Shown one piece after another: positions 1 to 64,000 of a DNA stretch of 64,000 nucleotides. The notes below the pieces were generated by a model. The model did no database searches, was not told the DNA's origin, and worked only from the letters and a program-made list of their open reading frames with translations. Positions within the stretch are counted from its first letter, which is position 1. Each line of letters opens with the position of its first letter. Source of the stretch: Rhizophagus irregularis (Eukaryota > Glomeromycota > Glomeromycetes > Glomerales > Glomeraceae); NCBI RefSeq assembly GCF_026210795.1, contig NC_089443.1:2108001-2172000 (forward strand), written 5' to 3'. The translations under genes were made by a program, and so were the position numbers.

Positions 1-77
1 TAAATTTAAATAAGCAATCAACTTCATTAAATTTATTATGGTTTTATATAATACACTTATTAAATATTTAACAACAC

Positions 78-471
78 CTGACTCAGATTTCGTAATTCCA
101 CAGAAGCTAATAATATTAGGATGATGTTGTACATCTCGATGAAGTTTAAGCTAGATTATAAAAATTATAATAATAATAATAATAAAGTTAAATAACGTAT
201 AATAAATGAAACTCAATCATCAAATAATTACCTCATGGACGACTTCTTTTATTGTGGCCTCGCTAAGATCTATAAAAGATTTCAATACTAAACACTGATT
301 ATTCCAATTTGCTCGAAATATCTTTCCAAATCCTCCTTGACCAATTGATTTGATATTACTAAAATTTTTGTATTCATAATATCTAAAATATTCTTTAACG
401 ATAGCCTCCTCAATCCAATCAATCCATTTTTTCGCATCTTCACTATCTTGTATTTCGGTTTCACCAGGCAT
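78..471 (-). CDS. Protein kinase domain N-terminus, partial gene (tyrosine-kinase-like)
   Basis: Minus-strand gene that continues beyond the left edge. Exon 1 is 232-471, encoding 80 residues from an ATG at 471; an in-frame ATG at 492 is the alternative start. Exon 2 is 78-150, joined by a GTAATT...TAG intron. The joined protein reads through SIGQGGFGKIFRANW (glycine-rich ATP loop), then LVLKSF, whose Lys fits the conserved beta-3 lysine, then an alpha-C region and HHPNIISFCGITKSES before the next donor. This matches the N-lobe of fungal TKL-type kinases, which are greatly expanded in Glomeromycotina (family knowledge). The catalytic HRD and DFG motifs lie outside the window, so activity cannot be judged. 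The leader with WIDWIEEAIVKEYFRYYEY recurs in the decayed copy near 14.9 kb, so the two belong to one local family. Confidence 0.82.
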
Positions 472-492
472 AGTGAAATAAGTAAAAATCAA

Positions 493-3400
493 ATTTATTC
501 TTTTTGTGAAAGAAAAAAAAGAAAATCAATATACCGTTACTACTTATATTAAATAATGTATGACAAATGCTTGTCAATCGGACTAATAAAACCGATTCCT
601 TGTCCGAATATGTATTGGTAGGTATTTTTAGATTAACAATTAAACAAATACTTATAAAAATGTATCTTACAAAAATTATAAAAATAGCTAAAAGGTATAT
701 AAATAAAGAATTAATAATTTTGACGCAGTGCTAAATAATTGTATACATTTAAATTTATTTGTATTTTTATTTATAGATTTAAAATTTTCGCTGTAAAAAT
801 AATAAGTTTTACATAGATTCCTTTTTAATTTTAGAATTAACAAAATTTTTTTTCTCTTCTAGAAAGTCAAGATAAGGACAATATTAAATTATCATATCAC
901 TCATGAAACTTTAAATCCTAATATTTCTTTAGATTTTTTTTATAAAGTTTCTCATGATAAAGAAAATACAATACAAAAATATACAAGTATTATTTTCTTT
1001 TATACTATACAAAATATACAAGTATTATTTCCTTTTATACTATCAAAGAAATCAAAGCAATCAAAGCAAAGAATAAATTGCAAGACTCTCGTTGCTTCCG
1101 ATCGTTCCCAGAAAAAAAGACAAAATCGCGAATATAAAGGGGAAGTACTAAAAATATATATGTATAGTAAATGAAATAATGCTTACATCAAATAACAAAT
1201 GACCAATCTAAAAATAATAAAAAAATATTTGAAAAGGTCATTCATAACATTCAGACAAGAATCTATATATTCAATGAACCAATTTATTTTAGCTTTATTC
1301 ATCAGTTTTATCAAGTTTCAGTCCGGTTTTCGGCAAAATGGCGTCTAACCAAAAAAAATAAATAAATTCCTATTTTAAATTTAGAGAATAACCGGGAAAA
1401 ATTAACCGGTCAGAATTACATTTCAAAACTTGGGTTGTACAACACTTTTAATGTATAAATTGTGTAACTTTTAAATGCAGTTCAGATGAAGATTTGCAAA
1501 CATAGTGTTAATCTTTCATCTGGTAAATATATTTCCTGAACCGTTCATAATACTGGCGAAAATCGATTCGCAGGGTGGAGCTTCAATTTATTTAATAGTA
1601 CATAGTTTAGTGGCTAGGTATACTATCTAAACACAAAACCAAAAATATAGTATGTCCCATTCGGACGGATTGTATAAATATTCCACTAGGTCTACGAAAA
1701 TCATTTTGAATGTATACTCGTAAATATGAAGAATAATTAGATAATTTAAATGTTTCTTTGAACTTTATTTACTGAAAAAAGAACGCTCTGAAAACATATA
1801 TTGAACACGTCGTCTTTACGTTTTTTATACCTTTCTGGATGAACCGAGGCGTGTCCGCATATGATATATGCATTTTGAGACTGAAGATTTTACAAGTGAA
1901 AACTAGTTTTTGCACATCTAACTTTAATTTATTGTCGGGTAATTTCTGCGGAAAATCCTTTCGTACAATACTATTTTCTAAAGAAGAAAAAATTATATAT
2001 ATATATTCATGTTACTGAAAAAAAATAATACTGAAAAAAAATAATAATGCAAAAAGCAAAATCATTACAAATATTACCGAGAAATTAAAGAAAATCTAAA
2101 TGCAATAAATTAGAAAATATTATGATTTCAAATAAAAAGAAAATCTGAATTATGATCAAGGTTTACTAAAGACAAAATTTGGGTAACTTTTCACTTCTTT
2201 AAATTCTCTAATTTTTATAAATTATTTTGATTTGTGTAGTTTAATAGGACCAGGAACTTGTTATGACTTATGATCAGGAATTTTACTATGATGTTTATCT
2301 TTGTTGATAGTTTCAGTTCTTTAGAGCGAGATACAAGATAACCTTTTTTTCAAGTTTTTCAATCGGTTCCTTCTGATGCTTCTGATGCTTCTGATGCTAC
2401 AGTGAAAGCTTGTCAACATATTTTTTTTCACACCTAAAAAATTTATATAATTTATCAAACGTATATATATATATAGTTATAGGAAAACATTAGTATAAAT
2501 CAATAGATTTATCATCTTGTTCATATAGATTTTGTCATGTCTTTCGAAAGACTTATATTCAGCCCAAAGACTTGATCATCTCGCGCACTTTTTCGCACAT
2601 CTCCTGAGAATCTGTGAGCAAGTCTTCGTGTGAAGTAAGCCTAATATTATATATTGAATGAGAGGTGCAGACGCAAGATCGGCACCGCCGGCACCACTGC
2701 CGCCGCCAATACCATGAAAGTAAAGGGAACCAGGTGCTCACAGATAATTCTTCATTCTTATTTTACCATATACATCAAATGGATCCTCAAGCTTTCAAGT
2801 TCCACAGTAAATTTATCATTTTCGTCTTGAAGTTCGTAACAAGAATTTTATTAGATTTGTATTGATTTTTCGTCATTTTCTTTATCAACATAATATGTAA
2901 ATAGAGAATTAATGAATGCTTATTAAGTGGGAATCTTTCCAATAGTAACATACCAAATTTAAGTTTCTTTATAATAAGGTACATAACCGTTTTCTCATCC
3001 AGAAATAGTAGACCTTATTTAAGAAACTTGTAGTGACATGCGTCGCGAAATCACCTTGCTAACATTGTTTTGTATAAATAAGTCGTTCAGTGATCTCACA
3101 AAGGAAACCTAAAGGAGACTTTTGTGGTGTAAATGACCACATTATTCAAACGTTAACCATCCTCGCAACACGTTTTATATAATGAACCTTTTCACTGCGT
3201 CAAACAAATCACTCTGGCGATCTCACAAAGAAGCCCTAAAGGAAAAACACGGAAACTATTAGAAAATTCATCTTCATTTTCGCATGCATTGAAGTGTTAA
3301 ACTAATGAATGCAAAGCGTGGTGAAAATTGAAAGTCTTCTTTTGCTCTTTACCTTTTGCTTCACGAATTATATTTCCTTATGTTGGTGATGGTGGTAGTG

Positions 3401-4155
3401 ATGGTGATGGTGGTGGTGGTGTGAAGAGGATGTATAGTTCTATGTGCAGGTTGGACATAGGCGCTTGATGTCATTTTATAATTTTACGAATAATTTCTAA
3501 CCTTGTACCAATTCTATACCTAATATACTACTTTAAAATTTGGTCTTATTTCTCTTCCTCTCAGTAAGTTCGTGGGTATCAGCTTTTGCTGCAATTCTGC
3601 GATAGGACCAGTTGGTCATGGTACGCCATGGCAATATGCGTAATTTTTATGGATGGAGCATAATGCACTTCTTAAGAAGTACTTTGGTGATGGCCCAAAT
3701 TAAACAAAAGTTTCAGTATCATATAAAAATATATTATAGAGTTGTAAAATAATTTTCTAATTTTAATTTTGAATAAAATCACAGTAACATCAATTGGATG
3801 TTCTGCATCTTTTTTTATTTTATTTTTTTGTATCGCAAGTAATATCACGGGATGAGAAACTAAATTATTGTCACATGGTACATCAATATCTTGATTTATC
3901 CCCAAATTCTTCAAATTCTTCTTGAGCACAATTTCAAATAATAAAATAAATTAATTGGTAAAGATGCAAATTCTTGATGATAATATTAATATTGAATTAT
4001 AATAAGATAGTATACATATAATAATACATAATTATGTTTACATTTTCTACATTATTAATAAATTAATATAAATTAATGGGAAAATATTTATAAGATTAAA
4101 TGTTATATTAGTTATATAGTTTTTTTTTGTAATATTAATTAAATAACTTTTTTTT
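493..4155. other. Intergenic AT-rich DNA with a small GC-rich patch and GGT/GAT microsatellite
   Basis: I see no supportable gene. A GC-richer patch at about 2560-2740 has a 60-codon ORF on the minus strand but no recognisable domain or consistent splice frame. A short (GRT)n microsatellite lies at 3382-3421. The rest is AT-rich intergenic sequence with homopolymer runs. Confidence 0.5.
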
Positions 4156-6059
4156 TTAATCATCAATAGTCCAACGATCATCATCTTTTTGTTGTTGATT
4201 CTTTTTTTGTTCATCACTTAAATTACTAATACTATCACTTAAACTTAATGGAGATGTAGGAGGATGTTGTTGAGACATTAAAGAAGCAGGAGAATATACC
4301 GATGAACTTGATGTACCCGGTGGTACATTTAACGTTGGTATATCAATAGTAGTTGGTCTCGGTCTCAATCTATACTTATAATTTTCAACTAGAAAAAAAA
4401 AAGAACGAATTAAAATTCATCATAAAATTATAATTAAAAAAACATTTTTATATACTTACTAAGTTCTTTTAATCCTCTACCAAAATTTACTGTTACTATA
4501 ATAGAAAAAACAAATGTTACCTAAAAAAAGGAAGATCACGTATAGTTAATATCTAAATCCCTTTAATTTTTTTTTTTTTAGAAAAGAATTTCATGTTCAC
4601 ATACCAAAGCAATTACCACAAATACACTTGCTATTAAAACAAATAAATAAATAAAAAATATGTTACATTATTATTAATTTTGTCTAAAAGGAAATATCAA
4701 GGTTATACTGTATGTAATTTACTTACTAAATATTATCATAAAGTAAGATCCAAGTATTAATAATCTAACAAATGCGTATATTAATAGACCATAATCAGCA
4801 ACAATTAATGTCCATAATACAGAGAATGCTATCATTCCTGCCGTTGATTCCCTTTTTATCTATAATAAATTAAACAAGAAAAAAAAAATATTTTTTTTAT
4901 GAGAAATGTGAAATTGAAAGCAAAGTAAAAGATAAAAAGTTACTTACAGAACTGTACGCTAAAATTTGTAAAATTAAAGCGAGTAGAGTGGCAAAACCAT
5001 GATATGCTATTAATACCACATCAACTACTTTTCCACCACTAAAGTCAGTTATTTTAAGTGCAACAATTACTGTAGGTATTATATATATTATCCAAAAGAA
5101 CAGATTCAATTTAAGTAACATTATAAATATCAAATTACTCCTATATATTCCTAAATTTATTAAAGATAGAATTAATAAAAATAATTTAAAAGTTTAAATT
5201 ATAATTTCGAAAAATACTTACTTTGAATTCGTAAATCACCACCAATCCTTTTATAAACGCTCCATCCAAATTGTCTATATAATTTACTTGCTATGATTGC
5301 AGATATAACTGAAATTGTTGTTAATGTTAAAACTTGTGGTAAATCTACTCTTAACCAATCTATATCGAATCCGGTTAATCCTGCATTACAATTATCATTA
5401 TTTTGTATTCTATCTACACGAATTTTGATTTGAAGTAATTGAACCTTTAAGAAGGAAATAGTGTCAAACATAAATACATAATTTTTTTTAATCGATTATA
5501 ACAGATAATATGTAACTTACCAAAGAATATGCAGCGCTTCCAAAATTCAAAGCTACGAGTGTAATAATTTGTATTATATGCTCGTGAAATATCTAAAAAA
5601 AAAAATTTTTTAACAATTACGTAACATTATTCTCATTCCGAGATAACTTAAATCTTAAATTCTTACCGCATTTAACCCGAAATATACTAAATATAATTGT
5701 AAAACCATAAAAACTAAACTTTGTATAGCCGAGAAAGCAAATAAATATTCAACAGAATTGTCTTCATCTTTATCGCATTTATATGCTTCTTTAAAACGAT
5801 CATCATTGTATATTGAATAATTTCTCACTAAAACTCTCGATTGAAAAAATACCACTAAACCAAATTGAATGGTAAATATTGCGGAGAATAATTTTGTCCA
5901 TATTGAGGAAGTTACCCGATTCCACTAAAATTATTAAAAAGAAGTTAAAAAGGGAATGATCAAATTTGTTATTCAATGTAAAAAAAAATCATCAATTTCT
6001 ATTTTATTACATACTTTTTTTTTAATATGTCTCTTACTTTCGTCGGTTAATAAACACAT
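4156..6059 (-). CDS. Multi-pass membrane protein, 8 exons, about 417 aa
   Basis: Reconstructed by eye on the minus strand. Exons: 6015-6059, 5667-5924, 5521-5592, 5222-5444, 4948-5150, 4727-4859, 4605-4630 plus 4460-4520, and 4156-4388; counting the 26-nt exon separately there are nine coding blocks. All junctions use GTAAG/GTATG donors and TAG-type acceptors, and every phase closes to one ORF of about 417 residues. The product has seven or eight hydrophobic stretches (for example FSAIFTIQFGLVVFF, VLTLTTISVISAIIAS, LFFWIIYIIPTVIVAL) and a hydrophilic Ser/Pro/Gln-rich tail ending DDDRWTIDD. The start MCLLTDESKRHIKKK was chosen because it leaves a typical 90-nt first intron and matches the exon layout of the paralogue at 7974-9567. 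A rival first exon, 6215-6244, would need a 290-nt intron. I do not recognise the family. A seven-TM receptor-like or transporter-like role is possible but unproven. Confidence 0.75.
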
Positions 6060-7973
6060 TATTAAAAAATTTTTTTTTTTTCTGTAAAAGAAAGTGATTC
6101 GATTTTGTTCACTTTTTATACAAAAATATTATGAATCCAACTCAAGTTAGGCCAAATTTACTATGACTATTATATAACCAGTATAGAAAATGTAATACAG
6201 AATATTCACATTACCTTTTTAATCGGCATCTTTATTCCGGTCATTCCTATAATTGGAAATTAAAAAAAGATCATCTGATTCGAGTGAGTTTTTACTACTT
6301 GTTTGAGGCACAGTTTTAGGGAACGAAAAAATTCTTATTACAATGAAATTTCGAATTTATGGAAAACTGAGGGAATCAGCGTTATTGTTTAACCGAAAAT
6401 GAAAATAGAAAAAGAATTCCTTTTCTTTTATTGAATTTCTTTCATAAGTTTCGATTAGAACATTCTCAGTTAATATCTCCGCAACAAAAGGAGTATAACT
6501 TGCGAATGCAAATTAGGATTAATCTTAAACATAATGGTCTTATTATTCATTATATGAATACAAAAATTATTTATAGAAAAATGGTAATTTTGTTATAAAA
6601 CTTATAAAATATAAATGGTTATTTAAATAGTGTATCTTAATAGGCAAGTAAATGACCCATTTATAAGCTTCCAATTATATTCAATCTCGATTGAAATAAA
6701 GTATATATCGTGTTTGTGATTTTTCGAAAAATTGCATGCATAGTATAAAGGATGATCGTAACGTCATTTTACATACATGAAAAAAAGTTAGAGTAATTAT
6801 TTGTGGACGGATTCAGGTTTCACAATGACACCATCAATATAGCTTTCACATTTGTACCATCTTGTAACCATTGCCGGATTGCCCTTTCTTTAATTACGAA
6901 AAAAAAAAATATTTCCTTTTTTATCATATCTTTGAAAAAAAAGCCATTATATTGTACTTCGGACTGCTTCCGAGTTTACAGTAATAAATTGTGGAAAACA
7001 TAACACTTATAATTCTTCGTGTTTTTTTTTGCATTGAAAGTCATAATATGCATGAAGAGGTGATGAGTGGTGTGAACTGGCCAAAATTATTATAAATTTA
7101 TAATGCGAGCCGGAGGTGTTATTTATCACTACTCTGTATATGGTACACACCAACTCAACTAATTTGACGATTAATTTAACATCATACCAATAAGTTTGGC
7201 TTTGGGTTCTTACAACGTTACTCAAAATAAAGATTTTTAACAATAGATTATCAGTGGTGTCAAATATGACGATAATGAAGACGATTCGTTATTGAAGAAC
7301 ATAGCGTCAGTATCTCAGGAAAACATCAATTAGAAGAAATAAATTTATATTAACAACTTCTTTTATGTATAAATTTTATTACATAGCAGGGATTAAAAAG
7401 AGAATGGTAACCGGTAATTTCATGGGCCGATTATCCCTAAATATAATATACTATATCTATATCGACTAGAATTTATTAATTTATTATTGGTGTTCTACCT
7501 TCTATAATAAGTGATCGTTTCTAAGGACGTACTAGTATATACCGTCTGAAAGTATAAGACATAATCAATTATGTATAGATGGAACTAAATTTTTTTTTTC
7601 GATTTAAAATTCTAAATTTTTAAATTTTTTGTTAAAGGAAAATTTTGTCTATTTTCTTTTTAAAGTTTCCTTTTCCTGTTGATAAATATATGAGTTGTCG
7701 GGATATATGTAATATGTTGTCGGGATAATATGTGTTGTGCTGGACAATCGTTATCGTTAAAGGTACGCCGAGAACCAGGTTACACTTAACATCATCTACC
7801 CCATTTAAATTTATATTTATATTTACATATAGTGTATACATAGGATAAATATTTTTATTTAAAAGTAGCCACTCTAATTTAATGTAAAAGAAAAAGGAAT
7901 ATTAAATACTAAATCTACAGTATAATTTATATAAAATTTGAATATTAAGCTTGAGGGCTTGATATTATTATTG
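6060..7973. other. Intergenic spacer between the membrane-protein paralogues
   Basis: AT-rich sequence with no supportable gene. ORFs of 66-78 codons at 6803-7003, 7007-7243 and 7632-7841 lack domains, paralogues or splice logic. The promoter of the upstream paralogue's neighbour should lie at 6060-6300. Confidence 0.4.
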
Positions 7974-9567
7974 TTATTGTTTTTCATTTAGGGTAACTAT
8001 AATAATATTTTCGTCATTATCATTTAAAGCATTTAAAGCTGATTGTTCTTTTTTTTAAAAAAAAAAGTTATTAATATATTTAATAAATTAGATTTAAACT
8101 TGATTATTTAAATTAATCACTACTTACTAGCTTCTTTTAATCCTTTCCCGAAATCTTCTTTAACTTTTAAAACGTATATATATGAGGTCAATGATACACC
8201 AAAATATATGAGATCTTATTAAAAAGGATAAATTTATTGATTATTTAAAAGGCTTTCAAAATTAAAATAAACAAATATAAAAATAAACTTACTGTACGGT
8301 AATAAGAAATACCATCTTTCAGATATGAGTAAAGTTCCAACAATACATAATACAATATTATTAAATAAAGTGAAAATCCATAAATATGAGGAATGTGTCA
8401 TTCCACGGTTGGATTCTTCGTCAATCTAGAAGAAGAAAAAAAATATATATATATTTAATTGAAAATTTTTATGAAATTTCTCTAAACATAAATACTTACG
8501 TAAATGAAAGTCACGCGAGCTAACCGAAGTACCAAAATGAAAACAAATAAAAATAATAAAACAACTAAACCCATTGTATAATCCCTAAGAGCGATGTACG
8601 TTAATAGATAATAAATACAAAATACAAAATAAATTATTGAAAAGAATACAAAAAACTTTAGAAAAAGTTTTAATATGAGTTGTCTCTTAAGTGATGATAC
8701 AAGTAATTCATTATTTCCAATTTTCTTTCGAAAATAATGATTAATTCCAATTCGAAAATACATCAAAAGTGATAAATAACCAGCCATTATCACAAATAAT
8801 GTATATATAATAAATTGAGGCAAATCGTATTCTATTATTTTAGGGTCTGTAAGATTACCATTAAGTCTAAACTTTTCTAATAAATCATTTTCATGCGTCA
8901 ATGCTGATGTTAAACATTCATCTCTCAGATATTTAATTGAAATAACTATCTCAACCATTTGTATCTATGAATGATCAGGTGATATAATTGTTTTATTAGA
9001 TTATATGTAATATTATTTAACAAAAAAACAACAAAAAATTAACTTACGATTAAATATACATATCCTCCGATATTCATCAGAAAATACACAAAAATTTGCA
9101 TCACATATTCTTTAAATAACTATAAAAAAAAAGTTTTAATGATGTTAAAATACGAAATGTTGATATCGTCATTATAAAAAAAATTTTACTTACCGCATCC
9201 AATCCCAAATAAGCCAATAATAGTTGATATGCAATAAATAAATAATTTTCAAAAGAGAAATAATTCATATAATTATAATTTAATGCAAATTTATTATTCT
9301 TACACCGAGATTTTATAAGATTTAATGGTCCATTTAAATCATAATTACGATACGATAATTTAGATTGAAACAATGATATAACTAGGAATTGTAATAATAT
9401 TAATATCGCAAAAAGAAATATAAATTTGTCGATCTATTATATAAAATATTTTAAATTAATTAAAGAAAAAAAATAAATAAATAAAGCTTTTTTAAACGAG
9501 AATACATAATATTTACCTTTAATTTGTATTTTTTTAACTTTAAAAGCATAGTTTTTGATAATACCAT
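7974..9567 (-). CDS. Paralogous multi-pass membrane protein, 7 exons, about 373 aa
   Basis: Tandem paralogue of the gene at 4156-6059, same strand. Exons: 9517-9567, 9194-9433, 9048-9119, 8500-8964, 8293-8425, 8128-8214 and 7974-8047; all phases close to one ORF of about 373 residues. Shared marks with the neighbour: a 15-17 residue first exon, a second exon ending in YLGLDA versus YFGLNA, a third exon of exactly 72 nt, a 133-nt exon of phase 1 near the end, and a GKGLKEA versus GRGLKEL segment before a variable hydrophilic tail. Differences: exons 4 and 5 of the neighbour are fused here, as are its 26-nt and 61-nt exons, and the C-terminal tail is much shorter (ends VTLNEKQ). About seven hydrophobic segments are visible. 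Sequence identity is low although gene structure is kept, suggesting an old duplication. Function unknown. Confidence 0.75.
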
Positions 9568-12500
9568 TGTTTATTAATTACTTAGATCTTTGTTTAAATT
9601 ATTTTTTATTTTACGTATTAGTCTAAAATATTTACCAAAGGTAAAAAAAAAAAGCGAAATTAACGCGTCCAAAAGGAAAAAGAAAGAATAAAAATTATTT
9701 TTTTCAGGTCATATCTTTTATATTCAGCTAGAAAATCAATAGATCTCCCAAAAATAAAATAATGAACTAAATAGGTTAAGATAAACGATATATTATTTTG
9801 TGATACATTAATGTTTGAAAATCCTTACTTTTGATTATGGTATTAAACTTATTAAACTCCAGAATTTGCAAGTTCGAAACATTGTTCAGTTACTCCGCTA
9901 GTATAGAAAAAGCTTAATTCGTGATCCGTGAACCATTGGAGCGTGCTTTTAATTAAATCAAACTATTTATAGTCTCATATAAATTTAGTATGATATCAAA
10001 TTTCGGGGGGATTTTAATTAAAATTGTATTTAATTAGGATTCAAAAAATTTAAAGAATACACAATAACTTCAATAACTTAAAGAATAACATAATACCTCA
10101 CTTTTTCGAAAAATACTACAGAAAAAAAAAAAATTCCTTATGGAAATATGGAAATATATTACTTATTATTTTCGAAATTTTATTGGAAAAGCATTCTGTT
10201 ACATGAAAGAGGTAATTGGTTGGAATATAAAAGAACTATTAAATAGAAAATTCATTTAACAGTTAATACGTCGATCACAAGAAAAAATCATTAATTTAGT
10301 ATATAAACTATATAACTAGATATGACATAGTTTGTTAAACTATGCTGACAGTGAATCATGCATAAAATAAGAAAAATGGGAATCTGCCGTTACGCCAATT
10401 AAATATAAAAAAGCTAAAAGAGAATGTTATTTTAAAATGAAACTTCGCCCGGGATAAATATTATGTATCATAAATGTGTTGACGGTAGCCAAACCAGACT
10501 AAGTTCATATAAATAATATTATCTAAAGGCAGTAAATTGGATATCGGAGATATTAGCAGATAATACTCCTTTAAAAAACAATATACTGGTAATAACAACA
10601 GCTTCCTGGCAAAAATAAACGACAGTAAATTTTGCTTTCTACGCAGAGAATAAAATCGATAAAAAGAAAAAAATCATTATGTAAATTCTACACGCATATT
10701 AAATGTTGTTTATCAGGTAAATGGTTTTATGCTCGCAAAATCATATAATTGTTGAGCATGAAGATATAATGTATTAGAATAATCTATGTCTTGTACTTTA
10801 TCCTTAAAGAATAATGACGCCGCTGTCAGCTTCAGCTGCTGCAAAAGTAAATCAAATAAAGAAAAAAATGTTTACAGGTTTTTTTGCATAGGATTTATCC
10901 AACGCGTTGAACAAAGTAATTTCGAATGTTGATATTGAGAATCCATAATTTGTTCGATATCATTTAAATTGAAATCACCCTAAATTCGTCACTAGTTTCT
11001 CCGGGACCTCGGCAAATTTTGATGCCGAATATTTGGCAGGTACTCGGCTAAATCGAACGCGTGGGGTGCGCAGTGATGTGTACTGAAAGATTGGAAGCTA
11101 TTGGAAACTTCCAATTCATTCAAACCAATAAATTTCTATTGGAAGTTACCAATACCATATGTATGTAAGATAAACATGAATAAAAATTATTGGAATATTG
11201 GAAAGGATTGGAATTGGAAGGATTGGAAGGTCCAATTCCAATTGCCTCCACGTTTCACTGAATACACGAGAATCGGTTATGGTATTTTTCCGGACCGTTA
11301 TTGGAAAGAAATGGAGAAATTGAGAGGTGGACATTATACTTCATGATAATCAAATTTGACTGGTTATCACGGATTATTATTAATTATTTAGTTAATCAGT
11401 TTCTGGAAATTTGAGTAGCAATCAAAATTTTCCGTGTGTCCCGTAACCAATCGGCCGATCATTCATCCGAATTTCATTCCAAATATACCATTTATATAGC
11501 ACGCAATCAAAACCGTATTGTCAAATATACAATAAAGGAATTATTTTTTTGAATTTTTTGTGTAATAACAGATAATATTATAGCCGTATGTTGTGCTATC
11601 AATGTCTAATACATGTACATTTAGCTATGAATGGAAAGTATAGTTACCACAACTTATTATTATTTAACTATAAAATCGAATAATAATGAAAATAGTCTAT
11701 AGGTTCATTTCAGATTAACTCATAATCAAAATTTTGATGAATCGATTAATTCCACTTGCTAACATCAAACAAACTTATACGGTATGTAAAAATTTAATTT
11801 AATTTATAAGAAATAATGAATTATATAAATTGAAACTCAAATAAAAGAACGTTTGTTTAAAGATGCAATCACGACACCTATTTCATTTTTATTACTGAAA
11901 CAAAAATTTTAATATCAATTATTATTACAGTAAGCCCGATAAAAATCAGCAACATAAAAAAAGACTAATATAATAGTTTCTTTTAAATTTAACATCCTAG
12001 ACGTAGTATTACGATCCGGATGGATTCATCATCCGTTTAATCCGGTCCGTAAATAAATGGATGATTCGGATGACCATCCGAATGAATTTCAATATAAAAA
12101 TCCGGTTGACTGATCCGTAAATAACAGATGATCCAGATATTCATCCGAATGGATCCGTTACTATAAAATAGTACCAATCAAACGGATGGATCCTGATTTG
12201 TATACAGAAATAGCAAATGACGAATCATTCGTGTCTTCATCCGGATCCAATCCGGGGATTGACGGATCAACGGATCTCAATTACTGTCACACAATACTAG
12301 ATGAGTAAGCTGCAGTAGTTTAATATCGTCAATCACTTTTATCATGAAGTGGTGTGATTTGATACCTCTCGCTGGACGACCTACAAGGAAACAGCGGTGG
12401 TGAAAATTATCAAAACTCAAAAGAATGATGAAATTAATTATTTCGACTTGAAAAAACGCCGAACCTGACGTTGTTTGATCCATTAAAGATGGTACGATAG

Positions 12501-12931
12501 AACAATAATACTTTAATTTCAATATACAAATTATTTTAGAAACTAACGATAGAAAATATCGTTAGATTCAAAAAGCCAAAATTATCCATAACATAGATTG
12601 TCTTATAATGTATGCAGTATGACAGTAACAATTAAACGAGATTCATTTATCTCAAGACAAAAATATTTGGAACGACTTATCATATAATTCAAAAATCAAA
12701 TTTCATTTACTAAAATATTCAAAATTTTGCAATCAACACACTATTTTCACCTTAATAAATATGCCTTTTCCCAAATACCCGTACAAACCCACACAAACAT
12801 GCTTTATCGGAAAAATTAGGTTAAAATAACGATGTTTTCTTTTAATTTAAATACACGTGATTTATCGACGAGTATTACAAATAAGACCAAACTATTTTGA
12901 GCATCTTAGCGGATTTTTTATTGCTTGACTT
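9568..12931. other. Intergenic repeat-rich spacer with two short-word clusters
   Basis: No supportable gene. At about 11090-11310 the word ATTGGAA and its complement TTCCAAT occur many times, which creates an 81-codon Trp/Lys-rich ORF that I treat as a by-product. At about 12010-12275 the words ATCCG and CGGAT recur in both orientations. A segment near 12290-12490 resembles 17110-17290, suggesting a second copy of a local duplication. Confidence 0.45.
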
Positions 12932-13258
12932 TAGGGTGTCCAGGATAGAACGATCACACCTTTTTCACACTTTTTGTTATTTTTTCACACTTTTGGTGTG
13001 GCCGCATTTTTTGGCAAAGTTTTACATTTTTCACACTATCCGCAGTAAATTGAGTTTTATTGGTCGATTTATGATCACATGATTGGTTTTTATTTATCAA
13101 ATTTTAAGATAGTGAATTTGAAGTTAAAATTATTATGTTAATTCCAGCCGAAATTACGCTAAATCTGGCCAGAATTAAAAATCGCACCAAACCACACTTT
13201 TTGTTTAAATCACACCACACTTTTCGGGCCATCACACCATGAAATCCTGGACACTCTA
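12932..13258. mobile_element. 327-bp MITE with 8-bp TSD (hAT-like)
   Basis: Starts TAGGGTGTCCAGGAT and ends with the near-complement ATCCTGGACACTCTA. The flanks 12924-12931 and 13259-13266 are both CTTGACTT, an 8-bp target-site duplication as made by hAT transposases. The interior is rich in CACACTTTT words in both orientations. There is no ORF, so it is non-autonomous. Confidence 0.85.
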
Positions 13259-13323
13259 CTTGACTTATATTTTTTCAATTCCATCTCCTTCCTCATATAT
13301 ATTATACTGAGTTAACATATCAC

Positions 13324-15030
13324 CTAAACCTGACGCTTTTTGGTATAATTCAAATGTTTTTTCTTATTAATACTTATTCCAATTCCATTCTTATAACAAT
13401 ATCCTAACATAATTATCCCATCTAGATATTTTACTTCAGCTAATTGTTTAAATAACTCAAAAGCTTTATTATAATTTACATAAGTCCCTTTTCCATTTAA
13501 ATACATAAAAGCAAGGTTACATTGAGCTACATTATTTCCTGCTTTTTTATATAAATAAGCAGCTCTTCTTAAATCTCTTTTAATTCCTATATCATATTCA
13601 TAACAATGGCCAATTCCATTTATTCCTATTACACAATTCTCATCAACTACTTTTCCAAATATTCAAAAGCCATCTTTTCATCTTTTATAGTTCCCCTACC
13701 AAGTTCTACTTGAGTCCTTTTCAGATGAATTATTTTTATTAATTATTTGTTCAATTGTCGATGTAGGTAAAACATAATTTTGAATAAATTGAGACATTTC
13801 CCCATGAGATGAAACATCAATTCAATTAAATTTTTGTTTATCTAATAATAAAGAATCCGAATTTTATACTTGTTTTTATAATATTTGCTTTTAATCTCTC
13901 TACCACTTGATTTATAGTTGGACGACAACATTCTATAAGTATAAATCATAATATGTTGAAAAAAGTTTATTTACCGGTATAAAGTTTTAAATAATTTTTA
14001 GGTGTATCAGGAATAGGATCTTCTCTAAAGACATTCTTTAATTTCTATAGCCAAATCAAGATCATATTCTTCAGTAGAAAAGAGAGATTGCTAGATATCT
14101 TCCATAACAGTACACCATTACTGTAAATATCGCTCTTTACATTGTATGAAATTATTTGTGTTGAATTGTTATTTTTCTTCGTTCATTAATTCTTTTTGGA
14201 TCTACGTAAGGAATTACTCCAAAAATTTTAGATTTTGTGTTGGATGATTATTTAATTCTTTTTGATAACCCAAAATTGGATAGCTTGACAGTATTTTGAT
14301 GGATTAATACATTACCAGAGTGCTATTATACATTAAAAAAATCAAAATGAGTAAAAACACTAAATATAAAAACAAATTTTATAATGAATTAAAATAATTT
14401 ACCAAATCACGATGTACAATTCCTTCGCTATGTAAACATAACACAACAGAAGCCAATTGATATCCCAAGTTATAATTATTATCTCCGGTAAAATTATTGA
14501 AATGTTTCTTTAAATAATCTACCAGAATCATCAGCGTATTTTATAACTAATAATTTTTGAATAAAAGGAATAATCAAATTATTATTATTTTTTTTTATAA
14601 AATAACATAATTATACAGTATATATATATTGATATATATTAAAATATGATTAATTATATAATACCTGACTCGGATTTTGTAACAAATGATATTATCATGA
14701 AATTGTATTTCTAATTGAAGTTTATTCTATATTTTAAATATAATTATTGAAAAGTGTTGTATTTATATTTCATTATAACCTCATGAACGATTTCTTTGAT
14801 AGTAACGTTATCAAGTTTAGAAAAAGATTTAACGCTAATTGTTGTTCTTGATTTTTCCAATTTGCACGATAAACTTTTCCGAATCCTCCTTCGCCAATTT
14901 TTTGAATATTACTAAAATATTTGTATTCATAATATTTAAAATATTCTTTAGCAATAGCTTCTTCAATCCAATTAACTCATTCATCTTTATTTTCAGTGTC
15001 TCGAATTTCAACATTATTAAACATCATGGA
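13324..15030 (-). pseudogene. Decayed kinase-Sel1 repeat gene
   Basis: Minus-strand remains of a full kinase-Sel1 gene. N-lobe at about 14780-15020 (KIGEGGFGKVYRANW, preceded by WIEEAIAKEYFKYYEY); a degenerate alpha-C exon at about 14655-14730; a catalytic segment at 14405-14520 containing EGIVHRDL; a following exon near 14150-14340 with HSGNVLIHQ and NFG where DFG is expected; CRPTINQVVERLK at about 13880-13925; and Sel1 repeats at 13324-13650 (GIGHCYEYDIGIKRDLRRAA, then YLNGKGTYVNYNKAFELF). Stops and frameshifts separate the pieces: a stop after DTENKDE, a frameshift after the ATP loop, and further stops before the Sel1 part. The domain order kinase then Sel1 is typical of Glomeromycotina. 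Loss of the DFG aspartate and of the frame argue that it is dead. Relative of the edge kinase at 78-471. Confidence 0.82.
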
Positions 15031-15129
15031 GTACATGAATTATTTTATTGAGCAGAAATAGAAAGTTTGTACCTTGCTGATCACGCAGCATGATTTAAAT
15101 TGACATCGTTGAAAAAAAACTTGTAATAT

Positions 15130-15700
15130 AGGTAAGATCGGATTTATCTAGGGTGAAAATGGATTAATCCATATTTCATCCTGGATTTTCCTATATTTCA
15201 TCCCGGATCTTCCCATATTTTATTCCCATATTTTATCCATCACATCCAATTATCAAACCCTGGATTAATCCATATTTTATCCCAGATTTGATCTATATTT
15301 CATCCTGGATTTGATCTATATTTTATCCTGGATTTGATTTTATCTTATATTTATTCTTGGGTTGATTATATCACAGATGTTGTAAGTCATGTGACCAGAT
15401 TTTTTGTTTATATTTTAGAAACTTCTCTTATAACTTTAAAATAAAGAAAATTTCTGTTTACACGAGATTTGCTCCTGGAATAAAATATGGGATAAAATAT
15501 GGATTAATCCGGGTTTGATAATTGGACGTGATGTAATTATTGGCGAAATTTAAGTAATTAATCCGTGATAAAATATGGAACAGATCCAGGATAAATATTG
15601 GAAGATCCGGGATAAAATATAGGAAAATCTGGATGAAATATGGATTAAATTCATTTTCACCCAGATAAATCTGGGATTTGATCCAGGGTTTAATCCCAGA
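15130..15700. mobile_element. Foldback element with long imperfect inverted repeats
   Basis: The left arm (about 15130-15350) and right arm (about 15460-15700) are long inverted repeats, each built from recurring words such as CATATTTTATCC and GGATTAATCC. Both arms carry CCAATTATCAAACCC-type blocks and a GGGTGAAAATG block in matching inverted order. No coding capacity. It sits directly upstream of the kinase pseudogene. No clean TSD was identified. Confidence 0.6.
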
Positions 15701-15899
15701 CTTTTGATCAGTATGGCGCTTAAGCCGCTTCATACTAAATAAATAAATAGTCGGTACGACTTAATTGAAATTATCTCGTCAAATATTAAAAGTTAACGAA
15801 AATTGTATATGTTATTGCAATAACTATTTATTCTTATAGTGAGCAAAAGTATCTTTTTGATATAAATTCAAATTGCCTTTAGTTTATTAGCACTATATT

Positions 15900-16960
15900 A
15901 TCATAATAATATCTTAAGATCTTTATTCCACCTGGATGTTCTCTTTCAGCTGATTGTTTGATAATCTAAAAGCTTCTCTATTAATACCATTGACAACATA
16001 TATATAATTGATAGTAGTACCTAATTAATCGGCTGCTTTTTCACATAAAATAAGCCGCTTATTTTAAATCTCTATACTTTGATTATAAAAATAACCAATT
16101 TAGATATTACTCCTTATTTTAAATCAAAAGCTAGCTTTTCATTTTTTATGATTCGTTCCCAAGATGATAATTACTCCAACATAAAATTATACTAATATAT
16201 GATCTTGTTTTAACGCAATAGCAAACAAATCAAATACTTGGTTAAGGTCTTTTATTAGCTTCGTTCCGATAATAATTAAAACATCCAGATAAGAAAATGG
16301 AATTCGAATAATTAAATCATTTTGATTATTTAACAACTAATTATTAATTTCTTTTGAATTTATATTATAATAATCATTCAAATATGAAAATTAAGCAGTA
16401 TCATGGAAAATTCTCATATTTGTATACCTTTTTCTTATATTCGCTTGTTTTCGTAATTATGGCTTTTAATCTTTTTACTACCTGGTTTATAGTTGAACGA
16501 ATATCTAAGCTCACTATCCCAACGATCTAAAAGAATGATTAAGTTTAAATTTTACTCAAGTTCAGGTATTTCTAAGACTAGCCAAATCAACGTTATAATC
16601 ACAATATATTGGAGAAAAAGGTAAGAATATATATTACATTTATTGATACTGTTTCTTTTATTGTGACATTTTACCTCATGAGCGATTTCTTTTACACAGA
16701 GACATTGTTAAGAATTAAAAACGATTTCAACGCTAAATATTGTTCTTGATCTTTTCAATTCGCACGATAAAACTTTTCCGAATGTTCCACCAATTTCATC
16801 GAATATTACTAAAATGCTTGTATTCATAATATTTAAACAATAGCCTCTTCAATCAAAATTTAACCCATTCATTTTATTTTCAGGTTCTCAGATTTTGATA
16901 TTTTTAGATATTTATAGGATATGACAATAAAGATTATTTTATCAGAATTTAACCTACCTA
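15900..16960 (-). pseudogene. Second, heavily decayed kinase-Sel1 remnant
   Basis: The DNA resembles the 13324-15030 pseudogene in the same order and strand: Sel1-like words near 15930-16160, a QVVKRLKA-like segment near 16440-16500, and an N-lobe remnant at about 16690-16870, where the glycine loop survives only as a degenerate GTFGK and the YYEY/SNI word is recognisable. Many stops and deletions are present. It is best explained as an older tandem duplicate. Confidence 0.6.
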
Positions 16961-17299
16961 ATGTTAATACAACGAGCTAATGAGACAGAAAAAGGATTTT
17001 TTGTACCTTGCCGATCATTAAAAATTGTAATTAAAGGTGAGATCGACGTTATTTTTTATCTTTTGTCGTGGCATCATAATTACAAAAAATATATTAGTTA
17101 TTTTCATTTTTGTAATAGTTCAGATGTGCTGTGCAGTAGCAATAATTATCTTCGATCATCAACTTTTGAGGTGATGTGATTTAATATCTTTTCTGGACAA
17201 CAAAGGAAACGGTGATGGCGGAGATCTATAAAAAATATTAATATATTGATTATACCAGCTTTGCTGTTTGATTTATTAAAGATGGTGAGATAGAATAAT

Positions 17300-18990
17300 A
17301 TCATTTTTATGTTAGACTATAGAATTTATAAAAATTCCTTTGAGCAGTTAAAAAATAACATGCACTATTTTAATGATATCTCTTTACTACCATCTATTAG
17401 GGTGATCGGCACATACAGTACATCTTTTTCAGGGCCGGATTAACATAATGCCAGTTAAATGTGATAAAACCAGCTGGCATTATCAAAAAAGGGAATGATT
17501 TATTACTTTTTTTTTTCAAAGGTTCTTTTCAAAATTATTTCATGTCGAAGACAAAGTTTTTGATAAAGAGATTGATGAATATAAAAATTTATAAATAAAG
17601 TATCAAATAATTAATAAATTGTTATGACTCTTATCAAAACAAAAAAATTCTTATGATCATGATACTTCTTCGCAAACGGACTTAGCGGCTGATGTAATTC
17701 AAAGGTGGAGCCGTGGGAGAGTTTGTTGAAGGGTTCCAAAACATTTAAATTAACAATAAACTAGTGAAAAAAACAAAAAAAATAAAAAATAAAGAGTTAT
17801 TTCCTTTCTTATAATATTTTAATAATCAAATTATATTGTATTTTCAAATTAAATAATGAAAAAATACTCACGGAATAAAAATATTGAAACAAAGATATAT
17901 AAATTATATTTTAATATTTGGGCGTAAATTGATATTCTTCTTTATTATTAAGTAAAATCTTTTAAAATTTTCTTTTCTAAAAATGCATAAAATGCATAAA
18001 ATGTATAAAAATGTATCTTATGTTAAAATTTGTAAAAATTTTGTTTTTCTTTGTCCCAAAAATTAAACAATGTATTCTTGAAACTCTAATATCACAGTGC
18101 AAAATCTAAAAAAAAAAAATCTTCAATTAGAAAAAAAAAAATCAAACCAATAACAAATTAATAAAATTTAACTTAATATTTTTTAGCTCTAATGCATGTA
18201 CTTATAAAATTTAATCCACAGCAGAAACGTCAAGGGGCTTACAACTGACATACATAATTTTTTTTTAATATGATTTTATATAAATTTCTATCTTCAGTTC
18301 ATATTGTTACCAATTACATTTTTCTTCATCGTTAAACCTTAATAAATCTAATTAAGTACCTGATTTCAAATTCATGTTACAATTGTTACATGAATATGCA
18401 CTCACACATGATTTCTCAATTAAAAATTTATAGCAAGTGAATGAATTGGATAATCCTCTTCTTAGAATTACTTACTTCGTTGCGCTTCTGAAATTCCCGA
18501 GTTCCGAATGTTCCGAATATATATACAATATATATATACAATATATATATTCGCATATAAAACACAAAAAAGTGAATATTATCCCAAATTATGTCAGGAA
18601 TAATATTAAATACTTGAATTTCTTGAGTTTACATAATAAATAAATATTTACCTACAAAATTCAATAATTATTTTTACACTCTAATTTTCCTAATAATCTT
18701 TAAATATATCAGGAAAAATACCTTCGTCAGACCTATTAGTAATTATTATTATATTACAAAAATGAACCAGAAGGATTTATTAAGCAATCACGTTTTTAGT
18801 TAATTCCAAGCCTTTCTCTTATTAGAATACAAATAAAATATTAATAATATCCATTAACAAAATCTTACCTGAATATGTCATCACTACATTATCCAAAGTC
18901 TCGATTAACCAGATTAGATTAAATTAAAAAAAATTTTTTTATTGAGATCACGTGATATTATATAAGATCTTATTTTTGAATGTATGTGGC
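17300..18990. other. Intergenic AT-rich spacer
   Basis: No gene supported. A small perfect-stem hairpin with arms ATAATGCCAG/CTGGCATTAT lies at about 17437-17480, and a TATATACAA dinucleotide-like tract lies at about 18515-18555. Confidence 0.4.
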
Positions 18991-19006
18991 GTAATTTTTT
19001 TTATCA

Positions 19007-20449
19007 TTGCCTTTTCTTTTTTTTAAAAAAAAAGATCAATCATCAAATACAACACAAAATTTGAAAAAATTTCTTACAAAAGAAATTGCAAATATGCAAA
19101 CAACTAAAGTAGATAATGTTAAAAATAATATGGTTACTATCGTAAAACCAATAACTAATCCTATAGTAGAAGATATTCTTCCCACGCAAGTTGAGGATAT
19201 GAGTGATATACCCGGAATCCGAGTTTCTATGGCAACTATAGTTGACTCTTCTCCTTTCGAAGAACAACAAAAGTTATCTTACGATAATACTCCAAATGAT
19301 CCTAAAAAAGTTAAAAAAGTAATAAATAAGTTCTTTTCTAGTACTTTCACTTTACCTGAAGAACAGCATCAAATTAAACCATCAAAAGTTTCAACCCAAC
19401 GAAAGCCACAATCCACTAAACTAACTGAAGCGAGCGTAAGAAATGAGACAAGCGATGCATCACCTGCGATTGATATAACGAACAAGACTAACGAAGATAG
19501 CGAGGTTAATGTAAGTAATGAGATCAATCAATGAAATCTTGAAATTGAAACTATTTTAACAAGTGAAACTTGTGTAATAATCTTAGCACAATTGAAAATA
19601 CTAAAAGATTCATTAAGAAATATTAATAAAGTAAATGAAATTCTCAAATTAAAAATTCTAAAAATTCTTCTATTGTTCAGGACGTAGAGTACATTCAAAA
19701 TTCTTCAAAATCTCAAAGCTTACAAAACGTACAAGTTACTCAACAACCTGTGATTATGTACCAAAATAATTCTCAACAACTATCTAAACAAAATCCAAAC
19801 CAAATTACAAATAATCAAACTACTCAAGTTTTTTTACCTGACATGAATGGAACAATACCATCAATTGAAGTTCCACCACCACAATTGCAACAATTATCAA
19901 TCCCTCTCGTTCAAAATGCATCAGGTGCAATCGGTAATAATGTTCAGTTAATGAACGGTTTAAACACATCTTCCGGTAATTATAAAAATGTACCATCTCC
20001 TTCTACACTTACAACATCAAATGGTACACTTGCTGTTAAGTTACTTAACAATAAAAAAGGTTGAGTTACTGTTCAAATTCAATATAATAATAGTATGTTA
20101 TAATTAAATCAAATTCTTACTTATTGTGTTTTGAATTTTTTTTTTATGAACTTTTCATAGATGCACAACAAGGTGTTAAAAGACCGCACATAAGTTACAA
20201 TTCATGTGATTATTATCGAGGAAAAGATTTCAAAAGAGTGGCATATGATAGTGGCTCTGCTCGTCCAGAATGTAATTTTATTTATTTTTATTTATATTTA
20301 TCAATGTTAACTAAATTCTAATATTTTAATTATCAAATAATTAATAGATGATAGTGGTGTTAGCAGTGGTGGTAATAGTGGTAATGGTAGTATTGATAGT
20401 AGTGGTGGCGGCAGTAAAAGTAAACATAGTTATGGTTTTGTGAAACGAT
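19007..20449 (+). pseudogene. Low-complexity Asn/Gln/Ser-rich protein gene, apparently disrupted
   Basis: A 175-codon ORF from 19007 (starts MPFLFFKKKDQSSN, then acidic/polar low complexity) ends at a TGA at 19532. A second polar reading frame, rich in Asn and Gln, runs from about 19660 to 20060 (QNVQVTQQPVIMYQNNSQQL), followed by probable exons at about 20160-20273 (DAQQGVKRPHISYN) and 20349-20449, ending in SKHSYGFVKR and stop. The last intron (GTAATT to TAATAG) keeps phase. Between 19532 and 19660 no frame joins the two halves. The choices are a pseudogene, two adjacent genes, or assembly errors. Regulatory or scaffold proteins often look like this, but no domain is visible, so I give no function. 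Confidence 0.5.
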
Positions 20450-21320
20450 GAACACAGATCATATCATTGGACATTTCCCGAGGTAGAGGTAGTATTTTAT
20501 ATAATCCATAGTAATAATGGTAATAAAAGTATGTATTGATGTAATAGGTGCGTCTAGTTTTCACTTTTTTTCCTCTAATATATCTAATATATGTTGTTAA
20601 GTCATATCTTATTAAGTAGAATAAAATATTCATATTAATAAATATGTGATGGACAGAAATAATATGCTGAAAAAATGCAAGTTTATTATGATTATAAAGA
20701 TAAAAAATAAGTAATTGTAAACACAAATTAATTATAAAAGAAGTTATTTTCGAATTTTCTATCACTTTTTCATGTATGTGTATGAAAAGAATAAACGCTT
20801 TTTTTGATTGAATAACATTAAATCAAACTGCCTGACATAAAAACGTGATTTATTGATATTTTCACATTTGATCTTGTTTAGATAATGAATTGTTATAAGA
20901 TTTCAAGGTTGTATTTATTAAATTTATTTGGTCGATATTTAAATTATAACTAAAATTTTAAGAATTTAAAGAGGCTAGGAGACTAATTAAATATAACAAT
21001 ATAAAATAATAATAATAAAATTATTATAAAATTAGATTAGATTAAATTAAAATTAAATTAAAATTATATTAAATTAAATAAATATAGTATATATATAATA
21101 AACGCACAAAATAAATAAATAAATAAATAAAATATATATTTAAACATTAACAAGAAATTAATTATTTGTAAATTACTATTTTGTAATAATAATAAAATTA
21201 TAGTCCGAAGTGTAACTTCTATGCGAAGGTCTCACAAAAATGTCCGTCCGTCCTTCCGGCACGTGAAATAAAACCTTTAAAGGGTTTCCGACTTTCCGTT
21301 CCTAGTGTATAAAGAAATAA
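20450..21320. other. Gene-free AT-rich spacer
   Basis: Contains (ATTAAATTAAA)-like low-complexity runs at about 21030-21080 and (AAATA)n at about 21105-21135. No ORF with support. Confidence 0.4.
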
Positions 21321-21324
21321 TTAA

Positions 21325-21545
21325 AATATTAGTCGTCGTGATCTTTACGATTTCCTGCAAATACGATAATTTTATAATAAATGATAATTTATAAGTGAGG
21401 ACTTTATTTATACTTACTAAGTTTGTAATTCATATCCTCCATATCCACCCATGATGATGACCATTGGGAGAGCGTCTATTTATAATTTTTCATCTTTTAT
21501 GGCTGTTCCGAAAGAGATAAGACCAAAGAGAAGGGTACAAGATCG
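21325..21545 (-). pseudogene. Dead tandem copy of the small secreted Gly/Tyr-rich protein gene
   Basis: Minus-strand paralogue of the intact gene at 22936-23235. Exon 1 remains at about 21420-21545 and exon 2 at about 21325-21357 (RNRKDHDD then stop). The start ATG is replaced by a non-start triplet, the signal-peptide region has a frameshift after a stretch matching LVxFxLVL, and a TAA lies in the segment matching RRTINRRSPSG. Flanking DNA on both sides is also duplicated: 21580-22130 resembles 23275-23660, including a TGTCGCGAAC word and a GTGGCTAAG word. This makes it a segmental duplication rather than a retrocopy. Confidence 0.72.
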
Positions 21546-22935
21546 AATTGTGTCTTTGAGTTATTTATTTTTTTTTTGTGGATCTTATTTATTTTCTTTT
21601 TCCTCGAAGTGAAGAGCATTTTTGGAGGTTGAAATACCGCATCCCCCTTTGAAATACGTCTCATATTTTAAAAGCTTTTTATATAGATGGTGTACCCGGG
21701 GTACAATATAACTTCTGAGGCCAAGTATTTCATATCATACCCAGGGTATCTTGTGAAGTGCGGTACGGTAGTATTTATATATTGTCGCGAACTTACAAAC
21801 TTTTAATAATACATAATGAACACAGCCTCGGCCCTTAAGTTAATCTTAAACCTTTTGTTTTTGTATTAAAAAAATTGCTTAGCTTACTCGCAAAGGCTTT
21901 GTAAAAGTGGCTAAGTAAATGCTCGATTCAAATGCAATTTATTTCTAAACCGAGTAAATAATTCGAATCAATTTAATTTCCATAAAAAGAAAAGATGTAA
22001 TAAAGAATTTATGGAATACCGAGAGGCTTCGATTTCACGATTTTAATGATAACTTCATCTTGCATTTTATCTCACTATAATAATCTTGTGGCCGTGTGGG
22101 AAATGAGAGGTAAGAATTAATTTGTAATTTTGCTTGTTTTATTTTATTTTATTTTATTTTTTTACGCGTTTTTGAAATATCAATCGATTATCTTTTTCTT
22201 TTTTAAGAATGGTATATCTTTACTTATGGATTTCGTCAGTTACTTCTGTTTCAAATAGTATTTCAAGGTGTAAGTCTTCGTCCGTATAAAATAATTCAAA
22301 TAATCCGTGTGAATGAATGATCGAAGGATTAATCATTTAATCTTGGCTTAAAATACGTATGCTATAAGATTATGTTCGATATATCTTATTAGAATAAATT
22401 ATTCATACTAAGAAAGTATGAGACATAATCACATAAATTATATTAATGCATAAAATGCTTTAACGCTTTTAACGCTTAAGTTTATTAATATTACGAAAAT
22501 AAAAAAAAAAATTGTTTGCATGAGTTACTTCCATATTTTCTCATTATTTTTTATGTATAGAAGGAATAATAACATAATTTATGATTTGACAACAAAGTTG
22601 CCCTTTAATTAAAATTCATTAATTAAATTTATTTTTTATTTTTCGTAATTAAAAATTATTTTTATCATGAAAAAAAAAATAAAAAAATCTTTTAAATTAC
22701 CGGTAAAAAAATTGATTTTATTTCATTTCAATAAAAAAAACTAATATTTTTTAGAATTTAAGAAACTAGTTTAAAAAATTATATATATAATATATAAATT
22801 TAAAAATAAATAAATAATAAACGCGTAAAATAAGTAAGTGAAAAATATATATATTTAAACATTTACAAATAATTACTATTTTATAATAATAATATAATTT
22901 CTTTTGATAAAGAAATAATAAAATATGGAATCAAA

Positions 22936-23235
22936 TTAGTAATCATTATCGTCGTAACCTCCGTAACTTCCGTAGCCTCCGTAGTCTCCGCGTTTTCCTG
23001 TAAATACGGTAATTTTATTGTAAGTATTAAATACATAATATATTTAAATTATGACTTTATTATACTTACTAAGTTTGTAATCACTACTATAACTATCATA
23101 ACTATCATAACTATCATAACTATCATAACCACTGGGAGAGCGTCTGTTTATAGTTCTTCTTTCATTTCTTACAGCTGCTCCCAAAGAGATTACAGTAAAT
23201 AAGACCAAAAAGAAGGCAACAAGATTGATTTGCAT
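22936..23235 (-). CDS. Small secreted Gly/Tyr-rich protein with dibasic sites, 75 aa
   Basis: Two exons, 23070-23235 and 22936-22997, joined by GTAAGT...CAG in phase 1, give 75 residues. Residues 1-21 form a clear signal peptide (MQINLVAFFLVLFTVISLGA). Then come basic NERRTINRRSPSG, four YDS repeats (SGYDSYDSYDSYDSYSSDYK), a dibasic RKR site, and a Gly/Tyr-rich C-terminus GDYGGYGSYGGYDDNDY. Secretion is a confident inference. The RR and RKR sites would suit Kex2-type cleavage into small peptides (inference). Gly/Tyr-rich secreted proteins occur as wall or matrix proteins and as putative effectors, and nothing here decides between these. The ATG is the only one available. The (YDS)n tract, coded by repeated CATAACTAT units, could vary in number by slippage. 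Confidence 0.82.
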
Positions 23236-23659
23236 TTTTGATTTATTTGTCTTTGTTTTTATTAGATTTTATTTATTTTCTTTTTTCTTTGTTTCAAAGT
23301 GAAGTGAAGAGCATTTTCTGGAGGATTGAAGCAGTGTTTATATATTTGTCGCGAACCTTATTAACTTATGATTATATCTAATCCTTTTACAAAAAGGCTT
23401 TGCAAATAAAAATAAAGGTGGCTAAGCATATGTTCGATCTAAATGCAATTTATTTTTAAACAAGTAAATATCTTGAATCAATTTAATCTCAATACAATAG
23501 ATGGGAATATCGAGAGGCTTCAATTTCACGATTCTTACGATAACTAATCTTGCATTTTATCAACATGAAGCCTCATAATTAATACTGTAATTCTGTGGCC
23601 GTGCCGCGTGGGAAATGGTATTTAAAAAATTATTCGTATTAATTTGTAATTTTGCTTAG

Positions 23660-24585
23660 TCCCGAATTTGTTTTTATTTTCCCTTCCCGAAAAATTAATC
23701 AGTTGTTTTTTTTTGTTTACTTTTTAATAATGATTTATCCTAATTATGGTTTAATTTTGGCTTAGTATGAAATTTTTATTGGTATTTATAGAAATATCTA
23801 ATACATGTATTTTGATATTCTCGTTTTTTTTTTAATTAAATTATTCCGAGGGAAAACATAATAATTTAATAACCAAATTTAGGAAATTTATTGTGGGGCT
23901 TGAGCTTTGGCTTATTATTTGAAACTTGATATTTTAACTATAAATAGTAATATATTAAATATAATGTTTTTTTCTAAATTTTCGCAATTAAATTAATTAA
24001 ATTAAGATCGTTCACCTCAGCTGAGCTTTGATTTATGTAAGCCACAATGAATATAAAATCGGAAAAATTAATTAAAAGGAACTTTTTGTAAAAAATGTTA
24101 AACCATAAATGGAAATTTCGAATTTTAAATAAGCATTTTTTAAACCTAAACCTTAAATTGATTAAATTGCCTTATATAAATTTTTTTTTTTAAATTTTTG
24201 CCAAGAGATCTATCATCTGTTTTCCGATTGACAACCAACTTCGCCTCAACATTATCAAATTACGGAAATTCAGTAAAGCGGAGATTTAATTCCATGAATG
24301 GTAAAATGGTATAATGGTATAATGGTATGATCTTTAAAATCATTACGCGTAAAATTTGTGGCTTACACTTTTTCTTGGCATTCATGCGCGATGACGATCA
24401 CGTGCAGTATTCTACACATTATTTCACATGACTATGTTTATACGTATACCAAATACCGAATAGATAACTGAATAAGGAAAGAACATTACGATGATGCAAT
24501 TTATGTTTGTTTTAAAATTTTATTAGCTAGATAGACAAAAATTTTTTTTCTTAATACAATTTTTATAATCTTTATATTAATAATT
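23660..24585. other. Intergenic spacer with an ATGGTATA minirepeat
   Basis: A short tandem repeat of TGGTATAA lies at about 24303-24330. It superficially resembles a tRNA D-arm, but no acceptor stem or T-arm follows. No gene seen. Confidence 0.4.
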
Positions 24586-24725
24586 TTATTTGTTAGATTT
24601 TTCATCAAGTTGTTTAATTTCTTCGGTTAATTTTGTAAGGGGATCTTTGGAATTAACTTCAATTTTTTTTTTCCCTTCACCTTTAACCACTAATATATAT
24701 ATATATATTTTTAAATAATAATAAT

Positions 24726-24788
<63 letters not shown>

Positions 24789-25061
24789 ACATATTCAAAT
24801 TAATTAGTTAATTAAAAATATATAATAATAATAATAATGAAAACTAATAATATTAAAATTCAAATTACCTCGTTTAAATAATACAAAACTTGTAACTGCA
24901 AATAAAGGAATGCTTACCATCATAATTGTATACCTCCTAATTTATTATCAATAATTAATAATCATAATAAAAAGAAAAAAAATATATAATAATTTTTTTT
25001 AGGCTAATTACATTCTCAAATTTCGTACGCTCATTGAATGTTCGATTTTTGGATTCGTCAT
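24586..25061 (-). CDS. Small single-pass membrane protein, 73 aa, 3 exons
   Basis: Minus-strand exons 25012-25061, 24869-24936 and 24586-24689 join in phase to 73 residues. A short basic N-terminus (MTNPKIEHSMSVRNLRMRY) precedes one TM segment, MMVSIPLFAVTSFVLF, then a KR stop-transfer and a Lys/Glu-rich tail ending QLDEKSNK. Size and layout are like small mitochondrial or ER membrane proteins of fungi, but I cannot name it. Intron 2 holds a long (TAA)n/(ATT)n microsatellite (24715-24785), unusual for a 180-nt intron. The gene is divergent from the F-box gene at 25328, sharing a 266-bp intergenic promoter. Confidence 0.68.
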
Positions 25062-25327
25062 ATTTGTACAAAGAAATATGGAAAAAAGAAAATTAAATTA
25101 AAAAAAAATTTTTTTTTTTTTCGAGAAAAAACCTTTAAGTGTCACAAAAAATGCATGAATAATTTTTACGTCACTGTGGAACCAAAAAAGTTCCACGAGG
25201 AATAAATTGCCAATTTTCCAAGCATTGTTCATTGTGATTTTCTTTTCCGTTTATTACCATAATAATTATATATATACATATATATTTTAAACAAAAAAAA
25301 AAACTTCATAATCAATCTATTCTTAAA
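25062..25327. promoter_or_regulatory. Bidirectional promoter region
   Basis: This 266-bp interval separates two divergent start codons. It holds poly(A)/poly(T) tracts and an ATATATATACATATATATT stretch about 40 nt upstream of the F-box ATG that could act as a TATA-like element. Inferred from position only. Confidence 0.4.
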
Positions 25328-26959
25328 ATGTCATCCTACTTGTTATTTGAAATTCTCGAGAATATATTTGATCTTTTAAAAAATGATATGGGAACATTAT
25401 TTTCCTGCATGTTAGTCAAGAGATCATGGTGTCGAATTATTGTACCAATCTTATGGGGTAATTCATTTAAATATGTCAAAGGAGAAAATACTAGAAAATT
25501 AATAGTTCTCTATTTGAAATTCTTACCATCTGAAATGGGTACTCATTATTTAGAAGATCGAATGTTACTAAAAGATGGAAGGAATTTATTATCATTTATT
25601 GGGGGAGAATCAAATTTTATGTTTGATTATCCCATTTATTTAAAAGAATTGGATTGTTCTCATATTAGTCAAATTATTGATGAATGGTCTTATTTAATTG
25701 TATCACAGGAAAATATTTCATATCCACATCAAAGAGGATTTTGTTCGAAATGGTTTTCAAATAAGCTTATAAGATTATTCATGAAAAAGAGTGTCATGAT
25801 TAGAACCATGATATCAAATTCGGATGAATATCATTTTAATGAAGTGTTTGCTTTTAATAATGGAGGAGAAATTGGTGGATTTAAATTTCTTCAAACGCTT
25901 CATCTTGATTATTGTTGTGATGGACATTCATTAAGGAATATTACTGATGTATGTCATTCTATTGAAGAATTATGGATTTCATTAACTGAAACAAGTGTTA
26001 ATATTGATACATTGAATAAGTTGATTTTATCTCAAAGGAGGTTAAAAGATTTCAGACTTCGAAGTGCGGTATTCGTTATGGAATACTTCTTTGGAATATC
26101 TTATGATCTTTTGGAAGCTTTGATGGTACAGAAAGGAACATTACATACCGTTCAATTCTTTTGTTGTCAATTTTTTAAATGTGAATCGTTAAAACCTTTA
26201 GCTGAATGTACAAATATTAAACGATTAGGTTTTTTCAATTGTGAAGGTTTATGTGAAGAAAAGATCGAACCTTTAGCTTCAGGTTCTTTCTCAAATTTAC
26301 AAATATTAGCAATGGCTGTATATAAGGGATTTTCTACAGATGTAATCGTTAATATGGTCAAGAATTCACAAGAAAATCTTAAAAGAATTTCTTTACCAAT
26401 GGCAACACCAAATAATCATATGATAAAAGTATTTTGTGATATGATACCTTATACAAAAAATTTAATAGGTATTACAGTTTGTTTCATAGCAGGTGATAAT
26501 AAAAGTTTTGAATCTTTTTTATCACTTTTAGACGCTTGTCCAAATTTAGAATATTTATGTATAGAAGGTGGTGATACTGAAGGAATTCCATTGGATTTTG
26601 ATGATGATGATATGATCATAGAATTTAAAAAATTAATTAAAATTATGCCTCAATCAGTTTATCGTTTAATATTTTATAATATTTCAATATCTTCAATATT
26701 ATTACAAACTTTTTTTGATAATTGTGTTGCAAAAATTAAATATTTGGGTTTTTATGAATGTCCTTTATTAATTGATGAACATATTAATATTATTACGGAA
26801 TATGTTAAAAAGTCTGATGGTGAATTAAAAAATTTAATAATTAATTGGTGTTATCTTGTAAGTTATTATGCTATTAATAATGCAAGAAAAGTTATTGAAA
26901 ATGTTCAATTTAGTGATGTTGAACCTCAAGATATGGAATTTACCGCTTGGTTAGAATAA
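25328..26959 (+). CDS. F-box / leucine-rich-repeat-like protein, 543 aa
   Basis: An intact single-exon ORF of 543 codons. Residues about 4-43 (LLFEILENIFDLLKNDMGTL then SCMLVKRSWCRIIVPILW) fit the F-box consensus: Leu-rich helix, SLxxCxLVxRxWC and a terminal LW. The remainder has irregular leucine-rich units with spaced Leu and Cys/Asn residues (LKFLQTLHLDYC, CTNIKRLGFFNCEGL, CPNLEYLCIEGG, IKYLGFYECPL), as in FBXL-type substrate receptors. Family knowledge: such proteins join Skp1-Cullin-1 ubiquitin ligases, with the LRR part choosing substrates. Glomeromycotina carry very many of these, poorly conserved. Substrate unknown. The codons have strong A/T third positions like the rest of the window. 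The first ATG is taken because the F-box begins almost at once. Confidence 0.85.
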   Translation: MSSYLLFEILENIFDLLKNDMGTLFSCMLVKRSWCRIIVPILWGNSFKYVKGENTRKLIVLYLKFLPSEMGTHYLEDRMLLKDGRNLLSFIGGESNFMFDYPIYLKELDCSHISQIIDEWSYLIVSQENISYPHQRGFCSKWFSNKLIRLFMKKSVMIRTMISNSDEYHFNEVFAFNNGGEIGGFKFLQTLHLDYCCDGHSLRNITDVCHSIEELWISLTETSVNIDTLNKLILSQRRLKDFRLRSAVFVMEYFFGISYDLLEALMVQKGTLHTVQFFCCQFFKCESLKPLAECTNIKRLGFFNCEGLCEEKIEPLASGSFSNLQILAMAVYKGFSTDVIVNMVKNSQENLKRISLPMATPNNHMIKVFCDMIPYTKNLIGITVCFIAGDNKSFESFLSLLDACPNLEYLCIEGGDTEGIPLDFDDDDMIIEFKKLIKIMPQSVYRLIFYNISISSILLQTFFDNCVAKIKYLGFYECPLLIDEHINIITEYVKKSDGELKNLIINWCYLVSYYAINNARKVIENVQFSDVEPQDMEFTAWLE

Positions 26960-27546
26960 GGGGTATTAAATCATAGAAGGTTTTTTACCATACATTGTTT
27001 GACTTGATGGCCAAAGATAATATTTATAATATATATTTCATATTGATATTCTAATATCAAAGTATATTTGTATATAGAAGTTATACATATTATAGCAAGA
27101 ATTACATGTTTTAATAATAAAAGGATTAAATATATCTGCTATTTTCTAAGATTTAAATCTAATATTATAAAATTTTAGAATAATTTATTTAAATAAAATA
27201 TAATTTATAATAAAATATTTATTTATTTTTTTTTTTGAACTTGTAATATACTTTAATAAGTTATACAATTCCCTGTAATTATCTTACACCATGCAATATG
27301 AGATGTATTCCATAAAGTATTTATAACATGTGATTTTTTATTTTATTATTTACAGCATATAGTTTTATAAATCATGTCATTAGAGTTTGAATTATTAAGA
27401 CAACAGGTCTCCATTAGTAAGAGAACTAGAATAAACAAATATTTAAGAAATGATTGTATATAATAGTCCATCAAATGCATAAATGCCATGTATCACAGGC
27501 AAAATCCTGACTCTTGTATTTATTTTTACATATTACATTATATAAT
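26960..27546. other. 3' flank of the F-box gene, gene-free
   Basis: AT-rich sequence with several AATAAA-like words (for example near 27118 and 27198) that could serve polyadenylation. No ORF supported. Confidence 0.4.
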
Positions 27547-27900
27547 TTATATTAATAAAAATTTTTTAAAATGTTCAAAAATAAAAGTACTAATATTATT
27601 AAAGAAAATTTCTTTTAGAGATTCTAAAGTGATAGTTGTTTCAGAACCTAATTTACCATCATCTATAAGTTTATATACCAGAAAGACTTCTTCTTGATGA
27701 AGAATTTTATATAATACTAATTTGAATAACCATTTATAGAGAGATCCTATTTCTAGTATATTTCTTGCACTCTCAATAAAACTATGAAAATGCTCTTTAT
27801 AATTTTCTTTCAACTTTTTTAAGTATCAGTTTGCAACATTATCTGATGCAAAAAAGCAGAAGGATTCAGTATATAATTTAGCTTTATCTGTTTTTTTAAG
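27547..27900 (-). pseudogene. Unrecognised coding remnant
   Basis: The minus frame reads well over about 110 codons (DKAKLYTESFCFFASDNVAN, stop, YLKKLKENYKEHFHSFIESA, then a helical stretch ending in FIFEHFKKFLLI), with one in-frame stop at about 27826. The composition is protein-like, but I recognise no family. A decayed transposon or multigene-family fragment is likely. Confidence 0.35.
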
Positions 27901-27974
27901 GTTGATATTTATATGAATTAGTTTGTGAGTATATTCACCACTTGAGAACTATTGCCAAATAACTTCAAATTTCA

Positions 27975-28215
27975 GTAAAGAAGGTGATACATTACTTTTG
28001 TGATTTTTATATTTTCAATTTTAATAAATTGTGTTGTATTTGAAAAATTAATAAATCAATCTACATTAAATTTAATACATTTTGGTAATTTACATAATAA
28101 ATAATTTATATTTAAAATTTTATTTTGATTGGCTTTAATTTGATATCAATACATAAGATTAAAATTATTAAAATTAAATATTCAAGGTGATGCATTACTT
28201 TTATAAGCTACTGTA
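27975..28215. repeat. Dispersed repeat, also present at 41010-41330
   Basis: Shares GATTGGCTTTAATTT, a GATATCAAT word and GGTGATGCATTACTTTT-type ends with 41190-41325, where the matching word is GGTGTTGCGTTACTTTT. Non-coding, probably MITE-derived. Confidence 0.5.
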
Positions 28216-28674
28216 TAAAAATATATCTATATCGGTAAGACTATAAATTATTTAATATTTAAATTAACTTAATATTTCTTAAATTTTTTTTTTTATTATT
28301 TTAACTGTAAATAAATGTTTTTAACATCAATAATATGCAAAAATTTAACTAGGAAAAATCAGAAAAAAATCCTTTAGATATAAAATAGACATAATTTTTA
28401 CATTAATAATGTAAAATATTTTTAATGCAGAAATATATATTAATAAAAATCCTCAAAATTCAAAACCAATCTTATATAAATACAAATTATTTAAAGAAAT
28501 AAAGGATCAGCTAGACAGATTTTTAAAAAAGTTGGAATTTATAAAGAAATAAAAAATATTTTTGTATATAAAATATTATGTGAAGATAATTATTAGAAAT
28601 AATAAAAAAAATTTATTATATTAGTTATTATACATTGATTAAAATAATTTATCATTTAATAGGCCTCAATCAGT

Positions 28675-28935
28675 GTTGTCATAGGGACGGGACATGTCCA
28701 TGGATGGGATGGAACGGGACAGTTCAGGACACGTCCAAAGATTTTAGCAATGTCTGGGACATTGGAACATTAAAATCATGTAATTTTAATTATAAATTAT
28801 AGCCCATTAGGTGTCAGTTTCGATAAGACAAATTGTAAACTTGGACAATTTTTGGATGGGATGCGTACAGGACATGACAGAACAACGTCTCGGGATATTA
28901 AAATTTTTGGGCAGGACACGTCCCTATGCACAAAT
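28675..28935. mobile_element. Short inverted-repeat element rich in GGGACATGTCC words
   Basis: The left end CATAGGGACGGGACATGTCC is matched in inverted orientation by GGACACGTCCCTATG at about 28916-28930. GGGACA/TGTCCC words recur inside. No ORF. TSD not resolved. Confidence 0.5.
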
Positions 28936-29369
28936 ATCAGCTCAATAGTAAAATATATTATAATATCAATCTTAAATATATGAAATATACAAATATCAAA
29001 TAAAAATAAATAAATAATATAGTCAAATGTTCCAGATAGTTATATGATCTTAAAAAAAATACTTTATTTAAATATATATTTCTTCATATATCAAAAAACA
29101 ATCATTAATTAAAAAAGCAAAATATAACAATTTAAGAATTCTTATAAAAATGAGTTCAAAGGAGTTTCAAATATGGTTTAGATAATAAAACTAATTTATT
29201 GTAGCAGTCTTAATATAATAAAGTAAAAGAAATAAGAACTAATTAAATAAGAGATTTAAATCACAATTTTTCAGCAAATTGGTATATCCAATATGTTTCA
29301 TAATGCTTTATACTAAAGGAATAAGTTTCACCAAATAGAATGAATAGCACAGGTCAAAATCAATGCTAT

Positions 29370-29590
29370 CAGATATATATCGGGTATCTTGAGTTCTTTT
29401 ACTATAAACTCGCCACAAGTAATCATCAAGGATGACATATTGGGAACTAATTAGGTATATATCGGGTATTTTTATATATCAGGTACCCGATTTGTCACAT
29501 CTCAAAATATGTAAATTATCAAGACCCCGATATCTAAACAATTAGTCGCCGATATTTTGTCTAATATATATCGGGTACTGATATTTGTAC
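29370..29590. repeat. Cluster of TATATCGGGTA words in both orientations
   Basis: TATATCGGGTA or its near-complement TACCCGATAT occurs about six times. Non-coding, probably a degenerate foldback repeat. Confidence 0.4.
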
Positions 29591-29771
29591 AAAATCTTTT
29601 AATGAAATTATTACTAAAGATTTTGATGGTAAATTAAATAAACAAAAATCGATTACGCAAGTAACTGCGATTTTGGCATCGATCATGTGACTTATCGATC
29701 TGATTTAGTGATCGATAATCTCTTTTTAATTAAAAATTTTGAAAATTTGAATTTTATAAAAGAAAATTCAG

Positions 29772-32700
29772 TTAAGTCATGATCCGTGAAAGATCGACAC
29801 AAAATTACTATTAAATTTTGGGGTAAAAATTTGTCGATCATTTATTAAATAAAAATAACTGCTATCATTCGCAATAAGGCAAGTATTACTAAAACAAATT
29901 CACAGCTCAACCAGATCACATGACAAGCTGCGCAATAATGTAAAATATGGTTTCGACAAAAAAAATTTCATTTAACCGACTTGACGAAAAATTTTTTCTT
30001 TGTAGCAGCTGTAGATTTTAGAGGTACACGTATATATAATACATAAATTTCACCTTTTCAATTTACGAATTTTTAACATTTATTAAACATTATTTACATT
30101 TCTCTCTTTATAAGTACTTGCTACAAGTATTTATTATGAATTTTCAAAGTCCATATTTTCTTCCAAAGTACGCAAAGCCATAGCCTCTTTCCATTTGCGT
30201 GAAAAAGTTGAAATCCAGTTTGTTATTGTAGTTACTTTAGGTATGTCATTTTCTTCAATTTCTCCAAGTTCTGCACGCTTTAAAAGTTCTTCATGCATCT
30301 GTTGTGCATTTAATTTTTGACGAGGATTTGCTGTTCCAGTATGGAACATTGATTCTAAAAGATACTTTACTTGGGGAGATATTCTTTTTACTGGTCCACG
30401 CTGACGAGTTTTTTCATTTTCTTTTAGAGTCCATCCACTGGTAAACGTTTGTTGACTACGCAAAAAAAAATAAATAAATAATACAATCAACAAATAAAGA
30501 TGTGATTGTATAATATTTATACCTTTTGGTTTCCAATGATCTATTGTTTTCCAGGTTAGTCAGATCAGAAAGTATTTGGTTCACATATTCTTGGCGCTTA
30601 TTATTGGTAATACAAATACATAATAGCAAATAGGATTATAATAAGAATATAACGAAAATTCTAGAATTGAATATCACCTACCGATTCACTCTGTGTTGGA
30701 TCTTGTTTGTCTAACAAGCAAATATGTTACTTTTATTTAGGAATAATATGGAAACAGGTAAACTCACTTTCTTTATTTAAAATTGGTATATTCCATTGCT
30801 TAATTGATTGTGTATGAGATGTAAAAGTAGGATTTGGTTTTTCAATTTTTCGCTTTTTAACAATCTTTTCTATTTTTTCAAGTGACCATTCTTTCCACTC
30901 TCCAATTCCTAGTAGTGCACGTGCATGAATATATCCTACTTTTTCTTCGTCCGTGGGCCAAGTCCATTCTTGCAGGTTGGATATTCCTGTAATTGTGCCC
31001 AATTTTGCTTTATCTAAATTGAAAATAAATATTAGATTTATTTCAAGTTTTACAGCATGCTAATTAGAACTACAATTTACCATTATCTCTGTTAGGATTC
31101 AAATTAGAAACTCGGACGCCTACTATACCTTTTACTGCTAATTCGATATCATCTCCAGAAATAACATCATATCCAAGCTTTACGTATCTTTTCATTGCTT
31201 GAGAAACCTTATTATTATCAATGAATTGATCAATCACTCAATCAGTATTATCTTTGACTCTCAATATAATAATATAGCAGAATGCACCTGTGCATGATGT
31301 GAATCAATCGAAGTTTTGGCTTCTCCTGCTTCAAGAAAGATCCATTTGCGAGGAATTATATTATACCACTCCTTCCAATGTGCAATAATCAACATTAACT
31401 CTGTACAGTGGTAATGCATGCCGTAATCTGACATTATTGTTACCCATTTGGGTTTTGGATTCAATGTTTCAATTACAGTATGAAGGGAAGATGCAGTAAA
31501 CCATGCATCTTGGCGCGTATCGTTAGACCAGTGATCAAATACTTGAACATCCAGTTGATTTTGTTCCATATTTTTGGTATATACAAGTACAGAATGAAAA
31601 CTCCAACCACGTTTTCCAAAAAACTCTGTTTTGGTCTCACGTGCACTTTGAGGTAATATCCTCATTTTGTAATCTACAATCATTACAGCACCTTCTTCAT
31701 CCAATTCTTCTAAATTTGTTCGTACATGAATATTCAAGTATGTTTTACGGGCATGATGTTGCCATCCATGCTATGAGTTTTTGCCTGATATTCATCAAGA
31801 ATTTCAAAATACTCTTCACTTATTGCTGCTTTTAATTCTTCAAAAAAACTAAAAATACTTTCACATTTTGAACAGGTAACTGGATGATTAAGATTACAGT
31901 CTCCAAAGGCATGTCGTATACAATGACTAATACAGGAATTATGAACCGCGATACCAGCTGCTGTAACCTCCAGTTCTTTTGAATATTCTCGACGTATGTA
32001 TCGACGCAATTCTTGTGATTTTGTTAATAAACGTTTCTAATAAGATAAAATATATTAGAATTCATACTTGCAAATTTTAATAAAATTTATTTTTACCTTT
32101 AGAGGTTCATCCATAATATGGGCAGAAATAATTACTCCAATATCTCCAAATACCATATAACCACAGTCATTACATGTAGAACATAATCCACCTAAATTTT
32201 CTCGGTACACATATTGACCACCTTCAAGACATGTCATAAAAGATGTACGACGCATACCATTAGGATACTCTTCTGCAAATCTTTCCCATAATGCTTTTTT
32301 CGTGTCTTGTAAGTATTTGATTGGTTTTCCTGATTTTGCATTAGTTTTGTATGAACTCATATTGACAAATTCTTTATCATTTAAAAATCTGTCAATTTGT
32401 TCAAGCATTTCAGGTGTAAACCTTCTTCGGCAAATTATTGGTTTTACAAGTGGAGGGGATCCATAACCATTGATACGTGCATGCTTGCGAGATTCTACAA
32501 TAGTATGTGAACCAACCTGTATATATTTATTATAAAAACAATATAAAATTTTACATTATTGTATCAGTAATAATTTTTTGCAAATTTTTCATTGTCTTTT
32601 TTACGTCTAGTTTATTTACATAATTTTAAAAATAAAAGAATAAATAATTCAAGAACGTGTACATTAAAATTTTACATATAAAGCAAAACTATAAAATATT

Positions 32701-34130
32701 ACATTCAAATTTTGTTTTAGTTCTCCATAAGTAAATTCATTGGAAATTATAGAAAGTATACGTCTTTTTCCATCAGGAGTTTTTTTGTTGTTAGCAAGTG
32801 CACGTTCAAAACACATCCAAAATGTATGTGTTGCGTTTGGCATATTCTTTGGAATACTAGTAAGAAAACCACTTTTATATAAAGCAGCAAATGCTACCTT
32901 GTCTGCTTCTCCATTTGGTGATTTTGTCCATAATTGACGCTAATAAAAAAATATTTATTTTAGTGTTTGAAGATAAAAAAAATAACAATAAAAATATCAC
33001 AAATTTACCGACCTTTGATTCTTCAGATAACCAAGGAGTTATATTTGTTGCACCAACTGCTTTTAGCATGGTTTGCCACGCACTTAATTCACGTTCACTA
33101 AATTCATATCCTTTTGGATATATAGCATGCAAAGCAGGTTCTAATTCAATTATTGGATTTTCAGTTTTAACCCAACTTGTAAAAAAATATTTCCAATTAG
33201 CATTTGCCAGAGTTCTTCTTTTTACATGATAATCAAATAACCTTTCTAAAATATATTCATCATTCCAGTCATTAAGAGTGCATTGAGTTCGATGCTGCTG
33301 AATTAGATTTTTTGTAATTGGATTATCAAGACCATAAAGTTGTGTGCCGGTAAATTTTTTCAGTTGTCCTGTTTTTTCCCACACTTCATCTGGCGTTGCG
33401 CCTTTAAATTGTTTTATTAAAGCAGATTCTCAGTAAATTTCAACAATGCATTTTTTTTCCTCAATCCGTGATACAAAAATTGACTGCTTTCTTTCATACA
33501 TATGAAGAAGGGATGATTGAAAACCTGAACCTGCATAACGCCATTTTTCGCGTGAAGAAGTCCCTATACCATAAATAAAAATTATACAATTTTCTACATT
33601 AACAGTAACGGGAATATGTTGAATATCTTGTTTTAAAGTTTCAAGGATATTTTTGTCATTCCAACCCATTGCTTGATACCCTGAATAGCGTGTTGAAGTA
33701 TTGAAACGGTTTTTATAAGCTGTAGAAATAGCCTTTGTAGAACTTGGCTCTGTAACAACATGTAAACCACTTTGACAACAATACATTGGCATTAATTTGT
33801 TATTACCAGAACCAGTTTGTATAGTTAAAATGAAATCTACTTTGTTAAGACAAACTTTAGTCTGTTGTCCCAGCCTAATCGGAAATAAAGTTTCATTTTC
33901 GTTTGAAATTATCCACCAATAAAAAGAATAAGGTCCATAGTGAAGTTCAGGAACTATAGTTCCTGGTTTTATTAAAGTAACGCGTAAAGTTGGAGCCATT
34001 ATGACAGTTTTTAAAGGTTGTCAACGAGAGATTTAAATTTATTACAACTGGTTATAATGTATCTTATCCCCAAATTTACTATACACAACTCATATGATCT
34101 GATGCCGATCATTCGCGGATCATGACTTAA
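29772..34130 (-). mobile_element. 4.4-kb DNA transposon with TTAA termini
   Basis: The left end reads TTAAGTCATGATCCGTGAA. The right end, read inward on the other strand, is TTAAGTCATGATCCGCGAA, followed on both sides by a GATCG-type word. That gives a TIR of about 25 bp with one or two mismatches, and TTAA lies exactly at both ends. TTAA target duplication is known for piggyBac and Kolobok superfamilies, and either assignment is inference. The body encodes one minus-strand transposase-like protein (see 30134-33999). Confidence 0.75.
30134..33999 (-). pseudogene. DDE transposase-like gene of the TTAA element, multi-exon, inactivated
   Basis: Minus-strand gene from ATG 33999. Exons are about 33999-33009, 32939-32714, 32517-32097, 32038-31090, 31016-30770 and a last exon ending at 30134. 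The N-terminus is an unrecognised domain (APTLRVTLIKPGTIVPEL). A Cys-rich part follows (LGGLCSTCNDCGY; HPVTCSKCESIFSFF). The probable catalytic triad is MIVDYKMRI, VTIMSDYGMHYHCTELM and FLEAGEAKTSIDSHHA, giving Asp, Asp and Glu in the usual order (inference). The C-terminus is a basic helical DNA-binding-like region (RGPVKRISPQVKYLLESMF). Damage: an in-frame TGA after CIVEIY (about 33435), a frameshift near 31770 before YLNIHVRTNLEEL, and another near 31255 after HAQVHSA. The DDE-type protein and TTAA ends together support one formerly autonomous transposon. Confidence 0.7.
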
Positions 34131-34336
34131 TTAAGTTTTTAAACCGAATATATAAAATTTATTTTTTTTATTTCAGCTTTTTAAACTGAATTGTTTAAAA
34201 TTTATTAAAAACTTTTTTACACATCCCTTATAAATTACGCCTCACTACTTTAATGCCATTTTTTTTCTTCTTTTTTATAAATATTTCTTTTGCCTGAGTA
34301 CAAACCACCAAACAGACTCAATAGGATCATAAATTA

Positions 34337-37300
34337 ATGTCTTTGGAACAACCTCTTCCTAAAATTGGTACAAATAATACAAATAATGGCGTTGAACGTC
34401 ATTCACCCCCTTTTATAAATAATTTGACCTGGAACTTTAAAATGGTAAGTACAGAAAGGATTCATGTTTTTTTTTATTTTTGGAATATTACTAATGTTTC
34501 TTTTCGCTTTTTTACTTTAGGGACGGACTCCTGGATTTCAATTTCAGTCTGAAACTCTGGAATGGTGAGTACAGGAGGGGGGATTCATTTTTTTTTTATT
34601 TTTAGAACATTACTAACGTTCCTTTTCACTTTTTTACTTTAGTGACGGACTCCTGGACTTCAATTTCAGCCTGAATCTCTGGAATGGTAGATATAGCACT
34701 AGTCGAAATAAGGCAAATCGGAAATAAGGCAAATCGTCCTTATTTCGGCTAAATTTCGGCTAATAATTGACGATCGTCTGTACATCAGGTGACATTCGGC
34801 ATAGCCGATTTCCGATTTCACTAGTCGAAAAAGGCCGGCCTATATTCAATTAAAAATTCGACCATGATCTACGATTAGACATTGGTCGAATAGTCTAATT
34901 AAACGTCACGCGTTACGCGTATCAAAGTTTAAAAAAGGATCTTTTTTAAACTTTCCCCTTTCATCCCTTCCTTTCACTTCACTTCGTCCCTACTTTTCCC
35001 TGTACTTTCGTCCTTCCCCTCCCTTCCCCTATTGTCTTTTCCTTTCCCTTTCGTCCTTTCCTTGCTTCCCCTTTCGCTCTCCCCCTTTTCTCATACCTTT
35101 CTTCCGCCTCTTTTTCTTGGAAGTAATGTAAGTTTCGTTTCAAAACTTACATATTTTTTTTTAAATTTTTTTTTAATTTATCTTTTTAATTTTAATTAAG
35201 AAACGAATTTTCATTATTTTTTTATAGGACATGTAGAAGGACGCTAGCTTATTCACGAAACTGGACTTTAAGGTAAAAAACAGGAAAGTGAAGTTTGTTA
35301 ATTTAAGAAACGAACTAACGTTTCTTTTCATTATTTTTTTTTGTAGGACGCATAGGAGGATGCCGGCTTTAACACGAAACCGGACTTTAAGGTAAAAAAT
35401 GGGGAAAGGGGAAGGGGAAGGGGATTTAGAACCAAGATTCTTAAGAATCTTGGTTTTTATTTTTTTAATATTTCGGAACGGTTACTAACCGTTCCTTTCT
35501 TTTTTATAGGTTTCGGGCGGGCTTCCTAGTTCTGAAGAATGGAAAAGAACCAAGATTCGTAAGTAAACGAATCTTGGTTTAATTTTTTTTGTTTTTTTTT
35601 TGTAATATTAACGAACAGTTACTAATAACCGTTTTTTTCTTTATTATTTTAGGATTGGGTTGGCTTCTGAGTTCCGAAGAATGGAAAAGAACCAAGATTC
35701 GTAAGTAAACGAATCTTGGTTTAATTTTTTTTGTTTTTTTTTTGTAATATTAACGAACGGTTACTAATAACCGTTTTTTCTTTATTATTTTAGGATTGGG
35801 TTGGCTTCCGAGTTCCGAAGAATGGAAAGAACCAAGTTTTGTAAGTACGAGTACGAAACTTGGTTTATTTTTTATTTTATTTTTTTTCCTATTATATGAA
35901 CGGTTACTAACCGTTCCTTTCTTTTTCTTATAGGTTCGGCCGTTTGGGTGAGTTTCCGAAGAATGGAAAAAAACTAAGATTCTGTACTACGAATCTTAGT
36001 TTTTTTTTCTTTTTTTAATATTTGGAACGGTTATTACTAACCGTTCTTTTTCTTTTATTTTTTATAGGTTCGGTGTCTCAGGAGGGGCTTCCGAGTTCTG
36101 AAAAATGAAAAAAAAACCAAGATTCGTAAGTATATACGAATCATGGTTTTAATTTTGTTTTTTTTTAATTTTATTAATGAACGGTTACTAATAACCGTTC
36201 TTTCTTTTTTTAAGTTCGCGAGTTCCGAAGAACGGAAAAGAACCAAGATTCGTAAGTATATACGAATCTTGGTTTTAATTTTTTTGTTTTGTTTAATTTT
36301 ATTAATGAACGGTTACTAATAACCATTCTTTTCTTTTTTTAGGTTCGGGTGGGCTTTCGATCTTTGGAAAAAGTGGAACCAAGATTCGTAAGTAAGTACG
36401 AATCTTGGTTTAATTTTTTTTATTATTATTATTACGAACGGTTACTAATAACCGTTCTTCTCTTTTTTTTTAGGATCGGGTGGATTTCCGAATTCCGAAG
36501 TACGGAAAAGAACCAAGATTCGTAAGTATATACGAATCTTGGTTTTGTTTTTGTTTTTTTTTTATTATTTGGAATGGTTTACTAACCGTTCTTTTCTTTT
36601 TTTTAGGATCGGGTGGATTTCTGAATTCCGAAGTACGGAAAAGAACCAAGATTCGTAAGTATATACGAATCTTAGTTTTGTTTTTGTTTTTTTTTATTAT
36701 TTGGAACGGTTTACTAACCGTTCCTTTCTTTTATTTTTTAGGTTTCGGGTTGACTTCCGAATTCCGAAGAACGGAAAATCAAGATTCGTAAGTAACTACT
36801 AATTACGAATCTTGATTTTTTTTCTTTTTTTTTAATATTATTAATAAACGGTTACTAATAACCGTTCTTTTCTTTTTTTAGGTTCGGGTGGGCTTCTGAT
36901 CTTTGGAAAAAGTGGAACCAAGATTCGTAAGTAAGTATGAATCTTGGTTTAATTTTTTTATTATTATTATTATGAACAGTTACTAATAACCGTTCTTTTC
37001 TTTTTTTTAGGATCGGGTGGATTTCCGAATTCCGAAGTACGGAAAAGAACCAAGATTCGTAAGTATATACGAATCTTGGTTTTGTTTTTGTTTTTTTTTA
37101 TTATTTGGAACGGTTTACTAACCGTTCTTTCTTTTATTTTTTAGGTTTCGGGTTGACTTCCAAAGATCGGAAGAAAAGGAACCAAGATTTGTAAGTAAGT
37201 ACGAATCTTGGTTTATTTTTTATTTTTATTTTTTATTATTTTGGAACGGGTACTAACTGTTCCTTTCTTTTATTTTATAGGTTCGGGTGGGCTTCCAAGT

Positions 37301-37944
37301 TCTGGAGAACGGAAAAAGATCAAGATTCGTAGGTATATACGAATCTTGTTTAAATTTTTTTCATTAATATTAATGAACGGTTACTAATAACCGTTCTTTT
37401 CTTTTTTTTATAGGTTTGGGTGGTTTTCCGACGAATGGATGAACCAAAACCAAGATTCGTAAGTACGAATCATGGTTTATTTTATTATTATTATTTTATT
37501 ATAATTTTGAATTAGCAATATTTATTTGTAATTTAGATAGATGCTAATAATAATAATATAATTATAAAGTTTTTAAGCATTTAATTAATAAATACATTTA
37601 ATAAATTTGATAATAAAAATTGAAATAAATTCAGAAAAAAATAGTCCGATTTTTGTCCGATTTAAGTTCTGAAGTATATCTAATTGACTGTCCGAATTTA
37701 GTATGATTTAGTTCTGATTTATGTCCAATTTAAGTTCCGAAGTACATCTGATTGGCAGTCAATCGGATAACAATCGGAATATATTTTTTTTGTAAAAATC
37801 GGACATATTTCAGCCGTAATTCGACCTAAAATCGGATATCTGATTTTTAGCCGATTTGCCTTATTTCGACTAGTGAATATTCCCTTTCTTTTTTATCTTT
37901 AAGGACTCTCGTTTACAGTTATTGGATACTGGATTTTAGAATAG
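34337..37944 (+). CDS. Small gene with 44-nt repeated micro-exons, split by a 3.2-kb insertion
   Basis: Exon 1 is 34337-34444 (MSLEQPLPKIGTNNTNNGVE onward), followed by GTAAGT. Exons 2 (34521-34564) and 3 (34643-34686) are 44-nt near-copies separated by 76-78 nt introns with TTACTAAT/TTACTAAC branch-like words and TTTACTTTAG acceptors. Intron 3 would contain the CACTAG-ended element, and exon 4 is 37904-37944. The ORF stays open: exon 2 gives GRTPGFQFQSETLE, exon 3 (read one frame over) gives CDGLLDFNFSLNLWN, and exon 4 ends GYWILE and stop, about 78 residues. More exon-like blocks follow at about 38023-38052. No signal peptide or domain is visible. It is unknown whether a 3.2-kb intron is removed; before the insertion it would have been about 75 nt. 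Confidence 0.42.
34950..35110 (+). other. C/T-rich leader tract upstream of array A
   Basis: Almost pure pyrimidine, made of CCTTTCC/CTTCCC words. The equivalent position in arrays B and C (on their minus strand) also carries a pyrimidine tract, so it is part of the module architecture. It could be transcribed leader or DNA with triplex potential (inference). Confidence 0.6.
35228..37458 (+). repeat. Micro-exon/intron array A (17 exon-like units)
   Basis: Seventeen exon-like blocks of 37-58 nt start at 35228, 35347, 35510, 35653, 35794, 35934, 36068, 36215, 36343, 36474, 36607, 36742, 36882, 37011, 37145, 37281 and 37414. Each is bounded by a TAG/AAG and, in most, a GTAAGT. The 75-130 nt intron-like blocks carry a hairpin across the donor (CCAAGATTC in the exon pairs with GAATCTTGG in the intron, GTAAGT between) and a second hairpin, AACGGTTACTAATAACCGTT, with the branch-like TACTAAT at its centre, followed by a T-rich tract. 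Five blocks are 48 nt and in one frame give (I)GxxSEFRxxEKNQDS. Other lengths shift the frame and bring stops, so protein coding throughout is doubtful. Confidence 0.7.
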
Positions 37945-38089
37945 GGCTGATAGTAAATAGAATAGAAGGAAGTTTTTTTAAATTAGGAACGTTATTAACG
38001 TTTCCTTCTTTTTTTCTTTAGGAACGTGGCTTCTTGGATAATAATATGAACTGTAAGTTAAATGGGTGAAGAAGGAAGATTCTAAATGA

Positions 38090-41000
38090 ATATTTGTTAT
38101 TTTAATATTATAAAAATCAGCGAAAAATTAGGATTTAACATGTTGACCAGGTATATGCATGATAAGTGGCCAATAGGTTACTAATAGGTAACCTATTTGT
38201 GACTAATTGGTATACAGTATATACAGTAAGTAGAAATAGACAGTTTTGTATTATTTAAAGTGATAAAGAGTTTAACTTGCAATGTAATTCTAATATAAAT
38301 AGTATAAATGCATTTTTATTAAATACTGGCCAGTTTAAAATTGATAATTACTTAAATAGCCAATAAAATTAATAATTATTGTTAATCACGTGGTAATACG
38401 ATTTTTTTTATTTATTTATCTTTCGCGTATTTTTTTTTCCTCTTAACCCTTTTCTCTTAAAATTTTATTTTATTGATTTGTGTAAAATAAATACAAAGGT
38501 ACATTTTTCTTCTTTTTTTATTATATTATTAATATTTTTAATACTTCTTTTCTTCTCTTCTTACTAATATGTTTTTCTAATATGTTTCCTTCTACTAATA
38601 ACATTTTTTTATTAATATTTTATTAATATTACATTCATACTAATATTTTCTATTACTAACCATTTCTTTTACTAACATTTTTATTACCGTTTATACTAAT
38701 ATTTTCTTTTACTTTTACTAATACTTCATACTAATATTTCTTTTACTTTAATACACTACTAATATTTCTATTTCTTTCTTTTAAATATCAATAAATGATC
38801 GTTATTTGTTGATAACAGGCTAACATATAAAAGGAGGTTTATTTGTGTTTTACACACATAATTTTAATTGTTTATAATAATTATTGTTTTACATTTTTTT
38901 GGTTATTTGTAAATTTAATTTTATCTAATAAAATTTTTGGTATAATTAAATAATAAATTTGACCTAAATTATCTATAAAATAAATAAATTAAAATTATAA
39001 AAATTTATAAATTTGACCTAAATTAAAAATTATAAATTTATAAAATGACATATTTAGGATACTTATTAGCATGTCTGATAAGTAGGTGATATCTGTCTGA
39101 TATTTATTAAAATCTATTGGGTATCTGATATGTTTGTTATATATAACTGATATTTTACTACCCAATATGTATCTGATATGTATCTGATATATATAATATG
39201 TGTGCCCAAATTTCTGCATTTGTACTACACATATTGGGTATTTGATATGTGTAGTATTATTAAATATCGCACACATATCATATATATATCAGATACATAT
39301 CAGGTACCCAATATGTATCTGATAACTTTTATTTTGACCAGTGTAGAAGTAGAAATTTATTTTGTAAGTTATTATGGATATCACTCTAAAATATAGTAAA
39401 AAAGTGGTAAAAATATAAAAAAAATTATTGTGATAAATCCTTAAAAACCTATATCTTCAATTAGTTTATTGATATATTTGGTTGCATTATTTATGACAAA
39501 CTTCCAATAATGATCATACTAATATTGCAGTCTTTCTATTTGTAAAATTGTAGCTTACTCTCTAAACATAATTTCTACTTAATAGTATACATATGGAGTA
39601 TTTTCTGTAATATAACAAATGGTTTATTAGTTAATTATATTAGGTTTTTGTATATAGTGTTTTACATTTATGTATTTCTGTATTTTAATTCTTAATAAAC
39701 TAGTGAATATGCTGCAATTAAAAAAAAAAAAATTAAGTTAAAAGTTTATATAGTAAATGTGATCAAAAAACTAAAGAATTAGGAATGGCACTTGTAATCT
39801 ATAACAGATAGATGAAATATTACTACTCAATAATATGCATATTCCCATATATCATAATAGCTAAATTTTTATTTATACAGAAAGAAATATGAATTTGGTT
39901 AATATATGTTACTTCTAACAATCAAGATATAAAAAAAAGCTTGATTAATGAATTGAAAATAATTATAAAGGACATAATTGATCAGTTTACAATATTATAG
40001 TATTATATATTGTATTAGATAACTTTAATAATACAGTATAATTAATAATAAAATAGACTAATTGTCCAGTATTGAACAATCAGGATCTCAATTTCTTATA
40101 TAATTATCACAGCCAAAATTTTATGATATTTTCTAAGTTCTCTATTCAAATGCAGAATTATTCATACATAAGAAATAGGATAAAAATAAAAGTAGATTAA
40201 GTCTTATTTTAAAATCAAGAATTGATTAAATCTGGATCATACATAAACCTGATATTATTCCAATAGAATTTTTGATGCACTTATCACAGATAGTCACAAA
40301 CAATCATTATAGTATTATTTTAATAATACTAAATATATTAGGATTTATTAAGAATAATTTTTGGCATTGTGTTTTAGACCAAATATGGGATTTAGATTTA
40401 AATGATAAATATCAGAATAAATGCATAATAAACTGTTATAAACATCAGTAAAATAACCAATATGCAATGAAAAAATTTTACTAAAACACTAAACAGAAAA
40501 TTAAAAGCATAAGATTTCCAACAACTAATAGATAAATTTAATCATAAATTACAATTAGGATACAAAAAAAATACTGATGAAGAAGAAATAAAATGCAAAT
40601 TTAATGAATTTTAGGATAATATTATAAGCTATAAAATCAGTTAAATATTCAAAAAGCTGCAATATAAGATATAAGTTATTATTTGCAAATAAAACTATAC
40701 AACATACTAGTGATACTACTAAACTGAGAAGTTTAATTAAGGAAATCTGCAAAGATCAGGATTTCATTGCCGCCAAAGATACACATTAAATAAATTATTG
40801 GTTAAACAAATTCAATAAATACAATAATAATTACAACAGGAAAAAAATATGATAAATTCATCAATAAGTATAAAAAACTTATTATTCTTACACACAACTT
40901 CTTCAATAGTATATGGATTAATAATGTTAAAGAAGTAATTAAATAAAAAGTCAAAATTTTATGTAAATTGATTGGTTAGTTCATTAGATATGGCACATTT

Positions 41001-41357
41001 TTATCAAAAAAGAGTGTTGCGTTACTTTTGTAACTTTTTAATATTTTTAAAAAATTAAGATTTTTACAATAATTAATTTTATATTTATTTGTTATAAAAG
41101 TATAATATAATTATTGTAAAAATCTTAATTTTTTAAAAATATTTGATAAAAATGTGCCATATCTAATGAACTAACCAATCAATTTACATAAAATTTTATA
41201 TTTTGGTAAATCATATGATAAATGATTTACATTTTAAATTTTGTTTTGATTGGCTTTAATTTTGATATCAATTCATGTGATTAATGATCAACAATAAGGG
41301 TGTTGCGTTACTTTTGTTAGCTACTATAAGTAAGATTCAAAATAGCGTATGCAACAT
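38090..41357. other. Gene-free repeat-rich DNA with decayed coding fragments
   Basis: A TACTAATATTT-like degenerate microsatellite lies at about 38560-38780. A cluster of GTATCTGATAT words and their complements lies at about 39050-39330. Plus-strand protein-like fragments with stops occur at about 40500-40960 (LGYKKNTDEEEIKCKFNEF, LRSLIKEICKDQDFIAAKD), family unknown. An inverted repeat of about 80-nt arms (TTAGTTCATTAGATATGGC and complement) spans about 40960-41215. Confidence 0.45.
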
Positions 41358-41359
41358 TA

Positions 41360-43127
41360 TATAAGGACCCCGGAAAATACTTATATAGGTAAGGTCCCAA
41401 AAATATTTTTTATTAGTAGCTCTAAGCACAGGTTTTTACTATGATCGCTAAGCATTGTTGATATCTAACCTTAAAAATTATATAAAAATAAGCAAATCAA
41501 TCTTCTAACCTAATTAAATTTTTATTATAACACATATAATTTATAAAATATATTTATTAATTAATATATTTTATTAAATCCAATTTTAAATATGTTGTGA
41601 AGCTAAACTAAACATAATATACAAGTAGATTAATAATATTCAATTAATAAAGTTAATAAATAGTAAGAGAAAATTCGAAATTAATACTATTACAAAAAAT
41701 GTAAATTTCTCCATAAGTATTATACTTACACCCATAAAAATTAATATGTAGGTAGTTTCGACCTTGCTGAACAATTTTCAATTAATTTAGAAAGTCGATT
41801 TCATTTGACCAAAGGGGTGTAATTACGCTCTGAAGTTGTAAACGGAGAAATGAAAAATTCGGAAGTTAGTACCGTTATGAAAAATGCACTTTTCTCCATA
41901 AGTATTATACCCACACTCATGAAAATTAATATATAAGTAGTTTCGACCTTGCTGAACAACTAAAAATTTGACTAAATTCACTACAATTTTCATTACGTTT
42001 GCATAAAATTACTAAAAATTTGCCTAAAATTTACACAATTTACATTACGTCACTGGACTATCAATTAATTTAGAAAGTCGATTTCATTTGACCAAAGAGG
42101 TGTAATTACGCTCTGAAGTTGTAAACGGATAAATGAAAAATTCGGAAGTTAGTACCGTTATGAAAAATGCACTTTTCTACATAAGTATTATACCCACACT
42201 CATAAAAATTAATATATAAGTAGTTTCGACCTTTCTGAACAACTTTCAATTAATTTAAAAAGTCAATTTCATTTGACTGAAGTGGTGTAATTACGCTCTG
42301 AAGTTATAAACGAAAAAGTGAAAAATTTAAAAGTTATTACCGTTAAAAAAAATATGCTTTTCTATATAAATATCATACTTAGCCTTATGAAAATTAAAAT
42401 ACAAGTAGATTTAACTTGCTGAATAACCTTACTTAAGCATAAAAGATAATTTGATATAACCAAAGTGGTAAGTAGTGAAATTATATTTTAAAGTAAAACA
42501 TATTTACAGTAATTTTATTTAACAAAATAAACATGTATAATATAGTAATTTTATATTAAAAATAATACACTGAGTTTAATAAAAATTAAAAAGATACTAT
42601 TGAAAGATAATTAATAAAACATTGAAAAAAAAAACTGAAATTCCATCAAAAAAAATTTTTGTTTATGTATTTATATAAAATCGTAAAATGTAGTACAAAA
42701 TTAACACTTACCGTTAGTGAAAATAAATAAAAATTAATTATAAATTCAATATATCCCTTAAAGTGTTTTGCAGCTAAATTTGGCTGCGATTTACCACTAC
42801 TCATGTGCCGATCTAAACTGTAATACAATAAAATTCCATGGAATCCTCTGCGGAAATCCTGAAAATTCCGCGGAATTTAGAACAATGGCTATCATTTAAG
42901 GGATAATAATTTAAAAAGTTCTATAAATATGAAAAATAAGCAACTAGAAACTCTTAGTATTTTAAAATAATACCAAAAATATGCAATTTAATTATCTTAC
43001 ATAGTATAAAATTTTCTTAAAATTAAGCATTATAAAATTCTTACATCATAAAATTTTTCTATGTTGGCTAAGCACCTTGGTACCTTACATATATAAGCAT
43101 TTTCTGGGGTCCTATTATATACTCAGA
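41360..43127. mobile_element. 1.8-kb element with GGACCCC-containing TIRs and internal satellite
   Basis: Left end TATAAGGACCCCGGAAAATAC; the right end is its near-complement GCATTTTCTGGGGTCCTA at about 43106-43124. The arms match over about 40 nt, including a GGTAAGGT word. A TA target is likely, given AT-rich flanks. The interior is mainly the 180-bp satellite. No ORF. Confidence 0.6.
41640..42520. repeat. About 180-bp satellite, 4-5 copies (locus 1)
   Basis: Monomers share GTAGTTTCGACCTTGCTGAA, CATTTGACCAAAG, TTACGCTCTGAAGTTG and GTTAGTACCGTTATGAAAAA. The same satellite recurs at 45470-46250. One unit is interrupted at about 41960-42060 by a piece of the TTAGTAATTTTATGCAAA minisatellite (found at 46.9 and 57 kb) in inverted orientation. 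Confidence 0.7.
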
Positions 43128-43199
43128 TATTTCTACTTTTCACACAAGATCTTGTTAAGAAATATGATAAAAGCCTATGATTCAATTAGCTTAGAGAGT

Positions 43200-43664
43200 T
43201 TTAATAAATGCCAGTATTGTTGAAAAAATTAGGGGAATCTTTAAGTCCTTATATTAAACCAACAGTAAAATTTAGTGGTAAAGTTTATGATTTAGGATTA
43301 CTTTATTTCAAAAGGTATTGGCAACCTTTGTAAGATAGATAGCAGGTTAGACAGTAAACTTTATTGCCAAATTTTAATAAAAGATTTTTAAAATAAGATA
43401 ATAATCTGAAGTATACTTTTTAATGTGTTAGGAATTGGTTTTCTTATAATAATATTTAACTTCTTAATTGGCCAGTTCAATTTCCTGATCTTAATCCTAT
43501 AGAATACTTTTAGGGTGAATTGAACAGACATTTAAGAAAACTTCCAGTTTAAATTTCAGAAAAACAAGATTTATAAGATAAAATTCAAGATATATGGAAT
43601 GAAATAAAAGTAAATATCTGTATAAAGTTAATTGAATCTATACCAAGATAAATAAATGATATCA
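43200..43664 (+). pseudogene. Tc1/mariner transposase C-terminal half, decayed (5' part)
   Basis: The plus frames contain a TVKFSGKVYDLG-like stretch, then CKIDSRLDSKLYCQIL, then NWPVQFPDLNPIEYF, stop, GELNRHLRKLPV and QDIWNEIKVNICIKLIESIP. This matches the DDE region of Tc1-like transposases (SPDLNPIENLW context). The internal stops sit where Trp, Gln and Arg codons are expected (YF*GELN, LPV*ISEK, PR*IND), each explicable by one G-to-A or C-to-T change. The reading is cut at INDIIK by the hAT element and resumes at 56175. Confidence 0.75.
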
Positions 43665-43980
43665 TAAAGTAAGAATGGCTCTGAAATTGATTTGGCAAAA
43701 ATCCAAAATCTGAAATTCTGAAACTGAATTCCGAATTGTTTCAGCATGCCAAAATTAATGCCAAAATCTAAAATATTAGCCAAAATTCAAATTAGTTTTT
43801 ATATTATTTTACATTTTTTATTTAAGCATAAGTGTATAATACTAACACTATTATTTATTATTGAAGTAATTCTTTATTTATTTTTTATTCTTTAGTTCAT
43901 TACTTCATTACATTATTTATAAATTTTATAATAACTAGATAAATAGGTAATATTAATTATATTATATATTTTATATTTAA

Positions 43981-45060
43981 TTAATCAAGATACTTTGAAG
44001 CAAGTTTGTCAACGTCATAATCTATTATTAATTCTTCCTCACTTTCATTTTCCGTCTCAAAATTATTATCATCTTTATCATTATCCTTACTCTCATCGTC
44101 ATTATCACTATCACTATCACTATCTTCAGGATTTTTAACGAATGGAACTGCATTAATATCAAATATATTTTCCAAAATCAATACTGATACTATATGACTT
44201 CAAAATCCTCTTCAAGATTATCTAATAATTCATTAATTATAACTTTTAATTCACTTTGAGAATATTTTGAACTTGCATATTTTAATTCTTCATTTACTTT
44301 TGAAATATAAAATGATTGAATCTTAGCCATAGATTCAACTTTTGAAGTCTGCAAACGAAGCCTGCGTTTTTCATAAATCCATCCAAGAGTTGAGAAAACC
44401 CTTTCACAACTAGCACTATGAGGAGTAACTGATAAAATATGAAGAGCAAGCTGCTGCAAATAATTTTTAGTATCGTCAGTAGCAAGCTATCATAATATAG
44501 GTGTTTCATCATTATTTCTAAATTCTTCTTTATAAGGTACTAATTCTAGCTTATAATGACGCATTTGGAGAAAAAGGTCTTCACATGACTTTAAATTATT
44601 TTCCATGGCTTTCCAAATATTACCAGCAGTTGAGGTAATTAGAGAATAAATTCCACTTCGCAATCCTTCTGCTATAATAAATATCTAGTTAAAATTTGTT
44701 ACATAATAATTATAACAAATGATAATTAAATTTTAATTAAATAAGAATATTTACCTCAAAATCCTGGATGTAGAAAATATGCTAACAAATATAAAGAAAT
44801 ATCAAACTCCTCCCACCTTTTATTAAATGCCTGTATTGCATGCTATTGTAGTGATATCAAATTACTTGAATTAAATTTTTTAATTACATAACCTAAGCGT
44901 ATCATTTGGATAAATGCATCAGCTAAATTAGTTTGATTCCCTTCAAGCATCAATATTGTATTCTTAATAGGCTGAAGTAATTTGGCTAAAGTGTCAACTT
45001 TATTATAAAAGTCTTGTTTTTTAAGATATTTTTTAACAGTTGAATTAGTAATTTTTTTGG
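43981..45060 (-). pseudogene. hAT transposase C-terminal part (dimerisation domain)
   Basis: The minus frame carries LALHILSVTPHSASCERVFS followed by TLGWIYEKRRLRLQTSKVES, the classical hAT C-terminal dimerisation signature, then an acidic tail at 43981-44181 (EDSDSDSDNDDESKDNDKDD) in another frame. Upstream minus-strand sequence to about 45060 continues the transposase with stops. The frame change between the domain and the acidic tail shows decay. Confidence 0.75.
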
Positions 45061-45228
45061 GATGATTAGTTACTACCTATAGTATTAAAATCAAGGGTGA
45101 TTTTAACGCTCACCAGTGGTGAAATTCACCCAAGGTAAAGTTCACCTATATTACATAATTTATTAAAATTTAAATTGTTTTGTTTTGAAAAAAATAATAA
45201 TTTTATTAATAAAAATATGAGTGAATTT

Positions 45229-45374
45229 ATTTACCGCACCCTGCATTACAACGCATCTTTCCTTTTTTGTAAATTGTTTATGTCGATCTTTAGTTTATAC
45301 ACCGCACCCCCCCTTAAAATGGCAAATGATAAACATACAAATATATATAAATTTGTAACGCAGGGTGCGGTAAA
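45229..45374. mobile_element. 146-bp MITE with TTTACCGCACCCTGC ends
   Basis: Left TTTACCGCACCCTGCATTAC and right GTAACGCAGGGTGCGGTAAA are inverted repeats of about 20 bp with one or two mismatches. It is nested inside the 45093-46413 element. Confidence 0.7.
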
Positions 45375-45469
45375 TATATTATTTCTAAAAATATTTATAT
45401 AAAATATATAGTTTAAATATAATAATATATTATACAATAATTCATAAGTTAGTATTATTATAAAAAATG

Positions 45470-46250
45470 AATAAATCCTATAATATTAAGTAGATTTTAT
45501 ATTGCTAAACAACTTTCAATTAATAAAGGAAGTAAATTTCATTTGACTAAAGTGGTGAAATTATGCTCTAAAGTTAGTAAATGGAAAAAAAAAAAATTCA
45601 AAAGTTAGTACTGTTATGAAAAATGTAGATTTCTCCATATGTATTATATCTACACCCATGAAAATTAATATACAAGTAGTTTCGACCTTGCTAAACAATT
45701 TTCAATTAATTTAGAAAGTCGATTTTATTTGACTAAAGTAGTGAAATTACGCGCTGAAGTTAATAAACAGAAAGAAAAATTTGAAAGTTAGTACTGTTAT
45801 GAAAAATGTAGATTTTTCCATATGTATTATACCTACACCCATGAAAATTAATGTACACGTAGTTTCGACCTTGCTGAACAATTTTCAATTAATTCAGAAA
45901 GTTGATTTCATTTGACTAAAGTAGTAAAATTACGCTCTGAAGTTAATAAATAAAAAAACAATTTTAAAATATGAAAAATATGGGTTGTTTTATATGTGTT
46001 ATACCTACACTTATAAAAAATAATATACAAGTAGTTTTGGCTCTGTTGAACAACTTTTAATTAATAAAAGAAATTGATTTCATTTGACTAAAGTAGTGAA
46101 ATTACACTCTAAAGTTATTAAATAAAAAATATAAAACTTTAGGAGTTAAACAGTTAGTAGTATTATAAAAACACAAATTTCTCTATAAATTTCATTTCTA
46201 ATTTATGAAATTGAGTTGTATGGGTTTAATAGTATGTTTGGAAAAAAAGT
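45470..46250. repeat. About 180-bp satellite (locus 2)
   Basis: Four degenerate monomers of the 41640-42520 satellite in the same orientation, sharing CATTTGACTAAAG, TACGCTCTGAAGTTA and GTTAGTACTGTTATGAAAAA words. Confidence 0.7.
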
Positions 46251-46869
46251 TACAGTTTAAAAAAATTCATAAAAAAATTTTTATTTACGTGTATGAAATT
46301 GTAAAACATAATACAAATAAAATTAATATAAAACTTATAAAACTAAAATTATCATATTACTGGTGAATTTCACTAGAGGTAAATTCACCACTGGTGAATA
46401 TAAAATTAATCCTAAAATCAATATTTGATTAAAATTTTTGATATAAAAATTAATAAATAAAATAACAAAAAAAATCATAAATATTACTTCATCAAGAGCC
46501 CGTCTCATTTTAACAAATGAATACAGTCAGACCCCCATATAGTCACCTAATTGGTTCCCATAAAATCAGTGATTGTATAGGGGTATGCTTATATACAGGT
46601 ACTATATCTTAATTTTGGCCGAAATTAGTAAATTATAATTTATAAAATTATGTGATCACTACGCACAGGTCGAACAGATGTCATTGTCGCAAAATTTGCC
46701 TGGAATTTTTCTGGCAAATTGAGAATTATCCCGGTAAATTGGGGTAAATTGTGTTACAATTTTGGGATAATGGAGGACTTACAATTTGGCAAATTTTGTC
46801 AAAATGGAGGAATTCCTACAGAATTCCTAATTCAAATGTTGAGAAATTTTTCAGTAAATTATCATTAAA

Positions 46870-47420
46870 TTGTGGGAAATTTTAGGCAAATTTTTAGTAA
46901 TGTTATGCAAACGAAGTGTAAATTGTGGTGAATTTAGTTAAATTTTTAGTAATTTTATGCAAACGTAATGTAAATTGTGGTGAATTTAGTCAAATTTTTA
47001 GTAATTTTATGCAAATTGTGGTGAATTTAGTTAATGTTATGCAAACGTAATGCAAATTGTAGTGAATTTAGTCAAATTTTTAGTAATTTTATGCAAACGT
47101 AATGCAAATTGTGGTGAATTTAGTCAAATTTTTAGTAATGTTATGTAAACAAAGTGCAAATTGTGGTGAATTTAGTTAAATTTTTAGTAATGTTATGTAA
47201 ACAAAGTGCAAATTGTGGTGAATTTAGTCAAATTTTTAGTAATTTTATGCAAACGTAATGCAAATTGTGGTGAATTTAGTTAAATTTTTAGTAATTTTAT
47301 GCAAATTGTGGTGAATTTAGTTAATGTTATGTAAACGAAGTGCAAATTGTGGTGAATTTTTAGCAATATTAGGCCAATGTTATGTAAATTGTGATGAATT
47401 TTTTGTAATGATATGTAAAT
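46870..47420. repeat. About 52-bp minisatellite (element B)
   Basis: Units read TTTTAGTAATTTTATGCAAA then CGTAATGCAAATTGTGGTGA and ATTTAGTCAAA, with length variants missing the middle part. About ten units. The same array is at 56870-57540. Confidence 0.8.
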
Positions 47421-47810
47421 TGCAAATTTGAAATAAAAACTTTTCATTGTTGCACGATTTACCAGGAAAATTCCGGTAAATTGTGCATTTTTTTGTCAAA
47501 TTTTGGAAAAATGGACCATTTTACCAAAATTTAACTTTCAAATGCTAGAAAATTTTTAGCAATTTTAGACAATTGAGTGACAATTGTTTGACAATTTTTG
47601 GACAATTGAGTGTAAATGTAATATTTTTAAGACAATTTCTGACAATTGAGTAATAATTAAGCAACAATTTTGTGTAATTTTATACAATTTATTGATTCTA
47701 ATTTTATTAACAATTTATCTAATTATTCAATTATACCTTGTAATTAAGTACATCAATAATGTTAAAGAAAACAAATATCAAAAAAAAACAAAAAGTTTCA
47801 AAGGTTAATC

Positions 47811-49510
47811 TTCGAAACTCACCAAGCAAGGAGCCAAAAAACAATCTAACTTGTTACAATAATCTACAAAAAAAGAAAACCATTCAGTTAGAATGTTTCT
47901 TAAAGATAAAACAGAAGTTTCGTAACGAAACATACGAAACTTACCATTTCAGAAGCCATATCCAATACCTGAACGTAAAGTAATGGCTTATATTCAACAA
48001 TGGTTTTACGAGATTCACGTTTCCTAAGTTAGCTTCCCAGATATCCCTGAACCTACAAAAAAGAAAAGGAACGTTAGTAAACGGTCCTAATAAAAAAAAA
48101 TTTAAGTTTCATGATATTTGTCGCGAAACTCACCATTTAAACTGAAGTTTCAAGTTATACTTCAAAACCTACACGTTATCCAAACCCAAGTTCGAATCTG
48201 GAGGGAGGGACCTACAAAGAGAATAAAGAAATGTTAATAAAACATTTCTTTAAAAAACAAACTGAAGTTTCGCAACGTTTTTTTTGTTGCGAAACTTACC
48301 AAAGTCAAGTATCCCGCTCGAACCTACAAAAAAAAATAGAAAAGAAATGTTAAAAAACGTTTCTAATAATAATAAAAAAACACGGTAAGTTTCGTTGCGA
48401 AACTTACCATTTTCACTTTCCAATGATACCCGAATTGGAGACCTACAAGAAATGAAAAAGTAAAAGAAACGTTAAAACGTTTCTTAATTAAAAAAAACAA
48501 AAAAGATAAGTTTCGTTAATGAAACGAAACTTACATTTTTCTGTTTCGGAATCCTGGAGCACCGGAACCTACAAAAAAAGTAGAAGAAACGTTAGAGAAC
48601 ATTTTTTAATTAAAAAGAAAATAAAATATTTTAAGTTTCATTAAAACGAAACTTACATGTTGACGTTTCGGAATCTTGGAGTACTGGAACTTACAAAAAA
48701 AAAGTAAAAGAAACGTTAAAACGTTTCTTAATTAAAAAAAATATAATATAATAAGTTTCGTTAAAACGAAACTTACATTTTCCGTTTCGGGAATCCTGGA
48801 ACACCGGAACCACCGAACCTACAAAAAGTAAAAGAAACGTTATAGAACGTTTTTAATTAAAAAAAACTATAATATAAGTTTCGTTAAAACGAAACTTACA
48901 TTTCCGTTTTGGCCATTAATGAATATTCATGCTGAAACTTGGCGTTCTCCTGGACCTACAAAAAAAAAGTAAAAGAAACGTTAGAACGTTTCTTAATTAA
49001 AAAAAAAATAAAAATATAAGAAGTTTCGTTAAACGAAACTTACATTTTGCCGTTTCAGAAACCTGGAGTACCGGAACTTACAAAAAAAGTAAAAGAAACG
49101 TTAGAACGTTTCTTAATTAAAAAAAATATAATATAATAAGTTTCGTTAAAATGAAACTTACATTTTCCGTTTCGGGAATCCTGGAGCACCAGAACTACCG
49201 AACCTACAAAAAAAGTAAAAGAAACGTTATGAACGTTTCTTTAATTAAAAAAAAATATAATATAAGTTTCGTTAAAACGAAACTTACATTTCCGTTTTGG
49301 CCATTAATGAATATTCATGCTGAAACTTGGCGTTCTCCTAGACCTACAAAAAAAAAGTAAAAGAAACGTTAGAACGTTTCTTAATTAAAAAAAAAATAAA
49401 AATATAAGAAGTTTCGTTAAACGAAACTTACATTTTGCCGTTTCAGAAACCTGGAGTACCGGAACCTACAAAAATAAAGTAAAAGAAACGTTAAAACGTT
49501 TCTTAATAAA
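47811..49510 (-). repeat. Micro-exon/intron array B, about 13 units
   Basis: Read on the minus strand, exon-like blocks of mostly 34-56 nt (one of about 108) end at GTAAGTTTCG and begin after TTTTTTTGTAG. In the 49.0-49.5 kb part they are GTTCCGGTACTCCAGGTTTC-type blocks. Each intron-like block starts with a hairpin, AAGTTTCGTT/AACGAAACTT, immediately after the GT and holds a second hairpin, GAAACGTTCTAACGTTTC, containing the branch-like TTCTAAC, then a T-rich tract and AG. The hairpin halves vary together between units. The array contains a local tandem duplication (a block near 48.9-49.1 repeated near 49.3-49.45 kb). Confidence 0.7.
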
Positions 49511-49594
49511 GAAAAAAATAAAAAAAAAAATAGTTTCATAAGACAACAAACTTTACCTAACTTCCAAATGTAACGATAATTGCCATACCAACGG

Positions 49595-49710
49595 GAAATG
49601 GGAAAGGTGAGGGGGAAAGACGAGAGAGAGGGAAGTGGAGAGAGAGAGGGAAGGAGAAACGAGAGGGAGGGTGACGGGAAAATGGTGAGAAGAAGGGAAG
49701 AGTGAAATAA
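49595..49710 (-). other. Purine-rich tract (pyrimidine leader on minus strand), array B
   Basis: GGGAAAGG/GAGAGAGGG words, the equivalent of the tracts at 34950-35110 and 59985-60245. It lies between the promoter-like boxes and the first array unit. Confidence 0.6.
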
Positions 49711-49839
49711 ACTAAATTAGTTTTTTTTAAACTCTAAAAAAAAACTGCGGCTGCGGCTGCGGCTGCAATAGTTTATTTTTAGTATTTTTAGGTTAGTTAA
49801 AAAATGAACTGCGGCTGCGGCTGCAGTTTAACCAAGTTC

Positions 49840-49885
49840 ATGTCACGTGATACACGTGATATGTATTTTATATAAATAGGGGGCT
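49840..49885 (-). promoter_or_regulatory. Paired CACGTG boxes and TATA-like element, copy B
   Basis: Two CACGTG E-boxes (49844-49849 and 49853-49858) next to TTTATATAAATAGG (about 49868-49881). On the minus strand the TATA word TTATATAAAAT lies upstream of the array, so it could drive it. The plus reading, TATATAAATAGG, points into the 95-nt motif instead. Conserved at 60343-60380. Direction is undecided. Confidence 0.5.
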
Positions 49886-49988
49886 TTTCCCTGAAACTTT
49901 TTTTTTTCTTTTTTTATAATTTTTTTAATTTAATGATAGATGTATATATATACATATATATATACATATATATCTATCTATCTAATAA

Positions 49989-50083
49989 ACTTTACGAAAA
50001 GCCCCTCCTCTGTAAACAGGTAGAGGCCATAAAGTACCTATAGGGGGAGAGCCATTGCTGCTCCCTCCGCCTGTTTATAGTGA
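49989..50083 (+). ncRNA. 95-nt conserved structured motif, copy B
   Basis: Differs from 60479-60573 at one base while the flanks have diverged. A long-range stem pairs CTGTAAACAGG (50010-50020) with CCTGTTTATAG (50070-50080). The single difference between copies changes G-C to G.U in plus-strand RNA. Other possible stems: GAAAAGCCCC with GGGGCTTTTC at 49880-49889, CCTCT with AGAGG, and GGGAG with CTCCC. No known ribozyme or tRNA core is recognised. Calling it an RNA is inference; it could be a protein- or transposase-binding DNA site. Confidence 0.45.
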
Positions 50084-50219
50084 CAAAAAGAGGGAATCTT
50101 CAGTAGTAAGGTTTAGTATTAAATTAAACAACATATCACAACACATCGTGTTGTTACATTGTTAATATTAACAATGTGTTTAATGTTAAATAATGCGTTT
50201 AGAATATAAATATTATAAA

Positions 50220-51290
50220 TTTAATAATGTCCGTAATTATTATCAATTTTAATGTAATTAAGTGTAATGCTACGTTATCCAATGTAATTGTAGTATTTTT
50301 TTTGTGTTTTTTGGTGCAATTCCACGTTTTTTAGTGCAATTCCGCATTTTCTAGCATAATGTTACATTTTCCAGCATAAATAAAAATTATCCTAATAATT
50401 TTAATGTAATTAAGTGTAATGCTACGTTATTCAGTGTAATTGTAGTATTTTTTTGTGTTTTTAGTGCAATTCTGCATTTTTTAGTGCAATTCCGCATTTT
50501 CTAGCATAATGTTACATTTTCCAGTATAACGCGAAATTTTCTAAAAAATATAATAATTGTGGTACTTTTTAGTGTAATGCTACATTGTCTAGTGTAATTG
50601 TGGTATTTTTTAGTTCAATTCCACATAATCTAGTATAGTGCTACATTTTTCAGTATAATTTAATGTAATGTAGAATTTTCCAAAAAATGTGATAATTGTG
50701 ATACTTTTTAGTGTAATTTGGTGAAATGCTACATTTTCCAGTGTAATACTATATTATTGAGCATTTTCCAAAAAAAAATTGTAACATTTTAACATCCTGA
50801 CGAAAATGAAACATTTGACCAAAAAAACATAAAATTTGCTGAAAATATATAACATTTGACAAAAAATATAGAATTTTCATAAAAAATGTACCATTTGCTA
50901 GAAAATTGGAATATTTGACAAAATTTGATTTTAATTGACAATGTTACAACAATTTTATGAAATGTTGTTACAATGATATCATATTGGAGATAAAATGTGG
51001 CATTTTCATAAAAATGCACCATTTGCAAGAAAATTGGAACATTTGACAAAAAAAAGCAAAATTTGATTTTAATGACAATGTTATAACAATGTCACGAAAT
51101 GTTACGAAATGTTACATTTGAGATATAATGTAGCATTTTCCCAAAATTTCATAAAATTTGCTAAATCGGACAATGTTGTAACAATGCTATTCCAAAAAAT
51201 TGCTCAGCGTAATGCAGCATTTTCCACAATTTCCCACCATTTTCCAGAAAAATGTGGAATTTGCATTTTTTGAATTTTGGACAATGGTGC
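50220..51290. repeat. Degenerate TGTAATGCTACATTTT-word repeats
   Basis: Long run of loosely tandem words (AGTGTAATGCTAC, TTTTTAGTGCAATTC, GAAAATTGGAACATTTGAC) with no ORF that is not a repeat by-product. It forms the right third of element B and is absent from copy C. Confidence 0.55.
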
Positions 51291-51409
51291 CCCTTCGACC
51301 TGTGTACGGATATTTCCTTTTTTGGTAATAAAGCTTTAGTGCTCTACACGAGCCAGTGTAACTGAACTGCACTTGTTTAAGCTGACCAAGTTGCCTACGA
51401 TTAAATTGC

Positions 51410-52965
51410 TTGGCGGCTCGAAATGGTAGCTTGGAGGCTCGAGCCAGTTATTAGGCTCAGTTCAAAAAGCTCGAGCCTGTAACAGACTTGGCTCAAAAAG
51501 CTCGAGCTAGTTCATGAACCAAATGAGCTATTATACAAAAAATGTTGCGAAACGTTTTTATATAATAATGCATGTATAAACGAAACGTTTTCGCAACTTT
51601 TTTTCATTGTTTATTAAAAAACGTTGCGAAAACGTTTATTTAAGTTTTTACATGTAAAATTGAAAAAAAAATGCCAGAACTAATGATTCTGGCGCTTTTA
51701 CATGTAAAATTGAAAAAAAAATGCTGGAACTAATGATTCCAGCGTTTTTACATGTAAAATTGAAAAAAAAACACTGGAACTAATGATTCTGGCGTTTTTA
51801 CATGTAAAATTGAAAAAAACACTGGAACTAATAGTTTTGGCATTTTTACATGTAAAATCAAAAAGAAACCGCTGGAACTAATAATTCTGGCGTTTTTACA
51901 TGTAAAATCGAAAAAAAATGCCAGAACTAATGATTCCAGCATTTTTACATGTAAAATCGAAAAAAAAATGCCGAAACTATCAGTTTCGGCGTTTTTACAT
52001 GTAAAATCAAAAAGAAAAACACTGGAACTAATGATTCCGGCATTTTTACATGTAAAATCAAAAAAAACGCCGAAACTAATAGTTTTGGCATTTTTACATA
52101 TAAAACTAAAAAGAAATACGTTGGAACCAATTATTCCAGCGCTTTTACATGTAAAATCAAAACAAAATGCCGGAACTAATAGTTTCAGCGTTTTTACATG
52201 TAAAATCAAAAAGAAACCGCTGGAACTAATAATTCCGGCATTTTTACATGTAAAATTGAAAAAAATGCCAGAACTAATAATTCTGGCATTTTTACATGTA
52301 AAATAGAAAAAAAATGCCAAAACTATCAGTTTCGGCGGTTTTACATGTAAAATCAAAAAGAAAAATGCCAGAACTAATGATTCCGGCATTTTTACATGTA
52401 AAATTGAAAAAAAACGCCAAAACTATCAGTTTCGGCATTTTTACATGTAAAATCGAAAAAAAATGCCAAAACTATCAGTTTCGGCGTTTTTACATGTAAA
52501 ATCAAAAAGAAAAATGCCAGAACTAATGATTCTGGCGTTTACATGTAAAATTGAAAAAAAACACCGAAACTAATGGTTTCAGCGTTTTTACATGTAAAAT
52601 CAAAAAGAAATACGCCAGAACCAATTATTCCGGCGCTTTTACATGTATAATCGGAAAAAAAAATGCCGAAACTATCTGTTTCGGCGTTTTTACATGTAAA
52701 ATTAAAAGAAATACGCCGAAACTATCAGTTTCAGCGTTTTTACATGTAAAATCAAAAGGAAAAACGCTGAAACAAATAGTTTCAGCGTTTTATATAAATA
52801 TAAAAGTAAAAAACATTTCGCAACATTTTTTTTAATAATTTAAAATAAAAATGTTGCGAAAACGTTTTTATAATAAAGCTCGAGCCAGCTCGAGCCCAGC
52901 TTGGCTCAAACCAGGATTTTCATGGCTCAGCTTGACTCGAACTGAGCTGAGCTAAGATTTTTATT
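51410..52965. mobile_element. Probable element around the hairpin minisatellite, GCTCGAG-word flanks
   Basis: Clusters of GCTCGAGCC and GGCTCA words flank the minisatellite at 51410-51530 and 52875-52965 in opposite orientation. It lies inside the pogo-like element to the right of element B. Ends and TSD not resolved. Confidence 0.4.
51540..52870. repeat. Hairpin minisatellite, about 20 units of about 58 bp
   Basis: Each unit has two palindromes: TTTTACATGTAAAA, and an imperfect stem such as GCCAGAACTAATGATTCTGGC. The arms of the second stem change together: GCTGGAAC with GATTCCAGC, GCCGAAACT with AGTTTCGGC, GCCAGAAC with ATTCTGGC. The array is bounded by GTTGCGAAAACG words in inverted order. 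Long ORFs on both strands (213 codons minus, 112 plus) are repeat by-products with a 19-20 residue period (FTCKNAGI / LHVKSK). Confidence 0.75.
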
Positions 52966-53394
52966 TTGCTACAGTCATCTTTTAGGCTTTAAGCTTGGCG
53001 AGATTTTAAAAAATGAATGAGCTGACGTAGCCGCTGCCAGAACTTATGTAGCACTAGTAATAGCTATTCCACAAAAATTTTTTTGCCGATTTTGTGTTGG
53101 AATGTTGTGTAACATTAATTCCTAAAAAGGAAAGAAAAAAATTATATGTTTCGTAATTCTAGGCGAAATTGCTTTTTGGCCGAAATTATGATGTAATTAA
53201 TAGAGGTCTAATTACTAATAGAAATGATATATCCGTTTGGGATTATGCGGTGATAGTGATTATAGTCAAATTGTGATTATAGAAGGGTAATTTGATAGTA
53301 TTTAAAACCGTTTCTTAAAATCAAGTTCTTATAAAGAGGTGTGACTGTATAGGGTGTGACTGTATGGGGGTCTGACTGTATATTACCTCATACA

Positions 53395-53955
53395 TGGATG
53401 TCCATCTCGTTTTAATAAAGCACTTAAGTTCGCCACCTTCAATTTTTAAACTCTTGGCAGACTCAGATAATAAACTATTGCAAATATGTGATGCTTTAAA
53501 ATATTTAGTAATAGAATTACAAGCAGCTAAAATTTTAGTAGCAGTTTCGTGATCTATTAAATTAAAAAAAAAAATTTAAATTTATTTTTTTTTCTATCAT
53601 AAACCCATAATATCATGTGACTCAGAATTAAGAAATGTAAAATCTTACCTAAATTGACTTTATAATTAAATTTATAAAATGTGCAATACACCGCAAGTTT
53701 AATATTGTGGGATATTCTTCAATTACTATTTCACGAACTAATTAGACATTTGATGCATTGTCAGTAATAATGGCACTGGATTTTTTCACTCCAATTTTAT
53801 CTATAATCTTTTTTATTTCAGTAGCAAGAAAATCGCCGGTATGATGGGAAGAAGAAAAATCCCAAAGACAGTAAAGAAACTGTTGATTAAAAGGAGTTAA
53901 AATAATAAAATTATATATAGAAGTGGTATTTGCACTAGTCCAACCATCCAACGCT
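53395..53955 (-). pseudogene. hAT transposase middle region (DUF659-like)
   Basis: The minus frame encodes DGWTSANTTSIYNFIILTPF through DFSSSHHTGDFLATEIKKII to AIITDNASNV, typical of the DUF659/RNase-H-like part of hAT transposases. An in-frame TAA follows NASNV, then LVREIVIEEYPTILNLRCIA and, after an intron at about 53570-53650, DHETATKILAACNSITKYFK and ending TRWTSMYE at a donor. The next piece lies beyond the pogo-like insertion near 46.49 kb. Confidence 0.75.
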
Positions 53956-54056
53956 TATAAACAATATTAAAATATACTGTAAATATAATGTATTAAATCA
54001 TTTAAATATTGATATTAAAATTTTTACTATTTACATAAAAGAAAATAATTACTAAA

Positions 54057-55245
54057 GCTCTGAACGGGTCGGTTCGGTGTGGTTTTTTTCTGGTTCGGGT
54101 TGGAACCGAAACCAAATGAAAACCGAACCAGAACCGTCCGGTTCAGTTCGGTTCTATCCGATTTAAGAAAAAATGCGAAAATCGAAATAACTCGGCAACT
54201 AGTGATCGTATAAAGACGTACAATAGCTCATTAGAATCGTCTCATCGAGACGCGTCGAATGGTAGTAAGATCATCGCTCTAGCGTCGATATATCACGTGA
54301 TAATTAACGCTAAACATTTTTTATAAAACTAGCGATAGAATCGTATCTATTGATCCTAGGGACATGATCTTGGCATCATTCGATAGGTCTTAATGAGACG
54401 AATCTAATGAGCCCTTTTTTATTTTTTTATGATCACTACATAACGAGTTATCTTAATTTTCGCATTTTTTTAAATTTTCGAATGTCAAAAAATAAAAATT
54501 CCGATCTAAGATATAACCCATCATCTACTGATTGTATTAGAACGATCTTTAGCTCATTAGAACCGTCTCATTGAGACGAGTTGAATGACGGTAAGATCAT
54601 GTCTCTAGCATTGATAGATACCTTTCTAATGCTGATTTTCTAAAATTGCTTAGCATGATTTATCTCATGATATAGTGATGCTAGAGACATGATCTTACTG
54701 TCATTCAATTCGTCTCAATGAGACGGTTCTAATGAGCTAAAGATCGTTCTAATACAATCAGTAGATGATGGGTTATATCTTAGATCAGAATTTTTATTTT
54801 TTGACATTCGAAAATTTAAAAAAATGCGAAAATTAAGATAACTCGTTATGTAGTGATCATAAAAAAATAAAAAAGGGCTCATTAGATTCGTCTCATTAAG
54901 ACCTATCGAATGATGCCAAGATCATGTCCCTAGGATCAATAGATACGATTCTATCGCTAGTTTTATAAAAAATGTTTAGCGTTAATTATCACGTGATATA
55001 TCGACGCTAGAGCGATGATCTTACTACCATTCGACGCGTCTCGATGAGACGATTCTAATGAGCTATTGTACGTCTTTATACGATCACTAGTTGCCGAGTT
55101 ATTTCGATTTTCGCATTTTTTCTTAAAATAAAATAGAACCAAACCGAACTGAACGGTTCCAGTTTTAAAACCAAATCGAGAACTGAACCAAATTTTTGGT
55201 CAGTTTCGGATCGATTCCCAATTCAAACTGGAACCATTCAGAGCT
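54057..55245. mobile_element. 1.2-kb giant palindrome (foldback element)
   Basis: Ends AGCTCTGAACGG (left) and, inward on the other strand, AGCTCTGAATGG (right); the flanks share CTAA, a possible TSD. After GGTTCGG/CCGAACC word-rich ends, arms of about 450 nt (about 54164-54615 and 54675-55126) are near-perfect inverted repeats. Within each arm a sub-unit with AGCTCATTAGAA, CGTCTCATYGAGACG and a TAAGATCAT word occurs three times in alternating orientation. No ORF. It sits in an intron of the hAT transposase. Confidence 0.85.
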
Positions 55246-55260
55246 CTAATAATTACCAAG

Positions 55261-55893
55261 TGTTAAGTTTTGTGAATGTTCTAATTCTTTATTAATAGCT
55301 TTATTAACTTGCAAAGTTTTTTGATTAAGAAGAGTTCTGAAAGTACCTTTCGGGTAGGAGGTGTATAATTGGAACGTAATTGATATAACAATTCACGAAA
55401 AAATGAACTATCAATTACAGCAAAAGGTATTTCACAACAAACAAAGGCTTGAATATTAATCAATTGCTGCTGCTTTGCTTTCTGATAATTTTCTATTTTC
55501 GAAAATATCCTCAATCTCAGTTTAATCTTAATAAAATAACTGAGTTAATAAGAAAAATACTTAAATAAATAAAAATAATTGTTGATAACTTACCATTAGA
55601 AGCAACCTTTCTTTTTTTATTAGAATCTGTTGATGAAGCAATAGAAGCTGAATCATCATCATCTAAAGAATCCTTTGCAGCAATAAATCTAAGCCAGTAA
55701 TTTTGAATTTCTTCAGGACAATCAGTACATTCATTAGCAAGATGAGATTGTAATATACTTATATATGCACATTGCCATTTTTTATGGCAAAATTTACACT
55801 TTCCAGAATAAGATTTTAATGACGTTTATTTAAAATACTATATGTCCATACTCCATTCTGTTTGCAACTAGGTTTAGATTTGTTATTAACCAT
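55261..55893 (-). pseudogene. hAT transposase N-terminal part with BED-like zinc finger
   Basis: Exon 55594-55893 starts MVNNKSKPSCKQNGVWTYSI. After a one-base frame slip it reads SYSGKCKFCHKKWQCAYI and HLANECTDCPEEIQNYWLRF, with Cys/His spacing like a BED finger. The next segment, 55261-55514, gives NIQAFVCCEIPFAVIDSSFF and YTPPTRKVLSELF, the usual region ahead of DUF659. Another frame slip follows, before LLNQKTLQVNKAINKELEHS. Confidence 0.7.
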
Positions 55894-56174
55894 TGTATAG
55901 TTTATTTTTAGTGAAAGGATAAAGTTAGTTTAATTTTTAGAAATTTATTTTTTGTAAAAAAATTTGAAACGATAATAATGAGAAGTAAAAAAAAAGATTA
56001 TCTGTATGTAGATCATCATATTTGAAATGATTGTATAATTAATTTTAATTGGCTAATCAAAATGAATTTTGGATTTATTTCAGATTTTGGAATTTAGGCT
56101 TTTGAAAACATATCGAATTACGGTTTCAGAATTTCAGCAAATCTGAAATATTTCAGTTTCAGGGCCATCTTTAT

Positions 56175-56215
56175 CATAAAGGCAAAAGGCAATTACACAA
56201 AATGATAATGAGATG
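56175..56215 (+). pseudogene. Tc1/mariner transposase extreme C-terminus (3' part)
   Basis: Directly after the hAT's right TSD the frame resumes as AKGNYTK and stop, completing INDIIK from 43650. This fixes the hAT insertion point inside the Tc1 coding end. Confidence 0.7.
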
Positions 56216-56633
56216 CATATTAATATTTGAGTACATAAAAGTACATTTATTTAGTTTTTATAAAAAAATTGATTTTAGTGATATGTTATTTATGTGATTT
56301 TGCCAAATAAAAATTTAACAGTTTTTTTAATTAAAAAATTTTTTTATAATTAAATTTAAATTTTTTTATTAATTTGGATTTAATAAGTATAAATATAAAT
56401 TATTTTTTATTAGTAATATTTATAATTGGAAATAAAATTTGTGCGCATCCGCGCATGTGCGCACCCCTCCATTTTTGGTCAATCATCAATTATCATGTGA
56501 CTTTAGTAAAATCCCAATTTTTTTAAATATTCATGCTGCAACTCTTACGTATATATTATAGAACCTTAAAATTTATTTACTATGTGTATTTTTGCCTATT
56601 CTACAACTTTACTTAATGAGCCATGAAGGGTTT
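56216..56633. other. Gene-free spacer with TGCGCA-word patch
   Basis: A G+C-rich patch GTGCGCATCCGCGCATGTGC at about 56441-56463 has inverted GTGCGCA words and may mark the right end of the Tc1-type element. Nothing else seen. Confidence 0.35.
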
Positions 56634-56869
56634 CACAGGTCAAACAGATGTCATTGTCGCAAAATTTGCCTGGAATTTTTCTGGCAAATTGAGAATTATC
56701 CCAGTAAATTGGGGTAAATTGTGTTACAATTTTGGGATAATGGAGGACTTACAATTTGGCAAATTTTGTCAAAATGGCAGAATTCCTACAGAATTCCTAA
56801 TTCAAATGTTGAGAAATTTTTCAGTAAATTATCATTAAATTGTGGGAAATTTTAGGCAAATTTTTAGTA

Positions 56870-57540
56870 ATGTTATGCAAACGAAGTGTAAATTGTGGTG
56901 AATTTAGTCAAATTTTTAGTAATTTTATGTAAACGTAATGCAAATTGTGGTGAATTTAGTTAATGTTATGCAAACGTAATGCAAATTGTGGTGAATTTGG
57001 TCAAATTTTTTGTAATTTTATGCAAACGTAATGCAAATTGTGGTGAATTTAGTCAAATTTTTAGTAATTTTATGCAAACGTAATGCAAATTGTGGTGAAT
57101 TTAGTCAAATTTTTAGTAATTTTATGTAAACATAATGCAAATTGTGGTGAATTTAGTTAATTTTATGCAAACGTAATGCAAATTGTGGTGAATTTAGTCA
57201 AATTTTTAGTAATTTTATGTAAACATAATGCAAATTGTGGTGAATTTAGTTAATGTTATGCAAATGTAATGCAAATTGTGGTGAATTTAGTCAAATTTTT
57301 AGTAATTTTATGTAAACGTAATGCAAATTGTGGTGAATTTAGTTAATGTTATGCAAATGTAATGCAAATTGTGGTGAATTTAGTCAAATTTTTAGTAATT
57401 TTATGTAAACGTAATGCAAATTGTGGTGAATTTAGTTAATGTTATGCAAACGTAATGCAAATTGTGGTGAATTTAGTCAAATTTTTAGTAATTTTATGCA
57501 AACGTAATGTAAATTGTGGTGAATTTTTTGTAATGATACG
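56870..57540. repeat. About 52-bp minisatellite (element C)
   Basis: Same units as 46870-47420 (TTTTAGTAATTTTATGCAAA, CGTAATGCAAATTGTGGTGA), about 12 copies with a different order of long and short variants from copy B. Confidence 0.8.
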
Positions 57541-57899
57541 TAAATTGCAAATTTAAAATAAAAATTTTCCATTGTTACACAATTTACCAGAAAAATTTTG
57601 GTAAATTGTGCATTTTTTTGTCAAATTTTGGAAAAATGGACCATTTTACCAAAATTTAACTTTCAAATGCTAGAAAAATTTTAACAATTTTAGACAATTG
57701 AGTGACAATGGTTTGATAATTTTTGGACAATTGAGTGCAAATGCAATATTTTTAAGACAATTTCTGACAATTGAGTGATAATTAAGCAACAATTTTATGT
57801 AATTTTATGCAAATTTTATAACAATTTATTGATTCAATTTATCTAATTATTCAATTATAACGTGTAATTAAGTACAATAAAACAAACATCAAAAAAAAA

Positions 57900-59965
57900 A
57901 AAAAGTTTCGAAGGTTAAATCTTCGAAACTCACCAAGCAAAGAAACAAAAGGACTAATATCTTGTTACAATAACCTACAAAAAAGAAAACCATTCAGTTA
58001 GAATGTTTCTTAAAGAGTAAAACAGAAGTTTCGTAACAAAACGTACGAAACTTACCATTTCGGAAGCCATATCCAATACCTGAACGGAAAGTAATGGCTT
58101 CTATTCAACAAAGCTTCCCAGATATCCCCGAACCTACAAAAAATAAAAGGAACGTTAGTAAACAGTTCCTAATAAAAAAATCAAAAAAAATTGTTTCGTG
58201 ATATTTGTCACGAAACTCACCATTTAAACTGAAGTTTCAAAGTTATACTTTGAAACCTACACGTTATCAAACCCAAGATCGAAGCTGGAGGGGAGGGAGC
58301 TCCAAATTGATCAGACTCCCAAAATTGAAGAATTGCAATCTACAAAAAAAGAGAGAAACGTTAGAACGTTTCTTAAAAAAATTAATAAAAAAAAAATTAA
58401 AGTCTCGTAACATTTTTGTTGCGAAACTTACCAAAATCAAGTATCCAGCTCGAACCTACAAAAAAAAAATAGAAAAGAAACGTTAAAAAATGTTTCTAAT
58501 AATAAAAAAACACGGTAAGTTTCATTGTGAAACTTACCGTTATCACTTTCCAATGATACCCGACTTGGAGAACTACAAGAAAAGAAAAGTAAAAGAAATG
58601 TTAGAACGTTTCTTAATTAAAAAAAAAACAAAATAGATTAAGTTTCGCTAAAACGAAACTTACATGTTGACGTTTCAGAATCTTAGAGTACCGGAACCTA
58701 CAAAAAAAAAAGTTAAAAGAAACGTTAGAACGTTTCTTAATTAAAAAAAAAACAAAATATATTAAGTTTCGTTAAACGAAACTTACATTTATTCTGGAGC
58801 AGCACCGGAACCTATAACAAAAAGTAAAAGAAACGTTAGAACGTTTCTTAATTAAAAAAAAAAATATATAATGTTTCGTTAAGCTTGTTAAACGAAACTT
58901 ACATTTTGCCCGTTTCGAAATCCTGGAGCACCGGAACCTACAAAAAAGAATAAAGAACGTTAGTATTTAGTAACGTTCCTTTTAAAAATAAAAAAAAAGA
59001 ATCGAAGTTTCAAAACGAAACTTCGAAACCTAACCATCCAATATCAGAAGGAATCCAGAGTGTATCTACAAAAAAAAGAAGAAACGTTAGCTAACGTTTT
59101 TTAAAAAAAAAATTTAATAAAATTAAGTTTTGCAACGCAACGTTGCGAAACTTACCGGTTCATTTCGATTCCATCATCCAAACGTCTGGCGTTCCTACAA
59201 AAAGAAAAAGGAAACTTAGAAAACGTTTCCTTACAAAAAATTAAAAAAAAAATTAAAAGTTTCAAAGCGAAACGCTTCGAAACTTACCCTTCGGTTTCTC
59301 GTTTCCCAAAGCCAAACCACCAAAAATTCTATAAAAAAAAAGAAAGAAAACGTCAGTATGTTTCCTAAAAACAATTTAGAAAAAAAAGTTTCGAGGCGAA
59401 CGCCTCGAAACTTACCCTTTCGTTTTCCTAAGTCGAGTATGCCAAAAAAACCTATAAAAAAAAGAATTATTGGAAACGTTAGTAATGTTTCCTAAAAATA
59501 GAAAATTAAACTATTTTTTTAAAAAAGTTTCGAGGTGAACGCCTCGAAACTTACCGTTTCGTTTTCCAAGTTGAATACGCCGAAAATTCTATAAAAAAAA
59601 GAAGATATAGGAAACGTTAGAAACGTTTCCTAAAAAATAAAAATTAAAAATTAAAGTTTCGAATCAAAATGATTCGAAACTTACCTACTTCCCGAAGTCG
59701 AATACCAAAAACCTACACAAAAGAAAATAAAGGATCGTTAAAAACGTTCCTTATAAAAGTAAAAAAAAAAAATTTAAAGTTTCGAAGCGAAACGCTTCGA
59801 AACTTACCATAATTCAGTTCGTTTCCCAAAGTCAAAACATCGAAAATCCTACAAAAAAGAAAGAAAGGAAACGTTAGAAACGTTTCCTTACAACAAGGAA
59901 TTAAAGAAAAAAAAATTAAATTTAAAAAAGTTTTGAAGCGTTTCGCTTCGAAACTTACCATTGTT
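57900..59965 (-). repeat. Micro-exon/intron array C, about 17 units
   Basis: The minus reading starts with an exon-like block ending AGAAAAACAATG, then GTAAGTTTCGAAGCG, and continues with blocks such as 59807-59850 and 59684-59712 separated by introns with a donor hairpin (AAGTTTCG...CGAAACTT) and GGAAACGTTTCTAACGTTTCC-type branch hairpins, T tract and TAG. The low-coordinate end repeats the units of array B almost exactly (47.8-48.4 versus 57.9-58.5 kb). Block 59684-59712 would end in TAG just before its donor, so an uninterrupted ORF is unlikely. Confidence 0.68.
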
Positions 59966-59984
59966 TTTCTGAAAGACAGTTCCG

Positions 59985-60245
59985 GGAAGGGGAAAGGGAA
60001 TGGGGAAGGAGTGGAAGAAAAAAGGGAAGGGGAAGGGCGGAGGGAGAGGAAGGAGAGAAGAGGAGAGAAAGAGGGAAGGTAAAGGTAAAAGAAAGAGGGA
60101 AGGGAAAGGCGAGGCGAGAAAAAGAAAAAGAAGGGAAGGTAAAGAAGAGGGAAGGGAAAGGCGAAAGAAGAAGGGGAAGGTGAAAGAAAGAGGGAAGGGG
60201 AAGGTGAGAGAAAGAGGAAAGGGAAGGGCAAAGAAAGAAGAGTAA
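59985..60245 (-). other. Purine-rich tract (pyrimidine leader on minus strand), array C
   Basis: GGGAAGG/GAGAAAGAGG words over 260 bp. It generates a long Pro/Ser/Phe/Leu ORF on the minus strand and a Lys/Glu/Gly/Arg ORF on the plus strand, both explained by composition. Confidence 0.65.
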
Positions 60246-60342
60246 AAGGCCGTAGAAAAAAAAATTAAACTTTTGCTAAAAAAAGCTTAATTTTTTTTTT
60301 CGTTATACCGCAGCTGAAGCTGCGGTAATTATTAAGTAATAT

Positions 60343-60380
60343 CACGTGACGCACGTGATATATAATTTTATATAAATAGG
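60343..60380 (-). promoter_or_regulatory. Paired CACGTG boxes and TATA-like element, copy C
   Basis: CACGTG at 60343-60348 and 60352-60357, then TTTATATAAATAGG at about 60367-60380; spacing as in copy B. A CAGCTGAAGCTG patch just outside replaces the CTGCGG repeats of copy B. Confidence 0.5.
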
Positions 60381-60478
60381 GGCTTTCCCCGCCCCGGAAT
60401 TTTTTTTTTTATTTTAATAATTTTAAATAGATGTATATATATGCTTATATATATATATATATATATCTATTAACTAAT

Positions 60479-60573
60479 ACTTTACGAAAAGCCCCTCCTC
60501 TGTAAACAGGTAGAGGCCATAAAGTACCTATAGGGGGAGAGCCATTGCTGCTCCCTCCGCCTGTTTACAGTGA
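60479..60573 (+). ncRNA. 95-nt conserved structured motif, copy C
   Basis: Same 95 nt as 49989-50083 apart from one base. Here CTGTAAACAGG (60500-60510) and CCTGTTTACAG (60560-60570) pair perfectly. Upstream GGGGCTTT near 60380 can still pair with AAAGCCCC. Function unknown. Confidence 0.45.
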
Positions 60574-60854
60574 GATCCCCCAATTCCCCCTGTCATCAAT
60601 TTACAAGGTTGCCACATCGAACGGACATTCTCATGGTCGAACGAACGAACAAACGAACAAACGAATGATTAAACGAACAAGCGATTATCAATAACATAAT
60701 TAACAAACAATATACAACAACATTCTTGGTTCACAACATAAAATAGCGTTAGTAATATAAAACGTTGAACGATATAAAATAAAATCAACTTCTCTAAATT
60801 TTCCCCAAATTATATCCACTTTTTCCTTTAATTTCAAACTTCGATAGTTCTCGC

Positions 60855-61098
60855 TAAGGTTGCTTGTCTAAACCTCTTCAAAATCCTACGATTAGTTTCG
60901 TCAAAATTTTACTATAGATTTATTATAGTTTCGGCAGAGTTTCGGCAGTTTCGGCATTTATAATAAGTTTCGGCAGTTTCGCCTTTCTCCAAAGTTTCGC
61001 CAGTTTTTTAATATAACTTTAATATAGTTTCGGCAGAATTTCGCTTTTCGGCGAAACGCCATCTTGCCTAAACCCCTAGGTTTCGGCAAGCAACCTTA
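60855..61098. mobile_element. 244-bp MITE with 8-bp TSD
   Basis: Left TAAGGTTGCTTG and right CAAGCAACCTTA are inverted. GTTCTCGC flanks both sides (60847-60854, 61099-61106), an 8-bp TSD as for hAT elements. The interior is rich in TTTCGGCAG words. The intact TSD suggests a recent insertion. Confidence 0.85.
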
Positions 61099-61210
61099 GT
61101 TCTCGCTACGAATTATTACTTTTCAAAAACATATATTTCTTTGCTGAAACCTTTAATTTTTAAAAATATTTTTACAATATTTTTACAATATTTTTATAAT
61201 AAATAAACAA

Positions 61211-61534
61211 TATATAACTGAGACTCATAAGGGTATATTCTAAATATTATAATTATATATTAGCGATATTACTATAATATAATAGTTATATTTAAAATAA
61301 TATAATAAATATATTTAATATATAATTATTATATTATAATGATAATTATAATTATATATTAAATATATATTTACTATATTATTTAAATGCATTTGTAATA
61401 TAATAATTATATATTAAATATATATTTATTATATAATTTATATTATTTTAAATATAACTATTATATTATAGTAATATCGCTAATATATAATTATAATATT
61501 TAGAATATACCCTTATGAGTCTCAGTTATATATC
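61211..61534. repeat. AT-rich perfect palindrome, arms over 90 bp
   Basis: The left arm TATATAACTGAGACTCATAA and onward is repeated in reverse complement to the end of the feature, with no mismatch seen over about 95 nt and a diverged AT centre. A tandem pair of ATCGTAATGATATAATGAA units of about 63 bp follows at 61587-61690. Confidence 0.8.
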
Positions 61535-61699
61535 GTATTACATATATTTACTATATTATAACTATATATATATCACATTTTAATATATATCGTAATGATA
61601 TAATGAATATATACTAATTATATAATTAATATATTTAATATACATCGTAATGATATAATGAATATATATTAATTATATAATTAATATATTTTATTAAAT

Positions 61700-62690
61700 G
61701 TGGTGTAAATATGTTTGTACCATAATAATTATATGTATACAATATATATATGATATAAAATCAAAACTCATAAATATATTTTAAATATCTTAATAATATG
61801 CTTGTTATATTTGTTATATTTATTGATTATAATGTAAATATGTTAATGATATTTTACATGTATTAAAATAAGTTTATTTATTCATTTATCATTAAAAGAA
61901 GTAGATGTAAATAATAGTCGAACAAAAAAGAATAATAATACATATATAATCTATCTAAATCCCATTCACAATAACCTTGTCAACCTTCTTTTAGAGTAAG
62001 TCCGGATTTAAACTAAAAGTTATGTATTAACCTTAGAGTGAAATACTTTTAACCCCTGGATGAAATCAAGTAAAAGAATTATTAAGGTTAGAAATAAAAA
62101 TAGTTATGCTGTATACAAAATTGATTAGTGGCCAATTTTGAGCATGATCCTGTCAGGTATGAAATATGCATTAAAAAAAAAAAAGCTTTTGGGGAATACT
62201 GACCATTTGCACCTGTTATGAAGGAGTGATTAATGTTGATAGCCTGTTAAAGTTATCATTCTTGTGTATAAATGTAGTCTTCTTCAAATAGGAGTTATTA
62301 GGATCAAAATATAAATTGAATCTTGATTATGCGGAACATTAGTTTCTTTAAGATCTTTAGATAATTTAGTCATGTATAGCATCGATAAAGGCAGATGCTT
62401 TGGCACATGTTTATTTCAATCTTGGAACTGCCTATACCATTTCTAAGATAGATGATGAGACCATAATGTTATCAGGACCTGTCAATGTAAAGTATCGGGT
62501 ATATCCTTTTCCATTGAAGTGTTGGTTCATAGATATGCATTTCTTTATTGTTATACATAACGATAATTAATAAAGTCCCACTTCGTCTAAAAAGGATTAG
62601 GGAGTAAAATCAATAACCTGAGAATGAAAATCTAAAGAAAGTTTTTCACAAAAAGCCCAAACGTAAAAACACAGTTACCATTATTTTAGA
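61700..62690. other. Gene-free DNA with one short protein-like fragment
   Basis: A plus frame at about 62391-62570 reads ADALAHVYFNLGTAYTISKI, resembling one TPR-like helix pair, without a start or splice context. Otherwise nothing supportable. Confidence 0.3.
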
Positions 62691-62739
62691 TTTTTGTTTG
62701 AAAGAAATATGAAAGTAAAAAGAAGAAACGTTAAAATTC

Positions 62740-63190
62740 ATCTATGAAATAAGCTAGAAAAAAAAGCTAGTGATAGGAATTTCACCTGAAAGAACTTGCC
62801 TAAAGAAATGGGAAAGCTGCCTAAGAAAGCAGAGAAAGGAACAAAAAAATAGTAAGTTAGAACCCGCCTACAAGAAAGCATAAAACTCAACGCAGGTTTA
62901 ATGAAATAAGAGTAATGGAATGAGTTAACTAACTTACAGAAAGAAAGTGTAAAGTTAAAACCTCTACAAAAAGCATAAAAAACTCAACTTTTATTTAAAG
63001 AAGAATAATAGGACCGCGTTAACTGACTTACAAGAAGGAAATGTAAAGTTTGAGCCTGCTTACATGAAAGTGAAAAACTATCTAAGAAAGAGAAAAATTA
63101 AACTTGGTTAAATTTGTAGAAATGAGAACGAAATAAATATTCGCCTAAAGAAAAAGAAAAAAGGTTTAGGACCAGCCTATAAAAGTAAAA
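62740..63190 (-). repeat. Degenerate micro-exon/intron array D
   Basis: On the minus strand, blocks of about 25-30 nt (for example AGGTTTTAACTTTACACTTT then CTTTCT) are bounded by TTTTTGTAG and GTAAGTTAGTTAAC. Intron-like blocks of about 70 nt have a GTTAACTC/GTTGAG-type word. At least four units. The hairpins are weaker than in arrays A-C. Confidence 0.45.
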
Positions 63191-63420
63191 AGAATGTAAA
63201 CAAAAAAAAAGAAATCCAAAAATGATCTATAGGTTACACTGATTACACAAGCATGGATCAACCAATAATAATTGTGATCTTACATTTGTATGTTGTATTG
63301 TACGATGTATGATCATAATTATTTTATATATTTATATATATATAAAGATGGATGAGATAAGGAAGAAATAACAAAATTTAATATTTTTATACTATTTTTC
63401 TAATAATTTTGTTATAATAA

Positions 63421-64000
63421 AGGCCGAATTTAATAAGATTCTGATAGATGAGCTGAAATTACTTTTTCTTAGAGTCAGGAACCCTTCGGATAATTCATTA
63501 GAAATATTACTAAAAACTATCGATCCTACAATTAGTCTTAATCAACTTAAAGATTATATCACTATTTGCAGAGGAAAATTTTCGGATTTTAGATATAATT
63601 ACAAGGGTATTATATTAAAAAAAGCTCGAGATCTTGAAATTCATTTTAGGTATACCTTTTCAGATTTTATTATTATTTTTTAATAAATTATTATTTAGTA
63701 AATTTTTTTTTTTTAGAAATATTGGATTAGAGGAATTTGAAAATCTATTGAATAATATTATTACTGAAAATGATTGTAGACAAATTTTTGCAACACATAT
63801 CTCTTGTGTTCATAAAGAATATTTTAAGAATGACCAAATTTCTTTAAATAGACTTTTTGATTTTGTTAAAAAAAGTTTATTGATTGGTATAAAATCTTTT
63901 TTTATACCACTTGACGTAAAAGAAGAACTTAAAAAGTTGGATAATTGTACTAGTTCTATTAAATTACAATCAAGGTATTATACTAATATTGTATATAATA
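63421..64000 (+). CDS. Unrecognised gene, 5' part, partial at right edge
   Basis: Plus-strand coding looks real: an exon at about 63421-63649 (AEFNKILIDELKLLFLRVRN through YKGIILKKARDLEIHF), a GTATAC...TTTAG intron at about 63650-63715, then an exon at about 63716-63975 (NIGLEEFENLLNNIITENDC through LDVKEELKKLDNCTSSIKLQ) ending at another GTATTA donor; the gene then leaves the window. No in-frame ATG precedes 63421 in this exon, so a start exon probably lies further left. Mainly helical and polar. I recognise no family. Confidence 0.55.

Follow-up and report, generated by a model that had tools for sequence, protein, structure and literature searches.

A tandem array of predicted hairpin introns and micro-exons carried by a non-autonomous CACTA-type transposon in Rhizophagus irregularis

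Rhizophagus irregularis DAOM197198 is a soil fungus living with plant roots. The window analyzed here is a 64,000-nucleotide stretch of its genome (contig NC_089443.1, positions 2,108,001 to 2,172,000) and contains an array of 17 called introns at 35128-37413, each with a GTAAGT-type donor, a branch word, a T-rich tract, and AG. The 17 exons of 14-58 nt span 35228-37458, and their lengths in order are 45, 45, 49, 48, 47, 14, 58, 37, 45, 48, 48, 46, 45, 48, 46, 48, and 45 nt. Direct reading and parsing confirm these outer coordinates and the count of 17 exons, both of which had been given in the initial annotation; its exon size range of 37-58 nt describes all blocks but one, the 14-nt exon before intron 7. 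Hairpins hold most donors and branch words of the array. The donor stem pairs the exon end CCAAGATTC with the intron sequence GAATCTTGG, and the branch hairpin is AACGGTTACTAATAACCGTT. Introns were also searched for with a strict scan that requires a donor stem, a branch stem, a pyrimidine tract, and AG. The features are as follows.

34697..37875, + strand: non-autonomous CACTA-type element of 3,179 bp carrying the array, with perfect inverted ends and same-end sister elements elsewhere
34697..34719, + strand: left terminal inverted repeat CACTAGTCGAAATAAGGCAAATC, with exact matches genome-wide
34950..35119, + strand: C/T-rich leader upstream of intron 1, with approximate limits, a putative promoter or 5′ leader
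35128..35227, + strand: intron 1, intron-only donor hairpin GTAAGTTTCG..AAACTTAC
35228..35272, + strand: exon 1 of the chain, 45 nt
35273..35346, + strand: intron 2, GTAAAAAA donor, branch hairpin only
35392..35509, + strand: intron 3, GTAAAAAA donor, enclosing a donor-like hairpin without GTAAGT
35559..35652, + strand: intron 4, strong donor hairpin and weaker branch hairpin, outside the strict scan
35701..35793, + strand: intron 5, two hairpins (strict scan)
35841..35933, + strand: intron 6, two hairpins, both donor-stem arms changed (CCAAGTTTT/AAACTTGG; strict scan)
35948..36067, + strand: intron 7, usual donor lost (GATTCTGTACTACGAATC), GTGAGT called instead
36126..36214, + strand: intron 8, AAG acceptor
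36252..36342, + strand: intron 9, two hairpins (strict scan)
36388..36473, + strand: intron 10, two hairpins (strict scan, folding)
36522..36606, + strand: intron 11, two hairpins (strict scan, folding)
36655..36741, + strand: intron 12, two hairpins (strict scan, folding)
36788..36881, + strand: intron 13, two hairpins (strict scan)
36927..37010, + strand: intron 14, two hairpins (strict scan)
37059..37144, + strand: intron 15, two hairpins (strict scan, folding)
37191..37280, + strand: intron 16, two hairpins (strict scan)
37329..37413, + strand: intron 17, two hairpins, donor GTAGGT (strict scan)
37414..37458, + strand: last exon of the chain, 45 nt
37448..37479, + strand: lone donor hairpin with no convincing acceptor downstream
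37853..37875, − strand: right terminal inverted repeat, matching the left end
47864..49556, − strand: another copy of the second array family
57975..59958, − strand: second array family, intron-only donor hairpins and a branch hairpin such as AAGAAACGTTCTAACGTTTCTT

The proposal that each donor lies in an exon-intron stem and each branch word in a hairpin holds for most introns, but the first three (35128, 35273, and 35392) are off-pattern, introns 2 and 3 having their GTAAAAAA donors without a strong donor stem. In intron 7, the GTGAGT donor chosen by the caller sits 14 nt into the exon. After the lone donor hairpin comes only a weakly scoring intron call (15.4) that lacks a branch hairpin, and the same is seen in five of seven sister elements. 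Six introns were folded, and the four from this array gave −29.1 to −33.3 kcal/mol (z −6.2 to −8.3), with none of 200 shuffles as good. The strict scan found 32 introns in the window, 11 on the + strand in this array and 21 on the − strand in the two other arrays, and none in the reversed sequence, the reverse of the complement, or 12 block-wise dinucleotide shuffles. Genome-wide, the exact 20-mer branch palindrome occurs at 360 places (0 reversed), and exact donor hairpins number 378 for the type of this array and 626 for a second type, which the window likewise contains (reversed controls 0). The two-hairpin design is shared by the second family, though with other stems: both families have the donor word, branch word, pyrimidine tract, and AG in the same order, while the stems differ. 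The right end of the second family was sought and not found. C/T-rich tracts similar to the leader also lie ahead of the two other arrays, near 60 kb and 50 kb.

Structure is confined to the splice signals. The folding of 187 exon bodies is no better than that of shuffles (mean z −0.16), and the same is true of the spliced chain. A third hairpin in the exon body (TTCCG..CGGAA in some exons) was considered and rejected, as it brings no excess folding. Rfam at the gathering threshold gave no matches to structured RNA families in the window. Ten intron-bearing stretches of actin/Arp genes had no strict-scan matches, while all 11 window introns were recovered when cut to similarly short stretches; donor and branch words of the actin/Arp introns are weaker than those of the array.

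The array is bounded by CACTAG inverted ends, with CACTAGTCGAAATAAGGCAAATC at both ends of the window element and also in sister elements. This repeat has 68 exact places in the genome (reversed control 0), and its ends form 21 close pairs, 8 short (1.8-3.2 kb) and 13 long (6.6-7.2 kb). Arrays are found in all 8 short elements and in none of the 13 long ones. Each short element contains 4-12 strict two-hairpin introns (n=8), compared with 0 in the 13 long loci, and 8-18 called introns. A match to PF02992 (tnp2) lies inside 9 of the 13 long elements, a count for which 150 of 393 candidates were scored; two of these matches were confirmed by Pfam, which gave no match for the ORFs of L025. A 3-bp target site duplication is the rule for CACTA (EnSpm/CMC) transposons. 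Exact 3-bp duplications flank 5 of the 8 short elements and 9 of the 13 long ones (0.03 expected by chance), and the window copy has none (flanks TAG/AAT). Two loci that seemed to combine transposase and array in one element (L040 and L041) were dropped, as their PF02992 matches fall outside the TIR-bounded elements. TIRs were sought and not found at loci L039, L049-L053, L055, and L056. A long same-end class mostly with tnp2 and a short class with arrays indicate a non-autonomous CACTA transposon. Ends, tnp2 partners, and target duplications agree that the array is cargo of a non-autonomous CACTA (EnSpm-type) element. Its likeness to CACTA/EnSpm (CMC) lies in the CACTAG ends, the 3-bp target duplications in many copies, and tnp2 in the long elements, but the cargo consists of hairpin introns and micro-exons instead of a deleted transposase gene or simple filler. 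The initial annotation had envisaged a satellite copying itself as exon plus intron. Structured exon-intron repeat units in a fungus are indeed present, but their vehicle is a CACTA transposon, and unit numbers vary from copy to copy.

Arm changes are compensated between units and between subfamilies. In the second hairpin type, inner pair 1 is Watson-Crick in 50 of 52 cases (A-T, C-G, or T-A), with a shuffle maximum of 33. Eleven copies that share 88-98% identity with the window element were compared. Their non-CpG divergence is 0.036 in the donor stem, 0.033 in the branch stem, 0.039 in the intron spacer, 0.063 in exons, 0.066 in the donor loop, 0.021 in the branch loop, and 0.023 in the left end region, and stems are not clearly better preserved than other parts. 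To the question of whether stems decay like loops, raised by the initial annotation, the answer is divided: arm changes are compensated between units and subfamilies, but in the 11 copies stems are not clearly better conserved. In the arms, C>T (79) and G>A (94) changes are about equal, as expected without current selection, and recent single-copy arm changes look neutral. Single-arm changes break a pair in 100 cases and keep it in 45. Present-day stem selection through a wobble preference was considered and set aside, since counts on fitted stems leaned that way but the unfitted count did not. RNAalifold, run on 47 introns of two stem registers aligned together, detected no shared pair, and a single covariance model made from both stem types contained no base pairs and was not used.

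Public databases contain predicted proteins that match the array (109 and 222), and some public models have several isoforms (RIR_jg29739 t3, t4, and t6). In the 14 best-mapped of the 109 models, 99 of 162 junctions are exactly as the structure predicts, and a further 25 have the donor shifted by 4. The others agree with neither predicted end (17), the acceptor only (10), or the donor only (3), or are unsolved (8). At locus L031, models P0002 and P0003 disagree at several introns, and the public gene models may be partly ab initio. According to the available text of PMC6123716, the 2018 annotation of R. irregularis used RNA-seq intron hints. The RIR_jg models appear to be this annotation set, although the prefix is absent from that text. 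The exon chain is probably spliced.

These predicted proteins, some with isoforms, raise the possibility of a protein-coding micro-exon gene family, in which short basic repeats and exon choice would give variable proteins. Exons contain fewer stop triplets than their shuffled counterparts (172 vs 237), but the antisense strand is depleted more strongly (121 vs 210), so the depletion reflects composition, and stop-codon avoidance was rejected as a coding sign. Lengths divisible by 3 are the commonest, at 97 of 197 distinct exons. Schistosome micro-exon genes, likewise composed of tiny exons in a chain, encode secreted proteins and have symmetric exons, whereas the remaining 100 of the 197 here have lengths not divisible by 3. 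In six of eight elements, the longest spliced ORF is longer than the mean for shuffled exon orders, but it is within the shuffled-order range in all eight and above the shuffled maximum in none. In 500 shuffles, the ORF length of element L027 was reached 3 times and that of each of the seven others 32 to 243 times, so that this rank test leans slightly towards coding. A motif count found peptides from all three repeat-unit frames in 51 of the 109 models. No reading frame is conserved across copies, and the predicted proteins are therefore probably spurious. On these frame tests we regard a coding gene family as unlikely, and the exon chain probably encodes no protein. This suggests that many of the 222 database proteins may have arisen when gene-finding software translated transposon RNA.

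Other readings concern what the hairpins are for. The palindromes could be DNA features, with their perfection maintained by template switching or conversion between arms or with a role in transposition, while the splice-like words would be incidental and no splicing would occur. Quasi-palindrome correction is a mechanism able to restore perfect palindromes, and the palindrome-restoring arm changes could stem from it; the near-equal C>T and G>A counts also show no preference for keeping RNA pairs among recent single changes. However, the ordered donor word, branch word, pyrimidine tract, and AG are present in both families despite their different stems, public models join at predicted sites, and the palindromes center on splice words and not on exon bodies, and we consider this explanation distinctly improbable. 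A classical introner, with each hairpin intron moving singly into genes and the arrays as by-products, would fit the hundreds of similar introns (the 378 and 626 exact donor matches), some of which have no close neighbor in the list of genome places. Introner families also often have TIRs or target duplications of DNA transposons, as described in the available part of PMC9860276. But the introns in the array loci that were read form tandem chains, many within TIR-bounded elements, and the 10 actin/Arp intron stretches hold no hairpin intron, and we consider this reading very unlikely. Spliceosome-coupled RNAi acts against transposons in Cryptococcus, and the array might be a decoy or shield whose optimal introns engage the spliceosome, letting the transcript escape small-RNA silencing triggered by poor splicing. 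Array signals are indeed nearer consensus than the sampled actin/Arp introns, but such introns are absent from the long partners, of which 9 of 13 have a transposase match, and we give this idea only a slight chance.

We believe, with moderate confidence, that the locus is an array of introns, spliced and noncoding, which is CACTA cargo and has multiplied through transposition and unit duplication. The element would be transcribed from the C/T-rich leader, and the chain would be spliced into a noncoding RNA, whose length for the window copy would be very roughly 0.7-0.9 kb. Multiplication may follow two routes: the whole element transposes, and exon-intron units inside it undergo unequal exchange. 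Most tentatively, hairpin tips might carry the 5′ splice site and the branch site of every intron, with local folding that prevents pairing with the near-identical arms and T tracts of neighboring units, and exons of ~45 nt might thereby become recognizable. A more far-reaching version is that the cargo evolved as optimized, hairpin-presented introns around noncoding micro-exons, that array splicing was selected, and that the design spread to at least two repeat families and several Rhizophagus subfamilies. The benefit might be, for example, a transcript that escapes silencing or has its nuclear RNA fate set. We regard this version as possible but rather doubtful.

The array joins three topics usually kept apart, namely non-autonomous CACTA transposons, intron multiplication, and RNA structure at splice sites. 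One intron design present in hundreds of copies, with stems and loops that vary naturally, together with the published Illumina and Nanopore RNA data, would make it possible to test directly whether presenting a donor and branch site in a hairpin helps or hinders splicing. Among the papers listed by open-access literature searches, none was recognized as describing an exon-intron satellite or hairpin-intron array in Glomeromycotina. The view that no fungal system of this form has been described can hold for such arrays only, as the available part of PMC8469720 already reports symmetric-sequence introns in fungi, among introner-like elements and symmetric stwintrons. Like the array, these are fungal families of spliceosomal introns that resemble one another and have a symmetric sequence able to fold. 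As far as that part goes, the array differs from them in its two local hairpins, on the donor and the branch site, with a donor stem that is often partly exonic, and in being tandem inside a transposon instead of placed singly at new gene positions. SP7-like effector genes form a repeat-bearing family in the same fungus, but their architecture, as given in the available part of PMC11333574, differs, and they were rejected as a counterpart. Introners of diverse eukaryotes share the link between TIR transposons and introns (PMC9860276, whose main text contains neither "Glomero" nor "Rhizophagus"). In the part of that paper available, an introner element becomes one intron, whereas here one transposon carries many.

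In the array, 17 introns (35128 to 37413) and a weak eighteenth at 37459 were called on a score that combines the donor and branch words with the pyrimidine tract, the acceptor, and any local stems. The initial annotation placed 17 micro-exons at 35228-37458, and the sequence there matches its description, including the exon count; exon lengths are 14-58 nt, not the 37-58 nt it gave. Both hairpins it described are present: the last 9-15 exon bases typically pair with intron bases ~8-25, with GTAAGT at the tip, and TACTAAC/T lies at the tip of the second hairpin. Folded one at a time, four introns of this array have energies of -29.1 to -33.3 kcal/mol, with z scores between -6.2 and -8.3. A strict scan, demanding donor stem, branch stem, pyrimidine tract, and AG together, found 11 introns in this array and 21 further introns on the minus strand in window arrays at 57975-59958 and 47864-49556. 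The same scan of the window found none in reversed sequence, in the reverse of the complement, or in 12 shuffles.

The array is enclosed by a transposon-like element:
34697-37875 (3,179 bp): CACTA element around the array, with perfect 23-bp inverted ends that start CACTAG

The exact CACTAG-type end occurs at 68 places in the genome, and 42 of these make 21 close pairs; among the other 26 (single or in wider pairs), the two examined, L038 and L048, hold arrays too. The pairs fall into a short class of 8 elements including that of the window (1.8-3.2 kb), where the strict scan detects 4-12 hairpin introns per element, and a long class of 13 (6.6-7.2 kb), where it detects none. Exact 3-bp target duplications flank 5/8 short and 9/13 long elements, against 0.03 expected by chance; none was found for the window copy. 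Matches to PF02992, the tnp2 transposase family, lie inside at least 9 of the 13 long elements (150 of 393 candidates scored), and two of them were confirmed by Pfam; the ORFs of one long copy (L025) had no Pfam match. Long and short elements have 38-39 of their first 40 bases in common in matching orientation (four long copies compared). The window element is thus well supported as a non-autonomous CACTA transposon. Arrays are also present in a second subfamily with ends like CACTAGTCGAAAAAGGAATATTCGG (L040-L043, L047, and L054), one form of whose left end has 17 exact places in the genome. The window copy lies immediately 3' of a GTAGAT donor-like site of an older chain (GGACGGACTCCTGGATTTCAATTTCAG.., 44-nt exons, branch-hairpin-like introns), which the element splits into 34340-34690 and 37876-38053. 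This older chain starts with an ATG exon, and a signal peptide is absent by eye.

Genome-wide, exact matches number 378 for donor hairpins of the exon-end type (stem partly in the exon), 626 for the wholly intronic, intron-only type (fully palindromic copies count on both strands), and 360 for branch palindromes, and the reversed patterns of all three gave 0 matches. Among 40 loci (L019-L058), all 27 that are not long elements contain strict hairpin introns, a density that is not a sample because the loci were picked by palindromes or TIRs. One of five random 5-kb stretches (L061) holds 6 strict hairpin introns, five being too few to give a density.

The intron-only pattern fixes only the outer part of the arm and leaves the inner pairs free to vary, and covariation of these pairs was assessed in 60 distinct hairpins among those listed. 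Of the 52 hairpins usable at inner pair 1, 50 have Watson-Crick bases there (A-T 21, C-G 16, T-A 13), compared with a mean of 17.9 and a maximum of 33 in 2,000 shuffles of partners. Counts above anything seen in the shuffles also occur at pair 2 (43/45, maximum 39) and pair 3 (33/41, maximum 28), and not at pair 4 (21/34, maximum 26) or pair 5 (13/19, maximum 14). When right arms were swapped between units, stems scored lower after 2,521 of 3,561 swaps for the exon-end type (785 raised), 2,963 of 3,837 for the intron-only type (783 raised), and 2,412 of 3,724 for the branch hairpin (567 raised). In an unfitted count for exon-end donors, 89 cases changed in both arms pair and 10 do not, and of the cases changed in a single arm 45 pair and 100 do not. 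The numbers of C>T (79) and G>A (94) changes are roughly even. These counts indicate that structure was maintained while units and subfamilies diverged and that recent single-copy changes look unselected, so the compensatory changes sought by the initial annotation are found at the former level only. Across 11 aligned CACTA elements, CpG sites differ at 0.17-0.37 versus 0.02-0.07 elsewhere, about four to ten times as much, as expected if the copies are methylated.

Public gene models bear on splicing. The spliced window ORF matched 109 predicted proteins, 108 from R. irregularis and one from R. diaphanus, and a profile search found 222; every one of the 120 listed among these is from Rhizophagus. 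The RIR_jg models among the matches presumably belong to the 2018 annotation of the same strain, whose description includes RNA-seq intron hints as input and limits standard-gene submission to models backed by expression, homology, or motif (PMC6123716). Illumina and Nanopore RNA reads are described as input for the annotation of GCA_026210795.1 (R. irregularis DAOM197198; PMC10234402). We compared junctions in the 14 best-mapped of the 109 models, each at least 94% covered at the array loci examined. Both ends were as predicted in 99 of 162 junctions; 25 had the donor shifted downstream by 4 bases (in GTAAGTAAGT or GTAAGTAC for 20), and the rest agreed at the acceptor only (10), the donor only (3), or neither end (17), or were unsolved (8). 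GTAAGTAAGT comprises two overlapping donors 4 bases apart and is frequent in L020, L031, L040, L043, L054, and other array loci; choice of the +4 donor would switch the frame. The model junctions support splicing short of proof, because gene finders also choose donors that avoid closing the frame, and motifs of all three unit frames are combined in 51 of the 109 proteins. The array is probably transcribed and spliced.

The spliced chains probably encode no protein, though they may carry a weak coding signal. Length is divisible by 3 in 97 of 197 distinct exons, and the two remainder classes have 49 and 51. The longest ORFs of eight spliced chains (104-178 aa) lie inside the range for shuffled exon order, with 6/8 above its mean; the ORF of L027 is reached by 3/500 shuffles and those of the other seven by 32 to 243/500, ranks that are not independent because of common ancestry. 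Stop triplets are depleted in exons, with stronger antisense depletion. Neither the exon bodies nor the complete spliced chain folds better than shuffles. Taken together, the frame, ORF, stop-triplet, and folding results make the array look most like a noncoding transcript with structure confined to its splice signals.

In ten stretches of actin-family introns, a padded strict scan found no hairpin introns and no strong donor stems; branch stems occur in 2/10, and all 11 window introns were detected when cut to similar length. Donor and branch words are weaker in the actin-family genes than in array introns, a comparison that covers few introns and a single gene family. A hairpin around each splice signal may shield the site from near-identical neighboring units, and we consider such insulation the most likely explanation of the hairpins, at a modest probability.

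The window contains a second array family:
57.9-60.6 kb and 46.7-50.1 kb, both on the minus strand: the two copies of the family, heads 86% identical
49843-50083 and 60342-60573, both on the minus strand: head module common to the two copies, with internal inverted repeat CTGTAAACAG..CTGTTTACAG, TATA-like CTATTTATATAAA, and CACGTG
46867-47419 and 56837-57526: 52-bp tandem repeats 3' of both copies

Its donor stems are GTAAGTTTCG..CGAAACTT and its branch stem AAGAAACGTTCTAACGTTTCTT. The two families are linked, because intron 1 of the window CACTA element has the intron-only hairpin type. The head starts with CACTGTAAACAG or CACTATAAACAG, and one 26-mer from the head is present in 44 exact copies across the genome. 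Same-strand intron-only donor hairpins lie downstream of every head compared (six on contigs C1-C3 and the first on C4), and such hairpins are also listed without a nearby head. From its sequence, the head module is a possible promoter cassette, and the 52-bp repeats are possibly subterminal; a right end was looked for and not found. Both families have a terminal donor hairpin (37448-37479; ~57890-57933) without a convincing acceptor, followed by a T-rich stretch, which together may form a 3'-end signal. At 51644-52791 a 50-bp unit, GTTTTTACATGTAAAATTGAAAAAAAAATGCCGGAACTAATGATTCCGGC, which has short inverted repeats within, is repeated ~22 times.
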